Assembly: GCF_028737215.1 (NCBI RefSeq)
Contig: NZ_JAQZAM010000003.1
Span: 310,001-374,000 of the forward strand
Direction: 5' to 3'
Length of the DNA stretch: 64,000 bases
Source: Actinomycetospora chibensis
Lineage (GTDB): Bacteria; Actinomycetota; Actinomycetes; Mycobacteriales; Pseudonocardiaceae
In this document: positions 1 to 64,000 of the stretch, piece by piece
Layout: every line of letters begins with the position of its first letter
Position numbering within the stretch: the stretch's first letter is position 1
Position numbers and translations under genes: made by a program
The notes under the pieces: generated by a model
Told to the model about the DNA's origin: nothing
Database searches by the model: none
What the model saw: only the letters and a program-made list of their open reading frames with translations

Positions 1-1
1 G

Positions 2-40
2 TTCGACACCAAGACCGCCGAGACCTACGCCCGCGGCTGA
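2..40 (+). CDS. C-terminal tail of an upstream gene (partial)
   Basis: The window opens inside a gene. Twelve codons are readable, ending FDTKTAETYARG followed by TGA at 38-40. The family cannot be told from this tail. The perfect palindrome that follows at 57-90 is the likely terminator of this transcript, which supports a real gene end here. Confidence 0.5.
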   Translation, partial: FDTKTAETYARG

Positions 41-56
41 CCCGGCTCCACTCGTG

Positions 57-90
57 CGTGATCTTCCGAGCTATAGCTCGGAAGATCACG
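57..90. terminator. perfect 34-bp palindrome, probable terminator
   Basis: Two 17-nt arms (left arm CGTGATCTTCCGAGCTA) meet without a loop. No U-tract follows, as is usual in actinobacteria. It lies between the stop at 40 and the hydrolase gene. The outer word CGTGATCTTC recurs in the palindromes at 17204 and 40137, so this belongs to a terminator family. Confidence 0.7.
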
Positions 91-107
91 CCCGTAGGGT
101 CGGGGGC

Positions 108-836
108 GTGGCCGAGCTCCCGCCCCCGATGCGCTGGTGGGGCCGTCCGTTCGGTGAGGCGCGGGTGCACCTCGAGATGGCGCGGCTGCTGGTCAGCGAC
201 ACCTGGCGCGGTCACGACGTGCCGCACGGCGACGGCGCGCCGGTGCTGCTCGTGCCGGGGTTCCTCGCCGGGGACGTCACGCTCACCGTCCTGCACGACT
301 GGCTGCGGCGCATCGGCCACCGCTCCTACCGCTCGGGCATCGCCTGGAACGTCGACTGCTCGGAGGCCGCGGTGCGCCGCCTCGACCGGCGCCTCGCCGA
401 GGTCGCCGACCGCGCCGGGGCGCCCGTGACGATCATCGGGCACAGCCGGGGCGGCCTGCTCGCCCGCGCGCTCGCGTCCCGGAGCCCGTCGCTGGTCCGC
501 CGGGTGGTCGCGCTCGGCAGCCCGCTGGCCTCGCAGCTCGACGCCTCGGTGCTGACCCTGGCCGCGGTGAGCGGGGCCCGGGTTGCGCAGAACGTGGTGC
601 GCCCGCACCGCCCGCTCTGCCTCACCGTGCGCTGCCCGTGCCCGTTCGGAGCCGACCTCGTCGCGCCCGCCGCCCCGCCCGTCGTCGCCATCTGGAGCGG
701 GCAGGACGGGATCGTGCGTCCCTCGGCGTGCCGCCCGGAGGACGCCGAGGCGCTCGAGGTCCGCGGCAGCCACGTCGGGCTGGGCGTCAACGTCGAGGTC
801 TACCGGCACCTCGCCGAGGTCCTCGTGCGACCGTGA
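108..836 (+). CDS. alpha/beta hydrolase (lipase/esterase-like)
   Basis: 242-residue alpha/beta-hydrolase-fold protein. An oxyanion-type stretch LLVPGFLAGD comes first, then the nucleophile elbow GHSRGG near residue 110, a late acidic residue in WSGQDG and a final His in RGSHVG, so a full Ser-Asp-His triad is visible. Substrate unknown; lipases and esterases of this kind act on acyl esters. An open frame extends to 54, but that would put the terminator palindrome inside the gene, so GTG 108 with AGGG eight nt upstream is preferred; ATG 129 is an alternative. No signal peptide is seen, so it is probably cytoplasmic. Confidence 0.75.
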   Translation: MAELPPPMRWWGRPFGEARVHLEMARLLVSDTWRGHDVPHGDGAPVLLVPGFLAGDVTLTVLHDWLRRIGHRSYRSGIAWNVDCSEAAVRRLDRRLAEVADRAGAPVTIIGHSRGGLLARALASRSPSLVRRVVALGSPLASQLDASVLTLAAVSGARVAQNVVRPHRPLCLTVRCPCPFGADLVAPAAPPVVAIWSGQDGIVRPSACRPEDAEALEVRGSHVGLGVNVEVYRHLAEVLVRP

Positions 837-876
837 CCACCGTTTCGGCCACCCGTACGCCGGGCACGGGAGCCAC

Positions 877-1785
877 ATGGCCGCGTGGACTCCTGCTGAC
901 ATCGGAAACCAGACCGGACGGACATTCGTCGTCACCGGTGCCAATTCGGGCATCGGTCTCGAGGCGTCCCGCGCGCTCGTCCGGGCCGGCGCCCACGTGG
1001 TGCTCGCGGTCCGGGACACCGACAAGGGTGCCCAGGCCGCCACGGAGATCGGCGCGGACGCCCCCGGCACCACCGAGGTGCGCAGGCTCGACCTCGCCGA
1101 CCTGTCCTCGGTGCGCGCCTTCGTCGCCGAGCTGGACGGCCCCGTCGACGTGCTCGTCAACAACGCCGGCCTCATGGCGATCCCCGAGCGGCGCACCGCC
1201 GACGGGTTCGAGATGCAGGTGGGGACGAACTTCCTCGGGCACTTCGCGCTGACGGGCCTGCTGCTCGACGTGATCACCGACCGCGTGGTGACGCTCTCGA
1301 GCGTCGCGCACCGGCTCGGCAGCATCGACCTGTCCGACCTGAACTGGCGCCGCCGCCGATACCAGCGCTGGTTCGCCTACGGGCAGTCGAAGCTCGCCGA
1401 CCTGATGTTCGCCTACGAGCTCGAGCACCGGTTCGTCGCGGCCGGCTCGCCGCTGCGGTCGATGGCCGCGCACCCCGGCTACAGCGCGACCAACCTGCAG
1501 AGCCGCACCGAGTCGGTGCAGGACGCCGCGATGGGCCTGATGAACAAGGTGATCGCGCAGGGCCCGGAGTCGGGCGCCCAGCCCACCCTCTACGCCGCGA
1601 CGATGCCCGATCTGCCCGGCGGCACCTTCATCGGCCCGAGCGGGTTCCAGGAGATCGCCGGCCCGCCGGTGCCGGTGGGCTCGACGGTGGCGTCGCACGA
1701 CCGCGAGGTCCAGGCGCGTCTGTGGGACCTCGCGGCGGAGCTGACGGGCGTCACGCCCCACATCCGGACCGGGGCACGCTCCTGA
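877..1785 (+). CDS. short-chain dehydrogenase/reductase, retinol-dehydrogenase-like
   Basis: 302-residue SDR. The N-terminal Rossmann motif TGANSGIG binds NAD(P), NNAG follows in the middle, and the catalytic YGQSK (Tyr-x-x-x-Lys) sits near residue 168 after a Ser-rich strand (TLSSVAH). The sequence resembles the retinol dehydrogenase/light-dependent protochlorophyllide reductase-like SDRs that many actinobacteria carry in several copies; the true substrate is unknown. ATG 877 is chosen because it places the Rossmann motif at the usual 15-25 residues from the start; the open frame to 583 overlaps the hydrolase. The hotdog gene overlaps or abuts its end, so the two are probably co-transcribed. 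Confidence 0.85.
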   Translation: MAAWTPADIGNQTGRTFVVTGANSGIGLEASRALVRAGAHVVLAVRDTDKGAQAATEIGADAPGTTEVRRLDLADLSSVRAFVAELDGPVDVLVNNAGLMAIPERRTADGFEMQVGTNFLGHFALTGLLLDVITDRVVTLSSVAHRLGSIDLSDLNWRRRRYQRWFAYGQSKLADLMFAYELEHRFVAAGSPLRSMAAHPGYSATNLQSRTESVQDAAMGLMNKVIAQGPESGAQPTLYAATMPDLPGGTFIGPSGFQEIAGPPVPVGSTVASHDREVQARLWDLAAELTGVTPHIRTGARS

Positions 1786-2558
1786 GCACGCCCACCGCCG
1801 ACGAGACGCCGCTGTCGGTCCTGCGGCGCTGCGTGGCGGACGACATCCCGCTCGCGCCCGTCCACGCCGCCGTCGGGGCGCGGCTCCGCGCGATCGAGCC
1901 GGGACGGGCCGAGGCCGACATGCCGGCCCCGGACGGGGACGTCGACGGGGCCCTCTGGCTGCTCGGCGACTTCGTCTCCGGCCTGGCGGTCACCAGCACG
2001 CTCGCCGCCGGCGAGCGGATCACCACGCTGCGGCTGACGCTGCACGTCGTCGCGCGGGACGACGTGCACGGGACCCTGCACGCCGTCGGGTGCCTCGACG
2101 AGCGCAGTCCCGAGGTGGCGCTGAGCACCGCGGTGATCACCGACGACGACGGCCGGACGCTGGCGCGTGCCCACGGCCGCAACGCGATGCTCCGCGACGA
2201 GCAGGCCGCCGAGTACCGGACGGCCACCCCGGAGTGGTCGCGCACCGCGCGGGCGCCCCACACGCTGGTGGGCGACGGCGCCGCCCCCGACCCGGAGGCC
2301 GTGAACCACGCCGCCGTGGTGCAGGGCGGCGCGCTGGCGTCGCTGCCCGCCCGCGCCCTCGCCGACGTGCTCGGCGGGCCGCCCGACGAGGCGACGGCGA
2401 CGTTCCTGCGCGCCGTCCCCGCCGACGGACGCACCGTGCGCACCGAGGTCGAGGTCGAGCACGACGGGCGGCGCCTGCGCAGCGGGCGCGCGCTGCTGCG
2501 CGACGACCGCGACCGCACCGTCCTGACGATGACGGGCCTGCGCTATACCCCGGGCTGA
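1722..2558 (+). CDS. acyl-CoA thioesterase-like protein, two hotdog domains
   Basis: Up to 278 residues. Two hotdog-like halves are recognisable: residues about 50-155 (GALWLLGDFVSGLAVTS, strands rich in V/L/T) and about 185-278 (NHAAVVQGGALASL, then EVEVEHDGRRLRSGRALL). PaaI/TesB-type hotdog proteins hydrolyse acyl-CoA thioesters; here this is inferred from fold-like pattern only. The start is uncertain: GTG 1722 overlaps the SDR by 64 nt, while a CTG at 1782 would give a CTGA overlap with the SDR stop. The first 20 codons from 1722 read unlike a domain, so the later start is quite possible. Confidence 0.65.
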   Translation: MGPRGGADGRHAPHPDRGTLLSTPTADETPLSVLRRCVADDIPLAPVHAAVGARLRAIEPGRAEADMPAPDGDVDGALWLLGDFVSGLAVTSTLAAGERITTLRLTLHVVARDDVHGTLHAVGCLDERSPEVALSTAVITDDDGRTLARAHGRNAMLRDEQAAEYRTATPEWSRTARAPHTLVGDGAAPDPEAVNHAAVVQGGALASLPARALADVLGGPPDEATATFLRAVPADGRTVRTEVEVEHDGRRLRSGRALLRDDRDRTVLTMTGLRYTPG

Positions 2559-2566
2559 GCCGCCGG

Positions 2567-2603
2567 GGGTGACGAGGTGGGGTGACGAGGTGGGGTGACG
2601 AGG
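2567..2603 (+). repeat. short tandem repeat, about three copies of a 13-bp unit
   Basis: The unit GGGTGACGAGGTG is repeated head to tail almost three times in the gap before cobL. It could be slippage product or a 5' UTR element of cobL; no function can be assigned. Confidence 0.7.
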
Positions 2604-2645
2604 CTCCCAGCACGGGAGGGCCCCGGTCCGTGATGAGGTGTCGCG

Positions 2646-3851
2646 GTGACCGTGACCGTGGTCGGCATCGGAGCCGAGGGGTGGCCGGGGCTGGGAGAGC
2701 CCGCCCGGGCCGCGCTCGAGGCCGCGGAGGTGGTGCTCGGCGCGCCCCGCCAGCTCGCCCTGCTGCCCCCGCTGTCGGCGTCGCACGCCACCTGGCCCTC
2801 GCCGCTGATGCGCGCGCTGCCCGGGCTGCTCGCCGAGCACGCCGGCCGGGCGCTCGTCGTGCTCGCCAGCGGCGACCCGACGTTCTACGGGATCGGGTCC
2901 GCGGTGCTCGCCCACGACCCGACGGCGACCGTCCACCCGGCGCCGTCGTCGCTCGCAATGGCGTGCGCACGCCTGGGTTGGGCCGCGCAGGACGTCGAGG
3001 TGCTCTCGACGGTCGGCCGGCCGCCGGAGGCCGTGCGCGCCGCGCTGGCCCCCCGCCGGCGTCTGCTCGTGCTCGTACCGGACGGCGACGCCCCGAAGAC
3101 GCTGGCCGAGTCGCTCACGTCGTGGGGCTACGGCGCCGCGACGATGACGGTGCTCGGGTCCCTCGGCGGGCCGGGGGAGAGCCGTGTCGACGGCCACGCC
3201 GCGGGCTGGGTGCACCCGCCCGGTGACCCGCTCGCCGTCGTGGCCGTGACCTGTCCGGACCTCCCCGAGGACCCGCTGCTCGGGCGCGCGCCGGGCCTGC
3301 CCGACGACGCCTACTCCCACGACGGTCAGCTCACCAAGGCCGAGGTCCGGGCCCTGTCCGTCGCCGCGCTGCGTCCGGTGCCCGGCGCGCTGCTCTGGGA
3401 CGTCGGCGGCGGGGCGGGCAGCGTCGGCATCGAGTGGATGCGCCACCACCCGGCGTGCCGGGCGCTGACGCTCGAGGTGCGGGAGGACCGCGCGGCCCGC
3501 ATCAGCGCCAACGCCGTCGCACTCGGGGTGCCGGGGCTGCGGGTGGTGGTGGGGCGGGCGCCGGAGGTGCTGGCGGGGCTGGACACGCCGGACGCGGTGT
3601 TCGTCGGCGGTGGGGTGTCGGTGCCCGGGATGCTGGAGACCGCCCACGGGTCGCTGCGTCCCGGCGGGCGGCTGGTGGCCAACGCCGTCACCGTCGAGGG
3701 CGAGGCCGGGCTCGCCGCGTTCCGCGCCGTGCACGGCGGGGCGCTGCGGCGGATCGGGATCCAGCGCGCCGAGCCCGTCGGCCGCTTCTCGGCGTGGCGG
3801 GCCCTGGCCGGCGTGACCCAACTGATCCACCGGAAGGACCCCTCCGCGTGA
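2646..3851 (+). CDS. cobL: precorrin-6Y C5,15-methyltransferase (decarboxylating), CbiE-CbiT fusion
   Basis: 401 residues. CobL methylates C5 and C15 of precorrin-6B with SAM and decarboxylates the acetate side chain on the C ring, giving precorrin-8X. The N-terminal half (about 1-200) is a CbiE-type tetrapyrrole methylase (VVGIGAEGWPGL, LASGDPTFYGIG). The C-terminal half (about 215-400) is CbiT, with SAM-binding DVGGGAGSVGIEW near residue 250. Length fits the fused aerobic-pathway enzyme. GTG 2646 is the first start at the domain boundary. The stop overlaps the start of cobM (GTGA), showing translational coupling. Confidence 0.93.
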   Translation: MTVTVVGIGAEGWPGLGEPARAALEAAEVVLGAPRQLALLPPLSASHATWPSPLMRALPGLLAEHAGRALVVLASGDPTFYGIGSAVLAHDPTATVHPAPSSLAMACARLGWAAQDVEVLSTVGRPPEAVRAALAPRRRLLVLVPDGDAPKTLAESLTSWGYGAATMTVLGSLGGPGESRVDGHAAGWVHPPGDPLAVVAVTCPDLPEDPLLGRAPGLPDDAYSHDGQLTKAEVRALSVAALRPVPGALLWDVGGGAGSVGIEWMRHHPACRALTLEVREDRAARISANAVALGVPGLRVVVGRAPEVLAGLDTPDAVFVGGGVSVPGMLETAHGSLRPGGRLVANAVTVEGEAGLAAFRAVHGGALRRIGIQRAEPVGRFSAWRALAGVTQLIHRKDPSA

Positions 3852-4591
3852 CCGTCCGCTTCGTCGGCGCCGGGCCGGGCGCGCCCGACCTCATCACCGT
3901 GCGCGGCCTGCGCGCCCTGGCCACCAGCCCGGTCTGCCTCTACGCCGGCTCGCTGGTGCCCGAGGAGCTGCTCGGGCAGTGCCCGCCGGGGGCGCGCCGG
4001 GTGGACACCGCCCGCATGACGCTCGACGAGATCACCGCGTCGCTGGTGGAGGCCCACGAGGCCGGGCACGACGTCGCGCGCCTGTGCTCCGGGGACCCGT
4101 CGGTGTTCTCCGCGGTCGCCGAGCAGACCCGTCGTCTCGACGCCGCCGGCGTGCCGTGGGAGATCGTGCCCGGTGTCCCGGCCTTCGCGGCGGCGGCGGC
4201 CGCGCTGCGCACCGAGCTGACCGTGCCCGGCGTCGGGCAGTCCGTGGTGCTCACCCGCGACGCCGCCAACGCCACTCCGATGCCGCCGGGGGAGTCGCTC
4301 GACGTGTGGGCCGCCGCCGGCGGGACGCTCGTGCTGCACCTGGCCGTGCAGCGCTGCGCGTCGGTGGTGGAGACGCTCCTGAGGCATCGGTCGGCGTCCG
4401 AGCCGGTCGCGGTCGTGGCGCGGGCGTCCCGTGACGACGAGGTGGTCCTGCGCGGCACGCTGGCCGACATCGCCGAGCAGGTCGAGGCCGCGGACGTCCG
4501 CCGGACCGCGGTGATCGTCGTGGGGGCGGTGGTCGGGACCTCCGACGGCGACGAGTCGCACCTCTACTCGGCGACCCGCGCCCGGCCGTGA
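3848..4591 (+). CDS. cobM: precorrin-4 C11-methyltransferase
   Basis: 247 residues, tetrapyrrole methylase fold. It transfers methyl from SAM to C11 of precorrin-4 to give precorrin-5. Visible family signatures are VGAGPGAPDLITVRG at the N-terminus (SAM loop), YAGSLVP, CSGDPSVF and EIVPGVPAF, typical of CobM/CbiF. GTG 3848 overlaps the cobL stop by 4 nt. Two hairpin repeats separate it from cobK downstream on the same strand. Confidence 0.93.
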   Translation: MTVRFVGAGPGAPDLITVRGLRALATSPVCLYAGSLVPEELLGQCPPGARRVDTARMTLDEITASLVEAHEAGHDVARLCSGDPSVFSAVAEQTRRLDAAGVPWEIVPGVPAFAAAAAALRTELTVPGVGQSVVLTRDAANATPMPPGESLDVWAAAGGTLVLHLAVQRCASVVETLLRHRSASEPVAVVARASRDDEVVLRGTLADIAEQVEAADVRRTAVIVVGAVVGTSDGDESHLYSATRARP

Positions 4592-4614
4592 GGCGGCGGG
4601 CTCCGGCTCCGGAA

Positions 4615-4755
4615 CCGCGCGAAGGGCACCATGGGCCGGATAGAGCGGCGAGGGGCGCCCTTCGCCGGAACGTCGCGGGCCGCCGGTTTCCGCGCGAAGG
4701 GCACCGTGAGCCGGATAGAGCGGCGAGGGGCGCCCTTCGCCGGAACGTCGCGGGC
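4615..4755 (+). repeat. tandem pair of 66-bp palindromic elements, 75-bp period
   Basis: Copies 4615-4680 and 4690-4755 are nearly identical. Each starts CCGCGCGAAGGGCACC, carries the inverted arms GCGAAGGGC and GCCCTTCGC, and ends GGAACGTCGCGGGC. The pair fills the cobM-cobK gap and ends 5 nt before the cobK start, so its hairpins would lie over the ribosome entry region. The same arm word recurs inside cobN at 13992. Confidence 0.9.
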
Positions 4756-4760
4756 TGCCG

Positions 4761-5471
4761 ATGACGCGCCGGGTCCTCGTGCTCGGGGGGACGGCGGAGG
4801 CGCGGTCGCTGGCGGCGGAGCTGGGCGCGCGAGGGCTCGACGTCACCACGTCCCTCGCCGGCCGGACGCGTCACCCACGACTGCCCGCCGGCGAGGTGCG
4901 CACCGGGGGCTTCGGCGGGGTCGCCGGGCTGGCCGAGGCGTTGGCCGACGTCGACGTGCTCGTCGACGCGACCCATCCCTTCGCGGCGACGATGACCGAG
5001 CACGCCGCGGCGGCCGCGTCGCTCGCCGGGACGCCGCTGATCGTGCTGCGCCGGCCGGGCTGGACCGAGGGCCCGGGGGACCGCTGGACACGGGTGCCGT
5101 CCTTGTCGTCGGCGGCTGCGGCCATCCCTGCCGGCGCCCGGGTGCTGCTCGCGACCGGGCGCCAGGGCGTTGCGGAGTTCGTCGACGTCGACGCGTGGTT
5201 CCTCGTCCGCGCGATCGAGGCGCCGACGGTGCTGCCGCCACACGCCGAGCTCCTGCTGGCCCGCGGCCCCTTCGCCCTCGACGACGAGCGCGCCCTGCTC
5301 GACCGGCACGCGATCACGGTCGTCGTGGCCAAGGACTCCGGCGGTGCCACGGAGGCCAAGCTGGTCGCGGCCCGCGAGCGGTCGTTGCCCGTGGTGCTCG
5401 TCGACCGCCCGCCCCTGCCGGAGGGCGTGACGGCGGTGAGCTCCGTCGACGAGGTGCTCGAGCGCCTGTGA
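4761..5471 (+). CDS. cobK: precorrin-6A reductase
   Basis: 236 residues. CobK reduces precorrin-6A to precorrin-6B with NADPH. The N-terminal Rossmann signature VLGGTAEARSLA and the family motifs VDATHPFA, LATGRQG and VVAKDSGG are all present. Length is normal. ATG 4761 lies 5 nt after a hairpin repeat and no clear Shine-Dalgarno is seen, so expression may depend on structure of the repeat or on read-through from cobM. It is convergent with the ECF transporter, 58 nt away. Confidence 0.92.
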   Translation: MTRRVLVLGGTAEARSLAAELGARGLDVTTSLAGRTRHPRLPAGEVRTGGFGGVAGLAEALADVDVLVDATHPFAATMTEHAAAAASLAGTPLIVLRRPGWTEGPGDRWTRVPSLSSAAAAIPAGARVLLATGRQGVAEFVDVDAWFLVRAIEAPTVLPPHAELLLARGPFALDDERALLDRHAITVVVAKDSGGATEAKLVAARERSLPVVLVDRPPLPEGVTAVSSVDEVLERL

Positions 5472-5529
5472 TCGACGGAAGAATACGGACACTCAACGTC
5501 TGCGACGGCACTTCGCTGACATCCCGGCC

Positions 5530-8313
5530 CTAGATCCACAACCCCACCACGAGGACGGCGGCGACGACGAGGAGGACGGCGAGGTCCCGCCGCCCCGGGC
5601 GCTGGTCGGGCCCGGCGACGGCGCCCAGGCCCCCGCGGGCGGTGATCGCCTCGCCCGTCTCGGCCGCCCGCCGGGTGGCCATCGCGCACGCCTGCATCGC
5701 CGCCCGCACGGCCGTGCGCACCTGCTCGCGCAGCGGCGTGACCGCGCGCCCGACCGGCTGGCGCTGGGCGATCAGCAGCCACGCCGTGCGGCCCTCGGCG
5801 AGCAGCAGCGGGACCAGGCGCAGCCCGAGCGCGATCGCCGTCGTCGGCGTCCGCAGCGGGATGCGCACCCGCCGTCCGAGCCGCGCCAGGCGCTCGAGCA
5901 GCGGCGGGAACGCGCCGAGCGGGGTCGTCGCGATCAGCAGGGCCGCGCCGAGCAGCGAGACGAGCGTCGTGCCGAGGAAGAGCACCACGCGCTCGAGCCC
6001 GCCGAGGCTCAGCTCGGTACCCAGGACGTCGACCAACGGCGGGCGCGTGCCGATCGTCGACAGCACGATCGCCGGCAGCCAGAGGAGCAGCCAGCGGGGC
6101 GGGCGCGGCACGGCCCCGCGCGGCAGCCGCGCCGCCATCGCCCCGACGACCAGGAGCAGGGTGGCGGCGCCGAGGGTCGGCCAGGTCGGGTCGAGGAACA
6201 GCGCCAGCGCCGTCGCGGCCAGCGCCGCGATCTTCGTGCCCACCCAGGTCCGGTGCAGCACCGAGGGCCCCGGCAGCGTGCGCACCGCGCCGACGGCGCG
6301 GGGTCGGCGCTCCCGCTCGATCGAGGACGGGGTGCTCGACGGCCGCACGAGCTCCGGCGGCCCGTGCACCGCCCCGTCCTCGACGCGCAGGACCGCGTCG
6401 CCGAGGTCGGCCAGCGGCGCGATGTCGTGGGTGACCACCACCAGCGTGGTGCCCGCCGCCCGCGCCGCCCGCAGGGCCTCGCGCACCGCCGTCGCGGCGT
6501 CCGTGTCGAGACCCGCCAGCGGCTCGTCGAGCACGAGCACCCGCGGCCCGGCACCGAGCAGCCCCGCGAGCAGGACCCGGCGTTGCTCGCCGCCCGAGAG
6601 CTCGTCGACGGGACGGTCGCGGTAGGTCGCCGGGTCGAGGCCCAGGGCGGCGAGGGTCGTGTCGGCGGTGCGCGGGCCGACGCCGGCGGCGTCCTCGACC
6701 TCCTCGCCCACGGTGGGGCGCAGCAGTGCCGGGCGGGCGTGCTGCACGGCCAGCAGCGCGCCGTCACGCCCGTTGCGCAGCGGCGCGCCGTCGAGCGTCG
6801 CGGTGCCGCGCGCCGGGGTGGCGAGGCCGGCGAGCACCCACGCGAGGCTCGTCTTGCCCGCCCCGTTCGGGCCGGTGAGCAGCACCATGCGCCCGGCCGG
6901 GACGTCGAGGTCCACCCCGGAGAGCACGGGTCGACGCCACGGCGTGCCGGCGTCGTGGACGACGTCGACGCCCCGCAGGCGCAGCGACCCGCCCGCGGGT
7001 GGGCGCGGAGGTCCCCACGGCCCCCCGCCCGCCCCCGGCGGCGTGGGTGCGCCCGGGAGGGCGAGCACGGCGTCGGCCTCGCCGGGGTCGTGATGGGTGA
7101 TGTGCAGGACCCCGACCCCCTCGGTCCGCGTCAGGCTGCGCAGCAGGTCGGTGACCTCGGTGCGGCCCTCGGGGTCGAGCATCGCCGTGCTCTCGTCGCT
7201 GACGACGACGGAAGGCGCGCGAGCCAGCAGGGCCGCGACCGCGAGACGCTGCAGCTCGCCGCCCGACAGCGTCGCCGTCTCGCGGTCGCCGGTGCCCTCG
7301 AGGCCGACCCGGGCCAGCAGCTCGTCGACCGGCACGGGGTGACCGGGCGGGAGGCCCCAGCGCAGGTCGTCGGCGACGCGCACGCCCAGCACCTGGCTGT
7401 CGGGACGCTGGAACACCATCCCGGTGCCGCCGACCACGCCGAGCCCGGCCTCGCCGGGACGCATCACCGTGCCCTCGGCGGGCGGACGCCCCGCGACGAC
7501 GCGCCCGAGCGTCGACTTGCCGGCCCCGTTCGGCCCGGTGACCACGACGAACCGGCCGGCGTCGAGGTCGAGGTCCACCGGCGGCCCCGACGGCAGCGCG
7601 ACCCCGCGCAGCCGGAGCGGCAGCGGCGCCACCGGCGCGCCGGGGCGGGCGGTGGGCAGGCGGCCGGCGAGGTCGGTCGGCAGCAGGCGCTGCACCGAGC
7701 GCAGCGGCCGCGCGAGGATCCAGGCCGCGACCGCCACACCGAGCAGGGTGCTGACCACCGCGATCGCGGGCAGCGTCACCCACCAGTACTCGGTGATCGC
7801 CCGCACCGCGCGGTCCCCGGCCGCGACGAACTCGGGCAGCGCGCCGCGCAGCAGGCGGGCCAGGCCGCTCCACGAGGTGCGCAGCTGGTCGAGCACCAGC
7901 TCCCGGTAGGCGGGGAACGCGGCGAGCAGCGCGATGCCGACCATCGAGGTGGGTACGGCGAGGACGACGACGCCGGTGAGCGCGGTGCGCACCGTCGGCC
8001 AACTGCGACGCGCCCCGACGCCGACGAGCCAGCCCAGCGACGCCGCGGACGCCGCCGTGCCCGCCGGCCCGACGCCGGCCACGAGGAACGCGACGACCAC
8101 GGCGACGAGCGCCCCGACCGGCCCCGCCCGCCCCGGCCGCCGTGACGACAGCACGGCCAGCGGGAAGGCCGCGACGACCACGCCGATCGGGCCGACCGGG
8201 AACAGTCGGGTGAGCACGCAGACCACGGCGACGAGATCACCGAGGGCGGCCGCCTCCGCGAGCTCGACCGCGTCGAGGGGCCGGCGGGGAGGGGACCGGC
8301 GGAAGCGCCGCAC
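5530..8313 (-). CDS. single-polypeptide ECF-type ABC transporter (membrane-ATPase-ATPase-EcfT)
   Basis: About 927 residues. Order: N-terminal membrane region with about six hydrophobic segments (roughly 25-215), first ABC ATPase (Walker A GPNGAGKST near 258, signature LSGGELQRLAV, Walker B ending VVSDES), second ABC ATPase (GPNGAGKTS near 479, LSGGEQRRVLL, VLVLDEP), then an EcfT-like transmembrane region (about 700-927). ECF transporters take up vitamins or metal ions; here S, A, A' and T parts appear fused in one chain. Substrate unknown. Its place between cobK and the rest of the cob genes suggests cobalt or a corrinoid, but the N-terminal part is not recognisably CbiM. GTG 8313 is preferred; ATG 8343 is possible. 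The open frame to 8400 runs through the divergent promoter. Confidence 0.8.
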   Translation of the reverse strand: MRRFRRSPPRRPLDAVELAEAAALGDLVAVVCVLTRLFPVGPIGVVVAAFPLAVLSSRRPGRAGPVGALVAVVVAFLVAGVGPAGTAASAASLGWLVGVGARRSWPTVRTALTGVVVLAVPTSMVGIALLAAFPAYRELVLDQLRTSWSGLARLLRGALPEFVAAGDRAVRAITEYWWVTLPAIAVVSTLLGVAVAAWILARPLRSVQRLLPTDLAGRLPTARPGAPVAPLPLRLRGVALPSGPPVDLDLDAGRFVVVTGPNGAGKSTLGRVVAGRPPAEGTVMRPGEAGLGVVGGTGMVFQRPDSQVLGVRVADDLRWGLPPGHPVPVDELLARVGLEGTGDRETATLSGGELQRLAVAALLARAPSVVVSDESTAMLDPEGRTEVTDLLRSLTRTEGVGVLHITHHDPGEADAVLALPGAPTPPGAGGGPWGPPRPPAGGSLRLRGVDVVHDAGTPWRRPVLSGVDLDVPAGRMVLLTGPNGAGKTSLAWVLAGLATPARGTATLDGAPLRNGRDGALLAVQHARPALLRPTVGEEVEDAAGVGPRTADTTLAALGLDPATYRDRPVDELSGGEQRRVLLAGLLGAGPRVLVLDEPLAGLDTDAATAVREALRAARAAGTTLVVVTHDIAPLADLGDAVLRVEDGAVHGPPELVRPSSTPSSIERERRPRAVGAVRTLPGPSVLHRTWVGTKIAALAATALALFLDPTWPTLGAATLLLVVGAMAARLPRGAVPRPPRWLLLWLPAIVLSTIGTRPPLVDVLGTELSLGGLERVVLFLGTTLVSLLGAALLIATTPLGAFPPLLERLARLGRRVRIPLRTPTTAIALGLRLVPLLLAEGRTAWLLIAQRQPVGRAVTPLREQVRTAVRAAMQACAMATRRAAETGEAITARGGLGAVAGPDQRPGRRDLAVLLVVAAVLVVGLWI

Positions 8314-8350
8314 GCGTCGAGTATGCCCGTCCCGAAACCTCATCTGTGCG

Positions 8351-8384
8351 TTGACGCTAACGAAAGCAAAGACTAACGTTAGCG
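8351..8384 (+). promoter_or_regulatory. promoter with overlapping inverted-repeat operator (likely ArsR site)
   Basis: TTGACG at 8351-8356 and TAACGT at 8374-8379, 17 nt apart, form a consensus-like sigma-70 promoter for the operon starting at 8416. The perfect inverted repeat CGCTAACG (8355-8362) and CGTTAGCG (8377-8384) brackets the same bases, so a bound dimer would block RNA polymerase. The operon encodes an ArsR-family repressor, the natural candidate for binding. Confidence 0.7.
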
Positions 8385-8415
8385 ACGTCCAACGCAGCAC
8401 GAGCAGGAGGTCACC

Positions 8416-8772
8416 ATGGGTCGGCCGGTCGCGTTCTTCGAGATCACCAGCACCGCACCCGAGAAGGTCCGCGGGTTCTACACCGAGCTGTTCGGGTGGT
8501 CGGCCGAGCCCGACCCCGAGATGGACGGCTACGCGATGGTCGACACCGGCGCCGGGCCGGAGGCCATCGGCGGGGGCATCGGGCCGTCCCAGGCGCCGGG
8601 CGACACGGGGGTCAAGCTCTACGTCCGGGTCGACGACCTCGAGGCCGGCCTCGCCCGCGCCTCCGAGCTCGGCGCCGACACCCTCGCCCCGCCGATGGAT
8701 CTCCCCGGTGGCTACGGGCGCATCGCCGTCGTGTCCGACCCCGACGGCAACCCCGTCGGGCTGTGGGCGTGA
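8416..8772 (+). CDS. VOC-family (glyoxalase/bleomycin-resistance fold) protein
   Basis: 118 residues with two beta-alpha-beta-beta-beta halves, FFEITSTAPEKVRGFYTELFGW at the start (split here: the FYxxLFGW helix end is diagnostic) and VSDPDGNPVGLW at the end. VOC proteins bind a metal and act as lyases, dioxygenases or resistance proteins; the substrate is unknown. A good ribosome site (AGGAGG) precedes ATG 8416. First gene of a four-gene operon with 4-nt overlaps throughout, under the operator at 8355. Confidence 0.85.
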   Translation: MGRPVAFFEITSTAPEKVRGFYTELFGWSAEPDPEMDGYAMVDTGAGPEAIGGGIGPSQAPGDTGVKLYVRVDDLEAGLARASELGADTLAPPMDLPGGYGRIAVVSDPDGNPVGLWA

Positions 8773-9122
8773 GCCCTGGCGAGGATCCTCGCGACCGCGC
8801 GCTGCGGGCGCTCGCCGAGCCGCGTCGACGGGCGATCCTGCAGCTCGTGGCCCACGACGAGCTGGCCGCGGGGGAGATCGCGGCCGCGTTCGACGTGACC
8901 CGCCCGGCCGTGAGCCAGCACCTCACCGTGCTCAAGGAGGCCGGACTGCTCACCGAGCGCCGCGAGGGCACGCGCCGGCTCTACGGTGCGCGTCCGGAGG
9001 GTCTCGCCGAGCTGCGGGAGATGCTCGACGACCTGTGGGCCTCGGCGCTCGACCGCGCGCGCCGGACCGTCGAGGCCGACCGGGGCGTCGCCGACGACCA
9101 CCACGAGGAGGACACCGGATGA
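8769..9122 (+). CDS. ArsR-family transcriptional regulator
   Basis: 117 residues with a winged helix: LAEPRRRAILQLV, then the recognition helix region TRPAVSQHLTVLKEAGL and the wing ERREGTRRLYG. No metal-binding Cys cluster is seen; it resembles the ArsR group that is paired with SRPBCC and VOC proteins rather than metal sensors. GTG 8769 overlaps the VOC stop (GTGA). Probably represses its own operon through the inverted repeat at 8355-8384. Confidence 0.9.
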   Translation: MSPGEDPRDRALRALAEPRRRAILQLVAHDELAAGEIAAAFDVTRPAVSQHLTVLKEAGLLTERREGTRRLYGARPEGLAELREMLDDLWASALDRARRTVEADRGVADDHHEEDTG

Positions 9123-9622
9123 GCTCGCCGGAACGCAGCGACAGCACCGTCACCCCCCTGCGCCGGCCGCCGATCCGGCAGTCGACGCTCGTGCGCTCGA
9201 GCCGCGAGCACACGTTCGGCGTCTTCGTCGACACCATCGGCGACTGGTGGCCGCTGCAGCCCTACTCGCTGGGCGGCGAGCGTGTCCGCGCGGTCGCGTT
9301 CGACCGCCGCGAGGGCGGCCGGGTCCACGAGACCTGGGCCGACGGCACCGAGGTCACGTGGGGTCATCTGCTGGCCTGGCAGCCGCCCGAGCGCTTCGTC
9401 ATGACCTGGGAGGCCACCCCGGTCACCACCGAGGTCGAGCTGACCTTCCGCGCCCTGGGACCCGCGTTGACCAAGGTCGACGTCGAGCACCGCGGCTGGG
9501 AGCAGCTCTCCGCCGAGCAGTTCGCCGCCGCCACCACCGCAGGCGGCGGTTACCCCGCAGGCTGGGCCGCGATCCTCGCCGCCCTGGCCGCCGCCGCACA
9601 GCCCGAGAGGAGCTCGCCGTGA
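9119..9622 (+). CDS. SRPBCC (AHSA1-like) domain protein
   Basis: 167 residues. The central part carries the AHSA1/SRPBCC pattern (ETWADGTEVTWGHLLAW, PPERFVMTWE, VELTFRALG, HRGWEQL), a hydrophobic-ligand-binding cup. Such genes are very often next to ArsR regulators of this group, sometimes acting as their ligand-binding partner. Substrate unknown. ATG 9119 overlaps the arsR stop (ATGA). Confidence 0.85.
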   Translation: MSSPERSDSTVTPLRRPPIRQSTLVRSSREHTFGVFVDTIGDWWPLQPYSLGGERVRAVAFDRREGGRVHETWADGTEVTWGHLLAWQPPERFVMTWEATPVTTEVELTFRALGPALTKVDVEHRGWEQLSAEQFAAATTAGGGYPAGWAAILAALAAAAQPERSSP

Positions 9623-9909
9623 GCCGTGTCCTGTTCCAGGTCGTCCACTTTCCGAAGCCCGAGCACCGCGACGACATGCTCGCCGCGATGGACGTCATCC
9701 GCTCGACGTCCCGCGGCATCGAGGGCCTCGAGGAGATCGGGGCCTTCGAGGAGCCCGACGGCTCGCGCATCGTCGCCGTCTCGATCTGGGCGTCGCCCGA
9801 GGCGATGCAGGCCGGCATGGGCGAGCTGTTCGCCACCGTCGGCGAGCTCCCGCTCGACCGGTGGGAGACCCGCCCCTTCGAATCCGCGACGCTGACCCAG
9901 GTCGCCTGA
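9619..9909 (+). CDS. antibiotic-biosynthesis-monooxygenase-like (ABM fold) small protein
   Basis: 96 residues of ferredoxin-like dimeric alpha-beta barrel type: VLFQVVHFPKPEHRDDML at the start and a second half SRIVAVSIWASPEAMQAGM. ABM-fold proteins include cofactor-free monooxygenases and haem-degrading enzymes, but many are uncharacterised. GTG 9619 overlaps the preceding stop by 4 nt, so it is the last gene of the ArsR operon. Confidence 0.65.
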   Translation: MSRVLFQVVHFPKPEHRDDMLAAMDVIRSTSRGIEGLEEIGAFEEPDGSRIVAVSIWASPEAMQAGMGELFATVGELPLDRWETRPFESATLTQVA

Positions 9910-9922
9910 CACGATCGGGACC

Positions 9923-10108
9923 GTGAGCAACGGCGACGAGCGGTGGCTGTGCCTGGGCGGCCTCCAGCACTCCTGGGTGGTGACCGGGTGGGCCGTCGCC
10001 GACGAGGCCATGGGTGCCGACGAGCTGTTCTGCCCGACGTGCGGGCGTCTGGTCGGGCGCGACCGGACCGACCAGGACTGGATGTGGGTCCCGCTCGAGG
10101 GCGACTGA
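9923..10108 (+). CDS. small Cys-containing protein, possible zinc ribbon
   Basis: 61 residues, family not recognised. Cys10, His16, Cys37 and Cys40 (LFCPTCG) could form one zinc site; the rest is Trp-rich and acidic. GTG 9923 has GGGA five nt upstream. It starts 13 nt after the ABM gene and ends 3 nt before the convergent cobIJ stop, leaving no room for a separate terminator. Confidence 0.55.
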   Translation: MSNGDERWLCLGGLQHSWVVTGWAVADEAMGADELFCPTCGRLVGRDRTDQDWMWVPLEGD

Positions 10109-10111
10109 GGA

Positions 10112-11602
10112 CTACCCGTGCCGTCGCGGCGTGTAGACGGTGCCCACGGCGGGCCACCGCGTGCTCGACGACCCGACGATGAGCAGGGTCCGCATGTCGA
10201 CCTCGCTCGGCACCAGGTCGGCGAGGCGCACGACGCGCACCGACTCCTCCGGCCCGTCGACGTCACGGCCGACGATCACCGGCGTGGACGGGTCGCGGTA
10301 CTTCAGCAGGAGGTCGCGGGCCGCCTCGACCTGCCAGGTCCGTGACCGCGAGCCCGGGTTGTAGAGGGCCATCGCCATGTCGGCGTCCGCGACGGCGGCC
10401 AGCCGGCGTTCGACGACCTCCCAGGGCTTGAGCCGGTCGGACAGCGAGATCATCGCGTAGTCGTGGCCCAGCGGGGCACCGACCCGGGCAGCCACCGCCT
10501 GGGCCGCGGACACGCCGGGCACGACGCGCACCGGGACGTCGGGGTAGTCGTCGGCGGCGACCTCGACCACCGCCGACGCCATGGCGAACACCCCGGGGTC
10601 GCCGGACGACACGACGGCCACGCGGTGTCCGGAGCGGGCCAGGTCGAGGGCGAACGCGGCGCGCTCGGACTCGACCTTGTTGTCCGAGGCGTGCACGCGC
10701 TGGCGGGGGTTCGGGGGGACGCGCGCGGTGTAGGTCGCGTAGCCGACGACGTCGTCCGCCCACGCCAGGGCGGCCGCCGCCTCGGGGGTCAGACGATCGC
10801 GTGCCCCCGGCCCCAGCCCCACGACGACGACCTCGCCGGGCGTCCGGCCGGCGATCACCTCGGCGGTCTCCGCCCGCGCGGCCGGCGTGCTGTCGGCGTG
10901 CACCCGCGAGGGCACGATGCCGACGGAGAAGTAGGGCACCGTTCCCGGGTCGACGTCGGCGAGGGCCGCGGTGCGCTCGGTCTCGGTGGAGGCGCGCTCG
11001 ACGTAGAACGCCTCGTCGAGGCGTCCCGAGGTCGCGAGGGCCGCGCGGACCCCGGTGAACGTGCGGCCGAGCTTCATCACCGCGGCGGCGTCGGTGTCGG
11101 CGAGGCGGGCCGCGAGCTCGTCGGGCGGCAGCGTGCCGGGCACGACGGTGAGGACCTCGTTGCGCTCGACGAGCGGGCGTCCCAGTGACGCGGCGGCCGC
11201 GGACACCGAGGTCACGCCGGGCACGACCTCGGTGGGGAAGCGGTCGGCGAGGCGCTTGTGGAGGTGCATGTACGAGCCGTAGAAGAACGGGTCGCCCTCG
11301 GCGATCACCACGACGTCGCGGCCGGCGTCGAGGTGGGCGGCCAGCCGGGCGGCGGCCTCGGCGTAGAAGGCGTCGAGGCGGCCCTGGTAGTCGTCGGTCT
11401 GCTCCGTGGTGACCGGGTAGGTCAGCTGCTCCTCGGTCTGCGTGCCGAGGTACTGCGCGACGATCGAGCGCGCATGCGAGCGCCCGTGCCGCGCGCAGTG
11501 GTAGGCGACGACGTCGGCGCCGCGCACGAGGTCCACCGCGCGCACCGTCATCAGCGACGGGTCGCCGGGGCCCACGCCGACGCCGTAGAGCCGTCCGGTC
11601 AC
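10112..11602 (-). CDS. cobIJ: bifunctional precorrin-2 C20- / precorrin-3B C17-methyltransferase
   Basis: 496 residues, a fusion of two tetrapyrrole methylases. CobI (about 1-240: YGVGVGPGDPSLMTVRA, AEGDPFFYGSYMH, VVPGVTSVSAAAA) methylates C20 of precorrin-2. CobJ (about 250-490: VVVGLGPGARDRLTPEA, VSSGDPGVFAMA, VVPGVSAAQAVAA, LYNPGSRSR) carries out C17 methylation and ring contraction on precorrin-3B. The fusion is common in actinobacteria. GTG 11602 gives a GTGA overlap with cobH, the pattern used throughout this cluster; ATG 11611 is the alternative. Confidence 0.93.
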   Translation of the reverse strand: MTGRLYGVGVGPGDPSLMTVRAVDLVRGADVVAYHCARHGRSHARSIVAQYLGTQTEEQLTYPVTTEQTDDYQGRLDAFYAEAAARLAAHLDAGRDVVVIAEGDPFFYGSYMHLHKRLADRFPTEVVPGVTSVSAAAASLGRPLVERNEVLTVVPGTLPPDELAARLADTDAAAVMKLGRTFTGVRAALATSGRLDEAFYVERASTETERTAALADVDPGTVPYFSVGIVPSRVHADSTPAARAETAEVIAGRTPGEVVVVGLGPGARDRLTPEAAAALAWADDVVGYATYTARVPPNPRQRVHASDNKVESERAAFALDLARSGHRVAVVSSGDPGVFAMASAVVEVAADDYPDVPVRVVPGVSAAQAVAARVGAPLGHDYAMISLSDRLKPWEVVERRLAAVADADMAMALYNPGSRSRTWQVEAARDLLLKYRDPSTPVIVGRDVDGPEESVRVVRLADLVPSEVDMRTLLIVGSSSTRWPAVGTVYTPRRHG

Positions 11603-12273
11603 GGGGTGCATCCCAGCGCGAGCGCGTTGACGGCGCCCACGGTCATCGCCGAACCGCCGCGGCGGCCGTGGACGACGACGTGCTCCAACGATGCCGGGTG
11701 CCCCACCAGCGCCGCCTTCGACTCCATCGCCCCGACGAACCCGACGGGCAGGCCGAGGACGACCGCGGGGCGCGGGGCGCCCTCTTCGATCATCTCGAGC
11801 AGCCGGAACAGCGCGGTCGGCGCGTTGCCGATCGCGACGACGGCACCGTCGAGCAGGGGGCGCCACATCTCGAGGGCGGCCGCGCTGCGGGTGGTGCCCA
11901 TCGCCGCGGCGCGGGCCGGGACCTCGGGGGCGTGGAGCGTGCAGACGACCTCGTTGCCGGCGGGCAGGAAGCGCCGGGTGATGCCGCTGGCCACCATCAT
12001 CGCGTCGCAGAGCACCGGCGCGCCGGCCTTGAGGGCGGCCTGACCGGCGGCGATCGCGCCGGCGGAGACCTCGGTGTCGGCGGCGAGGTCGACCATCCCG
12101 CACGAGTGGATCATGCGGATGACGACGTCGTGGGCGTCCTCGGGGAGGTGCGCGAGATCCGCCTCCGCGCGGATGATCGCGAACGACCGGCGATAGATCT
12201 CGGGTCCGTCGGCGATGTAGGAGGGGACTGCGGACCTCTCGGTCGGTGCCGATGTGGTGTGGCCGGCGCTCAC
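11599..12273 (-). CDS. cobH: precorrin-8X methylmutase
   Basis: 224 residues. CobH moves the methyl group from C11 to C12 of precorrin-8X to give hydrogenobyrinate. Typical motifs are YRRSFAIIRAE, MIHSCGMVDLA with the catalytic His in HSCG, LCDAMMVASGI and GLPVGFVGAMESK. GTG 12273 overlaps the cobG stop by 4 nt and its own stop overlaps cobIJ, so cobG-cobH-cobIJ form one translationally coupled unit. Confidence 0.93.
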   Translation of the reverse strand: MSAGHTTSAPTERSAVPSYIADGPEIYRRSFAIIRAEADLAHLPEDAHDVVIRMIHSCGMVDLAADTEVSAGAIAAGQAALKAGAPVLCDAMMVASGITRRFLPAGNEVVCTLHAPEVPARAAAMGTTRSAAALEMWRPLLDGAVVAIGNAPTALFRLLEMIEEGAPRPAVVLGLPVGFVGAMESKAALVGHPASLEHVVVHGRRGGSAMTVGAVNALALGCTP

Positions 12274-13397
12274 GGGGTCACCCTCCCTGCTCGGACGATC
12301 GTGCGGTAGGTGCCGCCGGGCGTGCCCTCGACCACGGCGACCGGACCGGCCGGCGTGCCGCACGCCCGCGCGCACCCGACCCAGTGCGCGTGCAGGAGGC
12401 CGCCGGCGCGGCCGGCGGCCACGGCGCGGGCGAGGTCCCCGCGGACGTCGGTGTGCGAGCGGGCGCAGCGCGGCGCGCCGACGCAGGCCGACAGGCTCGA
12501 CCACGGCGACGGCCCGGTCTCGACGAGGCCGGCGAGCCGGTGCAGGGCGTCGTCGGGGTCGGCGAGGTCGCGGAGCACCACGGTGCGCCAGGGCGTGACG
12601 CGCAGTGTCGCGCCCTCGTCGGCGAGGTCGACCAGCACCGCGGCGGTCGGTGCGTCGATCTCCCCGAGGCGAGGGGTGACGTCGAGCGATGTGGCCTCCG
12701 GCCATGTGAGCACTTCGGAGTGCTCCGGCATTCCGAAGTGCTCACATGCGCGCAGCGCACCCGCGACCCGCTCGGCCCCCACCTCGGCGACGCGCCAGGC
12801 GCTGCCCCGGACCTCGAGGAACGCCTCGACCGCGGCGAGGGCGAGGGCGGCGGGGTCGCCGGTGAGGTCGGTCGGGGTGCCGGCGAGCAGGAGCGTCCCG
12901 TCGGCGACCGTGACGTCCCCGTCGAGGGCGGCCACGTCGCGGGCGCCGTCGTCGAGGGCGACGAGCAGCCGGCCGGGCACGTCGGTACGTCCGCGCAGGG
13001 CGCCGGCGACGGCGCGGGCCGCGTCGTCGAGCACCCCCGAGGGCGAGGCCACGACGCTGCAGGGCACGTCGCGACCCTGCGCGTCGAGCAGCGCGCCGTC
13101 CCCGCCGAGCGCGCGCAGCGTCGCCGCGAGCCGGTCGGCGCCCTCGGCGGTCAGGCCCCGGACCTGCAGCGATCCCCGCGAGGTCAGCTCCAGCGGCGAG
13201 CCGCCGGTCGCGGCGGCGTCGGCGAGCACCCGGAGCTCCGCACCGGTGACGGCTCCGCCGACGGGGCGGAAGCGCGCCAGGGCGCCGTCGGCGGCGTCGT
13301 GGCGTCGCCAGGCGCCCGGACAGGCGTCCGGCACGGTCCGCGGGGTCGTGCGCGGGTCCGTAGTCTCGGCGCCGTCACGTCGTCGGGAGTCGGGCAT
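12270..13397 (-). CDS. cobG: precorrin-3B synthase-like ferredoxin-family reductase
   Basis: 375 residues, related to sulfite/nitrite reductases. CobG is the oxygen-dependent enzyme that hydroxylates C20 of precorrin-3A before ring contraction, and marks the aerobic pathway. Seen: N-terminal half-domain with ELTSRGSLQVRGL, and C-terminal Fe-S/sirohaem-type cysteines in SACVGAPRCARSHTD and GCARACG. ATG 13397 is chosen because TACTGT lies exactly 7 nt upstream, as in leaderless genes; GTG 13406 would overlap that hexamer. A 46-bp palindromic stretch lies inside the gene at 12703-12748 and adds about 15 in-frame residues (CEHFGMPEHSEVL). Confidence 0.87.
   Translation of the reverse strand: MPDSRRRDGAETTDPRTTPRTVPDACPGAWRRHDAADGALARFRPVGGAVTGAELRVLADAAATGGSPLELTSRGSLQVRGLTAEGADRLAATLRALGGDGALLDAQGRDVPCSVVASPSGVLDDAARAVAGALRGRTDVPGRLLVALDDGARDVAALDGDVTVADGTLLLAGTPTDLTGDPAALALAAVEAFLEVRGSAWRVAEVGAERVAGALRACEHFGMPEHSEVLTWPEATSLDVTPRLGEIDAPTAAVLVDLADEGATLRVTPWRTVVLRDLADPDDALHRLAGLVETGPSPWSSLSACVGAPRCARSHTDVRGDLARAVAAGRAGGLLHAHWVGCARACGTPAGPVAVVEGTPGGTYRTIVRAGRVTP
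12703..12748. repeat. intragenic perfect palindrome in cobG
   Basis: Arms of 17 nt (left CATGTGAGCACTTCGGA) enclose a 12-nt loop. The stretch is open in the cobG frame and begins and ends within coding sequence. Such a long perfect hairpin is not expected from protein coding alone and looks like an inserted palindromic element. Confidence 0.85.
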
Positions 13398-13404
13398 CGT
13401 CGAC

Positions 13405-13410
13405 ACAGTA
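13405..13410 (-). promoter_or_regulatory. -10 hexamer for leaderless cobG transcript
   Basis: TACTGT on the minus strand ends 7 nt before ATG 13397. That spacing places the transcription start at or next to the start codon. No separate ribosome binding site is visible. Confidence 0.55.
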
Positions 13411-13490
13411 TCTAGTCAGATGCTCAGATGAGAGTGCCCGGCGACACGGACCTGCACCCCGGTGCCCGTGTCACGATGTCTGATCAGATG
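13411..13490. promoter_or_regulatory. cobG/cobN divergent control region with repeated TCAGATG words and hairpin
   Basis: TCAGATG or close variants occur next to the cobG -10 (13416-13432) and again before cobN (13479-13493), the latter inside the palindrome TCTGATCAGA (13479-13488). Between them is a hairpin with arms GACACGG (13443-13449) and CCGTGTC (13466-13472), with inner arms GCACC and GGTGC. This could be the binding region of one regulator for both transcripts. No cobalamin riboswitch is recognisable. Confidence 0.45.
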
Positions 13491-13540
13491 ATGAGGTGTC
13501 CGGACTCCCGGGCGCCCGCCACCGACCCCCGGGAGCGCCG

Positions 13541-16500
13541 GTGCTGCTGCTGCTGTCGACGTCCGACACCGACCTGCGCTCGGCGCGGGCCAGCACCCCG
13601 GGGCAGGAGGGGACCTGGCGCTGGGCGAACCCCGCCCGGGTCGCGGTGGAGGACCTCGACGCCCTGCTCGAGGGTGTCGACCTCGTCGTCGTGCGCCTGC
13701 TCGGCGGGCGCCAGGCGTGGGAGGCGGGCCTCGACGCCCTGCTCGCGCCGTCGCAGCCGCGGCCGGTCGTCGTCCTCGGCGGCGAGCAGAGCCCGGACGC
13801 GCAGCTCATGGAGTCGTCGACCGTCCCCGTCGGCGTCGCCACCCAGGCGCACCTCTACCTCGCCCAGGGGGGCTCGGAGAACCTCACCCAGCTGCACCAC
13901 TTCCTCTCCGACACCGTCCTGCTCACCGGCCACGGCTTCGACCCGCCGGCCGAGATGCCGAACTGGGGCCGGCTCGAGGGCTGGGAGCCGAGCGAAGGGC
14001 ACCGTCGCGCGCCGGAGCCGGCTGATGGTGCCCTTCGCGCGACACCCGCCGGCCCCCGCGTCGCGATCGTCTACTACCGCGCGCACCACATGGCCGGGAA
14101 CACCGCGTTCGTCGACGCCCTGTGCCGCGCGGTGGTCGACGCCGGTGGGGTGCCCGAGCCGGTCTTCTGCTCGTCGCTGCGCGCGCCGGAGGACGAGCTC
14201 GTCGCGGTGCTGCGGCAGGCCGACGTCCTGGTCACCACCGTGCTCGCCGCGGGCGGGTCGAAGCCCGCAACGGCCGGTGCGGGCGAGGACGACGAGAGCT
14301 GGGACACCGGCGCGCTCGCGGCGCTCGACGTCCCGATCCTGCAGGCCCTGTGCCTGACGCGCTCCCGCGAGGACTGGCTCGGCGACGACGACGGCGTGAG
14401 CCCGCTCGACGCCGCGAACCAGGTCGCCGTGCCGGAGTTCGACGGGCGCGTCATCACCGTCCCGTTCTCCTTCAAGGAGACCGACGCCGACGGCCTGCCC
14501 GTCTACGTCGCCGACCCCGAGCGGGCGGCGCGCGTCGCGGGGTTGGCGGTGGGCCACGCCCGCCTGCGGCACGTCCCGAACGCCGAGAAGCGCATCGCGC
14601 TGGTGCTCAGCGCCTACCCGACGAAGCACGCACGCATCGGGAACGCGGTCGGCCTCGACACCCCGGCCTCGGTGGTGCGGCTGCTCGCCGCGATGCGGGA
14701 GTCCGGCTACACGATCGGCGACGTCCCGGGCCTCGACGTCCAGGACGGCGACCTCCTGATCCGCGCCCTCATCGACGCCGGCGGCTACGACCAGGACTGG
14801 CTCACCGAGGAGCAGCTCGCCGCGAACCCCGCGCGCGTGCCCGTCGACGAGTACACGGCGTGGTTCGCGACGCTGCCGGAGGACTTCCGCGCCGGCGTCG
14901 AGGAGCACTGGGGCGCCGCGCCGGGAAGCATGTTCGTGCACGACGACGCCATCACCGTCGCCGCCCTCCAGCGCGACAACGTCGTCGTGATGATGCAGCC
15001 GCCGCGCGGGTTCGGGGAGAACCCGATCGCGATCTACCACGACCCGGACCTGCCGCCCTCGCACCACTACCTCGCGGCCTACCGCTGGCTGCAAGCCAAA
15101 GAAGATCATCACGGGTTCGGCGCCGATGCCGTGGTGCACGTCGGCAAGCACGGCAACCTCGAGTGGCTGCCCGGCAAGACCGCGGCGCTCTCGGCGTCCT
15201 GCGCGCCCGACCCCATCCTCGGGAACCTGCCGCTCGTCTACCCGTTCCTGGTCAACGACCCGGGCGAGGGCACGCAGGCCAAGCGCCGCGCGCACGCGAC
15301 GCTCGTCGACCACCTCGTCCCGCCGATGGCGCGCGCCGAGTCGTACGGCGACCTCGCCCGCCTCGAGCAGCTGCTCGACGAGTACGCGTCGATCCAGGCG
15401 ATGGACCCCGGCAAGATCACCGCGATCCGCGGCCAGATTTGGCAGCTCATCCAGGCGGCGAAGCTCGACAGCGACCTCGGCGTCTCCGACCAGCCCGAGG
15501 ACGAGCGCTTCGACGACTTCGTCATGCACCTCGACGGCTGGCTCTGCGAGATCAAGGACGCGCAGATCCGCGACGGCCTGCACGTGCTCGGCCAGGCACC
15601 GGGCGGGCAGGAGCGCGTGGACATGGTGCTCGCGATCCTGCGCGCCCGGCAGCTGTGGTCGGGCACGAACTCCCTGCCCGGGCTGCGCGAGGCCCTGGGC
15701 ATGGCCGAGGACGGGACCACGTCGCGCACCGACACCGACCGCTTCGAGGAGACCGCGCACTCGCTGGTGCTCGGCATGGAGAAGCGGGCCTGGGCGATCC
15801 CCGACGCCGCCGACGTCACGCTCGAGGTGCTGGGGGCCGAGAACCCCGTCGTCACCGACATCCTGACCTTCGCCGCCACCGAGGTCGTCCCGCGCCTGGA
15901 CCGGACCACCGAGGAGATCACCGGCGTCCTGCACGCCCTCGACGGCGGGCACGTGAAGGCCGGGCCGAGCGGGTCGCCGCTGCGCGGGCTGGTCAACGTC
16001 CTGCCGACCGGGCGGAACTTCTACTCGATCGACCCGCGCGCGATCCCGTCGCGGCTGGCCTGGGAGACCGGGCAGATGCTCGCCGACTCCCTGCTGGAGC
16101 GCTACCGCGAGGACCACGAGGGCGAGTGGCCCACGAGCGTCGGCCTGTCGCTGTGGGGCACCGCGGCGATGCGCACCAGCGGCGACGACATCGCCGAGGC
16201 GCTCGCGCTCATGGGCGTCCGGCCGGTGTGGGACGAGGCGTCGCGCCGGGTCACGGGCCTCGAGGTGACGCCGGCCGAGGAGCTCGGCCGGCCCCGCGTC
16301 GACGTGGTGCTGCGCATCTCCGGGTTCTTCCGCGACGCGTTCCCGCACGTGGTGGCGACGATGGACGACGCGGTGCAGCTCGTGGCGGGTCTTTCCGACG
16401 AGGCCGACGAGGACAACTTCGTCGCGGCGCACGCGCGGGCCGACGTCGCGGGCGGGTCGGACTGGCAGGCCGCGACGACGCGCATCTTCGGCTCGCCCCC

Positions 16501-17197
16501 CGGCGCCTACGGCGCGGGTCTGCTGCAGGCGATGGACTCCCGCGAGTGGCGCGGCGACGCGGACCTCGCCGAGATCTACACGACCTGGGGCGGGCACGCG
16601 TACGGCCGTGGGCGCCAGGGCGAGTCGGCGGTCGACGAGATGCGCGCGGCGTACCGGCGGATCGCGGTGGCGGCCAAGAACATCGACACCCGCGAGCACG
16701 ACATCGCCGACTCCGACGACTACTACCAGTACCACGGCGGCATGATCGCCACGGTCCGCGCGCTGACCGGGGCCGCGCCCGCCGCGTACGTCGGGGACTC
16801 GACGCGGCCGGAGAACGTGAAGACCCGGTCGCTGATCGAGGAGACGGCGCGGGTCTTCCGGAGCCGCGTCGTCAACCCGCGGTGGATGGCCGCGATGCGA
16901 CGCCACGGCTACAAGGGCGCGTTCGAGATGGCCGCGACCGTCGACTACCTCTTCGGCTGGGACGCGACGGCGGGGACGGTGAGCGACTGGATGTACGGCT
17001 CGCTGACCGAGAACTACGTGCTCGACCCGGAGAACCGCGCGTTCCTGCGCGACGCCAACCCCTGGGCGCTGCACGGGATGGCCGAGCGCCTGCTGGAGGC
17101 CGTCGACCGCGGGCTCTGGACCGAGCCCGATCCCGCCATGGTCGAGCAGCTCCGCGAGGCCTTCCTCGAGGCCGAGGGCGACGCGGAGGGCGCCTGA
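13541..17197 (+). CDS. cobN: cobaltochelatase subunit CobN
   Basis: 1218 residues, related to the large subunit of magnesium chelatase. CobN is the catalytic subunit that inserts cobalt into hydrogenobyrinate a,c-diamide, working with the AAA+ partners CobS/CobT or ChlI/ChlD-like proteins not in this window. Family stretches include STSDTDLRSARAS at the start, YYRAHHMAGNTAFVDAL, LCLTRSREDW, YPTKHARIGNAVGLDTPAS, VHVGKHGNLEWLPGK and TWGGHAYGRGR. GTG 13541 follows GGGAG with 5-nt spacing and puts the N-terminus where CobN proteins begin; the frame to 13496 adds an unlikely Pro/Arg-rich lead. A palindromic element (13992-14038) adds about 16 residues near position 155. Confidence 0.95.
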   Translation: MLLLLSTSDTDLRSARASTPGQEGTWRWANPARVAVEDLDALLEGVDLVVVRLLGGRQAWEAGLDALLAPSQPRPVVVLGGEQSPDAQLMESSTVPVGVATQAHLYLAQGGSENLTQLHHFLSDTVLLTGHGFDPPAEMPNWGRLEGWEPSEGHRRAPEPADGALRATPAGPRVAIVYYRAHHMAGNTAFVDALCRAVVDAGGVPEPVFCSSLRAPEDELVAVLRQADVLVTTVLAAGGSKPATAGAGEDDESWDTGALAALDVPILQALCLTRSREDWLGDDDGVSPLDAANQVAVPEFDGRVITVPFSFKETDADGLPVYVADPERAARVAGLAVGHARLRHVPNAEKRIALVLSAYPTKHARIGNAVGLDTPASVVRLLAAMRESGYTIGDVPGLDVQDGDLLIRALIDAGGYDQDWLTEEQLAANPARVPVDEYTAWFATLPEDFRAGVEEHWGAAPGSMFVHDDAITVAALQRDNVVVMMQPPRGFGENPIAIYHDPDLPPSHHYLAAYRWLQAKEDHHGFGADAVVHVGKHGNLEWLPGKTAALSASCAPDPILGNLPLVYPFLVNDPGEGTQAKRRAHATLVDHLVPPMARAESYGDLARLEQLLDEYASIQAMDPGKITAIRGQIWQLIQAAKLDSDLGVSDQPEDERFDDFVMHLDGWLCEIKDAQIRDGLHVLGQAPGGQERVDMVLAILRARQLWSGTNSLPGLREALGMAEDGTTSRTDTDRFEETAHSLVLGMEKRAWAIPDAADVTLEVLGAENPVVTDILTFAATEVVPRLDRTTEEITGVLHALDGGHVKAGPSGSPLRGLVNVLPTGRNFYSIDPRAIPSRLAWETGQMLADSLLERYREDHEGEWPTSVGLSLWGTAAMRTSGDDIAEALALMGVRPVWDEASRRVTGLEVTPAEELGRPRVDVVLRISGFFRDAFPHVVATMDDAVQLVAGLSDEADEDNFVAAHARADVAGGSDWQAATTRIFGSPPGAYGAGLLQAMDSREWRGDADLAEIYTTWGGHAYGRGRQGESAVDEMRAAYRRIAVAAKNIDTREHDIADSDDYYQYHGGMIATVRALTGAAPAAYVGDSTRPENVKTRSLIEETARVFRSRVVNPRWMAAMRRHGYKGAFEMAATVDYLFGWDATAGTVSDWMYGSLTENYVLDPENRAFLRDANPWALHGMAERLLEAVDRGLWTEPDPAMVEQLREAFLEAEGDAEGA
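13992..14038. repeat. palindromic element inserted in frame in cobN
   Basis: Perfect 12-nt arms GCGAAGGGCACC (13992-14003) and GGTGCCCTTCGC (14027-14038) surround 23 nt. The arms match the element found twice at 4615-4755. It encodes a hydrophilic loop (SEGHRRAPEPADGALRA) just before the conserved VAIVYYRAHHMAGN strand, so it lies between domains or in a surface loop. Confidence 0.85.
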
Positions 17198-17203
17198 CCC
17201 CAT

Positions 17204-17243
17204 GTGAGCGATCTTCGGGCGTATACGCCCGAAGATCACTCAC
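17204..17243. terminator. 40-bp near-perfect palindrome, bidirectional terminator
   Basis: Arms of 20 nt (left GTGAGCGATCTTCGGGCGTA) with one mismatch and no loop, between convergent cobN and the DMT transporter gene, whose last codons it overlaps. Shares the GATCTTC word with the palindromes at 57 and 40137. Confidence 0.85.
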
Positions 17244-18180
17244 GTACGGCAGGCGGCTCGGCCCAGCGGATGAGGGCGATGGCGGCGACGACGAGGACGC
17301 CGCCCGCGACCTGGGTGAGCGTGGGGCGCTGGGACACCAGCCACCACGCGCCCAGCACGGCGAAGAGCACCTCGCTGAGCCCGACGAAGGACGCCAGGCG
17401 CGACCCCAGACGCCCGACGGCGGCGATCCCCGTGAGGTAGGCGAGCGTCGTCGACAGGGCGGCCACGAGCACGACGCCCACCCACCACGGCGCGGTCCAC
17501 CCGGCCAGGGCGATCGGGGTCGTCGTCGCCGTGAGCGGCAGCAGACCGACGGCCCCGACGAGCACGACGACGGCGCTGCCGACGATCGCGCCCCCCGCGG
17601 TGAGCACGAGCGCGGGCGGCCCGTTCTCGTCGGCGGCGTCGGCGGACAGGCGGAAGTAGGCCGCGAGGCACACCGCGGCGGCCAGGCCCCACAGCACGCC
17701 GACGACGTCGAACTCCGCGCCGCGGCCGACGTCGAGGACGAGCACGAGACCCGCCACGGCGAGCGCCGCGCCCACCAGGGTCGCCGGCGTCGGGCGCGCG
17801 CCGCCCTGCGCCCACATCCAGCCGAGCAACAGCACCGGCGCGGTGTACTCGATGAGCAGCGCGACGCCGACCGAGAGGTGGTCGACGGCGTTGAAGTAGC
17901 AGACCTGCGCGCCGGCCAGGGGAACGATCCCGTAGACGACGACGGCGCGCAGATGGCCGGCGCGCGGACGCCATCCGCGGGCCAGGACGAGCGCCAGCGG
18001 CACCCCGAGCAGGACCGCGGTGCCGGCCAGCCGGCCCAGCGCCACCGCGAGCGGCGACCAGCCGACCGCGAGCAAGGAGGCGGCGAACGGCCCGGCGAGC
18101 CCGAAGGAGAACGCGGAGAGCAGCGCGATCGCGAGGCCGGACGCGGTGCGCGTCGGACGACGGTCGGCTCCGACGCCCAT
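17236..18180 (-). CDS. DMT-superfamily (EamA) transporter
   Basis: 314 residues with about ten hydrophobic segments in two EamA halves (about 12-140 and 155-300), with LSAFSFGLAGPFAAS in the first helix and EYTAPVLLLGW before the midpoint. EamA proteins export amino acids, nucleosides or other small metabolites; the substrate cannot be told. Its stop codon lies inside the bidirectional terminator palindrome. It follows the NlpC/P60 gene by 40 nt on the same strand. Confidence 0.85.
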   Translation of the reverse strand: MGVGADRRPTRTASGLAIALLSAFSFGLAGPFAASLLAVGWSPLAVALGRLAGTAVLLGVPLALVLARGWRPRAGHLRAVVVYGIVPLAGAQVCYFNAVDHLSVGVALLIEYTAPVLLLGWMWAQGGARPTPATLVGAALAVAGLVLVLDVGRGAEFDVVGVLWGLAAAVCLAAYFRLSADAADENGPPALVLTAGGAIVGSAVVVLVGAVGLLPLTATTTPIALAGWTAPWWVGVVLVAALSTTLAYLTGIAAVGRLGSRLASFVGLSEVLFAVLGAWWLVSQRPTLTQVAGGVLVVAAIALIRWAEPPAVRE

Positions 18181-18220
18181 GATCCGTGATCAGAACAGGC
18201 GACCGCCGCGACGGCAAGGA

Positions 18221-18820
18221 TCAGTAGGGCGCGTACGCCCAGCCCAGGGGCCGGTGGAAGTGGTCGACCGGAACGACCCCGACGTGGCCGTGCGCGCTCG
18301 ACGACACGACCCGCCCGTCGCCCAGGCTCAGCGCGACGTGGCCGTTCGAGGACGTGTCGTAGAAGACCATCGCGCCGCGCGGGGCGTGCCGCCAGTCGCT
18401 GTGCTGGTCCTGCGAGCGCCAGTCCTGGATCGCGCTGCCGTAGTGGCCCTGCGTCCCGAAGGCATTCTCGACGGCGCGCTCGCAGTAGCCCTCGTAGCGC
18501 GTGGTGCCGATCCGCGACTCGAACCGCTGAATCGCGCTCTCGATCTTCTGGTCGTGCTGGTGGCGGTGCGCGGCCTTCGTCAGTTCCGGGACGGTCGCCG
18601 ACGCGGACGTCGCCTCGGGATGCACCGACGCCGCGACGGGCGTCGTCGTGTGGCCGGCGGCCAGGCGGAGCTCCGCCGTCGTCGACCCGGTGTCGGGCAG
18701 GGCGACGTGGCCGCCGTGGGCACCGAGCACGGCGGCGCCGACGGCCCCGACCGCGATCCCGAGGACGGACGTCATCGGCGAGGGGCGGGGGAGGGCGGGG
18801 AGCGGGACGGCAGCAGTCAT
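18221..18820 (-). CDS. secreted NlpC/P60-type cell-wall hydrolase
   Basis: 199 residues. An N-terminal hydrophobic segment (about 16-36, SVLGIAVGAVGAAVLGA) acts as signal peptide or anchor. The C-terminal half has Cys113 in YCERAVENAFG and His161 in GHVALSLG, the Cys-His pair of NlpC/P60 amidases/endopeptidases, with a third polar residue probably in the following strand. Expected to cut or remodel peptidoglycan outside the membrane. The linker (about 60-100) is Ala/Thr/His-rich. Transcribed alone or with the DMT gene. Confidence 0.75.
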   Translation of the reverse strand: MTAAVPLPALPRPSPMTSVLGIAVGAVGAAVLGAHGGHVALPDTGSTTAELRLAAGHTTTPVAASVHPEATSASATVPELTKAAHRHQHDQKIESAIQRFESRIGTTRYEGYCERAVENAFGTQGHYGSAIQDWRSQDQHSDWRHAPRGAMVFYDTSSNGHVALSLGDGRVVSSSAHGHVGVVPVDHFHRPLGWAYAPY

Positions 18821-18987
18821 GGCGCGGGGACACCTCCGTCGACGGCCGGTCGGGGAGCGGGGGAGCGTGACCGGGCCGTGATGTCAGGAGATTAGCCGAC
18901 GATTCCCGTCGCGCCACCACGACGCCCATTCTTTCCACGATTCACGGCAGCTCTTGAACAATTCTTGGGAGAGCGTCGTGTCCGTTT

Positions 18988-19446
18988 CTAGCCGCCGCAG
19001 GCCCCGCCGTAGGTGGTGATCTTGTAGTCGACGACGGCCAGGGCCGCCTGCAGGTCACGGAGGCGGACGAGCATGTCGGCGCGGTGCGCCTCGAGCAGCG
19101 CGAGGCGTTCCGCCTCGGTGTCCGGGCCCTGTTTGACCAGTTCGACGTAGCGCGCGATCGACGCGATCGGCATGTCCGAGTCGCGCAGCCGCGTGATGAA
19201 CACGACGCGGCCGACCGCATCCCGGTCGTAGACACGACGCCCACTCGCGTCCCGTGCGACGTCGACCAGCCCGATCCGCTCGTAGTAGCGCAGGGTGTGC
19301 GCCGACAGGCCGGTCAGCGCCGCGACGTCCGCGATCGCCAGGTGCTCGGCGATGTCGAGATCGCGCACCAGCTCGACGGTGAGCGGCGGCAGCTCGCCCG
19401 GCGTCGTCTCGATGAGGTCCCGCAGACGTTCGGTCGTCACGCTCAC
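18988..19446 (-). CDS. MerR-family regulator
   Basis: 152 residues with an N-terminal extension of about 35 residues before the MerR winged helix (IADVAALTGLSAHTLRYYERIGLV), then the linker helices IARYVELVKQG and a coiled-coil dimer helix (about 110-140). Ends in YGGACGG with a single Cys, so no metal trio as in MerR or CueR. A perfect inverted repeat typical of MerR operators (CTTCGA, 6 nt, TCGAAG) lies 17 nt upstream of its start, between it and the divergent sigma factor gene. Confidence 0.88.
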   Translation of the reverse strand: MSVTTERLRDLIETTPGELPPLTVELVRDLDIAEHLAIADVAALTGLSAHTLRYYERIGLVDVARDASGRRVYDRDAVGRVVFITRLRDSDMPIASIARYVELVKQGPDTEAERLALLEAHRADMLVRLRDLQAALAVVDYKITTYGGACGG

Positions 19447-19462
19447 GCTCTCGACCGTAGGA

Positions 19463-19480
19463 CTTCGAGTGCGGTCGAAG
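19463..19480. promoter_or_regulatory. inverted-repeat operator between merR and ECF41 sigma gene
   Basis: CTTCGA-N6-TCGAAG, a perfect dyad of the size MerR dimers recognise. A second dyad GAAGGC-AA-GCCTTC follows at 19477-19490. Placed to control merR, the divergent sigma factor gene, or both. Confidence 0.6.
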
Positions 19481-19499
19481 GCAAGCCTTCCCGGGCAGG

Positions 19500-20408
19500 A
19501 TGGTCGTCGTGAGGGACGCCACCGAGACGTTCACGGCGCAGCGCCCGCGGCTGTTCGGGCTCGCCTACCGCATGCTCGGGTCCGCGCACGACGCCGAGGA
19601 CGTCGTGCAGGACGCCTGGTTGCGGTGGTCGGGCCACGGCGACGCGGTCGATAACCCCGCCGCCTGGCTCACCACCGTCGTCACCCGCCTGTGCCTCACT
19701 CGCCTCGACTCGGCCCGGGTGCGCCGCGAGACCTACGTCGGACCGTGGCTGCCCGAGCCGATCCTCACCACGGACCCGGCGACCGGGCCGGCCGCGACGG
19801 TCGAGGAGCGCGAGTCGGTGTCCCTGGCGCTGCTGACGACGCTGGAGCGGCTCACGCCCCCGGAGCGCGCGGTCTACGTGCTGCGAGAGGCGTTCGGGCA
19901 CAGCCACGCCGAGGTCGCTTCGGTCCTCGACGTCACCGAGGCCGGGTCCCGCCAGCTGCACACCCGCGCCCGGCGCCATCTCGCCACCGCTCCCGCCGCC
20001 CCGGCCCGCACCGACGTCGGGCCCCTGCTCGCGCGCTTCGTCGCGGCGGCCCGCCACGGCGACGTCGCGGGGCTGGAGTCGCTGCTCGCCGCCGACGTCA
20101 CCGTCTGGTCCGACGGCGGCGGGAAGGTCAGCGCGGCCCGGCGCCCCGTGCACGGCCGGGACGCCGTCGCGCGGTTCCTCGTCGGCATCCTCGGGCCCTC
20201 GCGGTGGCACGGGCGCGGCGCGGCCGCCGAGATCAACGGGGCACCGGCCGTCCTGGCGTTCCTCGACGACCAGCTGGCGGGGGTGATGACCGTCGAGGCC
20301 GTTGGCGACGAGGTGCGCGCCGTCCGCATCCTGCGCAACCCCGACAAGCTCGCCTTCCTCGCCGACCAGCTGTCACGTTCCGCGGAGCTGTCCGGTCGAA
20401 CTCCCTGA
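19500..20408 (+). CDS. ECF41-type RNA polymerase sigma factor with SnoaL-like C-terminal domain
   Basis: 302 residues. Sigma region 2 at about 10-75 (GLAYRMLGSAHDAEDVVQDAWLRW), region 4 at about 110-165 (LTPPERAVYVLREAF, HAEVASVLDVTEAGSRQLHTRARRHL, split by a few residues). The C-terminal extension (about 175-295) is a SnoaL_2-like domain. The linker motif WLPEP near residue 83 and DGGGK near 205 are hallmarks of ECF41, where the extension controls activity without an anti-sigma factor. ECF41 genes are usually linked to an oxidoreductase or epimerase, as here. Confidence 0.92.
   Translation: MVVVRDATETFTAQRPRLFGLAYRMLGSAHDAEDVVQDAWLRWSGHGDAVDNPAAWLTTVVTRLCLTRLDSARVRRETYVGPWLPEPILTTDPATGPAATVEERESVSLALLTTLERLTPPERAVYVLREAFGHSHAEVASVLDVTEAGSRQLHTRARRHLATAPAAPARTDVGPLLARFVAAARHGDVAGLESLLAADVTVWSDGGGKVSAARRPVHGRDAVARFLVGILGPSRWHGRGAAAEINGAPAVLAFLDDQLAGVMTVEAVGDEVRAVRILRNPDKLAFLADQLSRSAELSGRTP
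20371..20397 (+). promoter_or_regulatory. candidate ECF41 target promoter inside the sigma gene 3' end
   Basis: TGTCACG (20371-20377), then 16 nt, then GGTC (20394-20397). This is close to the ECF41-type pattern known from other bacteria (TGTCACA, about 16 nt, CGTC). It would start a transcript for the oxidoreductase gene at 20450. Confidence 0.4.
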
Positions 20409-20449
20409 CGGGCGCCGCACCGGACGCCCACGGACCTGGGGAGGCCATC

Positions 20450-21184
20450 GTGACCGTGCTCGTGACCGGGGGGACGGGGAGGCTCGGCGGCGCGCTCGTC
20501 GCCCGGCTCGATCAGCCGCGGGTGCTCAGCCGCCGGCCGGGACCCGGCCGCGTCGCCGGCGACCTCGCCACCGGCGAGGGCCTCGACGAGGCCGTCGCGG
20601 GCGTGTCGACGATCGTGCACTGCGCGACGTCCCCGAGGGGCGACGCCGCCGCGACGGAGCACCTCGTCGCGGCCGCGCGCCGCGCCGGCACTCCGCACCT
20701 CGTCGCCGTCTCGATCGTCGGCGTCGACCGCATCCCGCTCGGCTACTACCGGGAGAAGGTCCGCGTGGAGCGGGTCGTCGAGGACTCGGGGCTGCCATGG
20801 ACGATCCTGCGCGCGACGCAGTTCCACGACCTCGTGGCCCAGATGTTCGCCTCGGCCGCCCGCACCGGACTCCTGCCCGTGCTCGCCGGGACCTCGTTCC
20901 AGCCGGTAGCGGTCGACGACGTCGCCGCCCGCCTCGCCGACCTCGTCGACGGCCCCGCGCAGGGCCGCGCGACCGACCTGGGCGGCCCCGAGGTCCGCCC
21001 GATGGCCGACCTCGCCCGTGCCTGGCTCGCCGCCTCCGGACGGCGCCGCGTCGTCGTCCCCCTGCGGCTGCCCGGGGCGATCGCCCGCGGCTACCGGGAC
21101 GGTGCCCACCTCACGCCGGAACACGCCGACGGCGTCGTCACCTTCGAGCAGTTCCTCGCCGCCCGGGCGGGGGTCGCACGATGA
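20450..21184 (+). CDS. NAD(P)-binding atypical SDR (NmrA/epimerase-like)
   Basis: 244 residues. Rossmann motif VLVTGGTGRLGGALV at the start; YYREKVRVERVVEDSGLPWTILR in the middle is the typical Tyr-x-x-x-Lys-like stretch of NmrA-type atypical SDRs. Likely a redox or quinone-related oxidoreductase. GTG 20450 has GGGAGG upstream. It is the expected partner gene of the ECF41 sigma factor and probable target of the promoter at 20371. The next gene overlaps its stop by 4 nt. Confidence 0.85.
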   Translation: MTVLVTGGTGRLGGALVARLDQPRVLSRRPGPGRVAGDLATGEGLDEAVAGVSTIVHCATSPRGDAAATEHLVAAARRAGTPHLVAVSIVGVDRIPLGYYREKVRVERVVEDSGLPWTILRATQFHDLVAQMFASAARTGLLPVLAGTSFQPVAVDDVAARLADLVDGPAQGRATDLGGPEVRPMADLARAWLAASGRRRVVVPLRLPGAIARGYRDGAHLTPEHADGVVTFEQFLAARAGVAR

Positions 21185-21594
21185 GGCTCCTGCTCGGCGC
21201 CCTCGCGGCGCTCCAGTTCGTGATCGGCGGTTGGTCGTTGTTCCTGCCGCAGTCGTTCTACGACGTGTTCCCGTACGGCGGCACTCCGTGGGTCGCGCTG
21301 CTCCCGCCGTACAACGAGCACCTCGTGCGCGACCACGGGGCCGGCACCCTGGCCCTCGGCGTCGCCCTGGCCCTGGCGGCGTGGTGGCTCGACCGCCGGG
21401 TGGTGATCACGGCGATCGCGGCCCTCCTGACGTTCGTCGTGCCGCACACGGTGTACCACTCTCTGCACCTCGAGCACTTCCCGCTGGTCGACGCGGTGCT
21501 CCAGCAGTCGGCGTTCCTCGTCGAGATCGTCCTGGCCGTCGCGGTCCTGGTGCTCCTCGCCCGGGATCGGCGAGCCCTCACGACGACCCCGTGA
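21181..21594 (+). CDS. small four-helix membrane protein (DoxX/DUF4345-like)
   Basis: 137 residues with four hydrophobic helices (about 3-20, 50-70, 75-95, 108-128). HDGAGTLALGVALALAAWW-like helix content and small size recall DoxX/DUF4345 family proteins, which often accompany ECF41 loci. Function unknown. ATG 21181 overlaps the SDR stop (ATGA). Its 3' end overlaps the convergent tetR gene by 17 nt, so the two transcripts must overlap. Confidence 0.7.
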   Translation: MRLLLGALAALQFVIGGWSLFLPQSFYDVFPYGGTPWVALLPPYNEHLVRDHGAGTLALGVALALAAWWLDRRVVITAIAALLTFVVPHTVYHSLHLEHFPLVDAVLQQSAFLVEIVLAVAVLVLLARDRRALTTTP

Positions 21595-22144
21595 ACCCCC
21601 GCACGACGTCGGTGATCGCGGCCCGGAGCGCCGCGGTGTCGCGCGGGGCCCGTCCGGCGCCGGCGAGCTGGTCGAACGCGAGGCCGTCGAGGCAGGCGAC
21701 GAGGTCGTGGGCCCGGCGCTCGGGCTCGGCGATGTCCAGGGCGGCGAGCGTCGCGGCCACGCGCTCGCGCACCCGGGCGCCTGCCGCCCGCAGGGCCGCG
21801 CCCAGCTCGGGGCGCCGCGTCGACTCGAGCGCGAGCTCCCAGCGGGCCAGCAGGCGTTCCCGGTCGTCGGCCAGCCATCGGCCGACCGTCGCCACGGCGG
21901 CCGCGACGAGACCGTCGACCGTGGTCGGTCCCGCGGATGCCCCGCTCGCCATCTCGGACAACGTCCGCGCCGCCATCCGGTCGACGCAGGCCTGCAGGAG
22001 CGCGGAGCGGGTGCGGAAGTAGTACGAGCTCGTGCCCTCGGGCAGGCCGGCGGCGCCGTCGACCGCGCGGTGCGTCAGACCGCGGCTGCCGGCCCGGGCG
22101 AGCACCGCGATCGCGGCGTCGGCGAGGACGTCCCGGCGTTCCAC
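21578..22144 (-). CDS. TetR-family repressor
   Basis: 188 residues. N-terminal helix-turn-helix (about 8-50: LADAAIAVLARAGSRGLTHRAV, split, then PEGTSSYYFRTRSALL), a TetR signature. The C-terminal ligand-binding part is all-helical and Ala-rich. Divergent from the flavin monooxygenase operon with a 74-nt gap that holds two copies of the dyad CTACAG-n-CGTAG, so autoregulation and repression of the monooxygenase operon are expected. Confidence 0.9.
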   Translation of the reverse strand: MERRDVLADAAIAVLARAGSRGLTHRAVDGAAGLPEGTSSYYFRTRSALLQACVDRMAARTLSEMASGASAGPTTVDGLVAAAVATVGRWLADDRERLLARWELALESTRRPELGAALRAAGARVRERVAATLAALDIAEPERRAHDLVACLDGLAFDQLAGAGRAPRDTAALRAAITDVVRGFTGSS

Positions 22145-22168
22145 CCGTCGTCCCCCTTCCCCGGCTTC

Positions 22169-22205
22169 CTCTACAGCCGTAGAGTACCCGCTACTACAGA
22201 CGTAG
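22169..22205. promoter_or_regulatory. two TetR operator dyads, 23 bp centre to centre
   Basis: CTCTAC-AGCC-GTAGAG at 22169-22184 and CTAC-AGAC-GTAG at 22194-22205 share the core CTACAGnCGTAG. The second copy ends 13 nt before the GTG start of the monooxygenase. The spacing of about two helical turns would let two TetR dimers bind on the same face. Confidence 0.75.
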
Positions 22206-22218
22206 AGGAGCGAGGGTC

Positions 22219-23370
22219 GTGGCGCGAGCGGTGGTCGTGGGCGCGGGGCTGGGCGGGCTGGCGGGCGCGATCGCGCTGACCCGGCACGGATGGGACGTCA
22301 CGGTCCTGGAGCGCAGGTTCGCGCCTGACGAGGTCGGCGCGGGGATCGCGGTGTGGCCGAACGCGCTGCGGGCACTGGACGTGCTCGGGCCCGGTCCGAC
22401 GGGGATCGGTGCGCAGGCCCGGGCCGCGGGCACGGTCGAGGTCGGGGGCGGCATCCGCACGATGTCGGGCCGGTGGCTCGCCCGTACCGACACGGCCGAC
22501 CTGCGCCGGCGCCACGGCGACGGCGTCGTCGTGCTGCGGCGCCCCGACCTGCACGCGATGCTGCGCGCCGCGGCCCCCGAGGTCGCGACGGGCGTGGGGG
22601 TGCGCCGGGTCGACCCCGGCGACGCCACCCGGCCCGCGGTGGTCCACGACGACGCCGGGCGGGAGCACCCCGCCGAGCTCGTCGTCGCCGCGGACGGCCT
22701 GCGCAGCACGATCCGGGCCGCCGTGTGGCCCGAGGCCGTGCCGCGACCCACGGGGCAGACCGCGTTCCGGCTCGTCGCCGCGCACGACCTGGCCGAAGGC
22801 GGCGAGAGCTGGGGGGACGGTGCCCTCGTCGGTCTCGGCCCGCTGCCCGGCGCCCGCACCTACCTCTACGCCGTCGTGCCCACCGCCGAGGTCCCGGCCG
22901 GCGACGACCACCTGCCCTGGCTGCGCGCGCGCCTCGCAGGCTGGCACTCCCCGATCCCGTCCGTGCTCGACGCCGTCGAGGGGCCGGTGCTCGTGCACGC
23001 GCTCGAGGACCTGCGCCCGCCGCGCTCCTGGCACCACGGGCGCATCGCCCTGCTGGGCGACGCCGCCCACGCCATGACCCCGAACCTCGGCCAGGGCGCG
23101 GCCCAGGCGTTCCTCGACGCGGTGGCCCTCGCCGAGGAGGCCACCGACCACCCGGCGTCCCTCGCGGCCTACGAGGCCCGCCGGCGCCCCGGCGCGGAAG
23201 CGGTGGCGCGACGCTCCCGCCGCGCGGGCGTGGTGGCCCTCTGGCGCTCGCCGCTCGCGGTCGCCGCGCGGAACGCGCTCGTCGCGGCCCTCCCGGCGGA
23301 GGTCGCGGCCGCCGGCCTCGACCGCATGCTCGGCACCCCCACCCCGCACCAGGAGGAGATGAGCTCATGA
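22219..23370 (+). CDS. FAD-dependent monooxygenase (salicylate-hydroxylase-like)
   Basis: 383 residues, class A flavin monooxygenase. FAD-binding GAGLGGLAGAIAL at the N-terminus, the middle DG motif ADGLRSTIR near 160, and GDAAHAMTPNLGQGA near 280 that contacts FAD phosphates. Such enzymes hydroxylate aromatic compounds with NAD(P)H and O2; the substrate is unknown. GTG 22219 has GAGGAG nearby. First gene of an operon with a nucleotide-sugar-epimerase-like gene, under TetR control. Confidence 0.88.
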   Translation: MARAVVVGAGLGGLAGAIALTRHGWDVTVLERRFAPDEVGAGIAVWPNALRALDVLGPGPTGIGAQARAAGTVEVGGGIRTMSGRWLARTDTADLRRRHGDGVVVLRRPDLHAMLRAAAPEVATGVGVRRVDPGDATRPAVVHDDAGREHPAELVVAADGLRSTIRAAVWPEAVPRPTGQTAFRLVAAHDLAEGGESWGDGALVGLGPLPGARTYLYAVVPTAEVPAGDDHLPWLRARLAGWHSPIPSVLDAVEGPVLVHALEDLRPPRSWHHGRIALLGDAAHAMTPNLGQGAAQAFLDAVALAEEATDHPASLAAYEARRRPGAEAVARRSRRAGVVALWRSPLAVAARNALVAALPAEVAAAGLDRMLGTPTPHQEEMSS

Positions 23371-24320
23371 GCACGCACGTCGTCGTCGGCGCCACCGGCG
23401 GGATCGGGCGGGCGGTGTGCGCCGACCTCGTCCGCCGCGGGCTGCCCGTCCGGGCCGTGACGCGGTCCGGCACCCCGGTCGAGGGCGCCGAGGCGGTCGC
23501 CGCCGACGCCGGAGACGCCGCCGCGATGCGGGACGTCTGCCGCGACGCGGCCGTCGTCCACCACTGCGTGAACCCGCCGTTCGCCACCTGGCGGGCCGCG
23601 TTCCCGGCGGCCACCCGGGCGCTGCTCGCGGCCGCGGGCGCGGCGGGGGCGCGGCTGGTGTTCGCCGACGACACCTGGATGTACGGCCGGGTCGACGCCC
23701 CGATGCGGGAGGACACGACCGTCGCGCCGGTGTCGTCGAAGGGGGTCCTGCGGGCCTGGCTCGCCGAGATGGTGCTGGCCGCGCACGCCCGCGGCGAGGT
23801 CGAGACCGTGATCGGGCGTGCGCCGGAACTCTGGGGGCCGGGCGTGCGCTCGCTCCTGGCCGGCGGGGTCTTCGGCGAGGCCGCGCAGGGCCGGACGGTC
23901 CGCTGGCCGGGCGATCCCGACCTCCCGATGACCGCCGGCTACACCCCCGACGTCGGGGCCGCGCTCGTCGAGCTGTCTCTCGCCCCGGCGAGCGCCACCG
24001 GACGCGTCTGGCACACGCCGGTCCCGCCGGCGATCACCGGCCGCCAGTTCGTCGAGCGCGTCTTCGTGGCCGCGGGCCACGAGCCCCGGGTCGGCCGGAT
24101 CACCCCGGCGATGGTCGCGGTGATGCGCCTCGTCTCCCCGCTCGCGCGCGAGGGCGCGGAGCTGCTCTACCAGTTCGAGCAGCCGTTCCTCGTCGACGAC
24201 TCCGCGTTCCGCGCCTCGTTCACCACTCGCGCGACCGACTGGGACGACGGCATCGCCGCGACCCTCGCCTGGTACCGCGCCGACCCCGACCGCACCCGCC
24301 GGCGGCTGGTGCCGGCCTGA
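23367..24320 (+). CDS. NAD-dependent epimerase/dehydratase-like protein
   Basis: 317 residues, extended-SDR type. Rossmann motif VVVGATGGIGRAV at the N-terminus; later part has RAPELWGPG and YTPDVGAAL, typical of epimerase-family proteins. The canonical YxxxK is not obvious (VSSKGVLRAW may supply the Lys), so it may be catalytically atypical. ATG 23367 overlaps the monooxygenase stop by 4 nt, linking it to the same TetR-controlled pathway. Confidence 0.82.
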   Translation: MSTHVVVGATGGIGRAVCADLVRRGLPVRAVTRSGTPVEGAEAVAADAGDAAAMRDVCRDAAVVHHCVNPPFATWRAAFPAATRALLAAAGAAGARLVFADDTWMYGRVDAPMREDTTVAPVSSKGVLRAWLAEMVLAAHARGEVETVIGRAPELWGPGVRSLLAGGVFGEAAQGRTVRWPGDPDLPMTAGYTPDVGAALVELSLAPASATGRVWHTPVPPAITGRQFVERVFVAAGHEPRVGRITPAMVAVMRLVSPLAREGAELLYQFEQPFLVDDSAFRASFTTRATDWDDGIAATLAWYRADPDRTRRRLVPA

Positions 24321-24358
24321 GTTCCCCGGGCTGAGTCACCAGCCGGGGAGGGGGGAGA

Positions 24359-25423
24359 ATGTCTCCGGTGAGCACGCCCCTGGTCCTCGGCATCGAGACG
24401 TCCTGCGACGAGACCGGGGTGGGCCTGGTCTCGGGCGGGGTGCTCCTCGGCGACGCGCTGGCGTCGAGCATGGAGGAGCACGCGCGCTTCGGCGGCGTCG
24501 TGCCGGAGGTCGCGGCGCGGGCGCACCTCGAGGCGATGGCGCCGATGGTGCGCACGGCCCTGCAGCGCGCCCAGGTCGACCTCGCCGACGTCACCGCGGT
24601 CGCCGTCACCGCGGGGCCCGGTCTGAGCCCGGCGCTGCAGGTCGGGCTGGCGGCGGGGAAGGCGTACGCGCTGGCCGCCGGGGTGCCGCTCTACGCCGTG
24701 CACCACCTCGCGGGGCACGCGGCGGTCGACGTGCTCGACCACGGCCCGCTGCCCGAGCGCTGCGTCGCGCTCATCGTGTCCGGCGGGCACACGTCGCTGC
24801 TCAGCGTCGGCGACCTGGCGCGCGACGAGATCGTGCACCTCGGCGACACCGTCGACGACGCCGCGGGCGAGGCGTTCGACAAGGTCGCGCGCCTGATCGG
24901 CCTGCCCTACCCGGGCGGTCCGGCGATCGACCGCGCCGCCCGCGACGGCGACCCGCACGCGATCGCGTTCCCGCGCCCGCTCACCGGCCCGTCCGACCCG
25001 CCGTGGACGTTCTCGTTCTCGGGGCTCAAGACCGCCGTCGCCCGGTGGGTCGAGGCGCACGACGGGACCGTGCCCGTGCCCGACGTCGCGGCGTCGTTCC
25101 AGGAGGCGGTGGCGGACACCCTCGCCCGCAAGGCCGTCGCCGCCTGCGCCGACCAGGGCGCCGACATCCTGCTCATGGTCGGCGGGGTCGCGGCGAACTC
25201 CCGCGTGCGCGCGCTGATGGAACAGCGGTGCGCCGCCGCCGGCCTCACCCTGCGGGTCCCGCCGATCCGGCTGTGCACGGACAACGGCGCGATGATCGCC
25301 GCCCTCGGTGACCTGCTGGTGCGCGCCGACGTCGAGCCCGACCCCCTGGACGTGGCCGCCGACCCCCGGGCCCGGCTGACGGGGGCGTTGCTGCACGGGA
25401 CACGGGCGTTACCCGTGGCGTGA
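24359..25423 (+). CDS. tsaD: tRNA N6-adenosine threonylcarbamoyltransferase TsaD
   Basis: 354 residues, ASKHA-fold enzyme that transfers threonylcarbamoyl to A37 of ANN-decoding tRNAs with TsaB (and TsaE). Seen: [14 protein letters not shown] at the start, metal-binding HHLAGHA near 117, [18 protein letters not shown], and [10 protein letters not shown] near the C-terminus. GGGGGAGA precedes ATG 24359. In many actinobacteria tsaD follows tsaE-tsaB-rimI; none of these is present here, so the locus is separated. Confidence 0.96.
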
Positions 25424-25447
25424 ACGCGAGCTGTCGGAACGCTCACG

Positions 25448-25690
25448 TTGTCGATCGCGGCGGGCCCCGGTACCCGTGGAGGGGTGCCCGGATTCCGCGC
25501 CGTCCTCGACGCCGAGCGCTTCCCGCTGCGGCGGTGGCAGGTGCTCGCCGTCGCCGACGACTACGGCGTCGACCCGCGGACGCGCACGAAGCTCGAGCAG
25601 ATCCCCGACCGGCCCTACGTCGACGCCGGCGAGGTCATGATCGCCCTGTCGATGACGCCGACCCACCTGGCGTCGCGCACCCCGCTGTAA
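25448..25690 (+). CDS. small DUF2795-like protein
   Basis: 80 residues from TTG 25448, or 68 from GTG 25484. The core FPLRRWQVLAVADDYGVDP and the following helix (DAGEVMIALS) match the compact helical DUF2795-type pattern seen in actinobacteria. Function unknown. It ends 4 nt before the convergent PP2C phosphatase gene. Confidence 0.6.
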   Translation: MSIAAGPGTRGGVPGFRAVLDAERFPLRRWQVLAVADDYGVDPRTRTKLEQIPDRPYVDAGEVMIALSMTPTHLASRTPL

Positions 25691-25694
25691 CCGC

Positions 25695-26645
25695 TCAGGT
25701 GCCGGGGGCCGGGCCGACCGTGAGCAGGACGGCGGTGGCGTTGTCGTGCCCACCGTCGTCGAGGGCCGCGTCGACGAGGGCCAGCGCGCCCGCGTGCACG
25801 CCGTCCGCGTCGGTGGGCGTCGACGCCGACGGCAGGGCCGCGGCGAGGACGGCGGGGTCGGGCAGGTGGTTCCACACCCCGTCGCTGCACAGCAGCAGGA
25901 CACCGGTGTCGTCGAGCACCCAGCTGCGGTGGCGGGCGACAACGTCCGGGGCGTCGGCGGCGAGCCAGCGGGTGATGACGTGCGCGCGCGGGTCCGACAG
26001 GGCGTCCTGGGCGCCGACGACGCCGGCGGCCACCATCTCGGCGGCCCACGAGTCGTCCTCGGTGAGCACCGCCGAGTCCTCGGGCGTCGCGGGGCAGAGC
26101 CAGTAGGCACGGCTGTCGCCGACCCAGCTCACCACCGCGCGTTCGGTGTCGAGCACGGCCGCGACGTAGGTGCACGCCGGGGCCTGCCCGGCGCCCGGCG
26201 CGAGCGCCGCGACGGCCCGGCGCGCGGCGTCGGCCGTGGTCGCGGCGGCCTCGTCGAGGTCCTGCCCGCCGGCCAGCGCCTCCCGGCCGGCAGCCACGGC
26301 CACGTCGCAGGCCGCGCGCGAGGCCGTGGCCCCGCCGGGCACGGAGGCGACCCCGTCGCACACCACGGCGACGACCACGTCGCCGGCGTCGGTGGCCACG
26401 CGGACCAGGTCGAACGCGTCCTCGTTGCGCCGGCGGCGGTGTCCGCGGTCGGTGACGCCGGCCCCCAGCACGATCAGGGCGGCGGTCCCCGCCTCGGGGC
26501 TCTCGAGGACGTCCTCGGCGTGCTCGACGCCGGCGGGACGGCGCCCGCAGGCCTCGCAGCGCGCGTCCTCTCCGGTGGTGGGCTCGCCGCAGGCTCCGCA
26601 GGACACGGAGGGCGAGACGGACGCGGGCTCGATCGGCACGGGCAC
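25695..26645 (-). CDS. PP2C-family Ser/Thr phosphatase with N-terminal zinc ribbon
   Basis: 316 residues. Residues about 16-40 hold a CxxC pair (CGACG, CEACG), a zinc ribbon. The PP2C domain (about 57-312) keeps the metal and catalytic motifs RRNEDAF, VVCDGVAS, WVGDSRAY, LLCSDGVW and GGHDNATAV, so it should be active on phospho-Ser/Thr. No membrane segment. The ribbon could bind a partner or sense redox. It sits on the same strand as the PemK-like gene and the Ser/Thr kinase, a plausible kinase-phosphatase pair. Confidence 0.9.
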   Translation of the reverse strand: MPVPIEPASVSPSVSCGACGEPTTGEDARCEACGRRPAGVEHAEDVLESPEAGTAALIVLGAGVTDRGHRRRRNEDAFDLVRVATDAGDVVVAVVCDGVASVPGGATASRAACDVAVAAGREALAGGQDLDEAAATTADAARRAVAALAPGAGQAPACTYVAAVLDTERAVVSWVGDSRAYWLCPATPEDSAVLTEDDSWAAEMVAAGVVGAQDALSDPRAHVITRWLAADAPDVVARHRSWVLDDTGVLLLCSDGVWNHLPDPAVLAAALPSASTPTDADGVHAGALALVDAALDDGGHDNATAVLLTVGPAPGT

Positions 26646-26755
26646 TCCTTACACCCTCGGGCCCGGCCGAGCAGCCGCGACGCGGTGACGGAGGACGAAC
26701 GAAACCCGGAGAGGTCGCCGGGTCGGTGGCTGGAGGGTAGCTGTTCGTCGCGGAG

Positions 26756-27295
26756 TCAGCGCCAGCCGTAGCCGCTGCGCAGCTCGTCCGCCACGTGCTC
26801 GAACGCCCGGGCGGGCATGATCGCGCCCTCGCGCCGGATGCCGTCCTCCGGGATCTCCAGGACGCGGTCGAGGCGGACGAAGGACTCGCGGCCCTCGCGG
26901 TCCCACGGTCCCGACCCGACGCTCAGCCAGTGCGCGTCGTCGCGGCGGTGGTCCTGGCTCGAGAGCATCAGGCCGAGCAGGTCGCCGCCCTGAGCGCGGG
27001 CGACGACGAGCACGGGACGGTCCTTGCCCTGCGAGGCGTCCTCCTCGTAGGGCACCCAGGTCCACACGACCTCGCCCGGATCGGCGGCACCGTCGAGGTC
27101 GGGCTGGTACGCGATCGCACCGGCCTGCTCGTTCGCCGGTGCGGTCCGCACACCGCTCGCGGGCGACGGTCCCGGCCGGCCCTGCTCCCGGCCCTGCTCC
27201 CGGCCCTGCTGCCGGTTCTGGCCGTCCGTCTGCTTGTTCAGCAGGTCCAGCCCGGCCTGCAGCGCCCGCCCCACGAGGTCCCGGAATCCCGCCAT
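26756..27295 (-). CDS. PemK/MazF-like protein with Gln-rich N-terminal linker
   Basis: 179 residues from ATG 27295 (ATG 27307 adds four). The C-terminal part (about 73-175: GEVVWTWVPYEEDASQGKDRP in pieces, VLVVARAQGG, LSSQDH, SFVRLDRVLEIP) has the MazF/PemK barrel pattern, in which WVPY and the RP-VLVV strand are typical. Residues about 20-45 are low-complexity with GREQ repeats, unlike classic toxins. No antitoxin gene is adjacent, so it may be a non-toxic PemK-like regulator. The N-terminal helix is amphipathic. Confidence 0.7.
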   Translation of the reverse strand: MAGFRDLVGRALQAGLDLLNKQTDGQNRQQGREQGREQGRPGPSPASGVRTAPANEQAGAIAYQPDLDGAADPGEVVWTWVPYEEDASQGKDRPVLVVARAQGGDLLGLMLSSQDHRRDDAHWLSVGSGPWDREGRESFVRLDRVLEIPEDGIRREGAIMPARAFEHVADELRSGYGWR

Positions 27296-27347
27296 GGGGA
27301 TCAGCATGCCGCGTCGGTCCGCCGGCGCTCTGGCAGGGTCCGGCCGC

Positions 27348-27467
27348 ATGACCTGCTGCGCTCGCCGCCAGGTGCTCGCCGCCCGCCGCGAGCCGGGCGT
27401 CAACCCCGAGGTGGCCGACCGGGTGCTGCGACGCCTCGAGTTCCGGTCGCTGGCCTCGCTGCGTTGA
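27348..27467 (+). CDS. short hypothetical protein, 39 residues
   Basis: Basic peptide beginning MTCCARRQVLAARREPG and ending in a helix rich in Arg and Leu. It has a CC pair, sits between two minus-strand genes and has no strong ribosome site (GCAGGG is about 10 nt upstream). Codon third positions are G/C-rich as in real genes. Low to moderate confidence. Confidence 0.35.
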   Translation: MTCCARRQVLAARREPGVNPEVADRVLRRLEFRSLASLR

Positions 27468-27488
27468 AGGTCGGTCGGAGGGGGTCAG

Positions 27489-29312
27489 TCAGCGGCTGCC
27501 GAGCACCCCGCCGAGTGCCTCGACCGCCGGGTCGGTGCGGGCGGCCGCGCGCTTGGGCGCCGTCGGGCTCGTGGTGGTGCTCGACGGCCCGTCGCTGCTC
27601 GCCCCGGTTCGGGACGTCGGGTTGCCGGGCGCCCGGTTGCCAGACCCCAGGTTGCCGGACGCCAGGTTGCCGGACGCCAGGTTGCTGCTCGTCGCGTCGA
27701 CGCCGGTGGTCGACGACGGCGCTGCATTCGACGTGGTGCTGTTCGACGTGGTGCTGTTCGACGAGGTGCTGCTCGACGTGCTGCTCGACGAGGGCGCCGG
27801 GCCGGTGGTCGACGACGTCCCTGTGGGGAGGGCGAGCGACACCGACGGCAGCGGCAGACCGGGAGCGAGCGACGGCGGCGACGGCTCGGTGCTCTCGCTC
27901 GGCTCCGACGACGGCGTCTCCGGGGTCGTCTCCCGGGTCGGCTCGGGGGAGGTCTCCGTGGTGGGCGCGGCCGACGTGGACCGGCGGGGCGCGGAGGACT
28001 CCGCGCCTCCGTCGGTCGAGGTGGTCGCGGCGGCGCGCTGCGACGCGCTCGAGCCGCGGCGCACCGTCACCGGCTCGTCCTCGCCGCGGGAGCCCCGGCT
28101 CTCGTCACGCACCTCGGACCCACCCGACCCGCGGCCGACCAGCGACCCAGGGCCGGGGTCGGCCACGATCTCCGCGGTCGGCGGGGCCAGGGTGGCCGCC
28201 GGCGCGCCGGACGCGGCGACGCCGTCGACGGTCCAGGCCGAGGCCACGACGACGCCGCCGGCGAGCAGGACGGCCGCGGCCACCGAGGCGGCGACGACAA
28301 GACCACCGGACCGGGCGAGCACGGGGCGGGGCTCGCGGCCCGGGGTTTCGTGCGGGGCCGCGGCGCCCGCCGTCGCGAAGGTGTCCGTGGTGGCGGACGT
28401 GTCGGTCGTGGCGGGGACGAGGCCGGACAGACCGAGCCCGGCGAACGGCAGGGGCGCGCCGTTGGCGGGGAGCGTCTCCGCGGCGAGCGCGGCCCGGCGC
28501 AGGCCGATGCACACGTTCTCGGCGGGCGGGCGGTGGGCCGGATCGTCCGCGGTCATCGCCTCGAGGAGCGTCACGATCTCGAAGTCGAGGCCCTCGGGGA
28601 CCTCGGGACGGCGCTCCAGGCGCTCGCGGGCGGCGGCCAGGGGAGCGCCCTCGTACGCCGGGCGTCCCGTGAGCGCCTCGATCATCACGAGGCCCAGGGC
28701 GTAGACGTCGGCGGGCGGGCCGACGGTCTCCCCGCGGACCTGCTCGGGGGCGAGGTAGGGCGCCGAGCCGACGACGATGCCGGTGTCGGTGATGCGCGGG
28801 GCGTCGGCGACGAAGGCGACACCGAAGTCGGACAGGTGCGCCCGCCCGTCGCTGTCGAAGAGGACGTTGCGGGGGGTCACGTCGCGATGCAGGACGCCCG
28901 CCCGGTGCACGTGACCGAGCGCGTCGGCCACCGCTGCCACCGCCAGCAGCGTCTCGGCGACCGGGAGCGGGCCGTCGGCGAGCCGGTCGGCCAGGTTGCC
29001 GCCCTCGAGCAGCGCCATCACCACGAACGCCCGGCCGTTGACGCCGCCGACGTCGTAGACGGGCACGAGGTTCGGGTGGTCCATCGACGCGGTGAGCGAG
29101 ACCTCGCGCTCGATGCGCGGGTCGTCGGCCACCGGAAAGATCTTGACGGCGGCGTCTCGGTCGAGGAGGAGATCGTGGGCTCGGTAGACCTCGGAGCAGG
29201 TGCCCCGGCCGATCAGCTCACCGAGGGTGAAGCGTTGCCCGAGACGCTCGGGCAGCGGGCCCGGAGCCGACGTCGGCACGGGCGGAGGCATGGACGGATC
29301 CGACTGGTCCAT
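27489..29312 (-). CDS. membrane-anchored Ser/Thr protein kinase (PASTA-less)
   Basis: 607 residues. Kinase domain about 28-275 with Lys57 (AAVKIF), the catalytic loop HRDVTPRN (Asp144, Asn149), DFG (Asp162) and APEQ. The catalytic-loop Lys usual in Ser/Thr kinases is Thr146 here, and the Gly loop reads GRGTCS without its last Gly. One transmembrane helix at about 335-360 (VVAASVAAAVLLAGGVVVA) leads to an extracytoplasmic Ser/Thr-rich tail of about 245 residues with SNLASGN-type repeats and no PASTA domains. The tail resembles a wall-spanning stalk. Opposite strand to a MerR-like regulator. Confidence 0.9.
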   Translation of the reverse strand: MDQSDPSMPPPVPTSAPGPLPERLGQRFTLGELIGRGTCSEVYRAHDLLLDRDAAVKIFPVADDPRIEREVSLTASMDHPNLVPVYDVGGVNGRAFVVMALLEGGNLADRLADGPLPVAETLLAVAAVADALGHVHRAGVLHRDVTPRNVLFDSDGRAHLSDFGVAFVADAPRITDTGIVVGSAPYLAPEQVRGETVGPPADVYALGLVMIEALTGRPAYEGAPLAAARERLERRPEVPEGLDFEIVTLLEAMTADDPAHRPPAENVCIGLRRAALAAETLPANGAPLPFAGLGLSGLVPATTDTSATTDTFATAGAAAPHETPGREPRPVLARSGGLVVAASVAAAVLLAGGVVVASAWTVDGVAASGAPAATLAPPTAEIVADPGPGSLVGRGSGGSEVRDESRGSRGEDEPVTVRRGSSASQRAAATTSTDGGAESSAPRRSTSAAPTTETSPEPTRETTPETPSSEPSESTEPSPPSLAPGLPLPSVSLALPTGTSSTTGPAPSSSSTSSSTSSNSTTSNSTTSNAAPSSTTGVDATSSNLASGNLASGNLGSGNRAPGNPTSRTGASSDGPSSTTTSPTAPKRAAARTDPAVEALGGVLGSR

Positions 29313-29487
29313 CCTCCACCCCCCCTACTCGACACCGAGTCCCATCCTTCCACCACGCATACCCGGATCGGGCCACATCGACATACCGACTCCACGAATT
29401 CGGGTGATCGTGGGCACCCCGTCGTCCGACCGTCGCCGGCGGACCACTCCCTCCGGGTGACATGCCCTGCTCGCGCGTCCCGGAGCG

Positions 29488-29516
29488 TTGACAGAAATTG
29501 CAGTGCCGAGTAGAAC
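29488..29516 (+). promoter_or_regulatory. consensus sigma-70 promoter for the MerR-like/Cys-rich gene pair
   Basis: TTGACA (29488-29493), 17-nt spacer, TAGAAC (29511-29516). This is the closest match to the housekeeping consensus in the window. It lies about 28 nt before GTG 29544 and in the kinase-regulator intergenic region (29313-29543). Confidence 0.75.
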
Positions 29517-29543
29517 TTCGGGACGTCCGCCCTGCGTACTGCG

Positions 29544-30065
29544 GTGCGGACGGACGTAGTGCACGACCTTGAGGACGCGACGGAAGCCGTGGGCGCCGAG
29601 AGCCTCGACGACGAGGAGACCCCCGCTCTGACCACCGGTCAGGCAGCGGAGCTCCTGGGTGTGAGGCAGGCGTTCCTCCGGAGTCTGGACGCGGGTCGCA
29701 TGGTCCGCCCGGATCGTTCCGCCGGCGGACACCGGCGCTGGTCGCGTCGGCAGCTGGCCCTCGCCGCCCGGATCCGCGAGCTCTTCGACGAGGGGCTGAC
29801 CCTCACCGCGGCTGCGATGGTCGTGTCGCTGCAGGACGAGGTGGCCCTGGTCACGCGCGAGCGGGATCAGGCCCACGACGAGCTCGATCGGGCCCGACGC
29901 GAACTGTCACGGGTCCGGGCTGAGCTCGTCGCGGCCCGGGGCGGGATCACGGCCCGCCCCGTGCCGTCCGCGCGTACCCACCGTGCGCGCGGGCCCGAAG
30001 TGCCCACGACCGCTCTTCGACCGCCCCTGCCGACCCCTCCACCTCAACGGACCTCCTCCACATGA
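29544..30065 (+). CDS. MerR-like helix-turn-helix protein with C-terminal coiled coil
   Basis: 173 residues. Winged-helix MerR-type domain at about 30-75 (TTGQAAELLGVRQAFLRSLDAG, split here; GGHRRWSRRQL), then helices and a long charged coiled coil at about 100-135 (ERDQAHDELDRARRELSRV), then a Pro/Arg-rich tail. No sensor cysteines. Likely a DNA-binding dimer. The start is uncertain: GTG 29544 or GTG 29559. Its stop overlaps the next start (ATGA), coupling it to the Cys-rich protein. Confidence 0.7.
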   Translation: MRTDVVHDLEDATEAVGAESLDDEETPALTTGQAAELLGVRQAFLRSLDAGRMVRPDRSAGGHRRWSRRQLALAARIRELFDEGLTLTAAAMVVSLQDEVALVTRERDQAHDELDRARRELSRVRAELVAARGGITARPVPSARTHRARGPEVPTTALRPPLPTPPPQRTSST

Positions 30066-30259
30066 AGCTCATCGACCACCGTCGGTCACACCGTCCCTTC
30101 CTCCGCGCCCCCATCCCGCCGTCCCTGGCCCGGGTCCCGCTCGTGGACCTCTGCAGCTGTCGGCACCCGCGCGAGTCGCACGAGCACTACTACCTCGGCG
30201 ACCACTGCGCCCAGTGCGAGTGCGCGCACTTCCGGCGCAGCGAGCCGGCACGCAGCTGA
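30062..30259 (+). CDS. small Cys/His-rich protein, likely zinc-binding
   Basis: 65 residues. Cys31, Cys33, His35, His40, His42, His48, Cys49, Cys52 and Cys54 are packed into 24 residues (CSCRHPRESH, then CAQCECAHF), enough for one or two zinc sites. Family not recognised by name. ATG 30062 overlaps the stop of the MerR-like gene, and a good hairpin terminator follows the stop by 8 nt, so the two genes form a closed operon. Confidence 0.75.
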   Translation: MKLIDHRRSHRPFLRAPIPPSLARVPLVDLCSCRHPRESHEHYYLGDHCAQCECAHFRRSEPARS

Positions 30260-30267
30260 GCTCCTCC

Positions 30268-30300
30268 CGGCCCCGTCACCCCCCGCGGGTGGCGGGGCCG
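30268..30300 (+). terminator. GC-rich hairpin terminator
   Basis: Arms of 13 nt (left CGGCCCCGTCACC) around a 7-nt loop, with one G-T wobble pair. It closes the MerR-like/Cys-rich operon. Confidence 0.7.
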
Positions 30301-30368
30301 CGTGCTGTCCGGCCGTGGTGAGAGCGGGGCCACGCGACCGCCGACGGGTCCGGCCGTCCGGCGACGCC

Positions 30369-30374
30369 TACTGT
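30369..30374 (+). promoter_or_regulatory. -10 hexamer for leaderless monooxygenase transcript
   Basis: TACTGT with 7 nt to GTG 30382. Overlaps the alternative start GTG 30373, which argues for 30382. Confidence 0.5.
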
Positions 30375-30381
30375 GGAGATC

Positions 30382-31737
30382 GTGGAGCGCACCGGGCGTG
30401 ACGGACCGCCACGGGCGCTCGTGGTCGGCGCCGGCGTCGCGGGGCTCGCCGCCGCCGCCTCGCTGGACCGCGCCGGCTGGACCGTCGACGTCTGCGAGCG
30501 CGCTCCCGCCCGGCGCACCGGCGGGTACTTCGTGCGGCTCGCGCCCGAGGGTCTCGCCGCCGCGGACCGCCTCGGTGTCTCCGGCGGGCTGCGCACCCGG
30601 CTGCCCGCCGACGGGATCATCACCGGGGTCGACGGCCGCGGGCGCACCGTCTCCCGGGTCGAGGCGTCGCTGGCGGACGACCCGCGCGCGCTGGCGCTGG
30701 TGCGCGGCGACCTCGAGGCCGCGCTCTGGGCGGCGCGTCCCGACGACGTGACGGTGCGCTTCGCCACCGCGCCCCGCCGGCTCGACCCGCGCCGGGACAC
30801 CGTCGACGTCGTGCTCGACGGATCCGAGGGCTCGACGCGCGAGCGCTTCGACCTCGTCGTCGGGGCCGACGGCGTGCGTTCGGCGGTCCGCGGGATGGTC
30901 TTCGGCCCCGACGAGCACTTCCGCCACGAGTTCGACCAGGTCGTGATCTCCGCGATCCTGCCGCGGCTGCCCGGCGAGCTGCGCGAGGGCGACTACGTCG
31001 TCCCCGCCGAGGTCGGTCGCACCGCGCACCTCATGGCCGTCGCGGAGCACGACCCCGTCGTCTTCTTCACCTTCCGGGCGGACCTGCTCGGGGTCGACGG
31101 CGCCGACGCCGCGTCCCGCGCGGCCCACGACCCGGTGGGCGCGCTGCGCCGGGTCTACGGCGACTTCGCGGGCCTCATGCCGGAGATCCTCGACGGCGTC
31201 GAGGAGGCCGGCACCACCCACGTCGACACCGTCGCCCAGATCCGCATCGGGTCGTGGCGGCGCGGCCGCGTCGTGCTCGTCGGCGACGCCGCGTGGTGCC
31301 CGACGCTCTACTCCGGCCAGGGCTCGGCGCTCGCGCTCGTGGGCGGCGAGACGCTGGGCACGCACCTCGCCGCGCACCCCGACGACCCGGAGGCCGGGCT
31401 CGCCGAGTGGGAGCAGGCCCACCGGCCCGCGGCGCTCGCGGCGGGCAGCGCGGCCCGCCGGTCACGCCACTTCTTCCTGCCCGGCAACCGCCTCGTGGCC
31501 GGCGTGCGCCGCGGCGCGCTGCGCGTCGCGTCGTGGCCGCCGGCCGGCCGGGTGCTGCACGCCCTGGCGTCCCGGGCGACGGGACCGGGCGGCCCCGGTC
31601 GACCGGGTGGCGCAGGCGACGACACCGGGATCGGCGCCCCCGTCGGCAGGGGACGGGCACCCGATCGGGGCGACGTTCACCCGACCGCCACGTCCGGGAC
31701 GCGTGCGATGGGGCCTCCTGCTCTGGGTCGCCCGTAA
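30382..31737 (+). CDS. FAD-dependent monooxygenase, PHBH-like
   Basis: 451 residues. FAD site ALVVGAGVAGLAAAASL at the N-terminus, VVGADGVRSAVRGM near 165, VVLVGDAAWCPTLYSGQGSA near 300. The change from the usual GDAAH to GDAAW is notable. Resembles TetX/aromatic-hydroxylase-type enzymes; the substrate is unknown. The last 60 residues are Gly/Pro/Arg-rich and read less like protein, though no earlier stop exists. The start is set by the -10 hexamer 7 nt upstream; no ribosome site is visible. Monocistronic. Confidence 0.85.
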   Translation: MERTGRDGPPRALVVGAGVAGLAAAASLDRAGWTVDVCERAPARRTGGYFVRLAPEGLAAADRLGVSGGLRTRLPADGIITGVDGRGRTVSRVEASLADDPRALALVRGDLEAALWAARPDDVTVRFATAPRRLDPRRDTVDVVLDGSEGSTRERFDLVVGADGVRSAVRGMVFGPDEHFRHEFDQVVISAILPRLPGELREGDYVVPAEVGRTAHLMAVAEHDPVVFFTFRADLLGVDGADAASRAAHDPVGALRRVYGDFAGLMPEILDGVEEAGTTHVDTVAQIRIGSWRRGRVVLVGDAAWCPTLYSGQGSALALVGGETLGTHLAAHPDDPEAGLAEWEQAHRPAALAAGSAARRSRHFFLPGNRLVAGVRRGALRVASWPPAGRVLHALASRATGPGGPGRPGGAGDDTGIGAPVGRGRAPDRGDVHPTATSGTRAMGPPALGRP

Positions 31738-31859
31738 GCTGGTCGCCGCCGGTGTCGGCGCTGGGCCGAGCGTGTGCCCCGGCGGAGACGTCGCGAGGCC
31801 CTCGACACCACGGGCGCCGACCCGCTCGCCCCCTCGACGAGAGGACGTCAGCCACCCTC

Positions 31860-34800
31860 ATGGCTTCCCTCCCCGCGCCCCGTCCGTCCCGCGGCCTGCT
31901 GGCCCGCGTGGTCGACCCGTTCGGGGTCGCCGGCGGCGTGCTCGACCGCGTCGACCCGTTCCGCCACCGCGGACGCCGTGTGTGGCGCGGAGCCGGTCGC
32001 GTGCAGATCGGTGTGCCCGCCGTCGTGCGCGAGTCGGGGGAGGAGCTGGCGCGCGCGGTCGAGAAGGCGCTCGCGGCGCACCCGCAGGTGGCCTGGGCGG
32101 CCGTGAACGCCGCGCTCGGTGCGGTCGTGGTCGGCCTCGCCGACGAGGGTGAGGGCCCCGTCGGTCTGCCCGACGACGAGACCGTCGACGACCTGATCGA
32201 CCTCGTCGAGATCCTCGAGGAGCGCGAGGGCGGGGACGCGGTCGACGTCGCGACCGCGCCGCTGATGAACGCCGCGCAGCAGGCGTTCACGATCCTGGCC
32301 GCCGACATCGCCGGCCTGGGCGTCGCCGCCCTCGGCAGCATCCTGCGGCGCACCCCGCTGCCCACCGAGCTCGCCTCCGCGGCCACCTTCGTCGACCACC
32401 AGCCCCGCCTGCGCGAGGCCGTGGAGCGCGCGCTGGGTCAGGAGCGCGCCGACGTCCTGCTCGCGCTGTCCAACGCCGCCGCGCAGGCCCTCGGCCAGGG
32501 CCACGCCGGCCTGCTGGTCGACGCCGCCTACCGGGCGATGCAGGTGGCCGAGGCCCGCGCACGTCAGCAGACCTGGACCGACGCCGAGCCGCGGCTGCTC
32601 TCCAGCGCCGAGTGCGCGGCGGCCCCCGCCGACGACGCCCTCGCCGAGCCCCGCCCCGTCCCGCTGCCCCTCGGTCCGATCGAGCGCCACGGCGACGTGG
32701 TCGGCGCCGCCGCCCTCGCCGGGTTCGCGGGGGCCTCCGCGGTCACCGCCACCCTGCGCAAGGGCGCCGGCGTCGCGCTCTCGACGCTGCCGAAGGCCGG
32801 GCGTCTCGGCCGCGAGGGCTTCGCCACCACGTTCGGCCGGGTGCTCGCCCGCCGCGGCGCCGTCGTGGTGGAGCCGAGCGCGCTGCGCCGCATGGACCGC
32901 CTCGACACCGTCGTGCTCGACGCCGAGGCACTGACCACCGGTGTGCTCATGCTCGGCGACCTGCTCGCCCTGCCGGGAGCCGACGGCACGGCTGACGCCC
33001 TCGACGAGCTCGTGCCGCGCGTGCACGAGCTGTTCGACCCCGAGGACGCCGCCGCGCCGCGCCGTCTGAGCGCGGACGGCGAGCACTGGCTGCTCACCGG
33101 CCTCGACGACATCCCCGGCGGCGACGACCCGCGGGCGGTCGAGGCGGGCGAGGCCCTGCGTGCCGACGGCGCCACCCACGTCCTGGGCCTGCGCCGCAAC
33201 GACCGGCTGACCGCCGTCGTCGGCGTGCTGCCCGAGCCGGCGTCCGCCGCCGAGGCGCTCGCCGCCTCCGCGCGCCGCGCCGGGCTGACCCTCGTGCTCG
33301 GCGACAGCGAGGGCACCGGCCCCGGCGTCGCCGACCGCGCGGTGCCCGGGGGCGAGGCCCTCCGGAGCTCCGTGCGCGCGCTGCAGGCCGCCGGGTCGGG
33401 CGTCCTCGTCGTCTCCCGCGACCGCCAGGCCCTCGCCGCGGCCGACCTCGGTATCGGCGTCTCGCGTGCCGACGGCGTCGCCCCCTGGGGCGCCCACGTG
33501 CTCGTCGGCGACGACCTCGGCACCGCCGCGCTGCTCATCGAGGGCGTCAAGGTCGCGCGCGGCGTGTCCTCGCGCTCGGTCAACCTCGCCCGCGCCGGCA
33601 CGGTGCTCGGCACGATCATGGCGACGGCCGGCACCGCCCCGCGCGGCCCGGGGCTGGCGGGGCTCGCCGTCAACGGCGCCGCCGCGGTGTCGCTCGGCAA
33701 CGGCGCCTGGTCGGCGACGGAGCTGGGGCGCCGCGTCGTCGTGCCGGGCGTGAGCCGCACGCCCTGGCACGTCATGCCGACGAGCACCGTGCTCGCCCGC
33801 CTCGACGTCACCGGGAGCGGCCTGACCTCCGCCGAGGCGCACCGCCGCCAGCGCGACGACCCCGCCGCGGCCGAGACCGAGACCTCGCTGGGCCGCGCGT
33901 TCCTCGACGAGCTCAACAACCCGCTCACCCCGGTGCTCGCCGGCGGCGCGGTGCTCTCGGCGGCCATCGGCGCCGTGGTCGACGCCGCCATCGTCGTCGG
34001 CGTCACCGCGTTCTCCGCGCTGATCGGCGGCGTGCAGCGCGTCGCCACCGACCGCGCCGTGGCCGGGCTGCTCGAGCGGTCGTCGATCCGCGCCCGGGTC
34101 GTCCGCGACGGGACCTCGCGCGGCGTCGGCGCCGACGAGGTCGTCGTCGGCGACATCATCGACCTCGGGCCCGACGACGTCGTGCCCGCCGACTGCCGCG
34201 TGCTCGACTCCGACGGGCTCGAGATCGACGAGTCGTCGTTGACCGGCGAGTCCCTGCCGGTGCCGAAGTCGCCCCTGCCGGTCATCGCCCGCACCGTCGC
34301 CGACCGCCGCTCGATGCTCTACGAAGGCTCGACCGTGGCCACCGGCCGCGGGCGCGCGGTCGTCGTCGCCACCGGGTCGAGCACCGAGGTCGGCCGGTCC
34401 ACCGCCGCGGCGAGGGCGGCCGCCCCGGTCGCCGGCGTCGACGAGCGTCTCGCCGGCCTCACGAGCGTCACCACGCCGCTGGCGATCGCATCGGCCGGCG
34501 CCGTGGTCCTCGCGGGCGCGGTGCGCGGCCTGCCGTTCCAGCAGAACCTGCACTCCGGGGTCGGTCTGGCCGTCGCCAGCGTCCCCGAGGGCCTCCCGTT
34601 CGTCGTCTCGGCGGCCCAGCTCGCGTCGGCCCGGCGCCTCTCGGCCGAGGGCGCCCTGGTGCGCAACCCCAAGACGATCGAGGCCGTCGGGCGCACCGAC
34701 GTCCTGTGCTTCGACAAGACCGGCACCCTCACCGAGGGACGCCTCGCGCTCTCGGCGATCTCGGACGGCGTCAAGCTGCGACCCACCGACCGCCTGCGCA

Positions 34801-36518
34801 AGCGCCAGCGCCGGGTACTCGCGGCCGCGCTACGCGCCACCCCGCGCCCGGCGCCGGGGGAGCGCCTCGCCCACCTCACCGACCGCGCGGTGGTCTACGG
34901 CGGCCAGCAGTTCGACGTCGACCCGGCCCACAAGCGGCCGGGCTGGTGGCCGGTGGCCTCCCTCGACTTCGACCCCTCCCGCGGGTACCACGCGACGCTC
35001 GGTGAGGTCGACGACCCGCAGGAGGACGGGGGTCCGTTCCGCCTGATCTCGGTCAAGGGCGCGCCCGAGGTGGTCATCGCCCGCGCCACCAGCTGGGCGG
35101 GCACCCCGCTCGACGACGAGGCCCGCCAGCGCCTCCTCGAGCACACCGAGCTGCTCGCGGGGCAGGGCATGCGTGTGCTCGCGGTGGCGGAGCGGGTGCT
35201 CACCGCCGAGCAGCACGCGGCCCGTGCGGCGGACCGCGACACCGACGGCGCCGACGACAACACCCTCGACGACGCCGACGTCGCCGACCTCGAGTTCACC
35301 GGGTTCGTCGGCTTCACCGACCCGGTGCGCGCCGGCTCGCAGGCCACCGTGCGCGACCTGCGCGACGCCGGTGTCCAGGTCGTCATGATCACCGGGGACC
35401 ACCCGAGCACCGCCGAGGCCGTCGCGGAGGAGCTCGACGTCCTCGGCCGGGCGAGCGGAGCGACGGGGAACGACAACGGCGGCATCGTCGTCACCGGCAC
35501 CGAGCTCGACGCCCTCGACGACGACGCGCTCGACGCGCTCATCCCGCGTGTCCGTGTCATCGCGCGCGGCACGCCGTCGCACAAGGTGCGCGCGGTGCAG
35601 GCGTTCCAGCGCCTCGGGCGCACGGTGGCGATGACGGGCGACGGCGCCAACGACGCGCCGGCGATCCGGCTGGCCGACGTGGGCATCGCGCTGGGTCGTC
35701 GCGGCACGCCCGCCGCCCGCGCCGCGGCGGACCTCGTCATCACCGACGACCGGCTGGAGACGATCCTCGCGGCGCTGGTCGAGGGCCGGGCCATGTGGGC
35801 GTCGGTGCGCGAGGCGCTGGGCGTGCTCGTCGGCGGCAATCTCGGCGAGATCGCGTTCACGGTGCTCGGGGCGAGCACGACGGGCACGTCGCCGCTCAAC
35901 GCCCGCCAGCTGCTGCTGGTCAACCTGCTCACCGACCTGGTGCCCTCGCTGGCGCTCGCGGTGCGCGCGCCCGAGCCCGGGTCGGCGGCCGCGCTGCTGG
36001 CCGAGGGCCCGGACGCGTCGCTGGGCGAGGCCCTCAACCGCGAGATCGGGCTGCGGGCCATGGCCACCGCGGGCGGCGCGAGCCTCGGGTGGCTGGCGGC
36101 CCAGACCACCCCGTACGGCAGCCCGGCCCGCTCGCGCACCGTGGCGCTCACGGCGCTCGTCGGCACCCAGCTCGGCCAGACCGTCGTCGCCGGCGGCGGT
36201 CGCAGCCCGCTGGTGATCGGCGCCGGCGTCGTCTCGGCGGGCGCCCTGTTCGCGGTCGTCCAGACCCCCGGCATCAGCCAGTTCTTCGGGTGCACGCCGC
36301 TCGGCCCGGTCGCCTGGGCGCAGGCCGCCGGATCGGCCACGGTCGCCACCGCGGCCTCGGTGGTGGGACCCGGGCTGGTGCGCCGGTACGGTCCGGTGCT
36401 CGTACCCGAGGGATCGCCCCAGGAGTCGTGGATCGCCCGCCTCGAGGAGGTCCGGGACGAGGCCACCCGGCGGTACGTCGAGCTGCAGGACCGTGCGGCG
36501 GCTGCGCTGAACGGGTGA
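31860..36518 (+). CDS. ctpI: very large CtpI-like P-type ATPase with degenerate duplicate half
   Basis: 1552 residues, about twice a normal P-type ATPase. The C-terminal 700 residues are a complete pump: actuator TGES (795-798), M4 VPEGLPFVVSAAQLA, phosphorylation Asp952 in FDKTGTLTEG, and hinge GDGANDAP near 1260. The N-terminal part holds an HMA-like fold (about 40-100) and a decayed P-type core: VVLDAEALTTG near 350 aligns with the phosphorylation site without KTG, and LAAADLGIGVSRADG near 525 aligns with the hinge region. Mycobacterial CtpI has similar size. The transported ion is unknown; PEGLP in M4 recalls P2-type calcium pumps. ATG 31860 is the first start after the intergenic gap. 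Confidence 0.9.
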   Translation: MASLPAPRPSRGLLARVVDPFGVAGGVLDRVDPFRHRGRRVWRGAGRVQIGVPAVVRESGEELARAVEKALAAHPQVAWAAVNAALGAVVVGLADEGEGPVGLPDDETVDDLIDLVEILEEREGGDAVDVATAPLMNAAQQAFTILAADIAGLGVAALGSILRRTPLPTELASAATFVDHQPRLREAVERALGQERADVLLALSNAAAQALGQGHAGLLVDAAYRAMQVAEARARQQTWTDAEPRLLSSAECAAAPADDALAEPRPVPLPLGPIERHGDVVGAAALAGFAGASAVTATLRKGAGVALSTLPKAGRLGREGFATTFGRVLARRGAVVVEPSALRRMDRLDTVVLDAEALTTGVLMLGDLLALPGADGTADALDELVPRVHELFDPEDAAAPRRLSADGEHWLLTGLDDIPGGDDPRAVEAGEALRADGATHVLGLRRNDRLTAVVGVLPEPASAAEALAASARRAGLTLVLGDSEGTGPGVADRAVPGGEALRSSVRALQAAGSGVLVVSRDRQALAAADLGIGVSRADGVAPWGAHVLVGDDLGTAALLIEGVKVARGVSSRSVNLARAGTVLGTIMATAGTAPRGPGLAGLAVNGAAAVSLGNGAWSATELGRRVVVPGVSRTPWHVMPTSTVLARLDVTGSGLTSAEAHRRQRDDPAAAETETSLGRAFLDELNNPLTPVLAGGAVLSAAIGAVVDAAIVVGVTAFSALIGGVQRVATDRAVAGLLERSSIRARVVRDGTSRGVGADEVVVGDIIDLGPDDVVPADCRVLDSDGLEIDESSLTGESLPVPKSPLPVIARTVADRRSMLYEGSTVATGRGRAVVVATGSSTEVGRSTAAARAAAPVAGVDERLAGLTSVTTPLAIASAGAVVLAGAVRGLPFQQNLHSGVGLAVASVPEGLPFVVSAAQLASARRLSAEGALVRNPKTIEAVGRTDVLCFDKTGTLTEGRLALSAISDGVKLRPTDRLRKRQRRVLAAALRATPRPAPGERLAHLTDRAVVYGGQQFDVDPAHKRPGWWPVASLDFDPSRGYHATLGEVDDPQEDGGPFRLISVKGAPEVVIARATSWAGTPLDDEARQRLLEHTELLAGQGMRVLAVAERVLTAEQHAARAADRDTDGADDNTLDDADVADLEFTGFVGFTDPVRAGSQATVRDLRDAGVQVVMITGDHPSTAEAVAEELDVLGRASGATGNDNGGIVVTGTELDALDDDALDALIPRVRVIARGTPSHKVRAVQAFQRLGRTVAMTGDGANDAPAIRLADVGIALGRRGTPAARAAADLVITDDRLETILAALVEGRAMWASVREALGVLVGGNLGEIAFTVLGASTTGTSPLNARQLLLVNLLTDLVPSLALAVRAPEPGSAAALLAEGPDASLGEALNREIGLRAMATAGGASLGWLAAQTTPYGSPARSRTVALTALVGTQLGQTVVAGGGRSPLVIGAGVVSAGALFAVVQTPGISQFFGCTPLGPVAWAQAAGSATVATAASVVGPGLVRRYGPVLVPEGSPQESWIARLEEVRDEATRRYVELQDRAAAALNG

Positions 36519-36540
36519 TAACAAGCTCGGCTTCCGGCGC

Positions 36541-36566
36541 GTTTGTGCAGGTCGCGGCCTGGGAAA
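36541..36566 (+). promoter_or_regulatory. SigF/SigB-type stress promoter
   Basis: GTTT (36541-36544), 16 nt, GGGAAA (36561-36566) fits the general-stress sigma pattern GTTT-N14-17-GGGTAT with two changes at the -10. It lies 42 nt before the DUF2188 gene. Confidence 0.55.
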
Positions 36567-36608
36567 CAAGACGCTTGAAGAAGCCGTCAGACAGGAGTTG
36601 AGACCGTC

Positions 36609-37532
36609 ATGGCCGACCGGTACGTCGTTCCCACCGAGGACGGCTGGCAGGTGCAGAAGAAGGGCGCCCAGCGAGCCAGCGCCAAGGCGGCCACGCAGGC
36701 CGAGGCCGTCGACCGCGCCACCGAGATCGTGTCGAAGGACGGCGGCGGCAAGGTCGTCGTGCACGGCACGGACGGCAAGGTGCGCGACACCCACAACGTC
36801 GCCTCCGGCGAGGACAACACCACCGCCGAGGCCGCCAAGGCCACCACCAAGGCCACCGCCGAGGGCGCGCGCGCCAAGGCCGAGTCCGCCTCGGACAAGG
36901 CTTCCAGCAGCGCCAAGAAGGTCGGCGCGGACGCGAAGGCGACCGCGCAGAAGGACGCCGACCGCGTCCAGGCCTCGGGCAAGAAGGCCGCGGCTCAGGC
37001 CGAGGCCGGCGCGTCGGGCTTGGCGGACGAGGCCAAGAAGGCCGCGGACGGCGACAAGTCGGTGTCCGCGGCCGCCAAGGACGCCGCCACCGTCGCGCAG
37101 GTCACCGGCGACCAGGTCGCCACCACGACCTCGCGCGCCGGCGAGCGCGTCGCGAAGGACGCCACCCGGGTCGCGCAGCACGCCGGCTCGGAGGCCAAGG
37201 TCCGCGCCGACGAGGCGGGCGAGAAGGTGGCGAAGGCCGGCGACCGCGCCGACACCGTCTCCTCGGGCATCGCCTCGGAGCTCGACGGGGCCGGCGACGC
37301 CGCCGCGCAGCGCGTCGGGCGCGCGAGCGAGGCCGCGGCCCAGCAGGTGGACCGCAACGTCCGCCAGGCCGCGGACCAGGTGCGCGACAACGCGCCGGGC
37401 TACAACCCGGTGCGCATCGTCGGCAACGCCGCCGCGATCGCCGTCAAGACCGGCTTCAGTGTGGCCGGCGCCGTGATCTCCACCGGGGGTCAGGTGCTGC
37501 AGTTCGCGGCCCGCAAGGTCACCGGGCGCTGA
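36609..37532 (+). CDS. DUF2188 protein with long Ala/Lys-rich helical region
   Basis: 307 residues. Residues about 4-60 are a DUF2188 domain (YVVPTEDGWQVQKKGAQRAS, KVVVHGTDGKVRD). Residues about 65-275 are Ala/Lys/Asp-rich with heptad-like runs (AKKVGADAKATAQKDADRV), like LEA or apolipophorin-type helices. The C-terminus has a hydrophobic stretch (AAIAVKTGFSVAGAVISTGG). Probably a stress protein binding DNA, membrane or unfolded protein. An upstream SigF-like promoter fits. A good terminator follows. Confidence 0.8.
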   Translation: MADRYVVPTEDGWQVQKKGAQRASAKAATQAEAVDRATEIVSKDGGGKVVVHGTDGKVRDTHNVASGEDNTTAEAAKATTKATAEGARAKAESASDKASSSAKKVGADAKATAQKDADRVQASGKKAAAQAEAGASGLADEAKKAADGDKSVSAAAKDAATVAQVTGDQVATTTSRAGERVAKDATRVAQHAGSEAKVRADEAGEKVAKAGDRADTVSSGIASELDGAGDAAAQRVGRASEAAAQQVDRNVRQAADQVRDNAPGYNPVRIVGNAAAIAVKTGFSVAGAVISTGGQVLQFAARKVTGR

Positions 37533-37550
37533 CGGGCGACCCCACGCACG

Positions 37551-37587
37551 ACGAAGGGCCCGTCCCCCTCGGGGGACGGGCCCTTTC
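37551..37587. terminator. strong hairpin terminator, bidirectional
   Basis: Arms of 16 nt (left CGAAGGGCCCGTCCCC), 4-nt loop, with one extra T in the right arm. Sits between the DUF2188 gene and convergent whiB. Confidence 0.9.
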
Positions 37588-37607
37588 GTGTGTGTGGTGT
37601 GCCCGCC

Positions 37608-37871
37608 TCAGGCGGCGCGGGCGGAGCTGCCGATCCGGGCCCCGCGACGCATCGCGCGGCGCTCGTCCTCGGAGGTGCCGCCCCAGACGCCGGCCTCCTG
37701 GCCGGTGTCCATCGCCCACTGGAGGCAGCCCCGCTGGAGCGGGCAACCGCCGCACACGGCCTTCGCCTCGGCCAGCTGGGCCGAGCCGGGACCGTGGGCG
37801 GTCAGGGGGAAGAAGAGTTCGGGGTCGTGGTCGCGGCAAGCCGCGAGCTCCCAGTCCATGATCCTGCTCAT
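37608..37871 (-). CDS. whiB: WhiB-family Fe-S regulator, WhiB1/WblE type
   Basis: 87 residues. The four cluster cysteines are Cys12, Cys40, Cys43 and Cys49 (ACRD and VCGGCPLQRGC), which hold a [4Fe-4S] cluster sensitive to NO and O2. DPELFFP and GVWGGTSEDERRAM are family signatures, and the basic tail may contact DNA. Sequence is closest to the WhiB1/WblE group, which binds region 4 of the main sigma factor. ATG 37871 (weak GAGATTGG) is preferred over ATG 37859. A long upstream gap of about 570 bp is typical of whiB genes with extended leaders. Confidence 0.92.
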   Translation of the reverse strand: MSRIMDWELAACRDHDPELFFPLTAHGPGSAQLAEAKAVCGGCPLQRGCLQWAMDTGQEAGVWGGTSEDERRAMRRGARIGSSARAA

Positions 37872-38442
37872 CCAATCTCGCTCGTGGTGGTCGAAGCTGT
37901 CGGTCGGTGCTGTCCGCGCCGGGCGGCCAGGCGCCGCGGTCCGGCACCGGGCGCATGCGCACCCGGCGACGGACCCTGCGGCACGGTCGTGCGCCGGGCG
38001 TCGGTACGTATCCGGAGGTCCTGCGTGACGGTCCTCGACGGCGACCCGCGGGGGGCCGACGTCTCCGGGGACCGGAGCACTCGATGTACTCGGTATGACG
38101 TCGGGGTCCCCGTACCGGTTCCCTCGACCCGCGACGACGTGTCGTCGCGGAGCGGGTCCCCGGGCGTGCGGGGGCACCGCGTCAGCCGAACACCATGATC
38201 TAGCCGTACAGCGCGTCGGGCAAACGCATTGGATCCACACCACCCGGTCGCAACCGTGTGTTACTCGTCACAGGTGCTGCTCACGCTGCGCCGATGGTGT
38301 TCGGACGATCGGGTGGCCGGGCCTCCCGCCGGGCACGCTCGGCTGCGATCCGGGCCCGGACGGGCCACACTGGCCGCGTCGCCGGCCACGATCGGGCGAC
38401 GCACGATCGTGGGGGTCCGGTCCCGGATCAGAGGAGGACGTC
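37872..38442. other. 571-bp gap, probable whiB promoter and leader
   Basis: No convincing gene: the open frames are Arg-rich shadows. Contains short repeats CGACG and a TAGATC-type -10 on the minus strand near 38200. whiB1-type genes commonly have long regulated leaders, so the region is presumed control DNA for whiB and for the small membrane protein at 38443. Confidence 0.5.
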
Positions 38443-38649
38443 ATGCGCGCACGGCGCACGGCGCGCGACACCGTCATCTGGATCGCGGCCACGGCGGGCA
38501 TCGTCGCCCTGGTGCTCGGGGCGTCGATCATCGGCGCGGTCCTGCTCGCGTTCGCGCTGTGGCAGCTGGTGCTCGTGGCCCGCCGCGGCGGCGGCCTGTT
38601 CGTCGACCAGCGCCGCGCCGACCGCCCGGGCAAGCCCACCGTCAGCTGA
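38443..38649 (+). CDS. small membrane protein, 68 residues
   Basis: Basic N-terminus (MRARRTARDTV), a hydrophobic stretch of about 35 residues (10-45: two short or one long helix with an internal GASIIGAVLLAFALW), then a basic cytoplasmic tail. Strong ribosome site GAGGAGG. Family not recognised. It precedes the SDR-DUF2867 gene by 40 nt and may be co-transcribed. Confidence 0.7.
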   Translation: MRARRTARDTVIWIAATAGIVALVLGASIIGAVLLAFALWQLVLVARRGGGLFVDQRRADRPGKPTVS

Positions 38650-38689
38650 CCCGACCCGGGGGTGCCCCCGGGGTGCGCGCGCCGAGATC

Positions 38690-40144
38690 ATGGGCTGCAT
38701 GCGCTGCGCGGTGATCGGGGGCACGGGCTACGTCGGGGTCCGGCTGGTGGCCCGGCTGCTCGACGGCGGCCACGAGGTCGCCGCCCTGGTCCGGAGCCCG
38801 CACAAGCTCGCGGCGACGGGATGGGCCGCCCGTGTGGACGTCGTCCCCGGCGACCTCGCCGACCCGTCCGCGATCGCCGCCCTCGTGGCGGGTGCCGACG
38901 CGGTCGTGTACCTCGCGCACGCCCTCGACCAGCCCGACTTCCCCGAGAAGGACCGTGACGCAGCCCGGGCGGTGGTCGCCGCGGCGTCGGACGCGGGCGT
39001 GCGGCGCATCGTCTACCTGGGCGGGCTGCGTCCGTCGGGCCCGTCGTCGCGACACCTCACGTCGCGGGCCGAGGTGGCCGACGTGTTCCTCGCCGGCCCG
39101 GTCCCGACCGTCGCGCTCGAGGCGTCGATCGTGGTCGGCTCGGGCTCGGCGAGCTTCGAGATGATCCGCTACCTCGCCGAGCGCGTCCCCGTCCTGCCGG
39201 CCGTCCCGTGGCTGGCGCACCGCACCCAGCCGATCGCGATCGCCGACGTCCTGCACTACCTCGTCGGGGCCCTGGACCTGCCGCCGGAGGTGAACCGCCG
39301 CTTCGACGTCGGCGGGCCCGACGTCCTGAGCTACCTCGAGCTCATCCGTCGCTACCTGCGCCTCGCCGGGCTGCCCCAGAGCGCCGCGGTCCCGCTCCCC
39401 GTACCGGTGCCGCCCGGGGCGCCCGCGCTGGCCAGCTGGGTGGTGGAGGCGCTCACCCCGCTCTCGCGGCAGCTCGTCACCCCGCTGATCGAGTCGCTGG
39501 CCCAGGAGCTCGTGTGCGCCGAGGACGACGTGCTCGTGGTGATCGGGGCTCCGCCCGGCGGGCGCACGACCTACGACGCCGCGGTGCGGGCGGCGCTGGG
39601 TCGCCCGCGCGACGGCGACCGCACCGAGCCCGTCCCCGTCGACGACCCGGCGCTCGCGGGCCCGACCGACCCGGAGGGCTCCGGGGGAGCGGTGTACCGC
39701 TGGAGCACCACCGAGCCGTGCGCCGCGGACGCGGACGCCCTGTGGGCGGTGGTCGACGGGATCGGGGGAGACGCCGGCTGGTACGTCCCGCTGGGCGCGT
39801 GGACGGTGCGCGGCTGGACCGACCAGCTGCTCGGGGGCGTCGGGGCCTACCGGGGACGCCCGCACGGACGCCCGTTGCGGGCCGGCGACGTCGTCGACGG
39901 CTGGTGCGTCGCGGCCGTCGAGCCGGGCTCCTCGCTGCTCCTGCGCTCGGAGCTGCGCCAGCCCGGGCGCATGTGGCTCGAGCTCGCCGTCGACCCCGAC
40001 GTCTCCGGCCACGGCTCGCACCTGCGCCTGGCGGTGCGCTTCGCCGCCTCGGGCCTGCCCGGCGTGCTCTACGGCCGCGCGATCCAGGCGGGCGCACCCG
40101 CGATCTTCGGCGCCATGGCCCGGGGCATCGCCGCACGTGCGTGA
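38690..40144 (+). CDS. NAD(P)-binding SDR fused to DUF2867
   Basis: 484 residues. N-terminal NmrA-type Rossmann domain (VIGGTGYVGVRLVARLL, then RIVYLGGL) about 1-300; C-terminal DUF2867 (about 320-480: RWSTTEPCAADADALWAVVDGIGG in pieces, GWYVPLGAWTVRGW, LLLRSELRQPGRMWLEL). The fusion is widespread in actinobacteria but without a known substrate; a SRPBCC-like lipid-binding role for the second half is possible. ATG 38690 or 38699. Its stop lies inside the palindrome at 40137. Confidence 0.85.
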   Translation: MGCMRCAVIGGTGYVGVRLVARLLDGGHEVAALVRSPHKLAATGWAARVDVVPGDLADPSAIAALVAGADAVVYLAHALDQPDFPEKDRDAARAVVAAASDAGVRRIVYLGGLRPSGPSSRHLTSRAEVADVFLAGPVPTVALEASIVVGSGSASFEMIRYLAERVPVLPAVPWLAHRTQPIAIADVLHYLVGALDLPPEVNRRFDVGGPDVLSYLELIRRYLRLAGLPQSAAVPLPVPVPPGAPALASWVVEALTPLSRQLVTPLIESLAQELVCAEDDVLVVIGAPPGGRTTYDAAVRAALGRPRDGDRTEPVPVDDPALAGPTDPEGSGGAVYRWSTTEPCAADADALWAVVDGIGGDAGWYVPLGAWTVRGWTDQLLGGVGAYRGRPHGRPLRAGDVVDGWCVAAVEPGSSLLLRSELRQPGRMWLELAVDPDVSGHGSHLRLAVRFAASGLPGVLYGRAIQAGAPAIFGAMARGIAARA

Positions 40145-40176
40145 CCTTCCCGGTGATAGGTGAGAAGATCACGCAC
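40137..40176. terminator. 40-bp imperfect palindrome between convergent genes
   Basis: Left GTGCGTGACCTTCCCGGTGA, right arm ending GAAGATCACGCAC; about 13 of 20 positions pair, including the outer GTGCGTGA/TCACGCAC. Same family as 57 and 17204, more diverged in its centre. Confidence 0.7.
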
Positions 40177-40181
40177 GAGAG

Positions 40182-41276
40182 TCAGGGCAGGAAGCGCTCG
40201 CGGGCGTCCCGGACCACGGCAGCGAGGTCGCCGTCGGCGCGCCGGGCCGCGGCGCGCTGGCGCTCGGAGCCCGTGCCGTCGGCGAGCAGGCGGGCGCAGC
40301 CGTCGGCGGCCCGGTCGGCGTCGCCGGCGTCGGTCAGGGCGTCCGCCACGTGCTCGCGCAGGGCGTCGAGCACCGTGCCCGCGGCGGCGGTCCGGCCGTC
40401 GCGCGGGTCGACGAGGGCGTCGGTCAGGCCCCACCGCGCGGCACGCCAGTGCGCCAGCCGCAGCGCCTCGACGGGCGTGCTCGGCACCGGCGTCCCGCGA
40501 CGGTGGTCCCGCGCGGCGGTGGCGACGAGCCCCCGGGCGAGGACGGCCACGAGCACCGCGTCCTCGACCTCGAGCGCCACGTCGGTCACCCGCACCTCGA
40601 CGGTGCCGAGCTCGCGCGAGAGCCGGGCGTCGAAGTAGACCATCGCGTCGTCGAGCACCGTGTCGGTCGCGAGCATCGCCGCGACGGCCTCGTCGTAGGC
40701 CGCGAGCGAGCCGAACACCCGCGTCGGGCCCGCCGAGGGCCACCGCGACCAGACGACCGACCGGTAGCTGGCGTAGTCGGTGTCCCGGCCCCGCCAGCAG
40801 GGCGAGTTCGCCGCGAGCGCGCGCATCACCGGCAGCCACGGACCGATCCGGTCCAGGACGCCGACGCCCTCCTCCGGCGAGCCGACCTCGACGTGCACGT
40901 GCTGCCCGCTCGTGAGCTGCGACGTGGCGATCGCGCCGAAGCGCTGGGCGATGCGCCCGTAGCGGCCCTCCTGGTTCGGTCCCGACCCGCCCCCGTCCTC
41001 GGCCGCCAACGGCGAGGTCGCGAGGCCGGCCACGTCGACGCCCTGCGCCGCGGCGGCCTCGCGGGCCTCGATCCGCCGTCGGTGCAGGTCCGCGGCGAGG
41101 TCGTCGGTCTTGGTGTGGGGTGCGGTCGCGGTCTCGACCTGCTCGGTGCGCATCTCGCCGTCGAGCGAGCCGTCGGCCGCATCACGTACCGCGCCCGACC
41201 AGCCCCGTGGCGCGCCGCTCCCGGGGTCGACCAGGAGCAGTTCCTCCTCCGCCCCGAACGGGGGCACCTCGCTCAT
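40182..41276 (-). CDS. ybdK: carboxylate-amine ligase, GCS2 family (YbdK-like)
   Basis: 364 residues. Glutamate-cysteine ligase type 2: starts FGAEEELLLVDPGSG (Mg/substrate acidic cluster), has GQHVHVEVGS near 125, ANSPCWRGRDTDYASYR near 158 and VEVRVTDVAL near 225. YbdK-type enzymes make gamma-glutamyl bonds weakly; the physiological product is unknown, and ergothioneine or mycothiol genes are not adjacent. Divergent from the Nudix gene with a 56-bp gap. Confidence 0.88.
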   Translation of the reverse strand: MSEVPPFGAEEELLLVDPGSGAPRGWSGAVRDAADGSLDGEMRTEQVETATAPHTKTDDLAADLHRRRIEAREAAAAQGVDVAGLATSPLAAEDGGGSGPNQEGRYGRIAQRFGAIATSQLTSGQHVHVEVGSPEEGVGVLDRIGPWLPVMRALAANSPCWRGRDTDYASYRSVVWSRWPSAGPTRVFGSLAAYDEAVAAMLATDTVLDDAMVYFDARLSRELGTVEVRVTDVALEVEDAVLVAVLARGLVATAARDHRRGTPVPSTPVEALRLAHWRAARWGLTDALVDPRDGRTAAAGTVLDALREHVADALTDAGDADRAADGCARLLADGTGSERQRAAARRADGDLAAVVRDARERFLP

Positions 41277-41320
41277 GCTGCGAGCTTCCCACCTGCCCGG
41301 CGCGGGAACCGTCGGCGGCC

Positions 41321-41326
41321 TACCGT
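41321..41326 (+). promoter_or_regulatory. -10 hexamer for leaderless Nudix transcript
   Basis: TACCGT followed by 6 nt to GTG 41333. Confidence 0.5.
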
Positions 41327-41332
41327 GATTGC

Positions 41333-41809
41333 GTGGGCGGTGACGGTGACGGCTGGGTGGTCTGCGACGCCGGGCACCGGCACTGGGGCCGGTTCGGTGC
41401 CGCGGGGCTGCTGCTGCGGCACGCGGGCCACCGCGGACACGCCGACTGCGTGCTGCTCGCGCACCGGGTGTGGTGGAGCCATCACGGCGGCACGTGGGGC
41501 ATCCCCGGCGGCGCGCGCGACAGCGGCGAGACGGCGCGGGACGCGGCGCTGCGGGAGGCCGTCGAGGAGACCGGCATCGACCCCGCCCGCGTGCGGCTGA
41601 CCGGCGACACCGTCGACGACCACGGCGGATGGTCCTACGTCACCGTCCACGCCCGGCTGGAGACCGACGTCCCGCCGGCGCTCGAGCCCACCGACGGCGA
41701 GGCCACCGAGCTGCGCTGGACGCCCGTCGAGCAGGTGTCGGACCTGCCACTGCACCCGGGATTCGCGCAGTTCTGGGCGGGTCCGGACGCGCTGGAACCC
41801 CTACCGTGA
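41333..41809 (+). CDS. Nudix hydrolase
   Basis: 158 residues. A complete Nudix box is present: Gly of GGARDSGET, then REAVEETGI with the three catalytic acids, near residues 58-82. Starts with a Trp/His-rich segment (VCDAGHRHWGRFG) found in an actinobacterial subgroup annotated as house-cleaning pyrophosphatases. The substrate is likely a damaged or signalling nucleotide. GTG 41333 is supported by TACCGT 6 nt upstream (leaderless); the frame to 41120 overlaps ybdK. Confidence 0.9.
   Translation: MGGDGDGWVVCDAGHRHWGRFGAAGLLLRHAGHRGHADCVLLAHRVWWSHHGGTWGIPGGARDSGETARDAALREAVEETGIDPARVRLTGDTVDDHGGWSYVTVHARLETDVPPALEPTDGEATELRWTPVEQVSDLPLHPGFAQFWAGPDALEPLP
41802..41807 (+). promoter_or_regulatory. 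-10 hexamer for leaderless acyl-CoA dehydrogenase transcript
   Basis: TACCGT, identical to the Nudix hexamer, 6 nt before ATG 41814 and spanning the Nudix stop codon. Confidence 0.5.
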
Positions 41810-41813
41810 ACCC

Positions 41814-43001
41814 ATGGCGACCGCTCCTCCCGACCCCAGCGACTTCCTCGGCGTCGACGCCGACCTGAGCGCCGAGGAACGCGACATCCGCGACGCGGTG
41901 CGCGACTACGCCGCCGCGGAGCTCAGCCCCCGCATCGCCGAGTGGTACGAGTCGAACACCCTGCCCCGCGACATCGCCAAGGGCCTGGGCTCGCTCGGCC
42001 TGCTCGGCATGCACCTCGAGGGCTACGGCTGCGCGGGCACCAACGCCACCTCCTACGGGCTGGCCTGCCGCGAGCTCGAGGCCGTCGACTCGGGGCTGCG
42101 CAGCTTCGTCAGCGTGCAGGGGTCGCTCGCGATGTTCGCGATCCACCGGTGGGGCTCCGAGGAGCACAAGCAGCGGTGGCTGCCGTCGATGGCCACCGGC
42201 GAGGCGCTGGGCTGCTTCGGGCTCACCGAGGCCGACGCCGGCTCCGACCCGGGCTCGATGCGCACGCGCGCCCGCCGTGACGGTGATGACTGGGTGCTCG
42301 ACGGCTCCAAGATGTGGATCACCAACGGGACGCTCGCCGACGTCGCCGTCGTCTGGGCGCAGACCGACCCGGAGCAGGGCAGCAAGGGCATACGCGGGTT
42401 CGTCGTCCCCACCGACACCCCCGGCTTCACCGCCAACGAGGTCAAGCACAAGCTCTCGCTGCGGGCGTCGCTCACCGCCGAGCTCGTCCTCGAGGGCGTG
42501 CGGCTGCCCGCCGACGCCGCCTTCCCCGAGGTGCGCGGGCTCAAGGGCCCGCTGTCGTGCCTCAACGAGGCGCGCTACGGGATCCTCTGGGGTGCCGTGG
42601 GCGCGGCGCGGGCCTGCTACGAGTCGGCGCGCGCCTACTCGATCGACCGCGAGCAGTTCGGACAGCCGATCGCCGGGTTCCAGCTGACGCAGCGCAAGCT
42701 CGCCGACATGGTGGTCGCGGTGAACCAGGCCGGGCTGACGGCCTCGCGCATCGGGCGGCTCAAGGACGCCGAGCAGCTGCACCCGGCGCAGGTCAGCTTC
42801 GGGAAGATGGCGAACGTCCGGGCCGCGCTCGACGTCGCCCGCACGGCGCGCACCGTGCTCGGCGGCAACGGGATCACGCTCGAGTACCCCGTGTTCCGCC
42901 ACATGACCAACCTCGAGACCGTCCTGACCTACGAGGGCACCGAGGAGATGCACGCCCTCTCGATCGGCCAGGCGGTCACCGGCATCGCCGCGTTCCGCTG
43001 A
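41814..43001 (+). CDS. acyl-CoA dehydrogenase, glutaryl-CoA dehydrogenase type
   Basis: 395 residues. Flavin motifs CFGLTEADAGSDPGSM and KMWITNG; catalytic base Glu374 in TYEGTEEMH; FAD-binding DREQFGQPIAGFQLTQRKLADM. The RYGILWGAVGAARACYESA helix and overall length are close to glutaryl-CoA dehydrogenases (gcdH), which oxidise and decarboxylate glutaryl-CoA in lysine and tryptophan breakdown. ATG 41814 lies 4 nt after the Nudix stop. Ends 6 nt from the convergent GGDEF gene without a visible terminator. Confidence 0.9.
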   Translation: MATAPPDPSDFLGVDADLSAEERDIRDAVRDYAAAELSPRIAEWYESNTLPRDIAKGLGSLGLLGMHLEGYGCAGTNATSYGLACRELEAVDSGLRSFVSVQGSLAMFAIHRWGSEEHKQRWLPSMATGEALGCFGLTEADAGSDPGSMRTRARRDGDDWVLDGSKMWITNGTLADVAVVWAQTDPEQGSKGIRGFVVPTDTPGFTANEVKHKLSLRASLTAELVLEGVRLPADAAFPEVRGLKGPLSCLNEARYGILWGAVGAARACYESARAYSIDREQFGQPIAGFQLTQRKLADMVVAVNQAGLTASRIGRLKDAEQLHPAQVSFGKMANVRAALDVARTARTVLGGNGITLEYPVFRHMTNLETVLTYEGTEEMHALSIGQAVTGIAAFR

Positions 43002-43007
43002 CGTCCC

Positions 43008-44522
43008 CTAGCGCGGGGGCGCGCACTCCACCCGGTTGCGGCCCCCGTGCTTGGCGGCGTAGAGCGCGGCGTCGGCGCTGACCATGAGGCCGTCGAGGTC
43101 GTGGGAGGCCTGCGGGAACGAGGCGGTGCCGATCGAGGCCGTCAGGCCCCGCACCGTGCCGCCGCCGAGGGTCGGGGCCACGACCACCTCGCACTCGGCG
43201 ATGCTGCGCCGCAGGCGCTCGGCGGTGCGCACGACCTGCTCGGGGTTCGCCTCGGCGAGCAGCACGATGAACTCCTCGCCCCCGAACCGCCCGACGGCGT
43301 CGTAGGGGCGGACCTCGGCCCGGAGGGTGTCGGCGACGGCGCGCAGGACCGCGTCGCCGACGAGGTGGCCGTGCCGGTCGTTGATCGCCTTGAACGCGTC
43401 GATGTCGACCATGATCACGCCGAGCTCGCCGCCCCGGCGGCGGAGACGGGCGAGCTCGCGGTCGGCCTGGTCGCGCCACGCCGTGGCGTTCGCGAGACCC
43501 GTCTTGGGGTCGGTGCGCGCGGCGCGGGCGAACTGCTGGATCAGGAAGCCGCGGTGCATGCCCATCACGGGAATGAGCAGCACGGGCAGCAGCCACGGCG
43601 TCGTCACGGCGACGACGGCCAGCGCGGCACCGAGCGCGAGCGCGCCGATGCCGATGAGCGTGTCGGTGGGCGACCCGAGCCGCTTCCACCAGGGCGTCCC
43701 GGGCGCGCTGAGGCAGATCATGAAGACGACGAGCCCGTGGTTGACCACCCAGCGGGTGACGCCCGCCGCCACGAGGACGAGGAGCCCGAGCGGGCCTGCG
43801 ACCTTGACCAGGACCCCGCCGGGCACGAGCTCGAGGACCTGCCACGCCGCGACGGAGGCGATGAGCACGGTCGCGGCGGAGTACGTCCACCGGTGCGGCA
43901 CGGGGCGTTGACTGACCCGGAGCCACCAGTACGCGAACGTGACGACCACGAGGGCCAGGGCCAGGCCGATGGGGAGCAGGAGCAGCCCCGCGAAGCTCCA
44001 GACGGACTTCAGCTCGATGTAGGGCTGGCCGTCGGCGACGACCTCTCGCCGTCGTTCGATCCCGCGGGCGGTCTCGACGTGGATGACGAGGCCGAGCACG
44101 AGGAGCGCGAGCGCACGCCAGTCGGCCGGCCCGATCGCCTCCGTCCCGGCGACGCCGAGGGACAGGCCCACGGCGACGAGGTCGACGAGCAGGACGGCGA
44201 CGACGACCCGGCGCGGCGCCTGCCACAGGCTCCAGCGGCGCGGGTCGAGACGACGGAGGTCGACCCGGGGGAGGGCGGCGCGTCCGGGCCCCGTGGCGGC
44301 TGCGGAGGCCGTGACGTCGGACACGTCGACGTCCGGACCGTCCACCGGGCCGTCGGCGGTCGGGCGGGCCGGACGTACCGGCCGCACCCCGTCGCCCTCC
44401 CCGGTCTGAATGGACCCCTCCGTCACAGGACGTACCGAATGTTCGGGCTGTGCTGCTCCGGACGCGGGAGAGAGCGCGGACCCGGGGTCGCCAGGACCCC
44501 TCACAGGTTCACGCGCCGTCAC
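43008..44522 (-). CDS. membrane GGDEF diguanylate cyclase
   Basis: 504 residues. About 100 N-terminal residues are Pro/Asp-rich and disordered; then six to eight transmembrane helices (about 120-330); then a GGDEF domain with VDIDAFKAINDRHGH and GRFGGEEF near residue 412. The active-site variant GGEEF is compatible with cyclic-di-GMP synthesis. No clear RxxD inhibitory site is seen. GTG 44522 is chosen over the frame start at 44639 because AGGAGG stands 9 nt upstream. Confidence 0.88.
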   Translation of the reverse strand: MTAREPVRGPGDPGSALSPASGAAQPEHSVRPVTEGSIQTGEGDGVRPVRPARPTADGPVDGPDVDVSDVTASAAATGPGRAALPRVDLRRLDPRRWSLWQAPRRVVVAVLLVDLVAVGLSLGVAGTEAIGPADWRALALLVLGLVIHVETARGIERRREVVADGQPYIELKSVWSFAGLLLLPIGLALALVVVTFAYWWLRVSQRPVPHRWTYSAATVLIASVAAWQVLELVPGGVLVKVAGPLGLLVLVAAGVTRWVVNHGLVVFMICLSAPGTPWWKRLGSPTDTLIGIGALALGAALAVVAVTTPWLLPVLLIPVMGMHRGFLIQQFARAARTDPKTGLANATAWRDQADRELARLRRRGGELGVIMVDIDAFKAINDRHGHLVGDAVLRAVADTLRAEVRPYDAVGRFGGEEFIVLLAEANPEQVVRTAERLRRSIAECEVVVAPTLGGGTVRGLTASIGTASFPQASHDLDGLMVSADAALYAAKHGGRNRVECAPPR

Positions 44523-44884
44523 GATGAGTGACCTCCTCCGAGCTGACGGAGCGCCGCAGGGGCGGTCTCCGCGTGCGGAACACGGTACCGACGGATTGTG
44601 GATCTCGTCATCCCGCATCACCCGTTGGGCAGTAATCACTCCGATGGTTGACGCCCAGTCGCCGTCTGGTCACGCACAGCACCCTTGGCGAGCATCGAGG
44701 GGCGGATGCGCCGCGATGCACCGCTGGATGTGACAGTCCGGTCGCTCTCCGTCAACGCGGAGAGAGGTCGGTGATCGCACCGACGTCGCGGCCGGCTCAC
44801 CACACAGCGTGTGCGTTGGGCCACGTCCGTGGCGGCGGGCCCGACCCGTCCGACCGACGCCCCAGAGATCCGAAGGGAACCCCC
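44523..44884. other. 362-bp divergent intergenic region before the DSNWH gene
   Basis: Contains the divergent promoters of the GGDEF gene and the DSNWH gene. Somewhat lower GC around 44610-44660. TTGACG at 44647 could be a -35 for the plus strand, and a hairpin CTCTCCG..CGGAGAG lies at 44744-44765. No other coding region is convincing. Confidence 0.45.
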
Positions 44885-45025
44885 GTGGCCGACTCGAACT
44901 GGCACCGCGACTCCAACTGGCACTTCGCCGACTCGAACTGGCACCGGGACTCGAACTGGCACTTCGCGGACTCCAACTGGCACTTCGCCGACTCCAACTG
45001 GCACCGGGACTCGAACTGGCACTAG
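44885..45025 (+). CDS. 46-residue tandem-repeat peptide, seven DSNWH units
   Basis: GTG start, then the whole peptide is seven copies of DSNWH joined by R or FA linkers, ending on His directly before TAG. Seven Trp, seven His, seven Asn and seven Asp in 46 residues; no leader, signal peptide or membrane segment. Ribosome site GAAGGGA six nt before the GTG, and a perfect 41-bp palindrome 23 nt after the stop. The repeat units are near-identical in DNA (GACTCsAACTGGCAC), so they arose by duplication. Regular His/Asp spacing of 6-7 residues suggests metal binding; a RiPP-like precursor or structural repeat is also possible. No maturase gene is adjacent. Not recognised from a known family. Confidence 0.8.
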   Translation: MADSNWHRDSNWHFADSNWHRDSNWHFADSNWHFADSNWHRDSNWH

Positions 45026-45048
45026 TCCCGGACCCCGGCCGTCGTGCT

Positions 45049-45089
45049 ACTGGCTGGTATCGCTCGCCAGGCGAGCGATACCAGCCAGT
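45049..45089. terminator. perfect 41-bp palindrome, bidirectional terminator
   Basis: Two 20-nt arms (left ACTGGCTGGTATCGCTCGCC) around a single A. It separates the DSNWH peptide gene and the convergent MFS gene. Confidence 0.9.
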
Positions 45090-45107
45090 GACGACGCCCG
45101 GGCCCGA

Positions 45108-46322
45108 TCAGGATCCGCGGGCGCGGTTCCAGGCGACGGCACAGAGGAGCGCCACGACGACGCCGAGGGCACCGGCGAGGGCCACGGCCGTCGCCGGCCC
45201 GGTCCGCTCGGCGAGCAGGCCCGCGACGAGCACCCCGACGCCCTGCGTGACGCGCAGGGCGGTCACGGCGAGCCCGAAGGCCTGGCCGCGGTGCGCGTCG
45301 GGCACCGCGGCGACGAAGGCGGCGTTCGCCGGCACCTGGTAGGCGCACGCGAGCCCCGAGACGACCCACAGCGCGATCACCCCGCCCAGCGGCGGATCGA
45401 GCGCGGACGCCACGAGCGGGACGCAGGACAGCACCGCGAGCGGCCCGAGCAGCCGGTCGCGCCGCGCCGGCGGGACGAGGCGGGCGAGCAGGACGATGCC
45501 GAGCGCCGCTCCGAGCGGGTTCGCGGCGAGCAGCAGGCCCACGGTCACCGGCCCGCCGCCCAGCGACGCCGCGTACGGCGCGGCCAGGCCCTCCACGGTC
45601 ACGACGAACGCCGACACGCAGGCGAGCGCGACCAGCGAGCGCAGGCGCCGGTCGCCCGCGACGATCCGGGCGCCGTCGCGCAGGCGGACGCCGGCGTCGT
45701 CGGGGACCCCGCCCGTCGCCCGTTGCTCCGCCACCCCGACCTGCAGGATCAGCGCCGAGACGACGAACGTCGCGGCGTCGGCGAGCAGGGCGACCGGCAC
45801 CCCGACGAGGGCCACCAGCGGCCCGCCGAGCGCGAAGCCGAGGACCTGCCCGCTCTGGTACGTCGTGCCGGACACCGCCGAGGCCACGACGTAGCGCTCC
45901 CCGCTGAGCACGTGGGGCAGGATCGCCGCCCGCGCCGCGGCGAACGGCGCGGCGATCAACTGGCCCGCCACGACCAGCGCGCACAGCACCGCGAACGGCA
46001 TCCCGGGCACGGCCATGAGGACGAGCACCCCGGCGCGCAGGAGATCGCTCACGACCATCGTCAGCCGGCGCGGAGCGCGGTCGGCGATGCCGGAGAGCAG
46101 GGGACCGGCGACGAGGTCGGGCAGGAAGGTCAGGGCGTAGGTCAGCGCGGTCAGCCCCGCCGACCCCGTCTCGGTGAACACGAGGACGGCGAGGGCGACG
46201 CGGGCGACCTGGTCGCCGAGGACCGAGAGCAGCTGGGCCGCCCAGAGGGCCCGGAACTGGGCGTCGGCGAAGACGTCCCCGAACCGCGCACCGCCCGTGT
46301 TCGGACGGTGATCGTCGGTCAC
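45108..46322 (-). CDS. MFS exporter
   Basis: 404 residues with about twelve hydrophobic helices. The stretch between helices 2 and 3 (GPLLSGIADRAPRRLTMVVSD in pieces) is the MFS motif A region with its D-x-x-x-R-R charge pattern. Resembles the EntS/macrolide-efflux (MefA-like) group that exports drugs or siderophores. Substrate unknown. Convergent with the DSNWH gene across the palindrome, divergent from DUF3145. Confidence 0.88.
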   Translation of the reverse strand: MTDDHRPNTGGARFGDVFADAQFRALWAAQLLSVLGDQVARVALAVLVFTETGSAGLTALTYALTFLPDLVAGPLLSGIADRAPRRLTMVVSDLLRAGVLVLMAVPGMPFAVLCALVVAGQLIAAPFAAARAAILPHVLSGERYVVASAVSGTTYQSGQVLGFALGGPLVALVGVPVALLADAATFVVSALILQVGVAEQRATGGVPDDAGVRLRDGARIVAGDRRLRSLVALACVSAFVVTVEGLAAPYAASLGGGPVTVGLLLAANPLGAALGIVLLARLVPPARRDRLLGPLAVLSCVPLVASALDPPLGGVIALWVVSGLACAYQVPANAAFVAAVPDAHRGQAFGLAVTALRVTQGVGVLVAGLLAERTGPATAVALAGALGVVVALLCAVAWNRARGS

Positions 46323-46486
46323 GGTACGACGACTCTACGGGCCGCGGGGTCGACACGCCCGAGATCCGGGGGGCACTGGCGCCACACCCGTCCCACGGTG
46401 CACACTGCAGCGCTGGGTGATCCAGAGGGCCGAAGTTCGGACGAGGACGTTGGGGAAGGCGCTTCTCGTCGAGCCGGAGGTCAGCA

Positions 46487-46978
46487 GTGAGCACCCGTGG
46501 CGTTGTCTACGTCCACTCGTCGCCGTCTGCGGTCGGACCGCACGTCGAGTGGGCGCTCTCGAGCGTCCTCGACGCTCGGGTCGTGCTGAACTGGTCCGCG
46601 CAGGACGCGGCACCAGGGACGGTGCGTGCCGAGTGCACGTGGGTGGGTCCCACGGGCACCGCGGCCCGTTTGGCGACCGCTCTGCGCGCCTGGGGGATGG
46701 TGCGCTTCGAGATCACCGAGGACCCCTCCCCGGGCACGGACGGCGAGCGCTTCAGCCACGTCCCGGGCCTGGGCCTCTGGCACGGCCGTACGAGCGCGAA
46801 CGGCGACATCGTCCTCGGGGAGGACCAGGTCCGGACCGCCCTGGCAGGCGCCGGCACCCGCGAGGCGCTCACCCGCCGCCTCGACGACATGCTCGGCACC
46901 CGGTGGGACGCCGCGCTCGAGGAGTTCCGCTACGCCGGCGACGGCGCCGCGTCCGCCCGCCTGCACCAGGTCGGCTAG
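46487..46978 (+). CDS. DUF3145 family protein
   Basis: 163 residues, RGVVYVHSSPSAVGPHVEWAL at the start (split), ECTWVGPTGTAARL and MVRFEITEDPS in the middle. This is the actinobacteria-specific DUF3145, conserved but of unknown function, in many genomes near the FAS-II genes as here. GTG 46487 with GGAGG upstream. Confidence 0.88.
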   Translation: MSTRGVVYVHSSPSAVGPHVEWALSSVLDARVVLNWSAQDAAPGTVRAECTWVGPTGTAARLATALRAWGMVRFEITEDPSPGTDGERFSHVPGLGLWHGRTSANGDIVLGEDQVRTALAGAGTREALTRRLDDMLGTRWDAALEEFRYAGDGAASARLHQVG

Positions 46979-47037
46979 TCCTGGCCTCCCCACCTACCGT
47001 CGGGAGCGTGTCGGGGGGTACTGGCAGGCTGGGAGCC

Positions 47038-47643
47038 ATGCTCGGTCGGTTGCGGGACGGCGCCCTCGCCGACCGCCTGCGTCCCGGCATCGTGGTGCCC
47101 GTCGCGCTCGCCCTCGCCCTGATGCTGGTCGTCGTGGCCGGGGCCGTGCTTGGCGCCCGCGCCGCCACCGTCGCCCGGGCCGCGGTGGGCGACACCGGGC
47201 CCGTGCTCGTGGGCGCGGAGCTGCCCGCCGACGGCTCCGCCGGCCCGCCGACCGTCGTGCTCTCCGCGTCGGCGGCCGCGCACCCGCAATCGGGCGCGGT
47301 CCGCGACCTCCTCCAGCGCTGGACCGACGCCCGCAACAGCGGCGACCTGTCCGCCTACCGGGCGACGCTCGTGGCGGACGCGCGCGTGGACGCAGCCGCC
47401 TTCGCCGCGGTCGCGCGCACCCAGCGCGTGGGGTCGGTCGTGGTCCGCCGCATCGACCCCGTGGCCGGCGGCGAGCTGGTCGTGCCGCTGGGCTACGTCA
47501 CCACCCAGGACCCGGCCGACGCTCCCGCGGACGTCCGGGTCCCGCGGCTGTGCTGGCAGGTCGGGGCGGTCGTCGAGACCGAGCAGGGCGAGCCCCGTCT
47601 CGTCGACCCCCGACCCGGCAGCCAGCTGCGGACGCCCTGCTAG
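47038..47643 (+). CDS. membrane-anchored extracytoplasmic protein
   Basis: 201 residues. One transmembrane helix (about 18-40, GIVVPVALALALMLVVVAGAV) and an exported domain of 160 residues with VRDLLQRWTDARNSGDLSAYRATL, the helix typical of NTF2/SnoaL-like folds, and two Cys (CW.., final Cys) that could pair. Function unknown. GGGAG stands 2 nt before ATG 47038; GTG 47009 is an alternative. Convergent with fabF, 5-nt gap. Confidence 0.72.
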   Translation: MLGRLRDGALADRLRPGIVVPVALALALMLVVVAGAVLGARAATVARAAVGDTGPVLVGAELPADGSAGPPTVVLSASAAAHPQSGAVRDLLQRWTDARNSGDLSAYRATLVADARVDAAAFAAVARTQRVGSVVVRRIDPVAGGELVVPLGYVTTQDPADAPADVRVPRLCWQVGAVVETEQGEPRLVDPRPGSQLRTPC

Positions 47644-47648
47644 AGGAC

Positions 47649-48911
47649 TCAGGCAGGCGTGATCGCCAGGCACACGTTGTGCCCGCCGAAGCCGAACGAG
47701 TCGCTGATCGCGGCGTCGAGCGACACCTTGCGCGCGTCGCCCGCGACGACATCGAGGGTGACGTCGGGGTCGAGCTCCTCGAGGTTCGCGGTGGGCGGCA
47801 CGAGGCCCTCGCGCACCGACAGGATCGTCGTGATCGCCTCGACGGCGCCGGCGGCACCGAGCAGGTGACCCAGCGAGCCCTTGGGAGCGGTGAGCACGGG
47901 GTGCTCGCCGATCGCCTTCTTGACGGCCACGGTCTCGGCCACGTCGCCCACCGAGGTGGCGGTGGCGTGGCAGTTCACGTGACCCACGTCGGACGGGTCG
48001 ATACCCGCGGTGCGCAGCGCGGCCGCGATGGCGCGGGACTGGCCCGTTCCCTCGGGGTCGGGCGCGGTGATGTGGTACGCGTCGGCGCTGGTGCCGATGC
48101 CGGCGATGCGCCCGTGCACCGTGGCCCCGCGGGCCTGCGCGAACTCCTCGCGCTCGAGCACGACCATGCCGGCGCCCTCGCCGAGGACGAAGCCGTTGCG
48201 GCCGGTGTCGAAGGGCCGCGAGGCGCGCTCGGGCTCGTCGTTGCGCAGCGCCATGGTGCGCGCCTGGCTGAAGCCGCCGATCGTGATCGGGGCGATGCAC
48301 GCCTCGGTTCCGCCGGCGACGACGACGTCGACCTCGTCGGCCTTGAGCATCCGCCACGCCCACGCGATGGCCTCGGCGCCCGACGCGCAGGCCGAGACGG
48401 GCGCGTGCACGCCCGCCGCGGCGCCGAACTCCAGCCCGACGTGCGCGGCCGGGCCGTTCGGCATGAGCATCGGGATGGTGAGCACCGAGACCTTGCGCAG
48501 GCCCTGCTGCTCGAGGATGTCGTCCTGTCCGAGCAGGGTCAGCGCGCCGCCGATACCGGTGCCGATGATGACGGCGAGCCGCAGACCCTCGACCTTCGGC
48601 GAGCCGTCCTCGGTGGACGGGTAGTCGCCGAGGTCCGCGTGCGCCCAGGCCTCGCGGGCCGCGACGATCGCGGTCTGCTCGCTGCGGTCGAGGCGCCGGG
48701 CCTCGACACGCTTGATGGTCTCGGTCGGCTCCGTCGCGAGCTGCGCGGCGATCTTCACCGGCAGCTCGAACGTGTCGACCCACTCCTCGTCGATGGTGGA
48801 GACGCCGCTGCGACCGGCCAGGAGGCCGTCCCACGTGGTCGCCACGTCGCCGCCGAGCGGGGTCGTCGCTCCCATGCCGGTGACGACGACCCCCTGGCCG
48901 GTGGCGCTCAC
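47649..48911 (-). CDS. fabF: beta-ketoacyl-ACP synthase II (KasA-type)
   Basis: 420 residues, thiolase fold. The catalytic triad Cys175 (SACASG), His315 (CHATAT) and His349 (KGSLGH) is intact. Condenses malonyl-ACP with acyl-ACP in fatty-acid elongation; in mycobacteria the orthologue KasA elongates meromycolate chains. It is the last gene of fabD-fabH-acpP-fabF and overlaps the acpP stop by 4 nt. Confidence 0.95.
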   Translation of the reverse strand: MSATGQGVVVTGMGATTPLGGDVATTWDGLLAGRSGVSTIDEEWVDTFELPVKIAAQLATEPTETIKRVEARRLDRSEQTAIVAAREAWAHADLGDYPSTEDGSPKVEGLRLAVIIGTGIGGALTLLGQDDILEQQGLRKVSVLTIPMLMPNGPAAHVGLEFGAAAGVHAPVSACASGAEAIAWAWRMLKADEVDVVVAGGTEACIAPITIGGFSQARTMALRNDEPERASRPFDTGRNGFVLGEGAGMVVLEREEFAQARGATVHGRIAGIGTSADAYHITAPDPEGTGQSRAIAAALRTAGIDPSDVGHVNCHATATSVGDVAETVAVKKAIGEHPVLTAPKGSLGHLLGAAGAVEAITTILSVREGLVPPTANLEELDPDVTLDVVAGDARKVSLDAAISDSFGFGGHNVCLAITPA

Positions 48912-49150
48912 GAGTGCGAGGAGATGTAGTCGACGGCGTCCTGAACCGTGGTCAGCTTGGCCAGCTCGTCGTCCGGGATCTTGACGCCGAACTTGTCCTC
49001 GGCCTGCACAGCGATCTCCACCATGGAGAGCGAGTCGATGTCGAGGTCGTCGACGAACGACTTCTCGGAGGTGACCTCCGCGGCGTCGACGCCGGCGACC
49101 TCCTCCACGATGCTCGCGAGGTCGGGCAGGATCTCTTCGTTGGTCGCCAC
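48908..49150 (-). CDS. acpP: acyl carrier protein
   Basis: 80 residues, acidic four-helix protein. Ser40 in DIDSLSMVEI carries the phosphopantetheine arm. GTG 49150 has AAGGGAG three nt upstream. The mycobacterial AcpM has a long extra tail; this one ends at SSHS and is of normal FAS-II length. The stop overlaps fabF. Confidence 0.95.
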   Translation of the reverse strand: MATNEEILPDLASIVEEVAGVDAAEVTSEKSFVDDLDIDSLSMVEIAVQAEDKFGVKIPDDELAKLTTVQDAVDYISSHS

Positions 49151-49214
49151 TGGCTCCCTTTCTCGTGCTTCTCTTCGTTCGGTGCGCGCCGTGCGGTGCG
49201 CACCGTAGGACGTC

Positions 49215-50195
49215 TCAGGGCAGGACGACGACCTGCCCCGCGTACGACAGGCCGGCGCCGAAGCCGACGAGCAGCGCCACGTCACCGGAACGGGCACGCC
49301 CGGCGCCGCGCATGTGGTCGATGGCCATCGGGATCGAGGCCGACGACGTGTTGCCGGAGTACTGGATGTCGTCGGCGACGCGCAGGTCGTCGCGGGCCCC
49401 GGCCTGGCGCAGGCGCTTCGCGATCGCCTCGACGATGCGCAGGTTGGCCTGGTGGGGGACGAGCACGTCGATGTCGGCGGGGGTCAGGCCTGCGGCCTCG
49501 ACGGCGCGCAGCGCGACCGGCGCGATCTTCGTGGTGGCCCAGCGGAAGACCGCCTGACCCTCCTGGCGCAGGGCGTCGGTCTCGTCGATGTGGATCGTGG
49601 AGACGAGGTCGCCCGCCGCCCCCCAGACGACCGGGCCGACGCCGACCTCGTCCTCGGTGGTCGCCGGTCCGAGCACCGCGGCGCCCGCCCCGTCGGCGAA
49701 GATGATGCAGGTCGAGCGGTCGTCCATGTCCAGCCAGTCGGAGAGCTTCTCCGAGCCGATGACCAGCACGTGGCGCGCGGTGCCCGAGCGGATCATGTCG
49801 CCGGCCATGCCGACGCCGTAGCAGAAGCCGGCGCAGGCGGTGTTGACGTCGAACGCCCCGATGCCGTTCACCCCGATGCGGTCGGCGGTCTGCGCCGCGG
49901 CGTTCGGGATCGGCTTGGCCATCGTGCAGGTCGCGACGATGACGGCGTCGAGGTCGGTGGGGGAGAGGCCGGCGTCGGCCAGGGCCTTCGACCCGGCGTC
50001 GACGCCCATCGACACCACCGAATCCTTCTCGGTGCCGAAGCGCCGCTCGATGATCCCGACACGGCTCTGGATCCACGCGTCGTTGGTCTCGACGCGCTTC
50101 TCGAGGTCGTGGTTGGTGACGACGGTGTCGGGCTGCATGCTGCCGAGCCCGAGGATGCGGGCGCCGGCGACGGGCGGGGTCAACTGGATCTTCAC
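49215..50195 (-). CDS. fabH: beta-ketoacyl-ACP synthase III
   Basis: 326 residues. Starter condensation of acyl-CoA with malonyl-ACP. The triad Cys121 (TACAGF), His248 (PHQAN) and Asn282 (SGNTSS) is intact. GTG 50195 overlaps the fabD stop (GTGA), fixing the start. Its presence inside the operon matches streptomycetes; in mycobacteria fabH is elsewhere. Confidence 0.95.
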   Translation of the reverse strand: MKIQLTPPVAGARILGLGSMQPDTVVTNHDLEKRVETNDAWIQSRVGIIERRFGTEKDSVVSMGVDAGSKALADAGLSPTDLDAVIVATCTMAKPIPNAAAQTADRIGVNGIGAFDVNTACAGFCYGVGMAGDMIRSGTARHVLVIGSEKLSDWLDMDDRSTCIIFADGAGAAVLGPATTEDEVGVGPVVWGAAGDLVSTIHIDETDALRQEGQAVFRWATTKIAPVALRAVEAAGLTPADIDVLVPHQANLRIVEAIAKRLRQAGARDDLRVADDIQYSGNTSSASIPMAIDHMRGAGRARSGDVALLVGFGAGLSYAGQVVVLP

Positions 50196-51124
50196 GCGTG
50201 CTCCCCGACCGTCTGCGCGGCCTTCTCCAGGTCGTCCGGTGCGTTCACGTTGACGACGGCCGTTCCCTTGATCGCGCGCTTGACCATCCCGGTGAGCGTG
50301 CCCGCAGGCGTCAGCTCGATGACCGCGCCGACGCCGCGCTCGGCGAGGGTGTCCATGCAGGAGTCCCAGCGCACCGAGCGCGTCACCTGGGCCACGAGGC
50401 GGTCGAGGAACTCGCCGCCGTCGGTGACCACCGCGCCGTCGGCGTTCTGCAGCAGCGGGTGCGAGGGGGCCGCCGGGGCGAGCTGGTCGCGGTGCTCGCC
50501 GACCCAGGCGCCCAGCGCCTTCTCGGCCGGCTCCATGAAGCGGGTGTGGAACGCGCCGGCGACCGACAGCGCGCGAACCCGGGCGCCCTCGGGCGGGGCC
50601 TCGACGAGCGCGTCGATGGCGTCCTTGCGGCCGGCGGCGACGATCTGACCGGACCCGTTGCGGTTGGCCGGCTCGAGGTCGAGCTCGGCGAGACGCGCGA
50701 GCACGGCGTCGGCGTCGCCGCCGAGCACGGCGGCCATCGACGTCGGCTCCTCGGCGCACGCGGCGGCCATCTCCCGCCCGCGCACGGCCGCGAGGGCGAC
50801 GGCCTGCTCGGCATCGATGACCTCGGCGATCGCGGCGGCGGCGAGCTCGCCCACGGAGTGCCCGGCCACCACCGCGTCGTCGGGGACGGTCACCTCGAGC
50901 CGGAGCTGGTCCCAGGCGAGCAGCGCGGACGCCACGAGCAGCGGCTGCGTCACCGCGGTGTCCTCGATGGCGGCGGCGTCCGCCTCGACACCGAGGTGCA
51001 CGAGGTCGAGCCCGGCCGCGTCGGAGAACGCCTCGAGCCGCCCACGGGCCTCGGGGCGGTCGAGCCACGGGGCGAGCATGCCGGGCTTCTGGGCGCCCTG
51101 ACCGGGGGCGAGGATCGCGATCAC
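50192..51124 (-). CDS. fabD: malonyl-CoA:ACP transacylase
   Basis: 310 residues. Moves malonyl from CoA to ACP. Catalytic Ser90 in GHSVGE and His193 in GAFHTRFM; Gln in PGQGAQ forms the oxyanion hole. First gene of the FAS-II operon, with GAGGTGG seven nt before GTG 51124. The 147-bp gap to the regulator holds a TTGTGG dyad. Confidence 0.95.
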   Translation of the reverse strand: MIAILAPGQGAQKPGMLAPWLDRPEARGRLEAFSDAAGLDLVHLGVEADAAAIEDTAVTQPLLVASALLAWDQLRLEVTVPDDAVVAGHSVGELAAAAIAEVIDAEQAVALAAVRGREMAAACAEEPTSMAAVLGGDADAVLARLAELDLEPANRNGSGQIVAAGRKDAIDALVEAPPEGARVRALSVAGAFHTRFMEPAEKALGAWVGEHRDQLAPAAPSHPLLQNADGAVVTDGGEFLDRLVAQVTRSVRWDSCMDTLAERGVGAVIELTPAGTLTGMVKRAIKGTAVVNVNAPDDLEKAAQTVGEHA

Positions 51125-51192
51125 GTAGCCACCTCATCACGACCCCACGTCGGGCCGAAGGCGTCGGGGCGACGAACTCGCGTCCGCCGTGG

Positions 51193-51209
51193 TTGTGGAG
51201 TTCCCACAA
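51193..51209. promoter_or_regulatory. TTGTGG-N5-CCACAA dyad upstream of fabD
   Basis: Perfect 6-nt arms at 51193-51198 and 51204-51209, in the gap between the PucR-type regulator gene and fabD, about 70 nt before the fabD start. Candidate binding site for the FasR-like regulator. Confidence 0.5.
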
Positions 51210-51271
51210 TGCCCCGGATCACACACACCCCGCCAGGGGCGACGCGGACCACGACGATGCAGGTCAGGGCC

Positions 51272-52474
51272 TCATCCCGGTGATGCTCCGGAGTGCAACC
51301 GATCGAGGACGAGTGCGAGCCGCAGCACCAGCGCGCCGCGCGCCTCGCCGGGGTGACGGCCCGTGACCTCGGACACCCGCCGCAGCCGGTAGCGGACGGT
51401 GTTGGGGTGCACGTAGAGCGCCCGGGCCGCGGCCTCGAGCACGCCGGAGACGTCGAGGTAGCACTCGACGGTGGCCGCGAGCTCGCCGCCCGCCTCGCGC
51501 AGCGGCGCCGCGACCTCGCGACGCAGCTGCTCGACGGCCCCGGCGTCGCCGTCGAGCACCCGCTCGGGGAGCAGGTCGTCGGCCGCGACGGGGCGCGGGG
51601 CACCCGGCCATGCCCGGACCGCGCGGTGCCCGGCCAGCGCGCGCGTCGCGCTGAGGTGGGCCTCGGTGAGCCCGGCGACCGTGGGCCCGGCGACGACCGC
51701 GCCCGGCCCGAACGACGCCGACAGCTCGTCCAGCGGCGCCCCCGGCCCGGCGATCATGACGAGCTTCGCGCCGTGCGTCCCGAGCAGCACCGTCGCCCCG
51801 GCGCGGTGGGCGGCGCGCCGCACCGCGTGCAGCGGCTCGGGCGGCTCCTCGGCGGGCGGCTCGCCCACCAGCGCGGTGGTCTCGGTGGCCGGGTCCCAGC
51901 CCAGCGCCGACGCGCGCGAGAGCAGCGTCTCCGCCGCCTCGCCACGCACGACGGCGTCGACCACCAGCGCCTCGAGCCGGGCGTCCCACGCGCCGCGGGC
52001 CTCGGCGGCGCTCGCGTAGACCGTCGCGGCGGAGAACGCGACCTCGCGCCCGAAGCGCAGCACCGCGTGCTCCAGCGCGGCCTGCTCGGCCTCGTCGACG
52101 CCCAGCCGGGGGATGCGCTCCTCGAACACCGCGATCGCGATGCGCACCAGCTCCACGGTCTGGCGCAGCGTCACGCGGCGGGCGAGGTCGAGCGGGGCGC
52201 TGCGGAAGGCCTCGGCGGTGAGCCGAGGGGTGGCGTCGGGATCGCGCAGCCAGGCGACGAAGTTCGCGGTGCCCGTCTGCGTGACCAGCAGGACCCCGGA
52301 ACGCTGCTCGGCGGTCAGGCGCGTGAACCAGGGCAGGCGGGCCGCCATCGCGGCGACACCGGCGTTCGCGACCTCCCCGGAGGAGCGCTCGAGGCGGCGC
52401 AGCGTCGTGGCCCGGACGGGGCTGCGACCCCCCGCGGCGCGGCCGGGCAGCCCCGGGACCGCGGCGCTGGTCAT
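51272..52474 (-). CDS. fasR: PucR-type transcriptional regulator, FasR-like
   Basis: 400 residues from ATG 52474 (ATG 52492 adds six). The C-terminal PucR helix-turn-helix is clear: VECYLDVSGVLEAAARALYVH in pieces, then HPNTVRYRLRRVSEVTGR. The N-terminal and central parts are helical and of the RsbRD/GGDEF-like sensor type, without recognisable catalytic motifs. In Streptomyces coelicolor the protein in this position, FasR, activates fabD-fabH-acpP-fabF, so the same role is inferred. Only 20 bp separate it from the divergent pirin gene. Confidence 0.85.
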   Translation of the reverse strand: MTSAAVPGLPGRAAGGRSPVRATTLRRLERSSGEVANAGVAAMAARLPWFTRLTAEQRSGVLLVTQTGTANFVAWLRDPDATPRLTAEAFRSAPLDLARRVTLRQTVELVRIAIAVFEERIPRLGVDEAEQAALEHAVLRFGREVAFSAATVYASAAEARGAWDARLEALVVDAVVRGEAAETLLSRASALGWDPATETTALVGEPPAEEPPEPLHAVRRAAHRAGATVLLGTHGAKLVMIAGPGAPLDELSASFGPGAVVAGPTVAGLTEAHLSATRALAGHRAVRAWPGAPRPVAADDLLPERVLDGDAGAVEQLRREVAAPLREAGGELAATVECYLDVSGVLEAAARALYVHPNTVRYRLRRVSEVTGRHPGEARGALVLRLALVLDRLHSGASPG

Positions 52475-52494
52475 GGACGGGGAGCATGGCACGG

Positions 52495-53163
52495 ATGGCG
52501 ACCGTCCGGATCCGTCCGCGCGACGAGCGCCCGGTCAGCGGGGGCGACGGGGTGCGCTCGCGCCACGGGCTGTCCTTCGGGGCGCACTACGACCCGGAGC
52601 GCACCTCGTTCGGCGCCCTCGTCGCGCACAACGACGACGAGCTCGCCGCGGGCGTCGCGTACGGGGCCCACGAACACCGCGACGTCGAGATCCTGGCCTG
52701 GGTCGTCGACGGGACGATGATCCACACGGGCCCCGACGGCGTCGACACGCCCGCGCCCGCCGGCACCCTGCAGCACCTCGTCGCCGGCACCGGCTGGCAC
52801 CACGACGAGCGCGCCGCCCCGGAGGCGACCGCGCACCTCGTCCAGATCTGGATCGCGCCGGGGATGGACGACCCGCCGGCGGGGGAGCCGTCGCTGACCC
52901 ACCACCGGCCGGACCTCGCCACCGGACCGTTCGTACTCGGGCTGCGCCGTCCCGGCGTGACGGTGACGGTCGCGCGGCTCGCCGCCGGCGACGCGTGGTC
53001 CCCGGCCGACGGGGAGTTCCGGCACGTGCACGTGGCCCGGGGCGCCCTCACCGACCCGACCGGCGCCGCCGCCGACGACAGCCTCGAGATCACCGGCACC
53101 GGGGTGGTCGAGCTCCGCGCGGGCCCCGACGGCGCCGAGCTGGCCGTCGTCACCACGGCCTGA
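52495..53163 (+). CDS. pirin-family protein
   Basis: 222 residues (225 from ATG 52486). Bicupin pirin: metal ligands in GAHEHRDVEILAWVVDG (His-x-His, Glu) and GTGWHHDE. Pirins bind Fe and some are quercetinases or transcription co-factors; the function here is unknown. Start region overlaps the likely fasR promoter zone, so both genes may be controlled together. Confidence 0.85.
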   Translation: MATVRIRPRDERPVSGGDGVRSRHGLSFGAHYDPERTSFGALVAHNDDELAAGVAYGAHEHRDVEILAWVVDGTMIHTGPDGVDTPAPAGTLQHLVAGTGWHHDERAAPEATAHLVQIWIAPGMDDPPAGEPSLTHHRPDLATGPFVLGLRRPGVTVTVARLAAGDAWSPADGEFRHVHVARGALTDPTGAAADDSLEITGTGVVELRAGPDGAELAVVTTA

Positions 53164-53165
53164 GT

Positions 53166-53307
53166 GCGCGGGGTCGCGCAGCGAGGGGGTCCCTGGGTGC
53201 GTGGGACGCAGTGAAGGTGACCCTCGCTCCACCCGCAAGCGCGCGGGATCGCGCAGCGAGGGCGTCCCTGGGGGCGCTGAACGCAGTCGGGGCGACCCTC
53301 GCTCCAC
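53166..53307 (+). repeat. tandem pair of 67-bp palindromic elements, 75-bp period
   Basis: Copies 53166-53232 and 53241-53307 share the arms AGCGAGGG and CCCTCGCT and the middle GTCCCTGGG. The period of 75 bp and the 8-bp spacer match the pair at 4615, although the sequence differs. Between pirin and convergent cspA. Confidence 0.85.
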
Positions 53308-53336
53308 GTAGCCGGCGCCCGACCCCGGACACACGA

Positions 53337-53370
53337 CGGGGGCGGCGCGTCTCCCGACGCCCCGCCCCCG
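53337..53370. terminator. hairpin terminator downstream of cspA
   Basis: Arms CGGGGGCGG and CCGCCCCCG around 16 nt, 26 nt beyond the cspA stop. Confidence 0.65.
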
Positions 53371-53396
53371 ATTCGTGAGGTGACTCCGCCGAGTCC

Positions 53397-53600
53397 TTAC
53401 AGCGGCGTGACCTGAACGGCCTGCAGGCCCTTCTGGCCCTGCTCGACGTCGAACGAGACGCGCTGACCCTCGTCCAGGGTGCGGAAGCCGCGAGCCTGGA
53501 TGGCCGAGTAGTGGACGAACACGTCAGCGCCACCACCGTCGGGAGCGAGGAAGCCGAAGCCCTTCTCGCTGTTGAACCACTTGACGGTGCCTTCTGCCAT
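53397..53600 (-). CDS. cspA: cold-shock protein
   Basis: 67 residues, one OB fold that binds single-stranded nucleic acid. RNP1 KGFGFL (13-18) and RNP2 VFVHY (27-31) are intact. GAGGAG precedes ATG 53600. The long upstream gap (about 235 bp to the aceE terminator) is typical of cold-shock leaders; a TAGGCT -10-like hexamer lies near 53740 on the minus strand. Confidence 0.95.
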
Positions 53601-53835
53601 TCTTGCTCCTCATACCGATGTCACGAGGCGTCGATCAGCCCCGACCTTCAGATCCGCCGCCGGAGCCGGGAGCTCCGGAACGTCGGAGCCGCGCCGCCAG
53701 GATCGTCCGGGGGCGTCCGGGCGGCGTGACGGCGACAGCCTATCCGGAAGGACGGGGTGGGAGACCAGCCCCGACATCGACTCCCGCGACGAACGGTCAT
53801 CGGGCGATTACGCCGGGCGCGCCGACGCGCCCCCT

Positions 53836-53871
53836 CCCACCGGGTCGGCGTGTCACCGCCGGCCCGGTGGG
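53836..53871 (-). terminator. hairpin terminator of aceE
   Basis: Arms CCCACCGGG and CCCGGTGGG with further pairing inside, starting 6 nt beyond the aceE stop. Confidence 0.75.
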
Positions 53872-53877
53872 GGCGGC

Positions 53878-56661
53878 TCAGGCGACGCCGGAGTCGGAGG
53901 TCTGCGGGCCCGCCGCCTGGGGGTCGTCGATCCGGTACTGCGCCGCGGCGCGGACGACGGTGTCGTGCCCGACCTCGCCGCGCCGGGCGAGCGCCGCCAG
54001 GATGCCGACGGTGATGTTCTCGGCGTCGACGCCGAAGTGTCGCCGCACCGCCGGGCGGGTGTCCGACAGGCCGTACCCGTCGGTGCCGAGGACGGTGAAG
54101 TCGCCCGGCACCCACTTGCGGATCAGGTCCGGCACGGCCTTCATCCAGTCCGACACCGCGAGCACCGGGCCGGCCGCGTCCGAGAGCGCCTGCGTCACGT
54201 ACGCCGTGCGCGGGTCGGCGTCGGGGTGCGCGTGGTTGTGGTCGTCGGTCTCGACGCCGTCGCGGCGCAGCTCGGTCCACGACGTCGCCGACCACACGTC
54301 GGCCTGCACACCCCACTCCTGCGCCAGCATCTCCTGCGCCTTCAGCGCCCATGGCATCGCGACGCCGGAGGCGAGGATCTGGGCGCGCGGGCCCGGGCCA
54401 CCGGGGGCCTGGGCGTAGCGGTAGAGCCCGCGCAGCAGCCCGTCGACGTCGAGGCCCTCGGGCTCCGCCGGCTGCTGGTAGGGCTCGTTGTAGACCGTGA
54501 GGTAGTAGCTGACGTTCGGGTCGCGGTGCGGGTCGGGCTCGCCGTACATGCGGGCCAGGCCGTCGCGCACGACGTGCGCGATCTCGAAGCCGTACGCCGG
54601 GTCGTAGTGCACGATCCCGGGGTTGGTGGCCGCGAGCAGCACCGAGTGGCCGTCGTTGTGCTGCAGGCCCTCGCCGACCAGGGTCGAGCGGCCCGCGGTG
54701 GCGCCGAGCAGGAAGCCGCGCGCCAGCTGGTCGGTGGCCGCCCAGATGCCGTCGCCGGTGCGCTGGAACCCGAACATCGAGTAGAAGATGTAGATCGGGA
54801 TCATCGGCTCGCCGTGGGTGGCGTACGACGTACCGACGGCCGTGAACGAGGCCACCGAGCCGGCCTCGTTGATGCCCTCGTGCATCAGCTGGCCGGCCTC
54901 GGACTCGCGGTAGGCGAGCAGCTGGTCGTGGTCGACCGACGTGTAGAGCTGGCCCTGCGGGTTGTAGATCTTGAGGTTCGAGAAGAACGAGTCCATCCCG
55001 AACGTGCGCGCCTCGTCCGGGATGATCGGGACCACGCGCTTGCCGATCTCGGCGTCGCGGGTGAGCTCCTTGACCAGGCGGACGAACGCCATCGTCGTGG
55101 CGATCTCCTGCTTGCCCGAGCCGCGCCGCACGACGTCGTAGACCTTGTCGCCGGGCAGCACCAGCGGCTTCGCGTGGGTGCGGCGCTCCGGGAGGGGGCC
55201 GCCGAGCTGGCGGCGCCGGTCGAGCATGTACTCGATCTCGGGGGCGTCCGGGCCGGGGTGGTAGTACGGCGGAAGGTACGGGTCGCGCTCGAGCTCGGCG
55301 TCGGTGATCGGCACGCGGACCTCGTCGCGGAACGTCTTGAGGTCCTGGAGCGTCAGCTTCTTCATCTGGTGGGTCGCGTTGCGGCCCTCGAACGTCGGTC
55401 CGAGCGTGTAGCCCTTGATCGACTTCGCCAGGATGACCGTCGGGCGGCCCTGGTGCTCCATCGCGGCCTGGTAGGCGGCGTAGACCTTGCGGTAGTCGTG
55501 CGCGCCGCGCTTGAGGTTCCAGACGTCGGCGTCGGAGAGATCCTTGACCAGCTCCTTCGTCCGCGGGTCGCGGCCGAAGAAGTGCTCGCGGACGTAGGCG
55601 CCGTCGTTGGCCTTGTAGGTCTGGAAGTCGCCGTCCGGCGTGGTGTTCATGAGGTTGATCAGCGCGCCGTCGCGGTCGGCGTGCAGCAGCCGGTCCCACT
55701 CACGGCCCCAGATGACCTTGACGACGTTCCAGCCGGCGCCGCGGAAGAACGACTCGAGCTCCTGGATGACCTTGCCGTTGCCGTGCACCGGCCCGTCGAG
55801 GCGTTGCAGGTTGCAGTTGATGACGAAGGTCAGGTTGTCGAGGCCCTCGGCCGCCGCGACGTGGATGGCGCCACGCGACTCCGGCTCGTCCATCTCGCCG
55901 TCGCCGAGGAACGCCCAGGTGTGCTGCTGCGAGGTGTCCTTCATCCCGCGGTTGTGCAGGTAGCGGTCGAAGCGCGCCTGGAAGATCGCGTTGATCGGGC
56001 CGAGGCCCATCGACACCGTCGGGTGCTCCCAGAAGCCCGGCATCAGCCGCGGGTGCGGGTACGACGGCAGACCCCCGCCCTGCCCGGCGTGCGAGAGCTC
56101 CTGGCGGAAGCCGTCGAGGTGCTGGGCGCCCAGGCGGCCCTCGAGGAAGGCGCGGGCGTAGATGCCGGGGGAGGCGTGGCCCTGGATGTAGACGTGGTCG
56201 CCGCCGCCGGGGTGGTCCTTGCCGCGGAAGAACCAGTTGAAGCCGACCTCGTACAGCGACGCCGCCGACGCGTAGGTCGAGATGTGCCCGCCGACCCCGA
56301 CGCCCGGACGCTGCGCGCGGTGCACCATCGCCGCCGCGTTCCACCGGATCCACGCCCGGTAGCGCCGCTCGGTCTCCTCGTCGCCCGGGAACCACGGCTC
56401 CTGGTCGGTCGGGATGGTGTTGACGTAGTCCGTGGAGTACAGCGACGGCACCGACACGCGACGCTCCCGCGCGCGCTGGAGCAGCTGCAACATGATGTAG
56501 CGGGCGCGCTGCTCGCCCTGCCCCTCGAGTATCGCGTCGAAGGACTCGATCCACTCCGCGGTCTCGTCCGGATCGATGTCGGGCAGGTGCGACGAGAGGC
56601 CGTCGCGGATGATGTGGACCCGGCCGGTGTCCGCGTTCGCGGTGCCCTTCTGGGTGGTCAC
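53878..56661 (-). CDS. aceE: pyruvate dehydrogenase E1, homodimeric
   Basis: 927 residues. Thiamine-diphosphate enzyme that decarboxylates pyruvate and acetylates the E2 lipoyl arm. The ThDP motif is complete ([12 protein letters not shown] to FVINCN, about 30 residues). Other family stretches: [20 protein letters not shown] in pieces, [18 protein letters not shown]. Actinobacterial AceE works with DlaT/SucB and Lpd encoded elsewhere. GTG 56661 has AGGGAGA seven nt upstream; the open frame to 56871 is a low-quality extension. Conserved neighbour of fasR, DUF3052 and ahpE in mycobacteria. Confidence 0.95.
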
Positions 56662-56982
56662 GGCTCGATCTCCCTGTCGCTGGTGGGTCGACGGCCCGGG
56701 CCGGGTCCGGATCACGGGGTGCCTGGCCGGTGCTTCGGAACCGATTCTGCCCGGTCGTCCGGGCCCGCGCCGTCCCGTCCGGTGCGCCGCCGGGTGCTCC
56801 GTGGGTCCCATGGTCACCTGCTGCGCCCCCGCCGTCACGGGTACCGACCGGTAGGACGGGCGCGCCCACATCGACCGTCCCCGCGTGCCTGGTTGCGCTG
56901 CGTGCGGCGGCCGTGTTCTCTAAGCGCTTCGACGGGTGACGTGCACCTAGCGGCACCCGAGGACGAGGAGGGGGCACCAGGC
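56662..56982. other. 321-bp divergent control region aceE / DUF3052
   Basis: No gene. Must hold the aceE promoter on the minus strand and the promoter of the DUF3052-ahpE unit. TCTAAGCGCTTCGA near 56918 contains the palindrome AAGCGCTT and is a possible regulator site. Confidence 0.45.
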
Positions 56983-57420
56983 GTGGTCGCGGCCACGGGA
57001 GATGCGGACAAGTCCGATCTCGCCGGGAAGCTCGGCATCGAGCCGGGGATGATCGTGCAGGAGCTGGGCTGGGACTCGGACGTCGACGAGGAGGTCCGGT
57101 CCGCAGTCGAGGACCGCTGCGGCGAGGACCTGCTCGACGAGGACGCCCAGGAGGTCGTCGACGTCGTGCTCCTCTGGTGGCGCGACGGGGACGGGGATCT
57201 CGTCGACACCCTCGTCGACGCACGCACCCCGCTGACCGACACCGGCGTCGTCTGGGTGCTCACTCCCAAGACCGGCACCGACGGGCACGTCGAGCCGTCC
57301 GACATCGCGGAGGCGGCCCCCACCGCGGGGCTCTCGCAGACCTCGAACATCAGTCTCTCCGAGGCGTGGGTGGCCACGCGCCTCGTGGCACCGAAGGCGT
57401 CGGCCCAGCGACGTCGGTGA
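56983..57420 (+). CDS. DUF3052 family protein
   Basis: 145 residues, acidic. LAGKLGIEPGMIVQELGWD and LLDEDAQEVVDVVLLWWRDGDGDL (in pieces) are typical of DUF3052, conserved beside ahpE and aceE in mycobacteria and relatives. Function unknown. GTG 56983 has GAGGAGGGGG upstream. Long frame back to 53572 is an artefact of antisense aceE. Confidence 0.85.
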   Translation: MVAATGDADKSDLAGKLGIEPGMIVQELGWDSDVDEEVRSAVEDRCGEDLLDEDAQEVVDVVLLWWRDGDGDLVDTLVDARTPLTDTGVVWVLTPKTGTDGHVEPSDIAEAAPTAGLSQTSNISLSEAWVATRLVAPKASAQRRR

Positions 57421-57434
57421 CCTGCGCTCCTCGC

Positions 57435-57461
57435 TAGGCTGTCCGGGTTCTCGACCCGGAC
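57435..57461 (+). promoter_or_regulatory. -10-like hexamer followed by perfect hairpin before ahpE
   Basis: TAGGCT (57435-57440) then GTCCGGGT-TCTCG-ACCCGGAC (57441-57461). The hairpin would lie at the very 5' end of an ahpE transcript, or act as attenuator/terminator after DUF3052. Confidence 0.5.
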
Positions 57462-57480
57462 GGAACAGGAGACTGGTCAG

Positions 57481-57942
57481 ATGACCGTCGAGGTGGGCTC
57501 GAAGGCCCCCGACTTCACGCTCAAGAACCAGGACGGGCAGGAGGTCTCGCTCGCCGACTTCCGCGGCGACAAGGCCGTCCTCCTGGTGTTCTTCCCCTTC
57601 GCGTTCTCCGGGATCTGCACCGGCGAGCTCTGCTCGGTGCGTGACGACCTGCCCTCGTTCCAGAACGACGACGTCCAGGTCGTCGGCGTTTCCTGCGACA
57701 CCACCTGGGCGCTCAAGGTCTGGGCGCAGCAGGAGGGCTACGAGTTCCCGCTGCTCTCGGACTTCTGGCCCCACGGCGCGGTGTCCGAGTCCTACGGGGT
57801 CTTCAGCGCCGACCTGGGCTTCGCCTTCCGCGGCACGTTCCTGATCGACACCGACGGCGTCGTGCGCTTCGCGGAGCACAATGGCCCCGGCGAGGCCCGC
57901 GACCAGCAGGGCTGGCGCGACGCGCTCAAGCAGCTGGCCTGA
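57481..57942 (+). CDS. ahpE: AhpE-type one-Cys peroxiredoxin
   Basis: 153 residues, thioredoxin fold. Reduces hydroperoxides and peroxynitrite. Peroxidatic Cys46 in PFAFSGICTGELC (Ser replaces the usual Thr of PxxxTxxC), with a nearby Cys51. APDFTLKNQDGQEVSL and DFWPHGAVSESYGVF match AhpE. ACAGGAG precedes ATG 57481. Confidence 0.93.
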   Translation: MTVEVGSKAPDFTLKNQDGQEVSLADFRGDKAVLLVFFPFAFSGICTGELCSVRDDLPSFQNDDVQVVGVSCDTTWALKVWAQQEGYEFPLLSDFWPHGAVSESYGVFSADLGFAFRGTFLIDTDGVVRFAEHNGPGEARDQQGWRDALKQLA

Positions 57943-57957
57943 CCGAACTCCCTGGCT

Positions 57958-58016
57958 TCCGGAGCGAACCTGCTGTTCGCTGCCTCTAGGCGGACGACCT
58001 TCCCGTTCGCTCCGGA
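57958..58016. terminator. inverted repeat between ahpE and tRNA-Val
   Basis: Perfect 12-nt arms TCCGGAGCGAAC and GTTCGCTCCGGA with a shorter GTTCGC inside. Ends 2 nt before the tRNA, so it may be the ahpE terminator or a tRNA promoter element. Confidence 0.6.
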
Positions 58017-58018
58017 CC

Positions 58019-58090
58019 GGGCGCGTAGCTCAGCGGAAGAGCAACGGCCTTACAAGCCGTCGGTCGCAGGTTCGAATCCTGCCGCGCCCA
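58019..58090 (+). tRNA. tRNA-Val (anticodon TAC)
   Basis: 72 nt and a full cloverleaf: acceptor GGGCGCG/CGCGCCC, D-stem GCTC/GAGC, anticodon stem ACGGC/GCCGT with loop CTTACAA, T-stem GCAGG/CCTGC with loop TTCGAAT, discriminator A. CCA is not encoded. It is the probable attachment site for the integrase gene 82 nt downstream. Confidence 0.97.
58066..58090 (+). other. putative attL core in the 3' end of tRNA-Val
   Basis: Tyrosine integrases of actinobacterial elements usually cross over in the T-arm/acceptor end of a tRNA and restore it. The integrase gene just downstream supports this, but no second copy (attR) is seen to 64000, so the element must end outside the window. Confidence 0.45.
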
Positions 58091-58159
58091 CGCAGGTCAG
58101 AGGCTTATCGGCCTCCCACCTAGGGGTCTCGTGTCATCAAACGTGGTGCGAGCAGGCGC

Positions 58160-58165
58160 TACGGT
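58160..58165 (+). promoter_or_regulatory. -10 hexamer for leaderless integrase transcript
   Basis: TACGGT, 6 nt before ATG 58172; no ribosome site is visible. Confidence 0.45.
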
Positions 58166-58171
58166 CGCACC

Positions 58172-59707
58172 ATGACGTCCTCCTCGGCCTCGACGCGGCG
58201 TCGACGCGGGACGGTTCAGAAGCTGCCCAGCGGGTCGCTGAGGGTGCGGGTGTACGCCGGGTACGACTCGGTCACGCAGCAACGGCACTACCTCACAGAG
58301 GTCGTTCCGGCTGGACCGAAGGCAGCTGCGCAGGCCGAGAAGGTCCGGACCCGCTTGGCCGCTGAGGTCGATGCGGGACGTCAGCCGCGGACGTCCGCGA
58401 CCGTCGCTCAGCTGATGGAGCGCTACCTGGAGATCGCGCGCGTCGAACCCTCCACGCGCCAGGGCTACGAGGGTCTCGTGCGGAACCACATCGTTCCGCT
58501 GCTCGGCGACCAGCAGGTCGGCCGCGTGCGTGGAGAGGTCTTGGACTCCTTCTACGCCGAGCTCCGGCGGTGCCGTGTGCACTGCCGACGTGGTCGAGCA
58601 ATCGTGGATCACCGCACGCAGGTCGAGCACCAGTGCGATCAGCGCTGTCGTCCGCATCGGTGCCGACCGTTGGGCGAGGGTACGATCCGCCACGCTCACA
58701 ACCTGCTCAATGGAGCATTCTCCTTGGCCGTGCGATGGGAGTGGGTCGGCACGAATCCGGTCGCGACGGCCGTGGCGCCGACCATGCCGGCGCCGAACCC
58801 TGAGCCGCCGACGGCCTCACAGGCGGCCCGCATCGCCTCCGAGGCGTGGAAGGACCCGGCGTGGGGCCTGTTCGTCTGGCTTGCGATGACCACGGGAGCC
58901 AGGCGTGGCGAGCTGTGCGCGCTTCGCTGGAAGCGCATCGACTTCGGAACGGGCGTGCTCTCGATCCGAGGGAGCATCGCCGAGGTCGGGGGTCGGTCGT
59001 GGGAGAAGGACACGAAAACCCACCAGCAGCGCCGTATCGTCCTTGATGCACAGACACTCGCTCTCCTGCGCGCCTTTCTCGTACACACCGCAGAACAAGC
59101 GGCCGCACTCGAGCTTGCGTTGCCAGAGGACGGGTTCGTCTTCTCGCCAAGCCCGGACGGGTCGAGCTGGCCGAAGCCCGGCACGGCGACCCAGCGCTAC
59201 TCCCGCATGTGCGCCCGACTCGGATACGGCATGCACCTTCACCAGCTCCGGCACTACTCGGCGACCGAGCTCATCAGTGGCGGTGTCGACATCCGCACGG
59301 TGGCGGGCCGCCTGGGACACGGGGGAGGGGGAGTCACGACCCTTCGTGTCTACAGCGCGTGGGTCGCCGAGGCAGACCAGCGAGCCTCCACCTCGCTGGC
59401 GGCCCGCATGCCGGACCTTCCCAACCCGGTGTTGGGAGACGGCAGCACCCCGATCGGCAATCCAGTGCTCCCGACGCCGCCGGAGGAGGCGCCGACCGAT
59501 CCATACAGGAAGATTGCAGCCGACCTGAAGGCGGCAATGCGCTGCGGGGTCCTGAAGCCGGGCGATGAGCTCCCGACCATCAAGGACCTTTCCGCTCAGT
59601 ACCAAGTCGCCTTCAGCACGGGTCACCGGGCCGTCGCTCTCCTCGCGGAGAAAGGCCTGATCGTGGTCTCGCGAGGCCGGCGAGCGAGGGTTGCGGGACG
59701 ACGATGA
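58172..59707 (+). CDS. int: tyrosine site-specific integrase with C-terminal GntR-type HTH
   Basis: 511 residues. Arm-binding region about 15-65, core-binding SAM-like domain about 75-200 interrupted by a Cys/His-rich loop (Cys134, Cys138, His147, His153, Cys155, Cys159, His162, Cys164), and a catalytic domain with Arg244, Lys282, His357, Arg360, His383 and Tyr394, all intact. Residues about 445-510 form a GntR winged helix (YRKIAADLKAAMRCGVLKPG, AVALLAEKGLIVV), presumably for self-regulation or directionality. Actinobacterial integrases with the Cys-rich loop are known. No excisionase is adjacent. Confidence 0.9.
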   Translation: MTSSSASTRRRRGTVQKLPSGSLRVRVYAGYDSVTQQRHYLTEVVPAGPKAAAQAEKVRTRLAAEVDAGRQPRTSATVAQLMERYLEIARVEPSTRQGYEGLVRNHIVPLLGDQQVGRVRGEVLDSFYAELRRCRVHCRRGRAIVDHRTQVEHQCDQRCRPHRCRPLGEGTIRHAHNLLNGAFSLAVRWEWVGTNPVATAVAPTMPAPNPEPPTASQAARIASEAWKDPAWGLFVWLAMTTGARRGELCALRWKRIDFGTGVLSIRGSIAEVGGRSWEKDTKTHQQRRIVLDAQTLALLRAFLVHTAEQAAALELALPEDGFVFSPSPDGSSWPKPGTATQRYSRMCARLGYGMHLHQLRHYSATELISGGVDIRTVAGRLGHGGGGVTTLRVYSAWVAEADQRASTSLAARMPDLPNPVLGDGSTPIGNPVLPTPPEEAPTDPYRKIAADLKAAMRCGVLKPGDELPTIKDLSAQYQVAFSTGHRAVALLAEKGLIVVSRGRRARVAGRR

Positions 59708-59780
59708 CCGCAGCGCGGCGTTTGCGCGCTCGTCCGCTGCCCCGGGGCGCTAACCTCCCACGACCCCCGTGCCAGATGGC

Positions 59781-60731
59781 CTACCTGCGGACGATCGCAA
59801 CTGGGCAATCGGCCCGGTTGAGCACCGAGTGGGTCACCGAGCCGAACAGTCGCCGCCCGAGCACGCTGCGGTCCCGTTGGCCGACCACCAGCAGCGCCGC
59901 GCCGTCGGACTCCTCGACCAGGACGTCGGCCGCGGAGCCGTGTCGGCAGACGGTGGTGGCGCTGACGGTGGGGAAGGCCAGGCGCAGTCGGGCGATGGCG
60001 GTCACAAGTCGGGGCCACGACAAACTCTCGACGCCGACCGCTGGGGCGACCTCGTGAAGGACGTCGTCGACAAGGTCGGGTGGCCGCGCGACGAGCGCCG
60101 TCAGGTCGACGCGGCGTTGCGCGGCGGCGCGGAACCCGAACTCGAGCATGGATACCGACGGTGACGAGCCGCCGATGCCCACCACGACCCGCCCCGCCTC
60201 CCGGCGCCGTCGCGTACCGATGCCCGGTGCTGCGGCGGACTCGGGAGACTTCAGCCGGACGACGGCGACCGGGCACATCGCGTAGGCCGCCACCCCGAGG
60301 CACACCGGCCCCCCGGACCGTGAACCCGTCCGGCGGGCTGTGTTCCCGACGACGAGTAGGTCTGCGCGCTGGCCGAGAAGTGCGGGGACCGCTGCGCCGA
60401 CCACCGAGCGGGCATGGACCGTGGTGTCGGATGCAATGGCGCGGGCGCGACCGACCGCCTCCTCGAGCAGCGGATCACTGCTGGTGTGCGCGGGCGGCCC
60501 GTCGCCTGTCCGTCGTTGGTGCGCGCGCACGAGCGCCGGCTGCGCGTGCACGATGCTGAGGTCGCAGGAACGGGCTGCTGCCTCGGCGGCCGCCCATTCC
60601 ACGGCGGCTAGTCCGGCAGCACCCCCGTCGGTGCCGACGACGACCGCGGGCGACGGCAGGCCGCTCACGAGTTCCCGCCACCCGTCAGCAGATCCTGGTG
60701 TGCCGAGGTCCCCACGTCCGCCCGCCTCCAT
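59781..60731 (-). CDS. tandem universal stress protein (USP)
   Basis: 316 residues, two USP domains (about 27-160 and 180-315). The first has VVVGTDGGAAGLAAVEWA and LLVVGNTARR; the second VVVGIGGSSPSVSML and LLVVGQRDRSVLGRRLFGSV with a G-2x-G-9x-G-S/T ATP-binding pattern. The DGG/GGS variants replace the usual DGS. ATP-binding USPs act in dormancy or stress signalling. The first 20 residues may be extra; GTG 60668 is an alternative start. Confidence 0.85.
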   Translation of the reverse strand: MEAGGRGDLGTPGSADGWRELVSGLPSPAVVVGTDGGAAGLAAVEWAAAEAAARSCDLSIVHAQPALVRAHQRRTGDGPPAHTSSDPLLEEAVGRARAIASDTTVHARSVVGAAVPALLGQRADLLVVGNTARRTGSRSGGPVCLGVAAYAMCPVAVVRLKSPESAAAPGIGTRRRREAGRVVVGIGGSSPSVSMLEFGFRAAAQRRVDLTALVARPPDLVDDVLHEVAPAVGVESLSWPRLVTAIARLRLAFPTVSATTVCRHGSAADVLVEESDGAALLVVGQRDRSVLGRRLFGSVTHSVLNRADCPVAIVRR

Positions 60732-60793
60732 CCTGTCGTGCCGCAGATGCCGTGGCCCCCAGCTTCATCCGCGAGTCGATGATGGGCTTTGTA

Positions 60794-60840
60794 GGGACGA
60801 CCAACGTGGTCGCGCTCCTTTGTCGTCCCGCGAGGAGCGC
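60794..60840. repeat. nested inverted repeats between two USP genes
   Basis: Three overlapping dyads: GGGACGAC/GTCGTCCC (60794-60829), CGACCA/TGGTCG (60798-60812) and GCGCTCCT/AGGAGCGC (60812-60840). Alternative hairpins are possible, so it could be the terminator of the upstream USP gene, an attenuator or an operator. Confidence 0.55.
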
Positions 60841-60862
60841 GGGATGGGTGGGTAGATGCGGT

Positions 60863-61738
60863 TCACGCCGCCGACGATCGTTCGATGATCGGCATCGGTC
60901 TGACCACCGCGGTCGGACAGGGTGCGTGGTGCAGGACGGCGTGGCTGACCGAACCGAAGAGGGCTCCGGTGACGCAGCCGCGTCCGCGAGATCCGACCAC
61001 CAGGAGCGCAGCGCCGATCGACTCGAGGGCGAGGGCACGAGCGGGTTCCTCGAGCACGAGGGTCGGCCGGACGTCGACACGCGGGAACCGGTTCCGCCAC
61101 GGCGCGAGGGCGGCCGCGAGCCGGTGTCGTTCGACGGCCTCGGTCGCGGTCCAGTCCTCCCCGCGACCCTCGAAGTCAGCTGGCGGTCTCGGGGTCCAGG
61201 CGTGCAGAGCGGTGATCCCAACGCCGCGCTGGGCCGCTGCGGCGAACGCGAAGCCGATCGCGGTTCTCGACCGGTCGGAGCCGTCGATGCCGACGACCAC
61301 CCGCGTGCGTGACGGACCGTGTCCACGCTCGCGGGCCGGGGGGACCACGACGACGGGACACGCCGCCCGGGAGCACGTCGCGATGCTCACCGAGCCTGCC
61401 AGTGCGGCACGGACCGGCCCCAGGCCGCGGGTGCCCACCACGAGCAATTGCGCGGGCTGCGATGCGAGGGCCGGTGCGGCGCCTCCGACGATGGTCCTAC
61501 TGGTCACCTCGATGTCCGGAGTGGTCACTCGGACCCGCTCCTGGGCTCGGCGCAGCAGCACCACGCTCGCACCGTCTGTGCCCGAGACCGGAACGAACGG
61601 CCCTGGCGCCACCGGTGGCGAGCACGCGTTCACGATGAGGAGCGGGCAGCCGCGCGCCGCGGCCTCGGCGGCCGCCCAGTCCAGCGCGTCCCACGCCGAG
61701 CGTGACCCATCGACGCCGACGACCACCGGCTCGCCCAC
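60863..61738 (-). CDS. tandem universal stress protein (USP)
   Basis: 291 residues, two USP domains: VVVGVDGSRSAWDALDWA and LVVGTRGLGPVRAALAGSV (1-145), then VVVGIDGSDRSRTAIGFA and LVVGSRGRGCVTGALFGSV (150-285), both with intact ATP-binding loops. GGAGGT six nt before GTG 61738 fixes the start. Upstream is an unusually AT-rich promoter zone. Probably stress- or hypoxia-induced, as USP genes are in mycobacteria, though no DosR box was recognised. Confidence 0.9.
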   Translation of the reverse strand: MGEPVVVGVDGSRSAWDALDWAAAEAAARGCPLLIVNACSPPVAPGPFVPVSGTDGASVVLLRRAQERVRVTTPDIEVTSRTIVGGAAPALASQPAQLLVVGTRGLGPVRAALAGSVSIATCSRAACPVVVVPPARERGHGPSRTRVVVGIDGSDRSRTAIGFAFAAAAQRGVGITALHAWTPRPPADFEGRGEDWTATEAVERHRLAAALAPWRNRFPRVDVRPTLVLEEPARALALESIGAALLVVGSRGRGCVTGALFGSVSHAVLHHAPCPTAVVRPMPIIERSSAA

Positions 61739-61764
61739 GCGAACACCTCCGACGAACGGGTTCC

Positions 61765-61812
61765 GCCAGGAATAAAGAATCGTAACACGATATAGATGCA
61801 GACAGTAGCTTC
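61765..61812 (-). promoter_or_regulatory. AT-rich promoter zone of the USP gene
   Basis: The most AT-rich stretch in the window (CTATATCGTGTTACGATTCT on the minus strand). TATATC and TTTATT are possible -10 hexamers about 30-60 nt before GTG 61738. Also a candidate binding zone for a nucleoid protein. Confidence 0.5.
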
Positions 61813-62445
61813 CCGTGAGAGATCAGCGGTTGCAGGGCAACGGACCGTCGCGGGCTCAGATCGACGCCGAGCCGTCCGCTGAGCGCACTTCGTTGTGGGG
61901 AATCAGGCCGTGCTCGCGCACCGGTCTCCTCGCTGGAGCGCAACTAGGGTCGCACGCCGAACCGGGAACGGGCCAACGCCTCGAAGTCCTCAACTGCAGC
62001 ACCGTCGAGCTCGTCGACCGCGCGCAGGGCCAACAGCCTCGCCGAACGGCAGGTGGACCCCGGCGACCGTCCCACCGTGCGGGTCGGGCTGACACCGACC
62101 GGGGCAGCGGGTGCCGGCTGTGGTGAGCCCGCTGCACCAAGACCAGATGCGCCGTGTGGTGGGGCCGCTGCGTCCGTGAAACGGAACCCGCTGCCGAGGA
62201 CGCCGACAGCGCCTGACGTCGCACGGGAGCTGTCGGCGACCACAACGAGAAGGTCGTTGCTCCGATGCGAACGGTCATCGATCGCCACCCACCGCTGCGG
62301 GCAGCGAGGTGCTGGTGGTGGTGGAAGAGCGTTCTTGTCGTGGCGGCACGGGACCAGCCCTCCAGATTGTGCTGTTGGCACAACCCGAAGGAGCGTCGAA
62401 CACGAGAAGTTCGCAGTCAGAGGTTTCCGATGACGAGGGGTGGGC
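61813..62445. other. 633-bp region without a confident gene
   Basis: No open frame reads like a known protein. On the minus strand, about 61944-62170 translates to a peptide ending LDGAAVEDFEALARSRFGVRP that looks like a real C-terminus but lacks an upstream domain, so it may be the remnant of a decayed gene. Low-complexity elsewhere. Confidence 0.4.
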
Positions 62446-63057
62446 GTGGCCGAAGAAGAGCGAACTATCATGCCGGGAACAGCGTGCTCGCTCGAATTGG
62501 ACGCAGGGCAATCGGTCGACATCATCGACGTCAAGGGGCAACAGGTCGCCGACCTGGTCGCGTTCTCGCTGACGAACGTCGACCGTGAGTGGCTGTCACC
62601 CACCCACACCCGGTCGTCGTTGGGTCGGCTCAAGTTACGTCGTCTAGACCCACTCCTGACCAATTTCCGGCGAATGATCCTGAAGCTCGTCCACAATGAC
62701 GTCGGAGTCCACGACATGACCTTTGCCTCGTGCGACAGGCAGCGCTACCTGCTCGGCTACGGTATAGCCGAACATCCCAACTGCCGCGAGGCGCTCTCTC
62801 GAGTTCTCCTGCCGTACGGCATCCCCGTCCACCGAATTCCGGACCCGATCAACCTGTTCCAGAACTCGACGGTCGATGCAGACGGAGTGATCGAGACGAT
62901 CGCCCCGACGAGTCGGGCGGGCGACCGGCTGTCGCTGGTGGCCACGATGAACACGCTGCTCGCCGTGGCTGCCTGTCCGCAGGACCAGAGCCCCTGCAAC
63001 GGATGGGCACCTACTCCCATCGCGCTGCGCGCCCCCATCGGTGCATTCGCGCCGTGA
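62446..63057 (+). CDS. DUF1989 (urea carboxylase-associated) family protein
   Basis: 203 residues. Conserved DUF1989 features: QVADLVAFSL, LSPTHTRSS, HDMTFASCD, NLFQNSTVDADG, and AVAACPQDQSPCNG. The Cys and His residues suggest a metal site, seen in urea carboxylase-associated proteins that help in guanidine/urea metabolism. Here no urea carboxylase genes are nearby. GTG 62446 has GAGGGG five nt upstream; ATG 62470 is an alternative. Confidence 0.85.
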   Translation: MAEEERTIMPGTACSLELDAGQSVDIIDVKGQQVADLVAFSLTNVDREWLSPTHTRSSLGRLKLRRLDPLLTNFRRMILKLVHNDVGVHDMTFASCDRQRYLLGYGIAEHPNCREALSRVLLPYGIPVHRIPDPINLFQNSTVDADGVIETIAPTSRAGDRLSLVATMNTLLAVAACPQDQSPCNGWAPTPIALRAPIGAFAP

Positions 63058-63105
63058 CGGGCCGCGCAGCTCACCGCTGTGCCCTTCGGTCGGAGTCGAA
63101 GACGA

Positions 63106-63978
63106 TCAGGTGTCCGGAGGCACGACCAGCACCGCTCGGTGTCCGTGGCGGAGTAATGCCCTGGCGTTGCTGCCGAGCAGACGCTCTCGCAATGTCGATC
63201 GTCGGCGGGAGGCGACCACGATCACGCCGACGCCCTGCGCTGCGGCTTCCTCGGCGAGAGTGTCGGCCACGCTGCGCGGCCCGAACTCTTCGGTGGCTAG
63301 TTTGACCGTCTCCGGCGGTAGCCCCTCCTCGCTGTTTCGGCCCGCCACCTCTGGCTCGATCGCGACCCGTGGGCTGGGCCCGCCGAAGATCGCTGGGGTC
63401 CCGACGTAGCGGACGAGCTGCAGTCGGTCGCGGAACAGGTCTGCGGCGACGACCCGCGCTCGATCGGCGGCGGGGGACCCGTCGTGCGCGATCATCACCG
63501 CGCCGCCCACGGCGGCGGCGCGCTCCTCGGCCAGCAATGGCGGTACGACCAGCACTGGCGTCGAGCTGTAGTTGACCGTGGTGCGCGAGACGCTACTGAA
63601 CAAGCCTGGGAGCCCCCAGGCGCCGCGAGAGCCAACCACGACAACCGCGGGCCGGAACCGCTCGGCGAGCTCCGCGAGTGCCAGGCCTTCGCCCCCGTGG
63701 ACCTCGTGCACGAATGGTTCTGCCGTCCAGCCCGCCGCCTCGGCGAGGGTGACTCCCCTCGCGGCCACGCTGTTCGCCGTTGAGGCCGCCTCCCGCCGCA
63801 CCAGCCTCCACAGATGATCGCCGTTCCAGGCCCGCCGCGCGAGCCGGCGATGCATGGTGGAATCGGCGCCGGGCGCGGTCCAGAGGTGGGCCACCCGGGC
63901 GTGACGAAGCGGCATCAGCTCCGCAGCGATCGAGACGGCGGTCATGGCGGCATGAGACCCGTCGAAACCGAGCAGCAC
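63106..63978 (-). CDS. tandem universal stress protein (USP), start possibly beyond window
   Basis: 290 residues visible, two USP domains (LLGFDGSHAAMTAVSIAAEL and VVVVGSRGAWGLPGLFSSV; then MIAHDGSPAADRARVVA and VIVVASRRRSTLRERLLGS). The frame stays open to the window edge (DGSVLLGFDGS), and USPs start shortly before this motif, so the true start may lie past 64000. Faces the DUF1989 gene tail to tail. Confidence 0.85.
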   Translation of the reverse strand: MLLGFDGSHAAMTAVSIAAELMPLRHARVAHLWTAPGADSTMHRRLARRAWNGDHLWRLVRREAASTANSVAARGVTLAEAAGWTAEPFVHEVHGGEGLALAELAERFRPAVVVVGSRGAWGLPGLFSSVSRTTVNYSSTPVLVVPPLLAEERAAAVGGAVMIAHDGSPAADRARVVAADLFRDRLQLVRYVGTPAIFGGPSPRVAIEPEVAGRNSEEGLPPETVKLATEEFGPRSVADTLAEEAAAQGVGVIVVASRRRSTLRERLLGSNARALLRHGHRAVLVVPPDT

Positions 63979-64000
63979 CGAACCGTCGCCTCGACGGCCC

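Follow-up and report, generated by a model that had tools for sequence, protein, structure and literature searches.

A 46-residue peptide made of DSNWH repeats in Actinomycetospora chibensis comes from a bacterial gene that is both real and conserved. The peptide is one of a large class of tiny tryptophan (Trp) peptides encoded next to membrane enzymes that make or break c-di-GMP. The conserved genes of this class are under selection at the protein level and linked to the c-di-GMP enzyme, and the peptides co-vary with the membrane domain of that enzyme. We lean slightly towards a reading in which the Trp peptide, possibly exported by an MFS transporter, acts as a signal sensed by this membrane domain.

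Within the window, the 64,000-nt stretch of the A. chibensis genome that was analysed, the peptide gene runs on the plus strand from a GTG at 44885 to a TAG ending at 45025 (141 nt; product MADSNWHRDSNWHFADSNWHRDSNWHFADSNWHFADSNWHRDSNWH), with R or FA linking the seven DSNWH units. A Shine-Dalgarno-like GAAGGGA (44872..44878, plus strand) lies six nucleotides 5' of the GTG. The reading frame is open 5' as far as a TTG at 44648, and the GTG was chosen because of its ribosome site and because relatives share the same start. A perfect inverted repeat of 41 nt (45049..45089; 20-nt arms at 45049-45068 and 45070-45089, 1-nt centre) begins 23 nt past the stop; no T-run was found after it, and it is likely a bidirectional terminator between the convergent peptide and MFS genes. 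No same-strand gene lies directly 3' of the peptide gene. Translation thus confirmed the ORF of seven units given in the preliminary description, and the GAAGGGA motif and the 41-bp palindrome lie where it had placed them; its view of a genuine one-gene unit agrees with the gene having its own ribosome site and terminator-like repeat. A purine-rich site also lies ahead of each of the 46 peptide ORFs compared, whose starts were picked by that criterion, and strong hairpins follow the stop in 12 of the 12 relatives listed, a count made without a shuffle control. A known RNA element was rejected, since tRNAs alone reached the gathering score; the window palindrome gave matches to mraW and to three microRNA models, each scoring far under its gathering threshold.

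On one side of the peptide, a diguanylate cyclase with a membrane domain and a GGDEF domain is encoded on the minus strand (43008..44282). Its ORF is open to a GTG at 44639, so that the true start is uncertain and the 5' end near 44282 approximate. The GGDEF domain is recognised by Pfam (E 8.7e-41) and, because the GGEEF motif and the RxxD I-site (RPYDAVGRFGGEEF) are intact, the enzyme can be expected to make c-di-GMP. The N-terminal membrane domain (43509..44282, minus strand), our proposed peptide sensor, is predicted to contain about seven helices in a low-confidence structure model (ten-residue blocks of about 39-74 pLDDT in the membrane part). Pfam matched no family to this domain in the window cyclase; one relative gave a sub-threshold MASE9 match (E 0.092). 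The protein thus resembles membrane-anchored diguanylate cyclases of the MASE-like type in domain order and in its intact GGEEF and I-site, but differs from them in lacking a Pfam family for the membrane domain and in having a peptide gene as conserved neighbour. On the other side, convergent to the peptide gene and on the same strand as the cyclase, lies an MFS transporter gene (45108..46322, minus strand; MFS_1, with a weaker MFS_3 match), which encodes a candidate exporter. Between cyclase and peptide, a conserved non-coding block (44616..44679; ATCACCC ... GGTTGACGCCCAGTCGCCGTCTGGTCAC) was found in the 14 Actinomycetospora rows of 15 aligned and is likely a control region shared by both genes. 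Elsewhere in the window, we observed two tandem duplications (4615-4760 and 53166-53307) with a 75-bp unit, both rich in GCGAGGG/CGCCC motifs, which may belong to a repeat family dispersed in the genus.

The preliminary description had proposed to search related genomes for the repeat and to compare unit number and neighbours. This search returned a conserved gene, present in 17 of 18 Actinomycetospora genomes (14 in a first scan, and G002, G014 and G015 found separately), with unit numbers that differ among orthologues; the sole exception is a genome that is 59% complete (G013). The same cyclase adjoins the peptide in 16/16 loci where the contig continues, and the same MFS gene lies on its other side in 17/17 (window included in both counts). 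The GGDEF and MFS neighbours that had been pointed out earlier are therefore conserved partners, and they are the best clue to function. Units vary by species (DSNWH, DSNWS, DSHWN, DSNWV, DSNWA), terminal DAHWR-like units are frequent, and an 84%-complete genome (G007) has a degenerate peptide copy at a contig end. Among 15 Pseudonocardiaceae fused-array peptides compared, eight have mixed units; unit differences amounted to 77 synonymous and 132 non-synonymous, and of 145 unit pairs with identical protein 67 differ in DNA. This mixing speaks against a simple picture.

Using the membrane domain of the window cyclase as a probe, we found related cyclases in other genera with other Trp repeats upstream on the opposite strand (SNNW, GNEWF, STDWTF, PTDWAR, RPSEW). 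At further loci, in many other Actinomycetia, rows of separate ORFs of 6-7 codons, every one preceded by a ribosome site, occupy the same slot, such as MRDNNWT x8 (L320), MRNRAW x8 (L327) and MREKIW x2 (L331), and many such loci have the order MFS, peptides (opposite strand), cyclase. Of 32 cyclase loci chosen by homology (L300-L331), 12 contain an array by a strict rule and 13 have no visible one; in the other seven, inspection by eye showed one or two copies or a degenerate one. Of 50 loci, 29 have an MFS gene next to the cyclase on the same strand, and none was found in the other 21, for some of which the retrieved stretch was short. In these 50 loci, a set that excludes the window's own region, the array criterion was satisfied on the divergent strand in 28 (12/32 chosen by cyclase and 16/18 chosen by mini-ORF) and on the other strand in one, which resembles the antisense image of the array in L308; dinucleotide shuffles of the corresponding regions gave 0/1000. 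In one of the loci (L304, genome G283), the RPSEWR (SEW) units do not share the frame of the likely ATG, which opens a conserved MIKRSES-type start, and the peptide is possibly frameshifted.

A mini-ORF pattern was also run on 296 genomes of the class and 200 of the family. Among the class-wide matches listed, 24 places have at least two separate matches close together, and a membrane-GGDEF gene lies beside all 24. The largest arrays counted were 16 copies of MRNHSWT, 15 of MRSRDW or MSRDW, and 13 of MRDTTWS or MRDTTWR. For single-copy matches, a cyclase was found beside 19 of 20 regions examined, a minority of all single matches that was picked by resemblance and partly by known proximity. 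No membrane-GGDEF gene lies beside the mini-ORF matches L410 and L423. In six loci of one family (L392, L394, L395, L396, L398 and L408) the cyclase is followed by a lactonase-like beta-propeller gene (PF10282 by Pfam in L392 and L395, the rest by similar start), which is either an additional cassette gene of this lineage or a chance neighbour.

When named genomes were scanned with a pattern, Geodermatophilus and Blastococcus yielded short ORFs, MNTQRGSKWGRGSKWGRGSKWGRGSKWGC among them, and in Geodermatophilaceae analogous arrays, e.g. (RGSKWG)n, precede a gene for a membrane GAF-GGDEF-EAL protein, with domains assigned by Pfam in two named members. Of 33 regions examined, drawn from one family (f16) taken as Geodermatophilaceae, 31 contain the peptide ORF (L269 and L275 do not), and in all 31 a GAF-GGDEF-EAL match on the same strand begins 146-327 nt further downstream. 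The arrays have species-specific units (GSKWG, GAKWN, TNKWT, VTKWG, GHKWS and others). A strong ribosome site precedes each of these ORFs, the starts being picked by that site, and a strong hairpin lies 3' of the stop in the examples listed. No relative of the window MFS was found in the 31 regions (about 10 kb each) or in two g38 loci. As to the enzymes, a GG[DE]EF motif near the expected place was found in 0/31 (of four stretches listed at this place, two read EGEQF and one EREQF) and the EAL-type motif ETLVRW is kept in 31/31, so that their output may be c-di-GMP degradation. A profile comparison of the Actinomycetospora and Geodermatophilaceae membrane domains gave a probability of 62% (E 7e-5), a value in which membrane bias is possible. 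In L243-L274 we also observed a conserved non-coding element (GCGCGGTCCGTAC...ACGCTCTGCCCCCGCGC) about 30-110 nt 5' of the peptide start. Rfam gave no match to it in the three of these loci that were searched, and it could serve as a promoter or form a structured leader. Another record with a Geodermatophilaceae peptide locus (L126, SPQJ01000015.1) is titled 'UNVERIFIED_ORG: Bacillus sp. AZ43' and looks mislabelled.

Comparison of the copies shows that selection acts on the amino-acid sequence of the peptide. In the window, the seven units form 21 pairs, of which 12 have different DNA sequences. The preliminary description had limited third-position variation to TCG/TCC for Ser, which is correct inside the units, but the linkers also vary synonymously (CGC/CGG and GCC/GCG). 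Copies within one peptide are protein-identical in 30 of 31 Geodermatophilaceae peptides while their synonymous sites mostly differ, and pairwise codon differences between units were 188 synonymous versus 4 non-synonymous, which we read as a sign and not as a statistical test since unit pairs are not independent events. Mini-ORF copies in 24 loci showed 358 codon differences that are synonymous and 65 that are not. L408 and L317, two loci with copies of unequal length, account for 48 of the latter, and L318, L401 and L404 entered with one ORF only. Each mini-ORF keeps its ribosome site and stop, and the spacers diverge to varying degrees. In some arrays (e.g. L261, L398, L399 and L400) the copies are identical in DNA too. 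The conservation of amino acids suggested earlier for the window is in line with these mainly synonymous differences, which point to selection on the protein sequence. What recurs across the family is Trp only, plus mostly a preceding Arg. A metal-binding array or another role based on His and Asn, as the preliminary description had considered, was rejected, since neither residue is conserved (DSNWS, DSNWV, GSEWH, RGSKWG, MRNRAW).

Peptide divergence tracked the membrane domain and not the catalytic domain of the adjacent enzyme in two separate sets of peptide-enzyme pairs. For 63 peptide-cyclase pairs, the distance between peptides correlated with that between membrane domains when the GGDEF domain was controlled for (partial r 0.450; 0/2000 permutations, a statistic that here and below leaves shared ancestry in place), and the reverse, GGDEF domain given membrane domain, gave -0.026. 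With near-duplicates removed (33 sequences) the partial r was 0.376 (0/2000), and it fell to 0.121 (89/2000) with the 23 most divergent cyclases only. Where the MFS match was long enough (33 loci), the membrane domain given MFS gave 0.285 (1/2000) and MFS given the membrane domain 0.004, while MFS given the GGDEF domain tracked the peptide too (0.401, 0/2000). Geodermatophilaceae, treated separately, gave a membrane-domain partial r of 0.403 (0/2000) and a reverse value of -0.053, at mean identities of 47% for the membrane domain and 86% for GGDEF-EAL. Different peptides also coexist in single genomes: five (G548, G578, G598, G616 and G658) have an MRGNSWD array and an MRDxxW array, both accompanied by a cyclase and an MFS gene of their own, and G036 has three peptide-cyclase pairs with three different peptides.

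The signalling cassette that we propose would comprise the Trp peptide, the MFS transporter and the membrane c-di-GMP enzyme. The peptide would be expressed as many identical or near-identical copies, from a fused repeat (Actinomycetospora, Geodermatophilaceae) or from a row of 6-7-codon ORFs. The N-terminal membrane domain of the neighbouring diguanylate cyclase, or in Geodermatophilaceae that of the GAF-GGDEF-EAL protein, would bind and sense the peptide or R-x-x-x-W units cleaved from it, and sensing would change cellular c-di-GMP. Where present, the MFS transporter probably exports the peptide, which would then be a species- and paralogue-specific pheromone. More tentatively, at a little under even chances, the products may be exported leaderless Trp hexa- and heptapeptides, encoded by identical genes of 21-24 bp that stand in rows of at least 16 at the longest, or in the fused form of the window, and read by membrane domains of diguanylate cyclases and phosphodiesterases, each peptide having its cognate enzyme and several insulated channels being able to coexist in one cell. 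In favour of signalling are the synteny within the genus, the same slot elsewhere, the mini-ORFs with ribosome sites of their own, the shuffle control, the selection on the peptide, the intact GGEEF and I-site in the window, the membrane-GGDEF gene beside all of the listed arrays, the co-variation and the paralogue-specific peptides. Several observations count against it. No leader or signal peptide was visible by inspection, the mini-ORF units beginning at Met and the fused arrays having at most a short polar N-terminus, and the fused arrays would need cleavage by a putative protease. The absence of the MFS from all 31 Geodermatophilaceae regions weakens the export step, and the 21 of 50 loci in which no same-strand MFS gene was found, in some because of a short stretch, also count against it. 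Further points against are the homology-chosen loci without an array (13/32), the weaker co-variation among the most divergent cyclases, the out-of-frame units of L304, the two matches without a membrane-GGDEF gene and the mixed Pseudonocardiaceae peptides.

Some of these same observations would suit a peptide that remains intracellular and acts as a small regulatory subunit on the cytoplasmic face or the membrane domain of the cyclase, the MFS being a co-inherited neighbour with another job. Products of 6-7 residues could act directly. Such a subunit would also fit the lack of a visible signal peptide, the Geodermatophilaceae regions without an MFS relative and the partial correlations, in which the peptide follows the membrane domain once the MFS is accounted for but not the MFS once the membrane domain is. 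We nevertheless consider it rather unlikely, since the MFS recurs on the same strand beside the cyclase in 29/50 loci and throughout Actinomycetospora, and different peptides for each paralogue in one cell need insulation, with which secreted signals fit as well. Still less probable is a RiPP precursor, for example one with cross-linked Trp, whose product may or may not be a signal. RiPPs commonly have multi-copy cores, and the biarylitide precursor is characterised by a conserved Tyr of the MxYxH type. In the units read here Trp recurs and Tyr is rare, and core residues vary widely, Trp and Arg excepted. In 128 loci (about 883 kb), some of them without a peptide and with flanks of 1-7 kb, many of only 1-3 kb, no P450 heme signature (FxGxHxCxG-like regular expression) was found in ORFs of at least 250 aa whose third positions are GC-rich. 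A CxxxCxxC motif occurs in such ORFs of three loci only, with no conserved radical-SAM candidate; the ORF in L276 presumably encodes a cofactor enzyme. By the P450 and Tyr tests the peptide is not a RiPP of the biarylitide type. What speaks for a RiPP, besides the multiple copies, is size: biarylitide precursors have about five residues (PMC13417212 and PMC12951456), and like them the 6-7-codon mini-ORFs are among the shortest protein genes and end near an aromatic residue. They differ in having no nearby P450 signature, up to 16 copies counted per row and a linkage to diguanylate cyclases.

The recurrence of Trp and Arg, which could stack on guanine, would also suit a c-di-GMP sponge that buffers the messenger, and designed peptides that sequester c-di-GMP exist. 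Co-variation with the membrane rather than the catalytic domain is not expected of a sponge, however, nor should paralogues each keep a different peptide, and we give this idea very little weight. We regard as equally improbable a role for the repeats at the DNA or RNA level alone, as binding sites or in translation-dependent attenuation, or a neutral origin by slippage. The repeats are tandem in DNA, a conserved non-coding block lies upstream and some arrays have DNA-identical copies, but copy differences are mainly synonymous, the mini-ORFs retain ribosome site and stop while their spacers diverge, and in the window the peptide gene has its own terminator-like repeat with no same-strand gene directly after it.

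The lack of a known family noted in the preliminary description held against NCBIfam (no match for four peptide versions), PHROGs (none for two versions) and, above chance level, Pfam (none for four of five versions; the fifth gave one chance-level match, E 0.057). No published description of these peptides was found in a search that covered mainly open-access papers, and the class of tiny Trp peptides beside c-di-GMP enzymes is apparently undescribed. A viral origin was rejected, as the R-linked pattern is absent from viral contigs. Most Streptomyces matches (80 loci listed of 107 stretches) proved to be one long conserved protein and not peptides. L198 and L187 were rejected as chance-looking repeats with no cyclase or MFS relative in the retrieved surroundings, and L194 was set aside by eye as a chance-like repeat.

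Gram-positive peptide pheromones (Agr, Phr/Rap, Rgg/SHP) are short species-specific peptides with dedicated neighbour genes and membrane or cytoplasmic receptors. The cassette resembles them in its short, species-specific peptide, its dedicated neighbours and the several candidate receptor-peptide pairs per cell; co-variation of the peptide with the sensor domain of the candidate receptor, another pheromone-type feature, was found too, more weakly among the most divergent pairs. It differs from them in its rows of 6-7-codon ORFs or fused repeats without a visible leader or export signal, in having an MFS transporter and not an ABC transporter or AgrB, and in its candidate receptor, a c-di-GMP enzyme. 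The cassette would therefore work like a peptide pheromone system, yet we cannot file it under a known one, given the lack of a visible leader, the rows of tiny ORFs and a c-di-GMP enzyme as candidate receptor. We know of no external signal for most c-di-GMP enzymes. A gene-encoded ligand that lies next to its candidate receptor in many genera, and that comes in natural specificity variants, would open the question of the signal to direct tests. Genes of 6-7 codons are likely missed by annotation pipelines, and a widespread gene class may have been overlooked. If the more tentative reading, of exported leaderless peptides, is true, these peptides and their partners would constitute a previously unseen actinobacterial signalling system.
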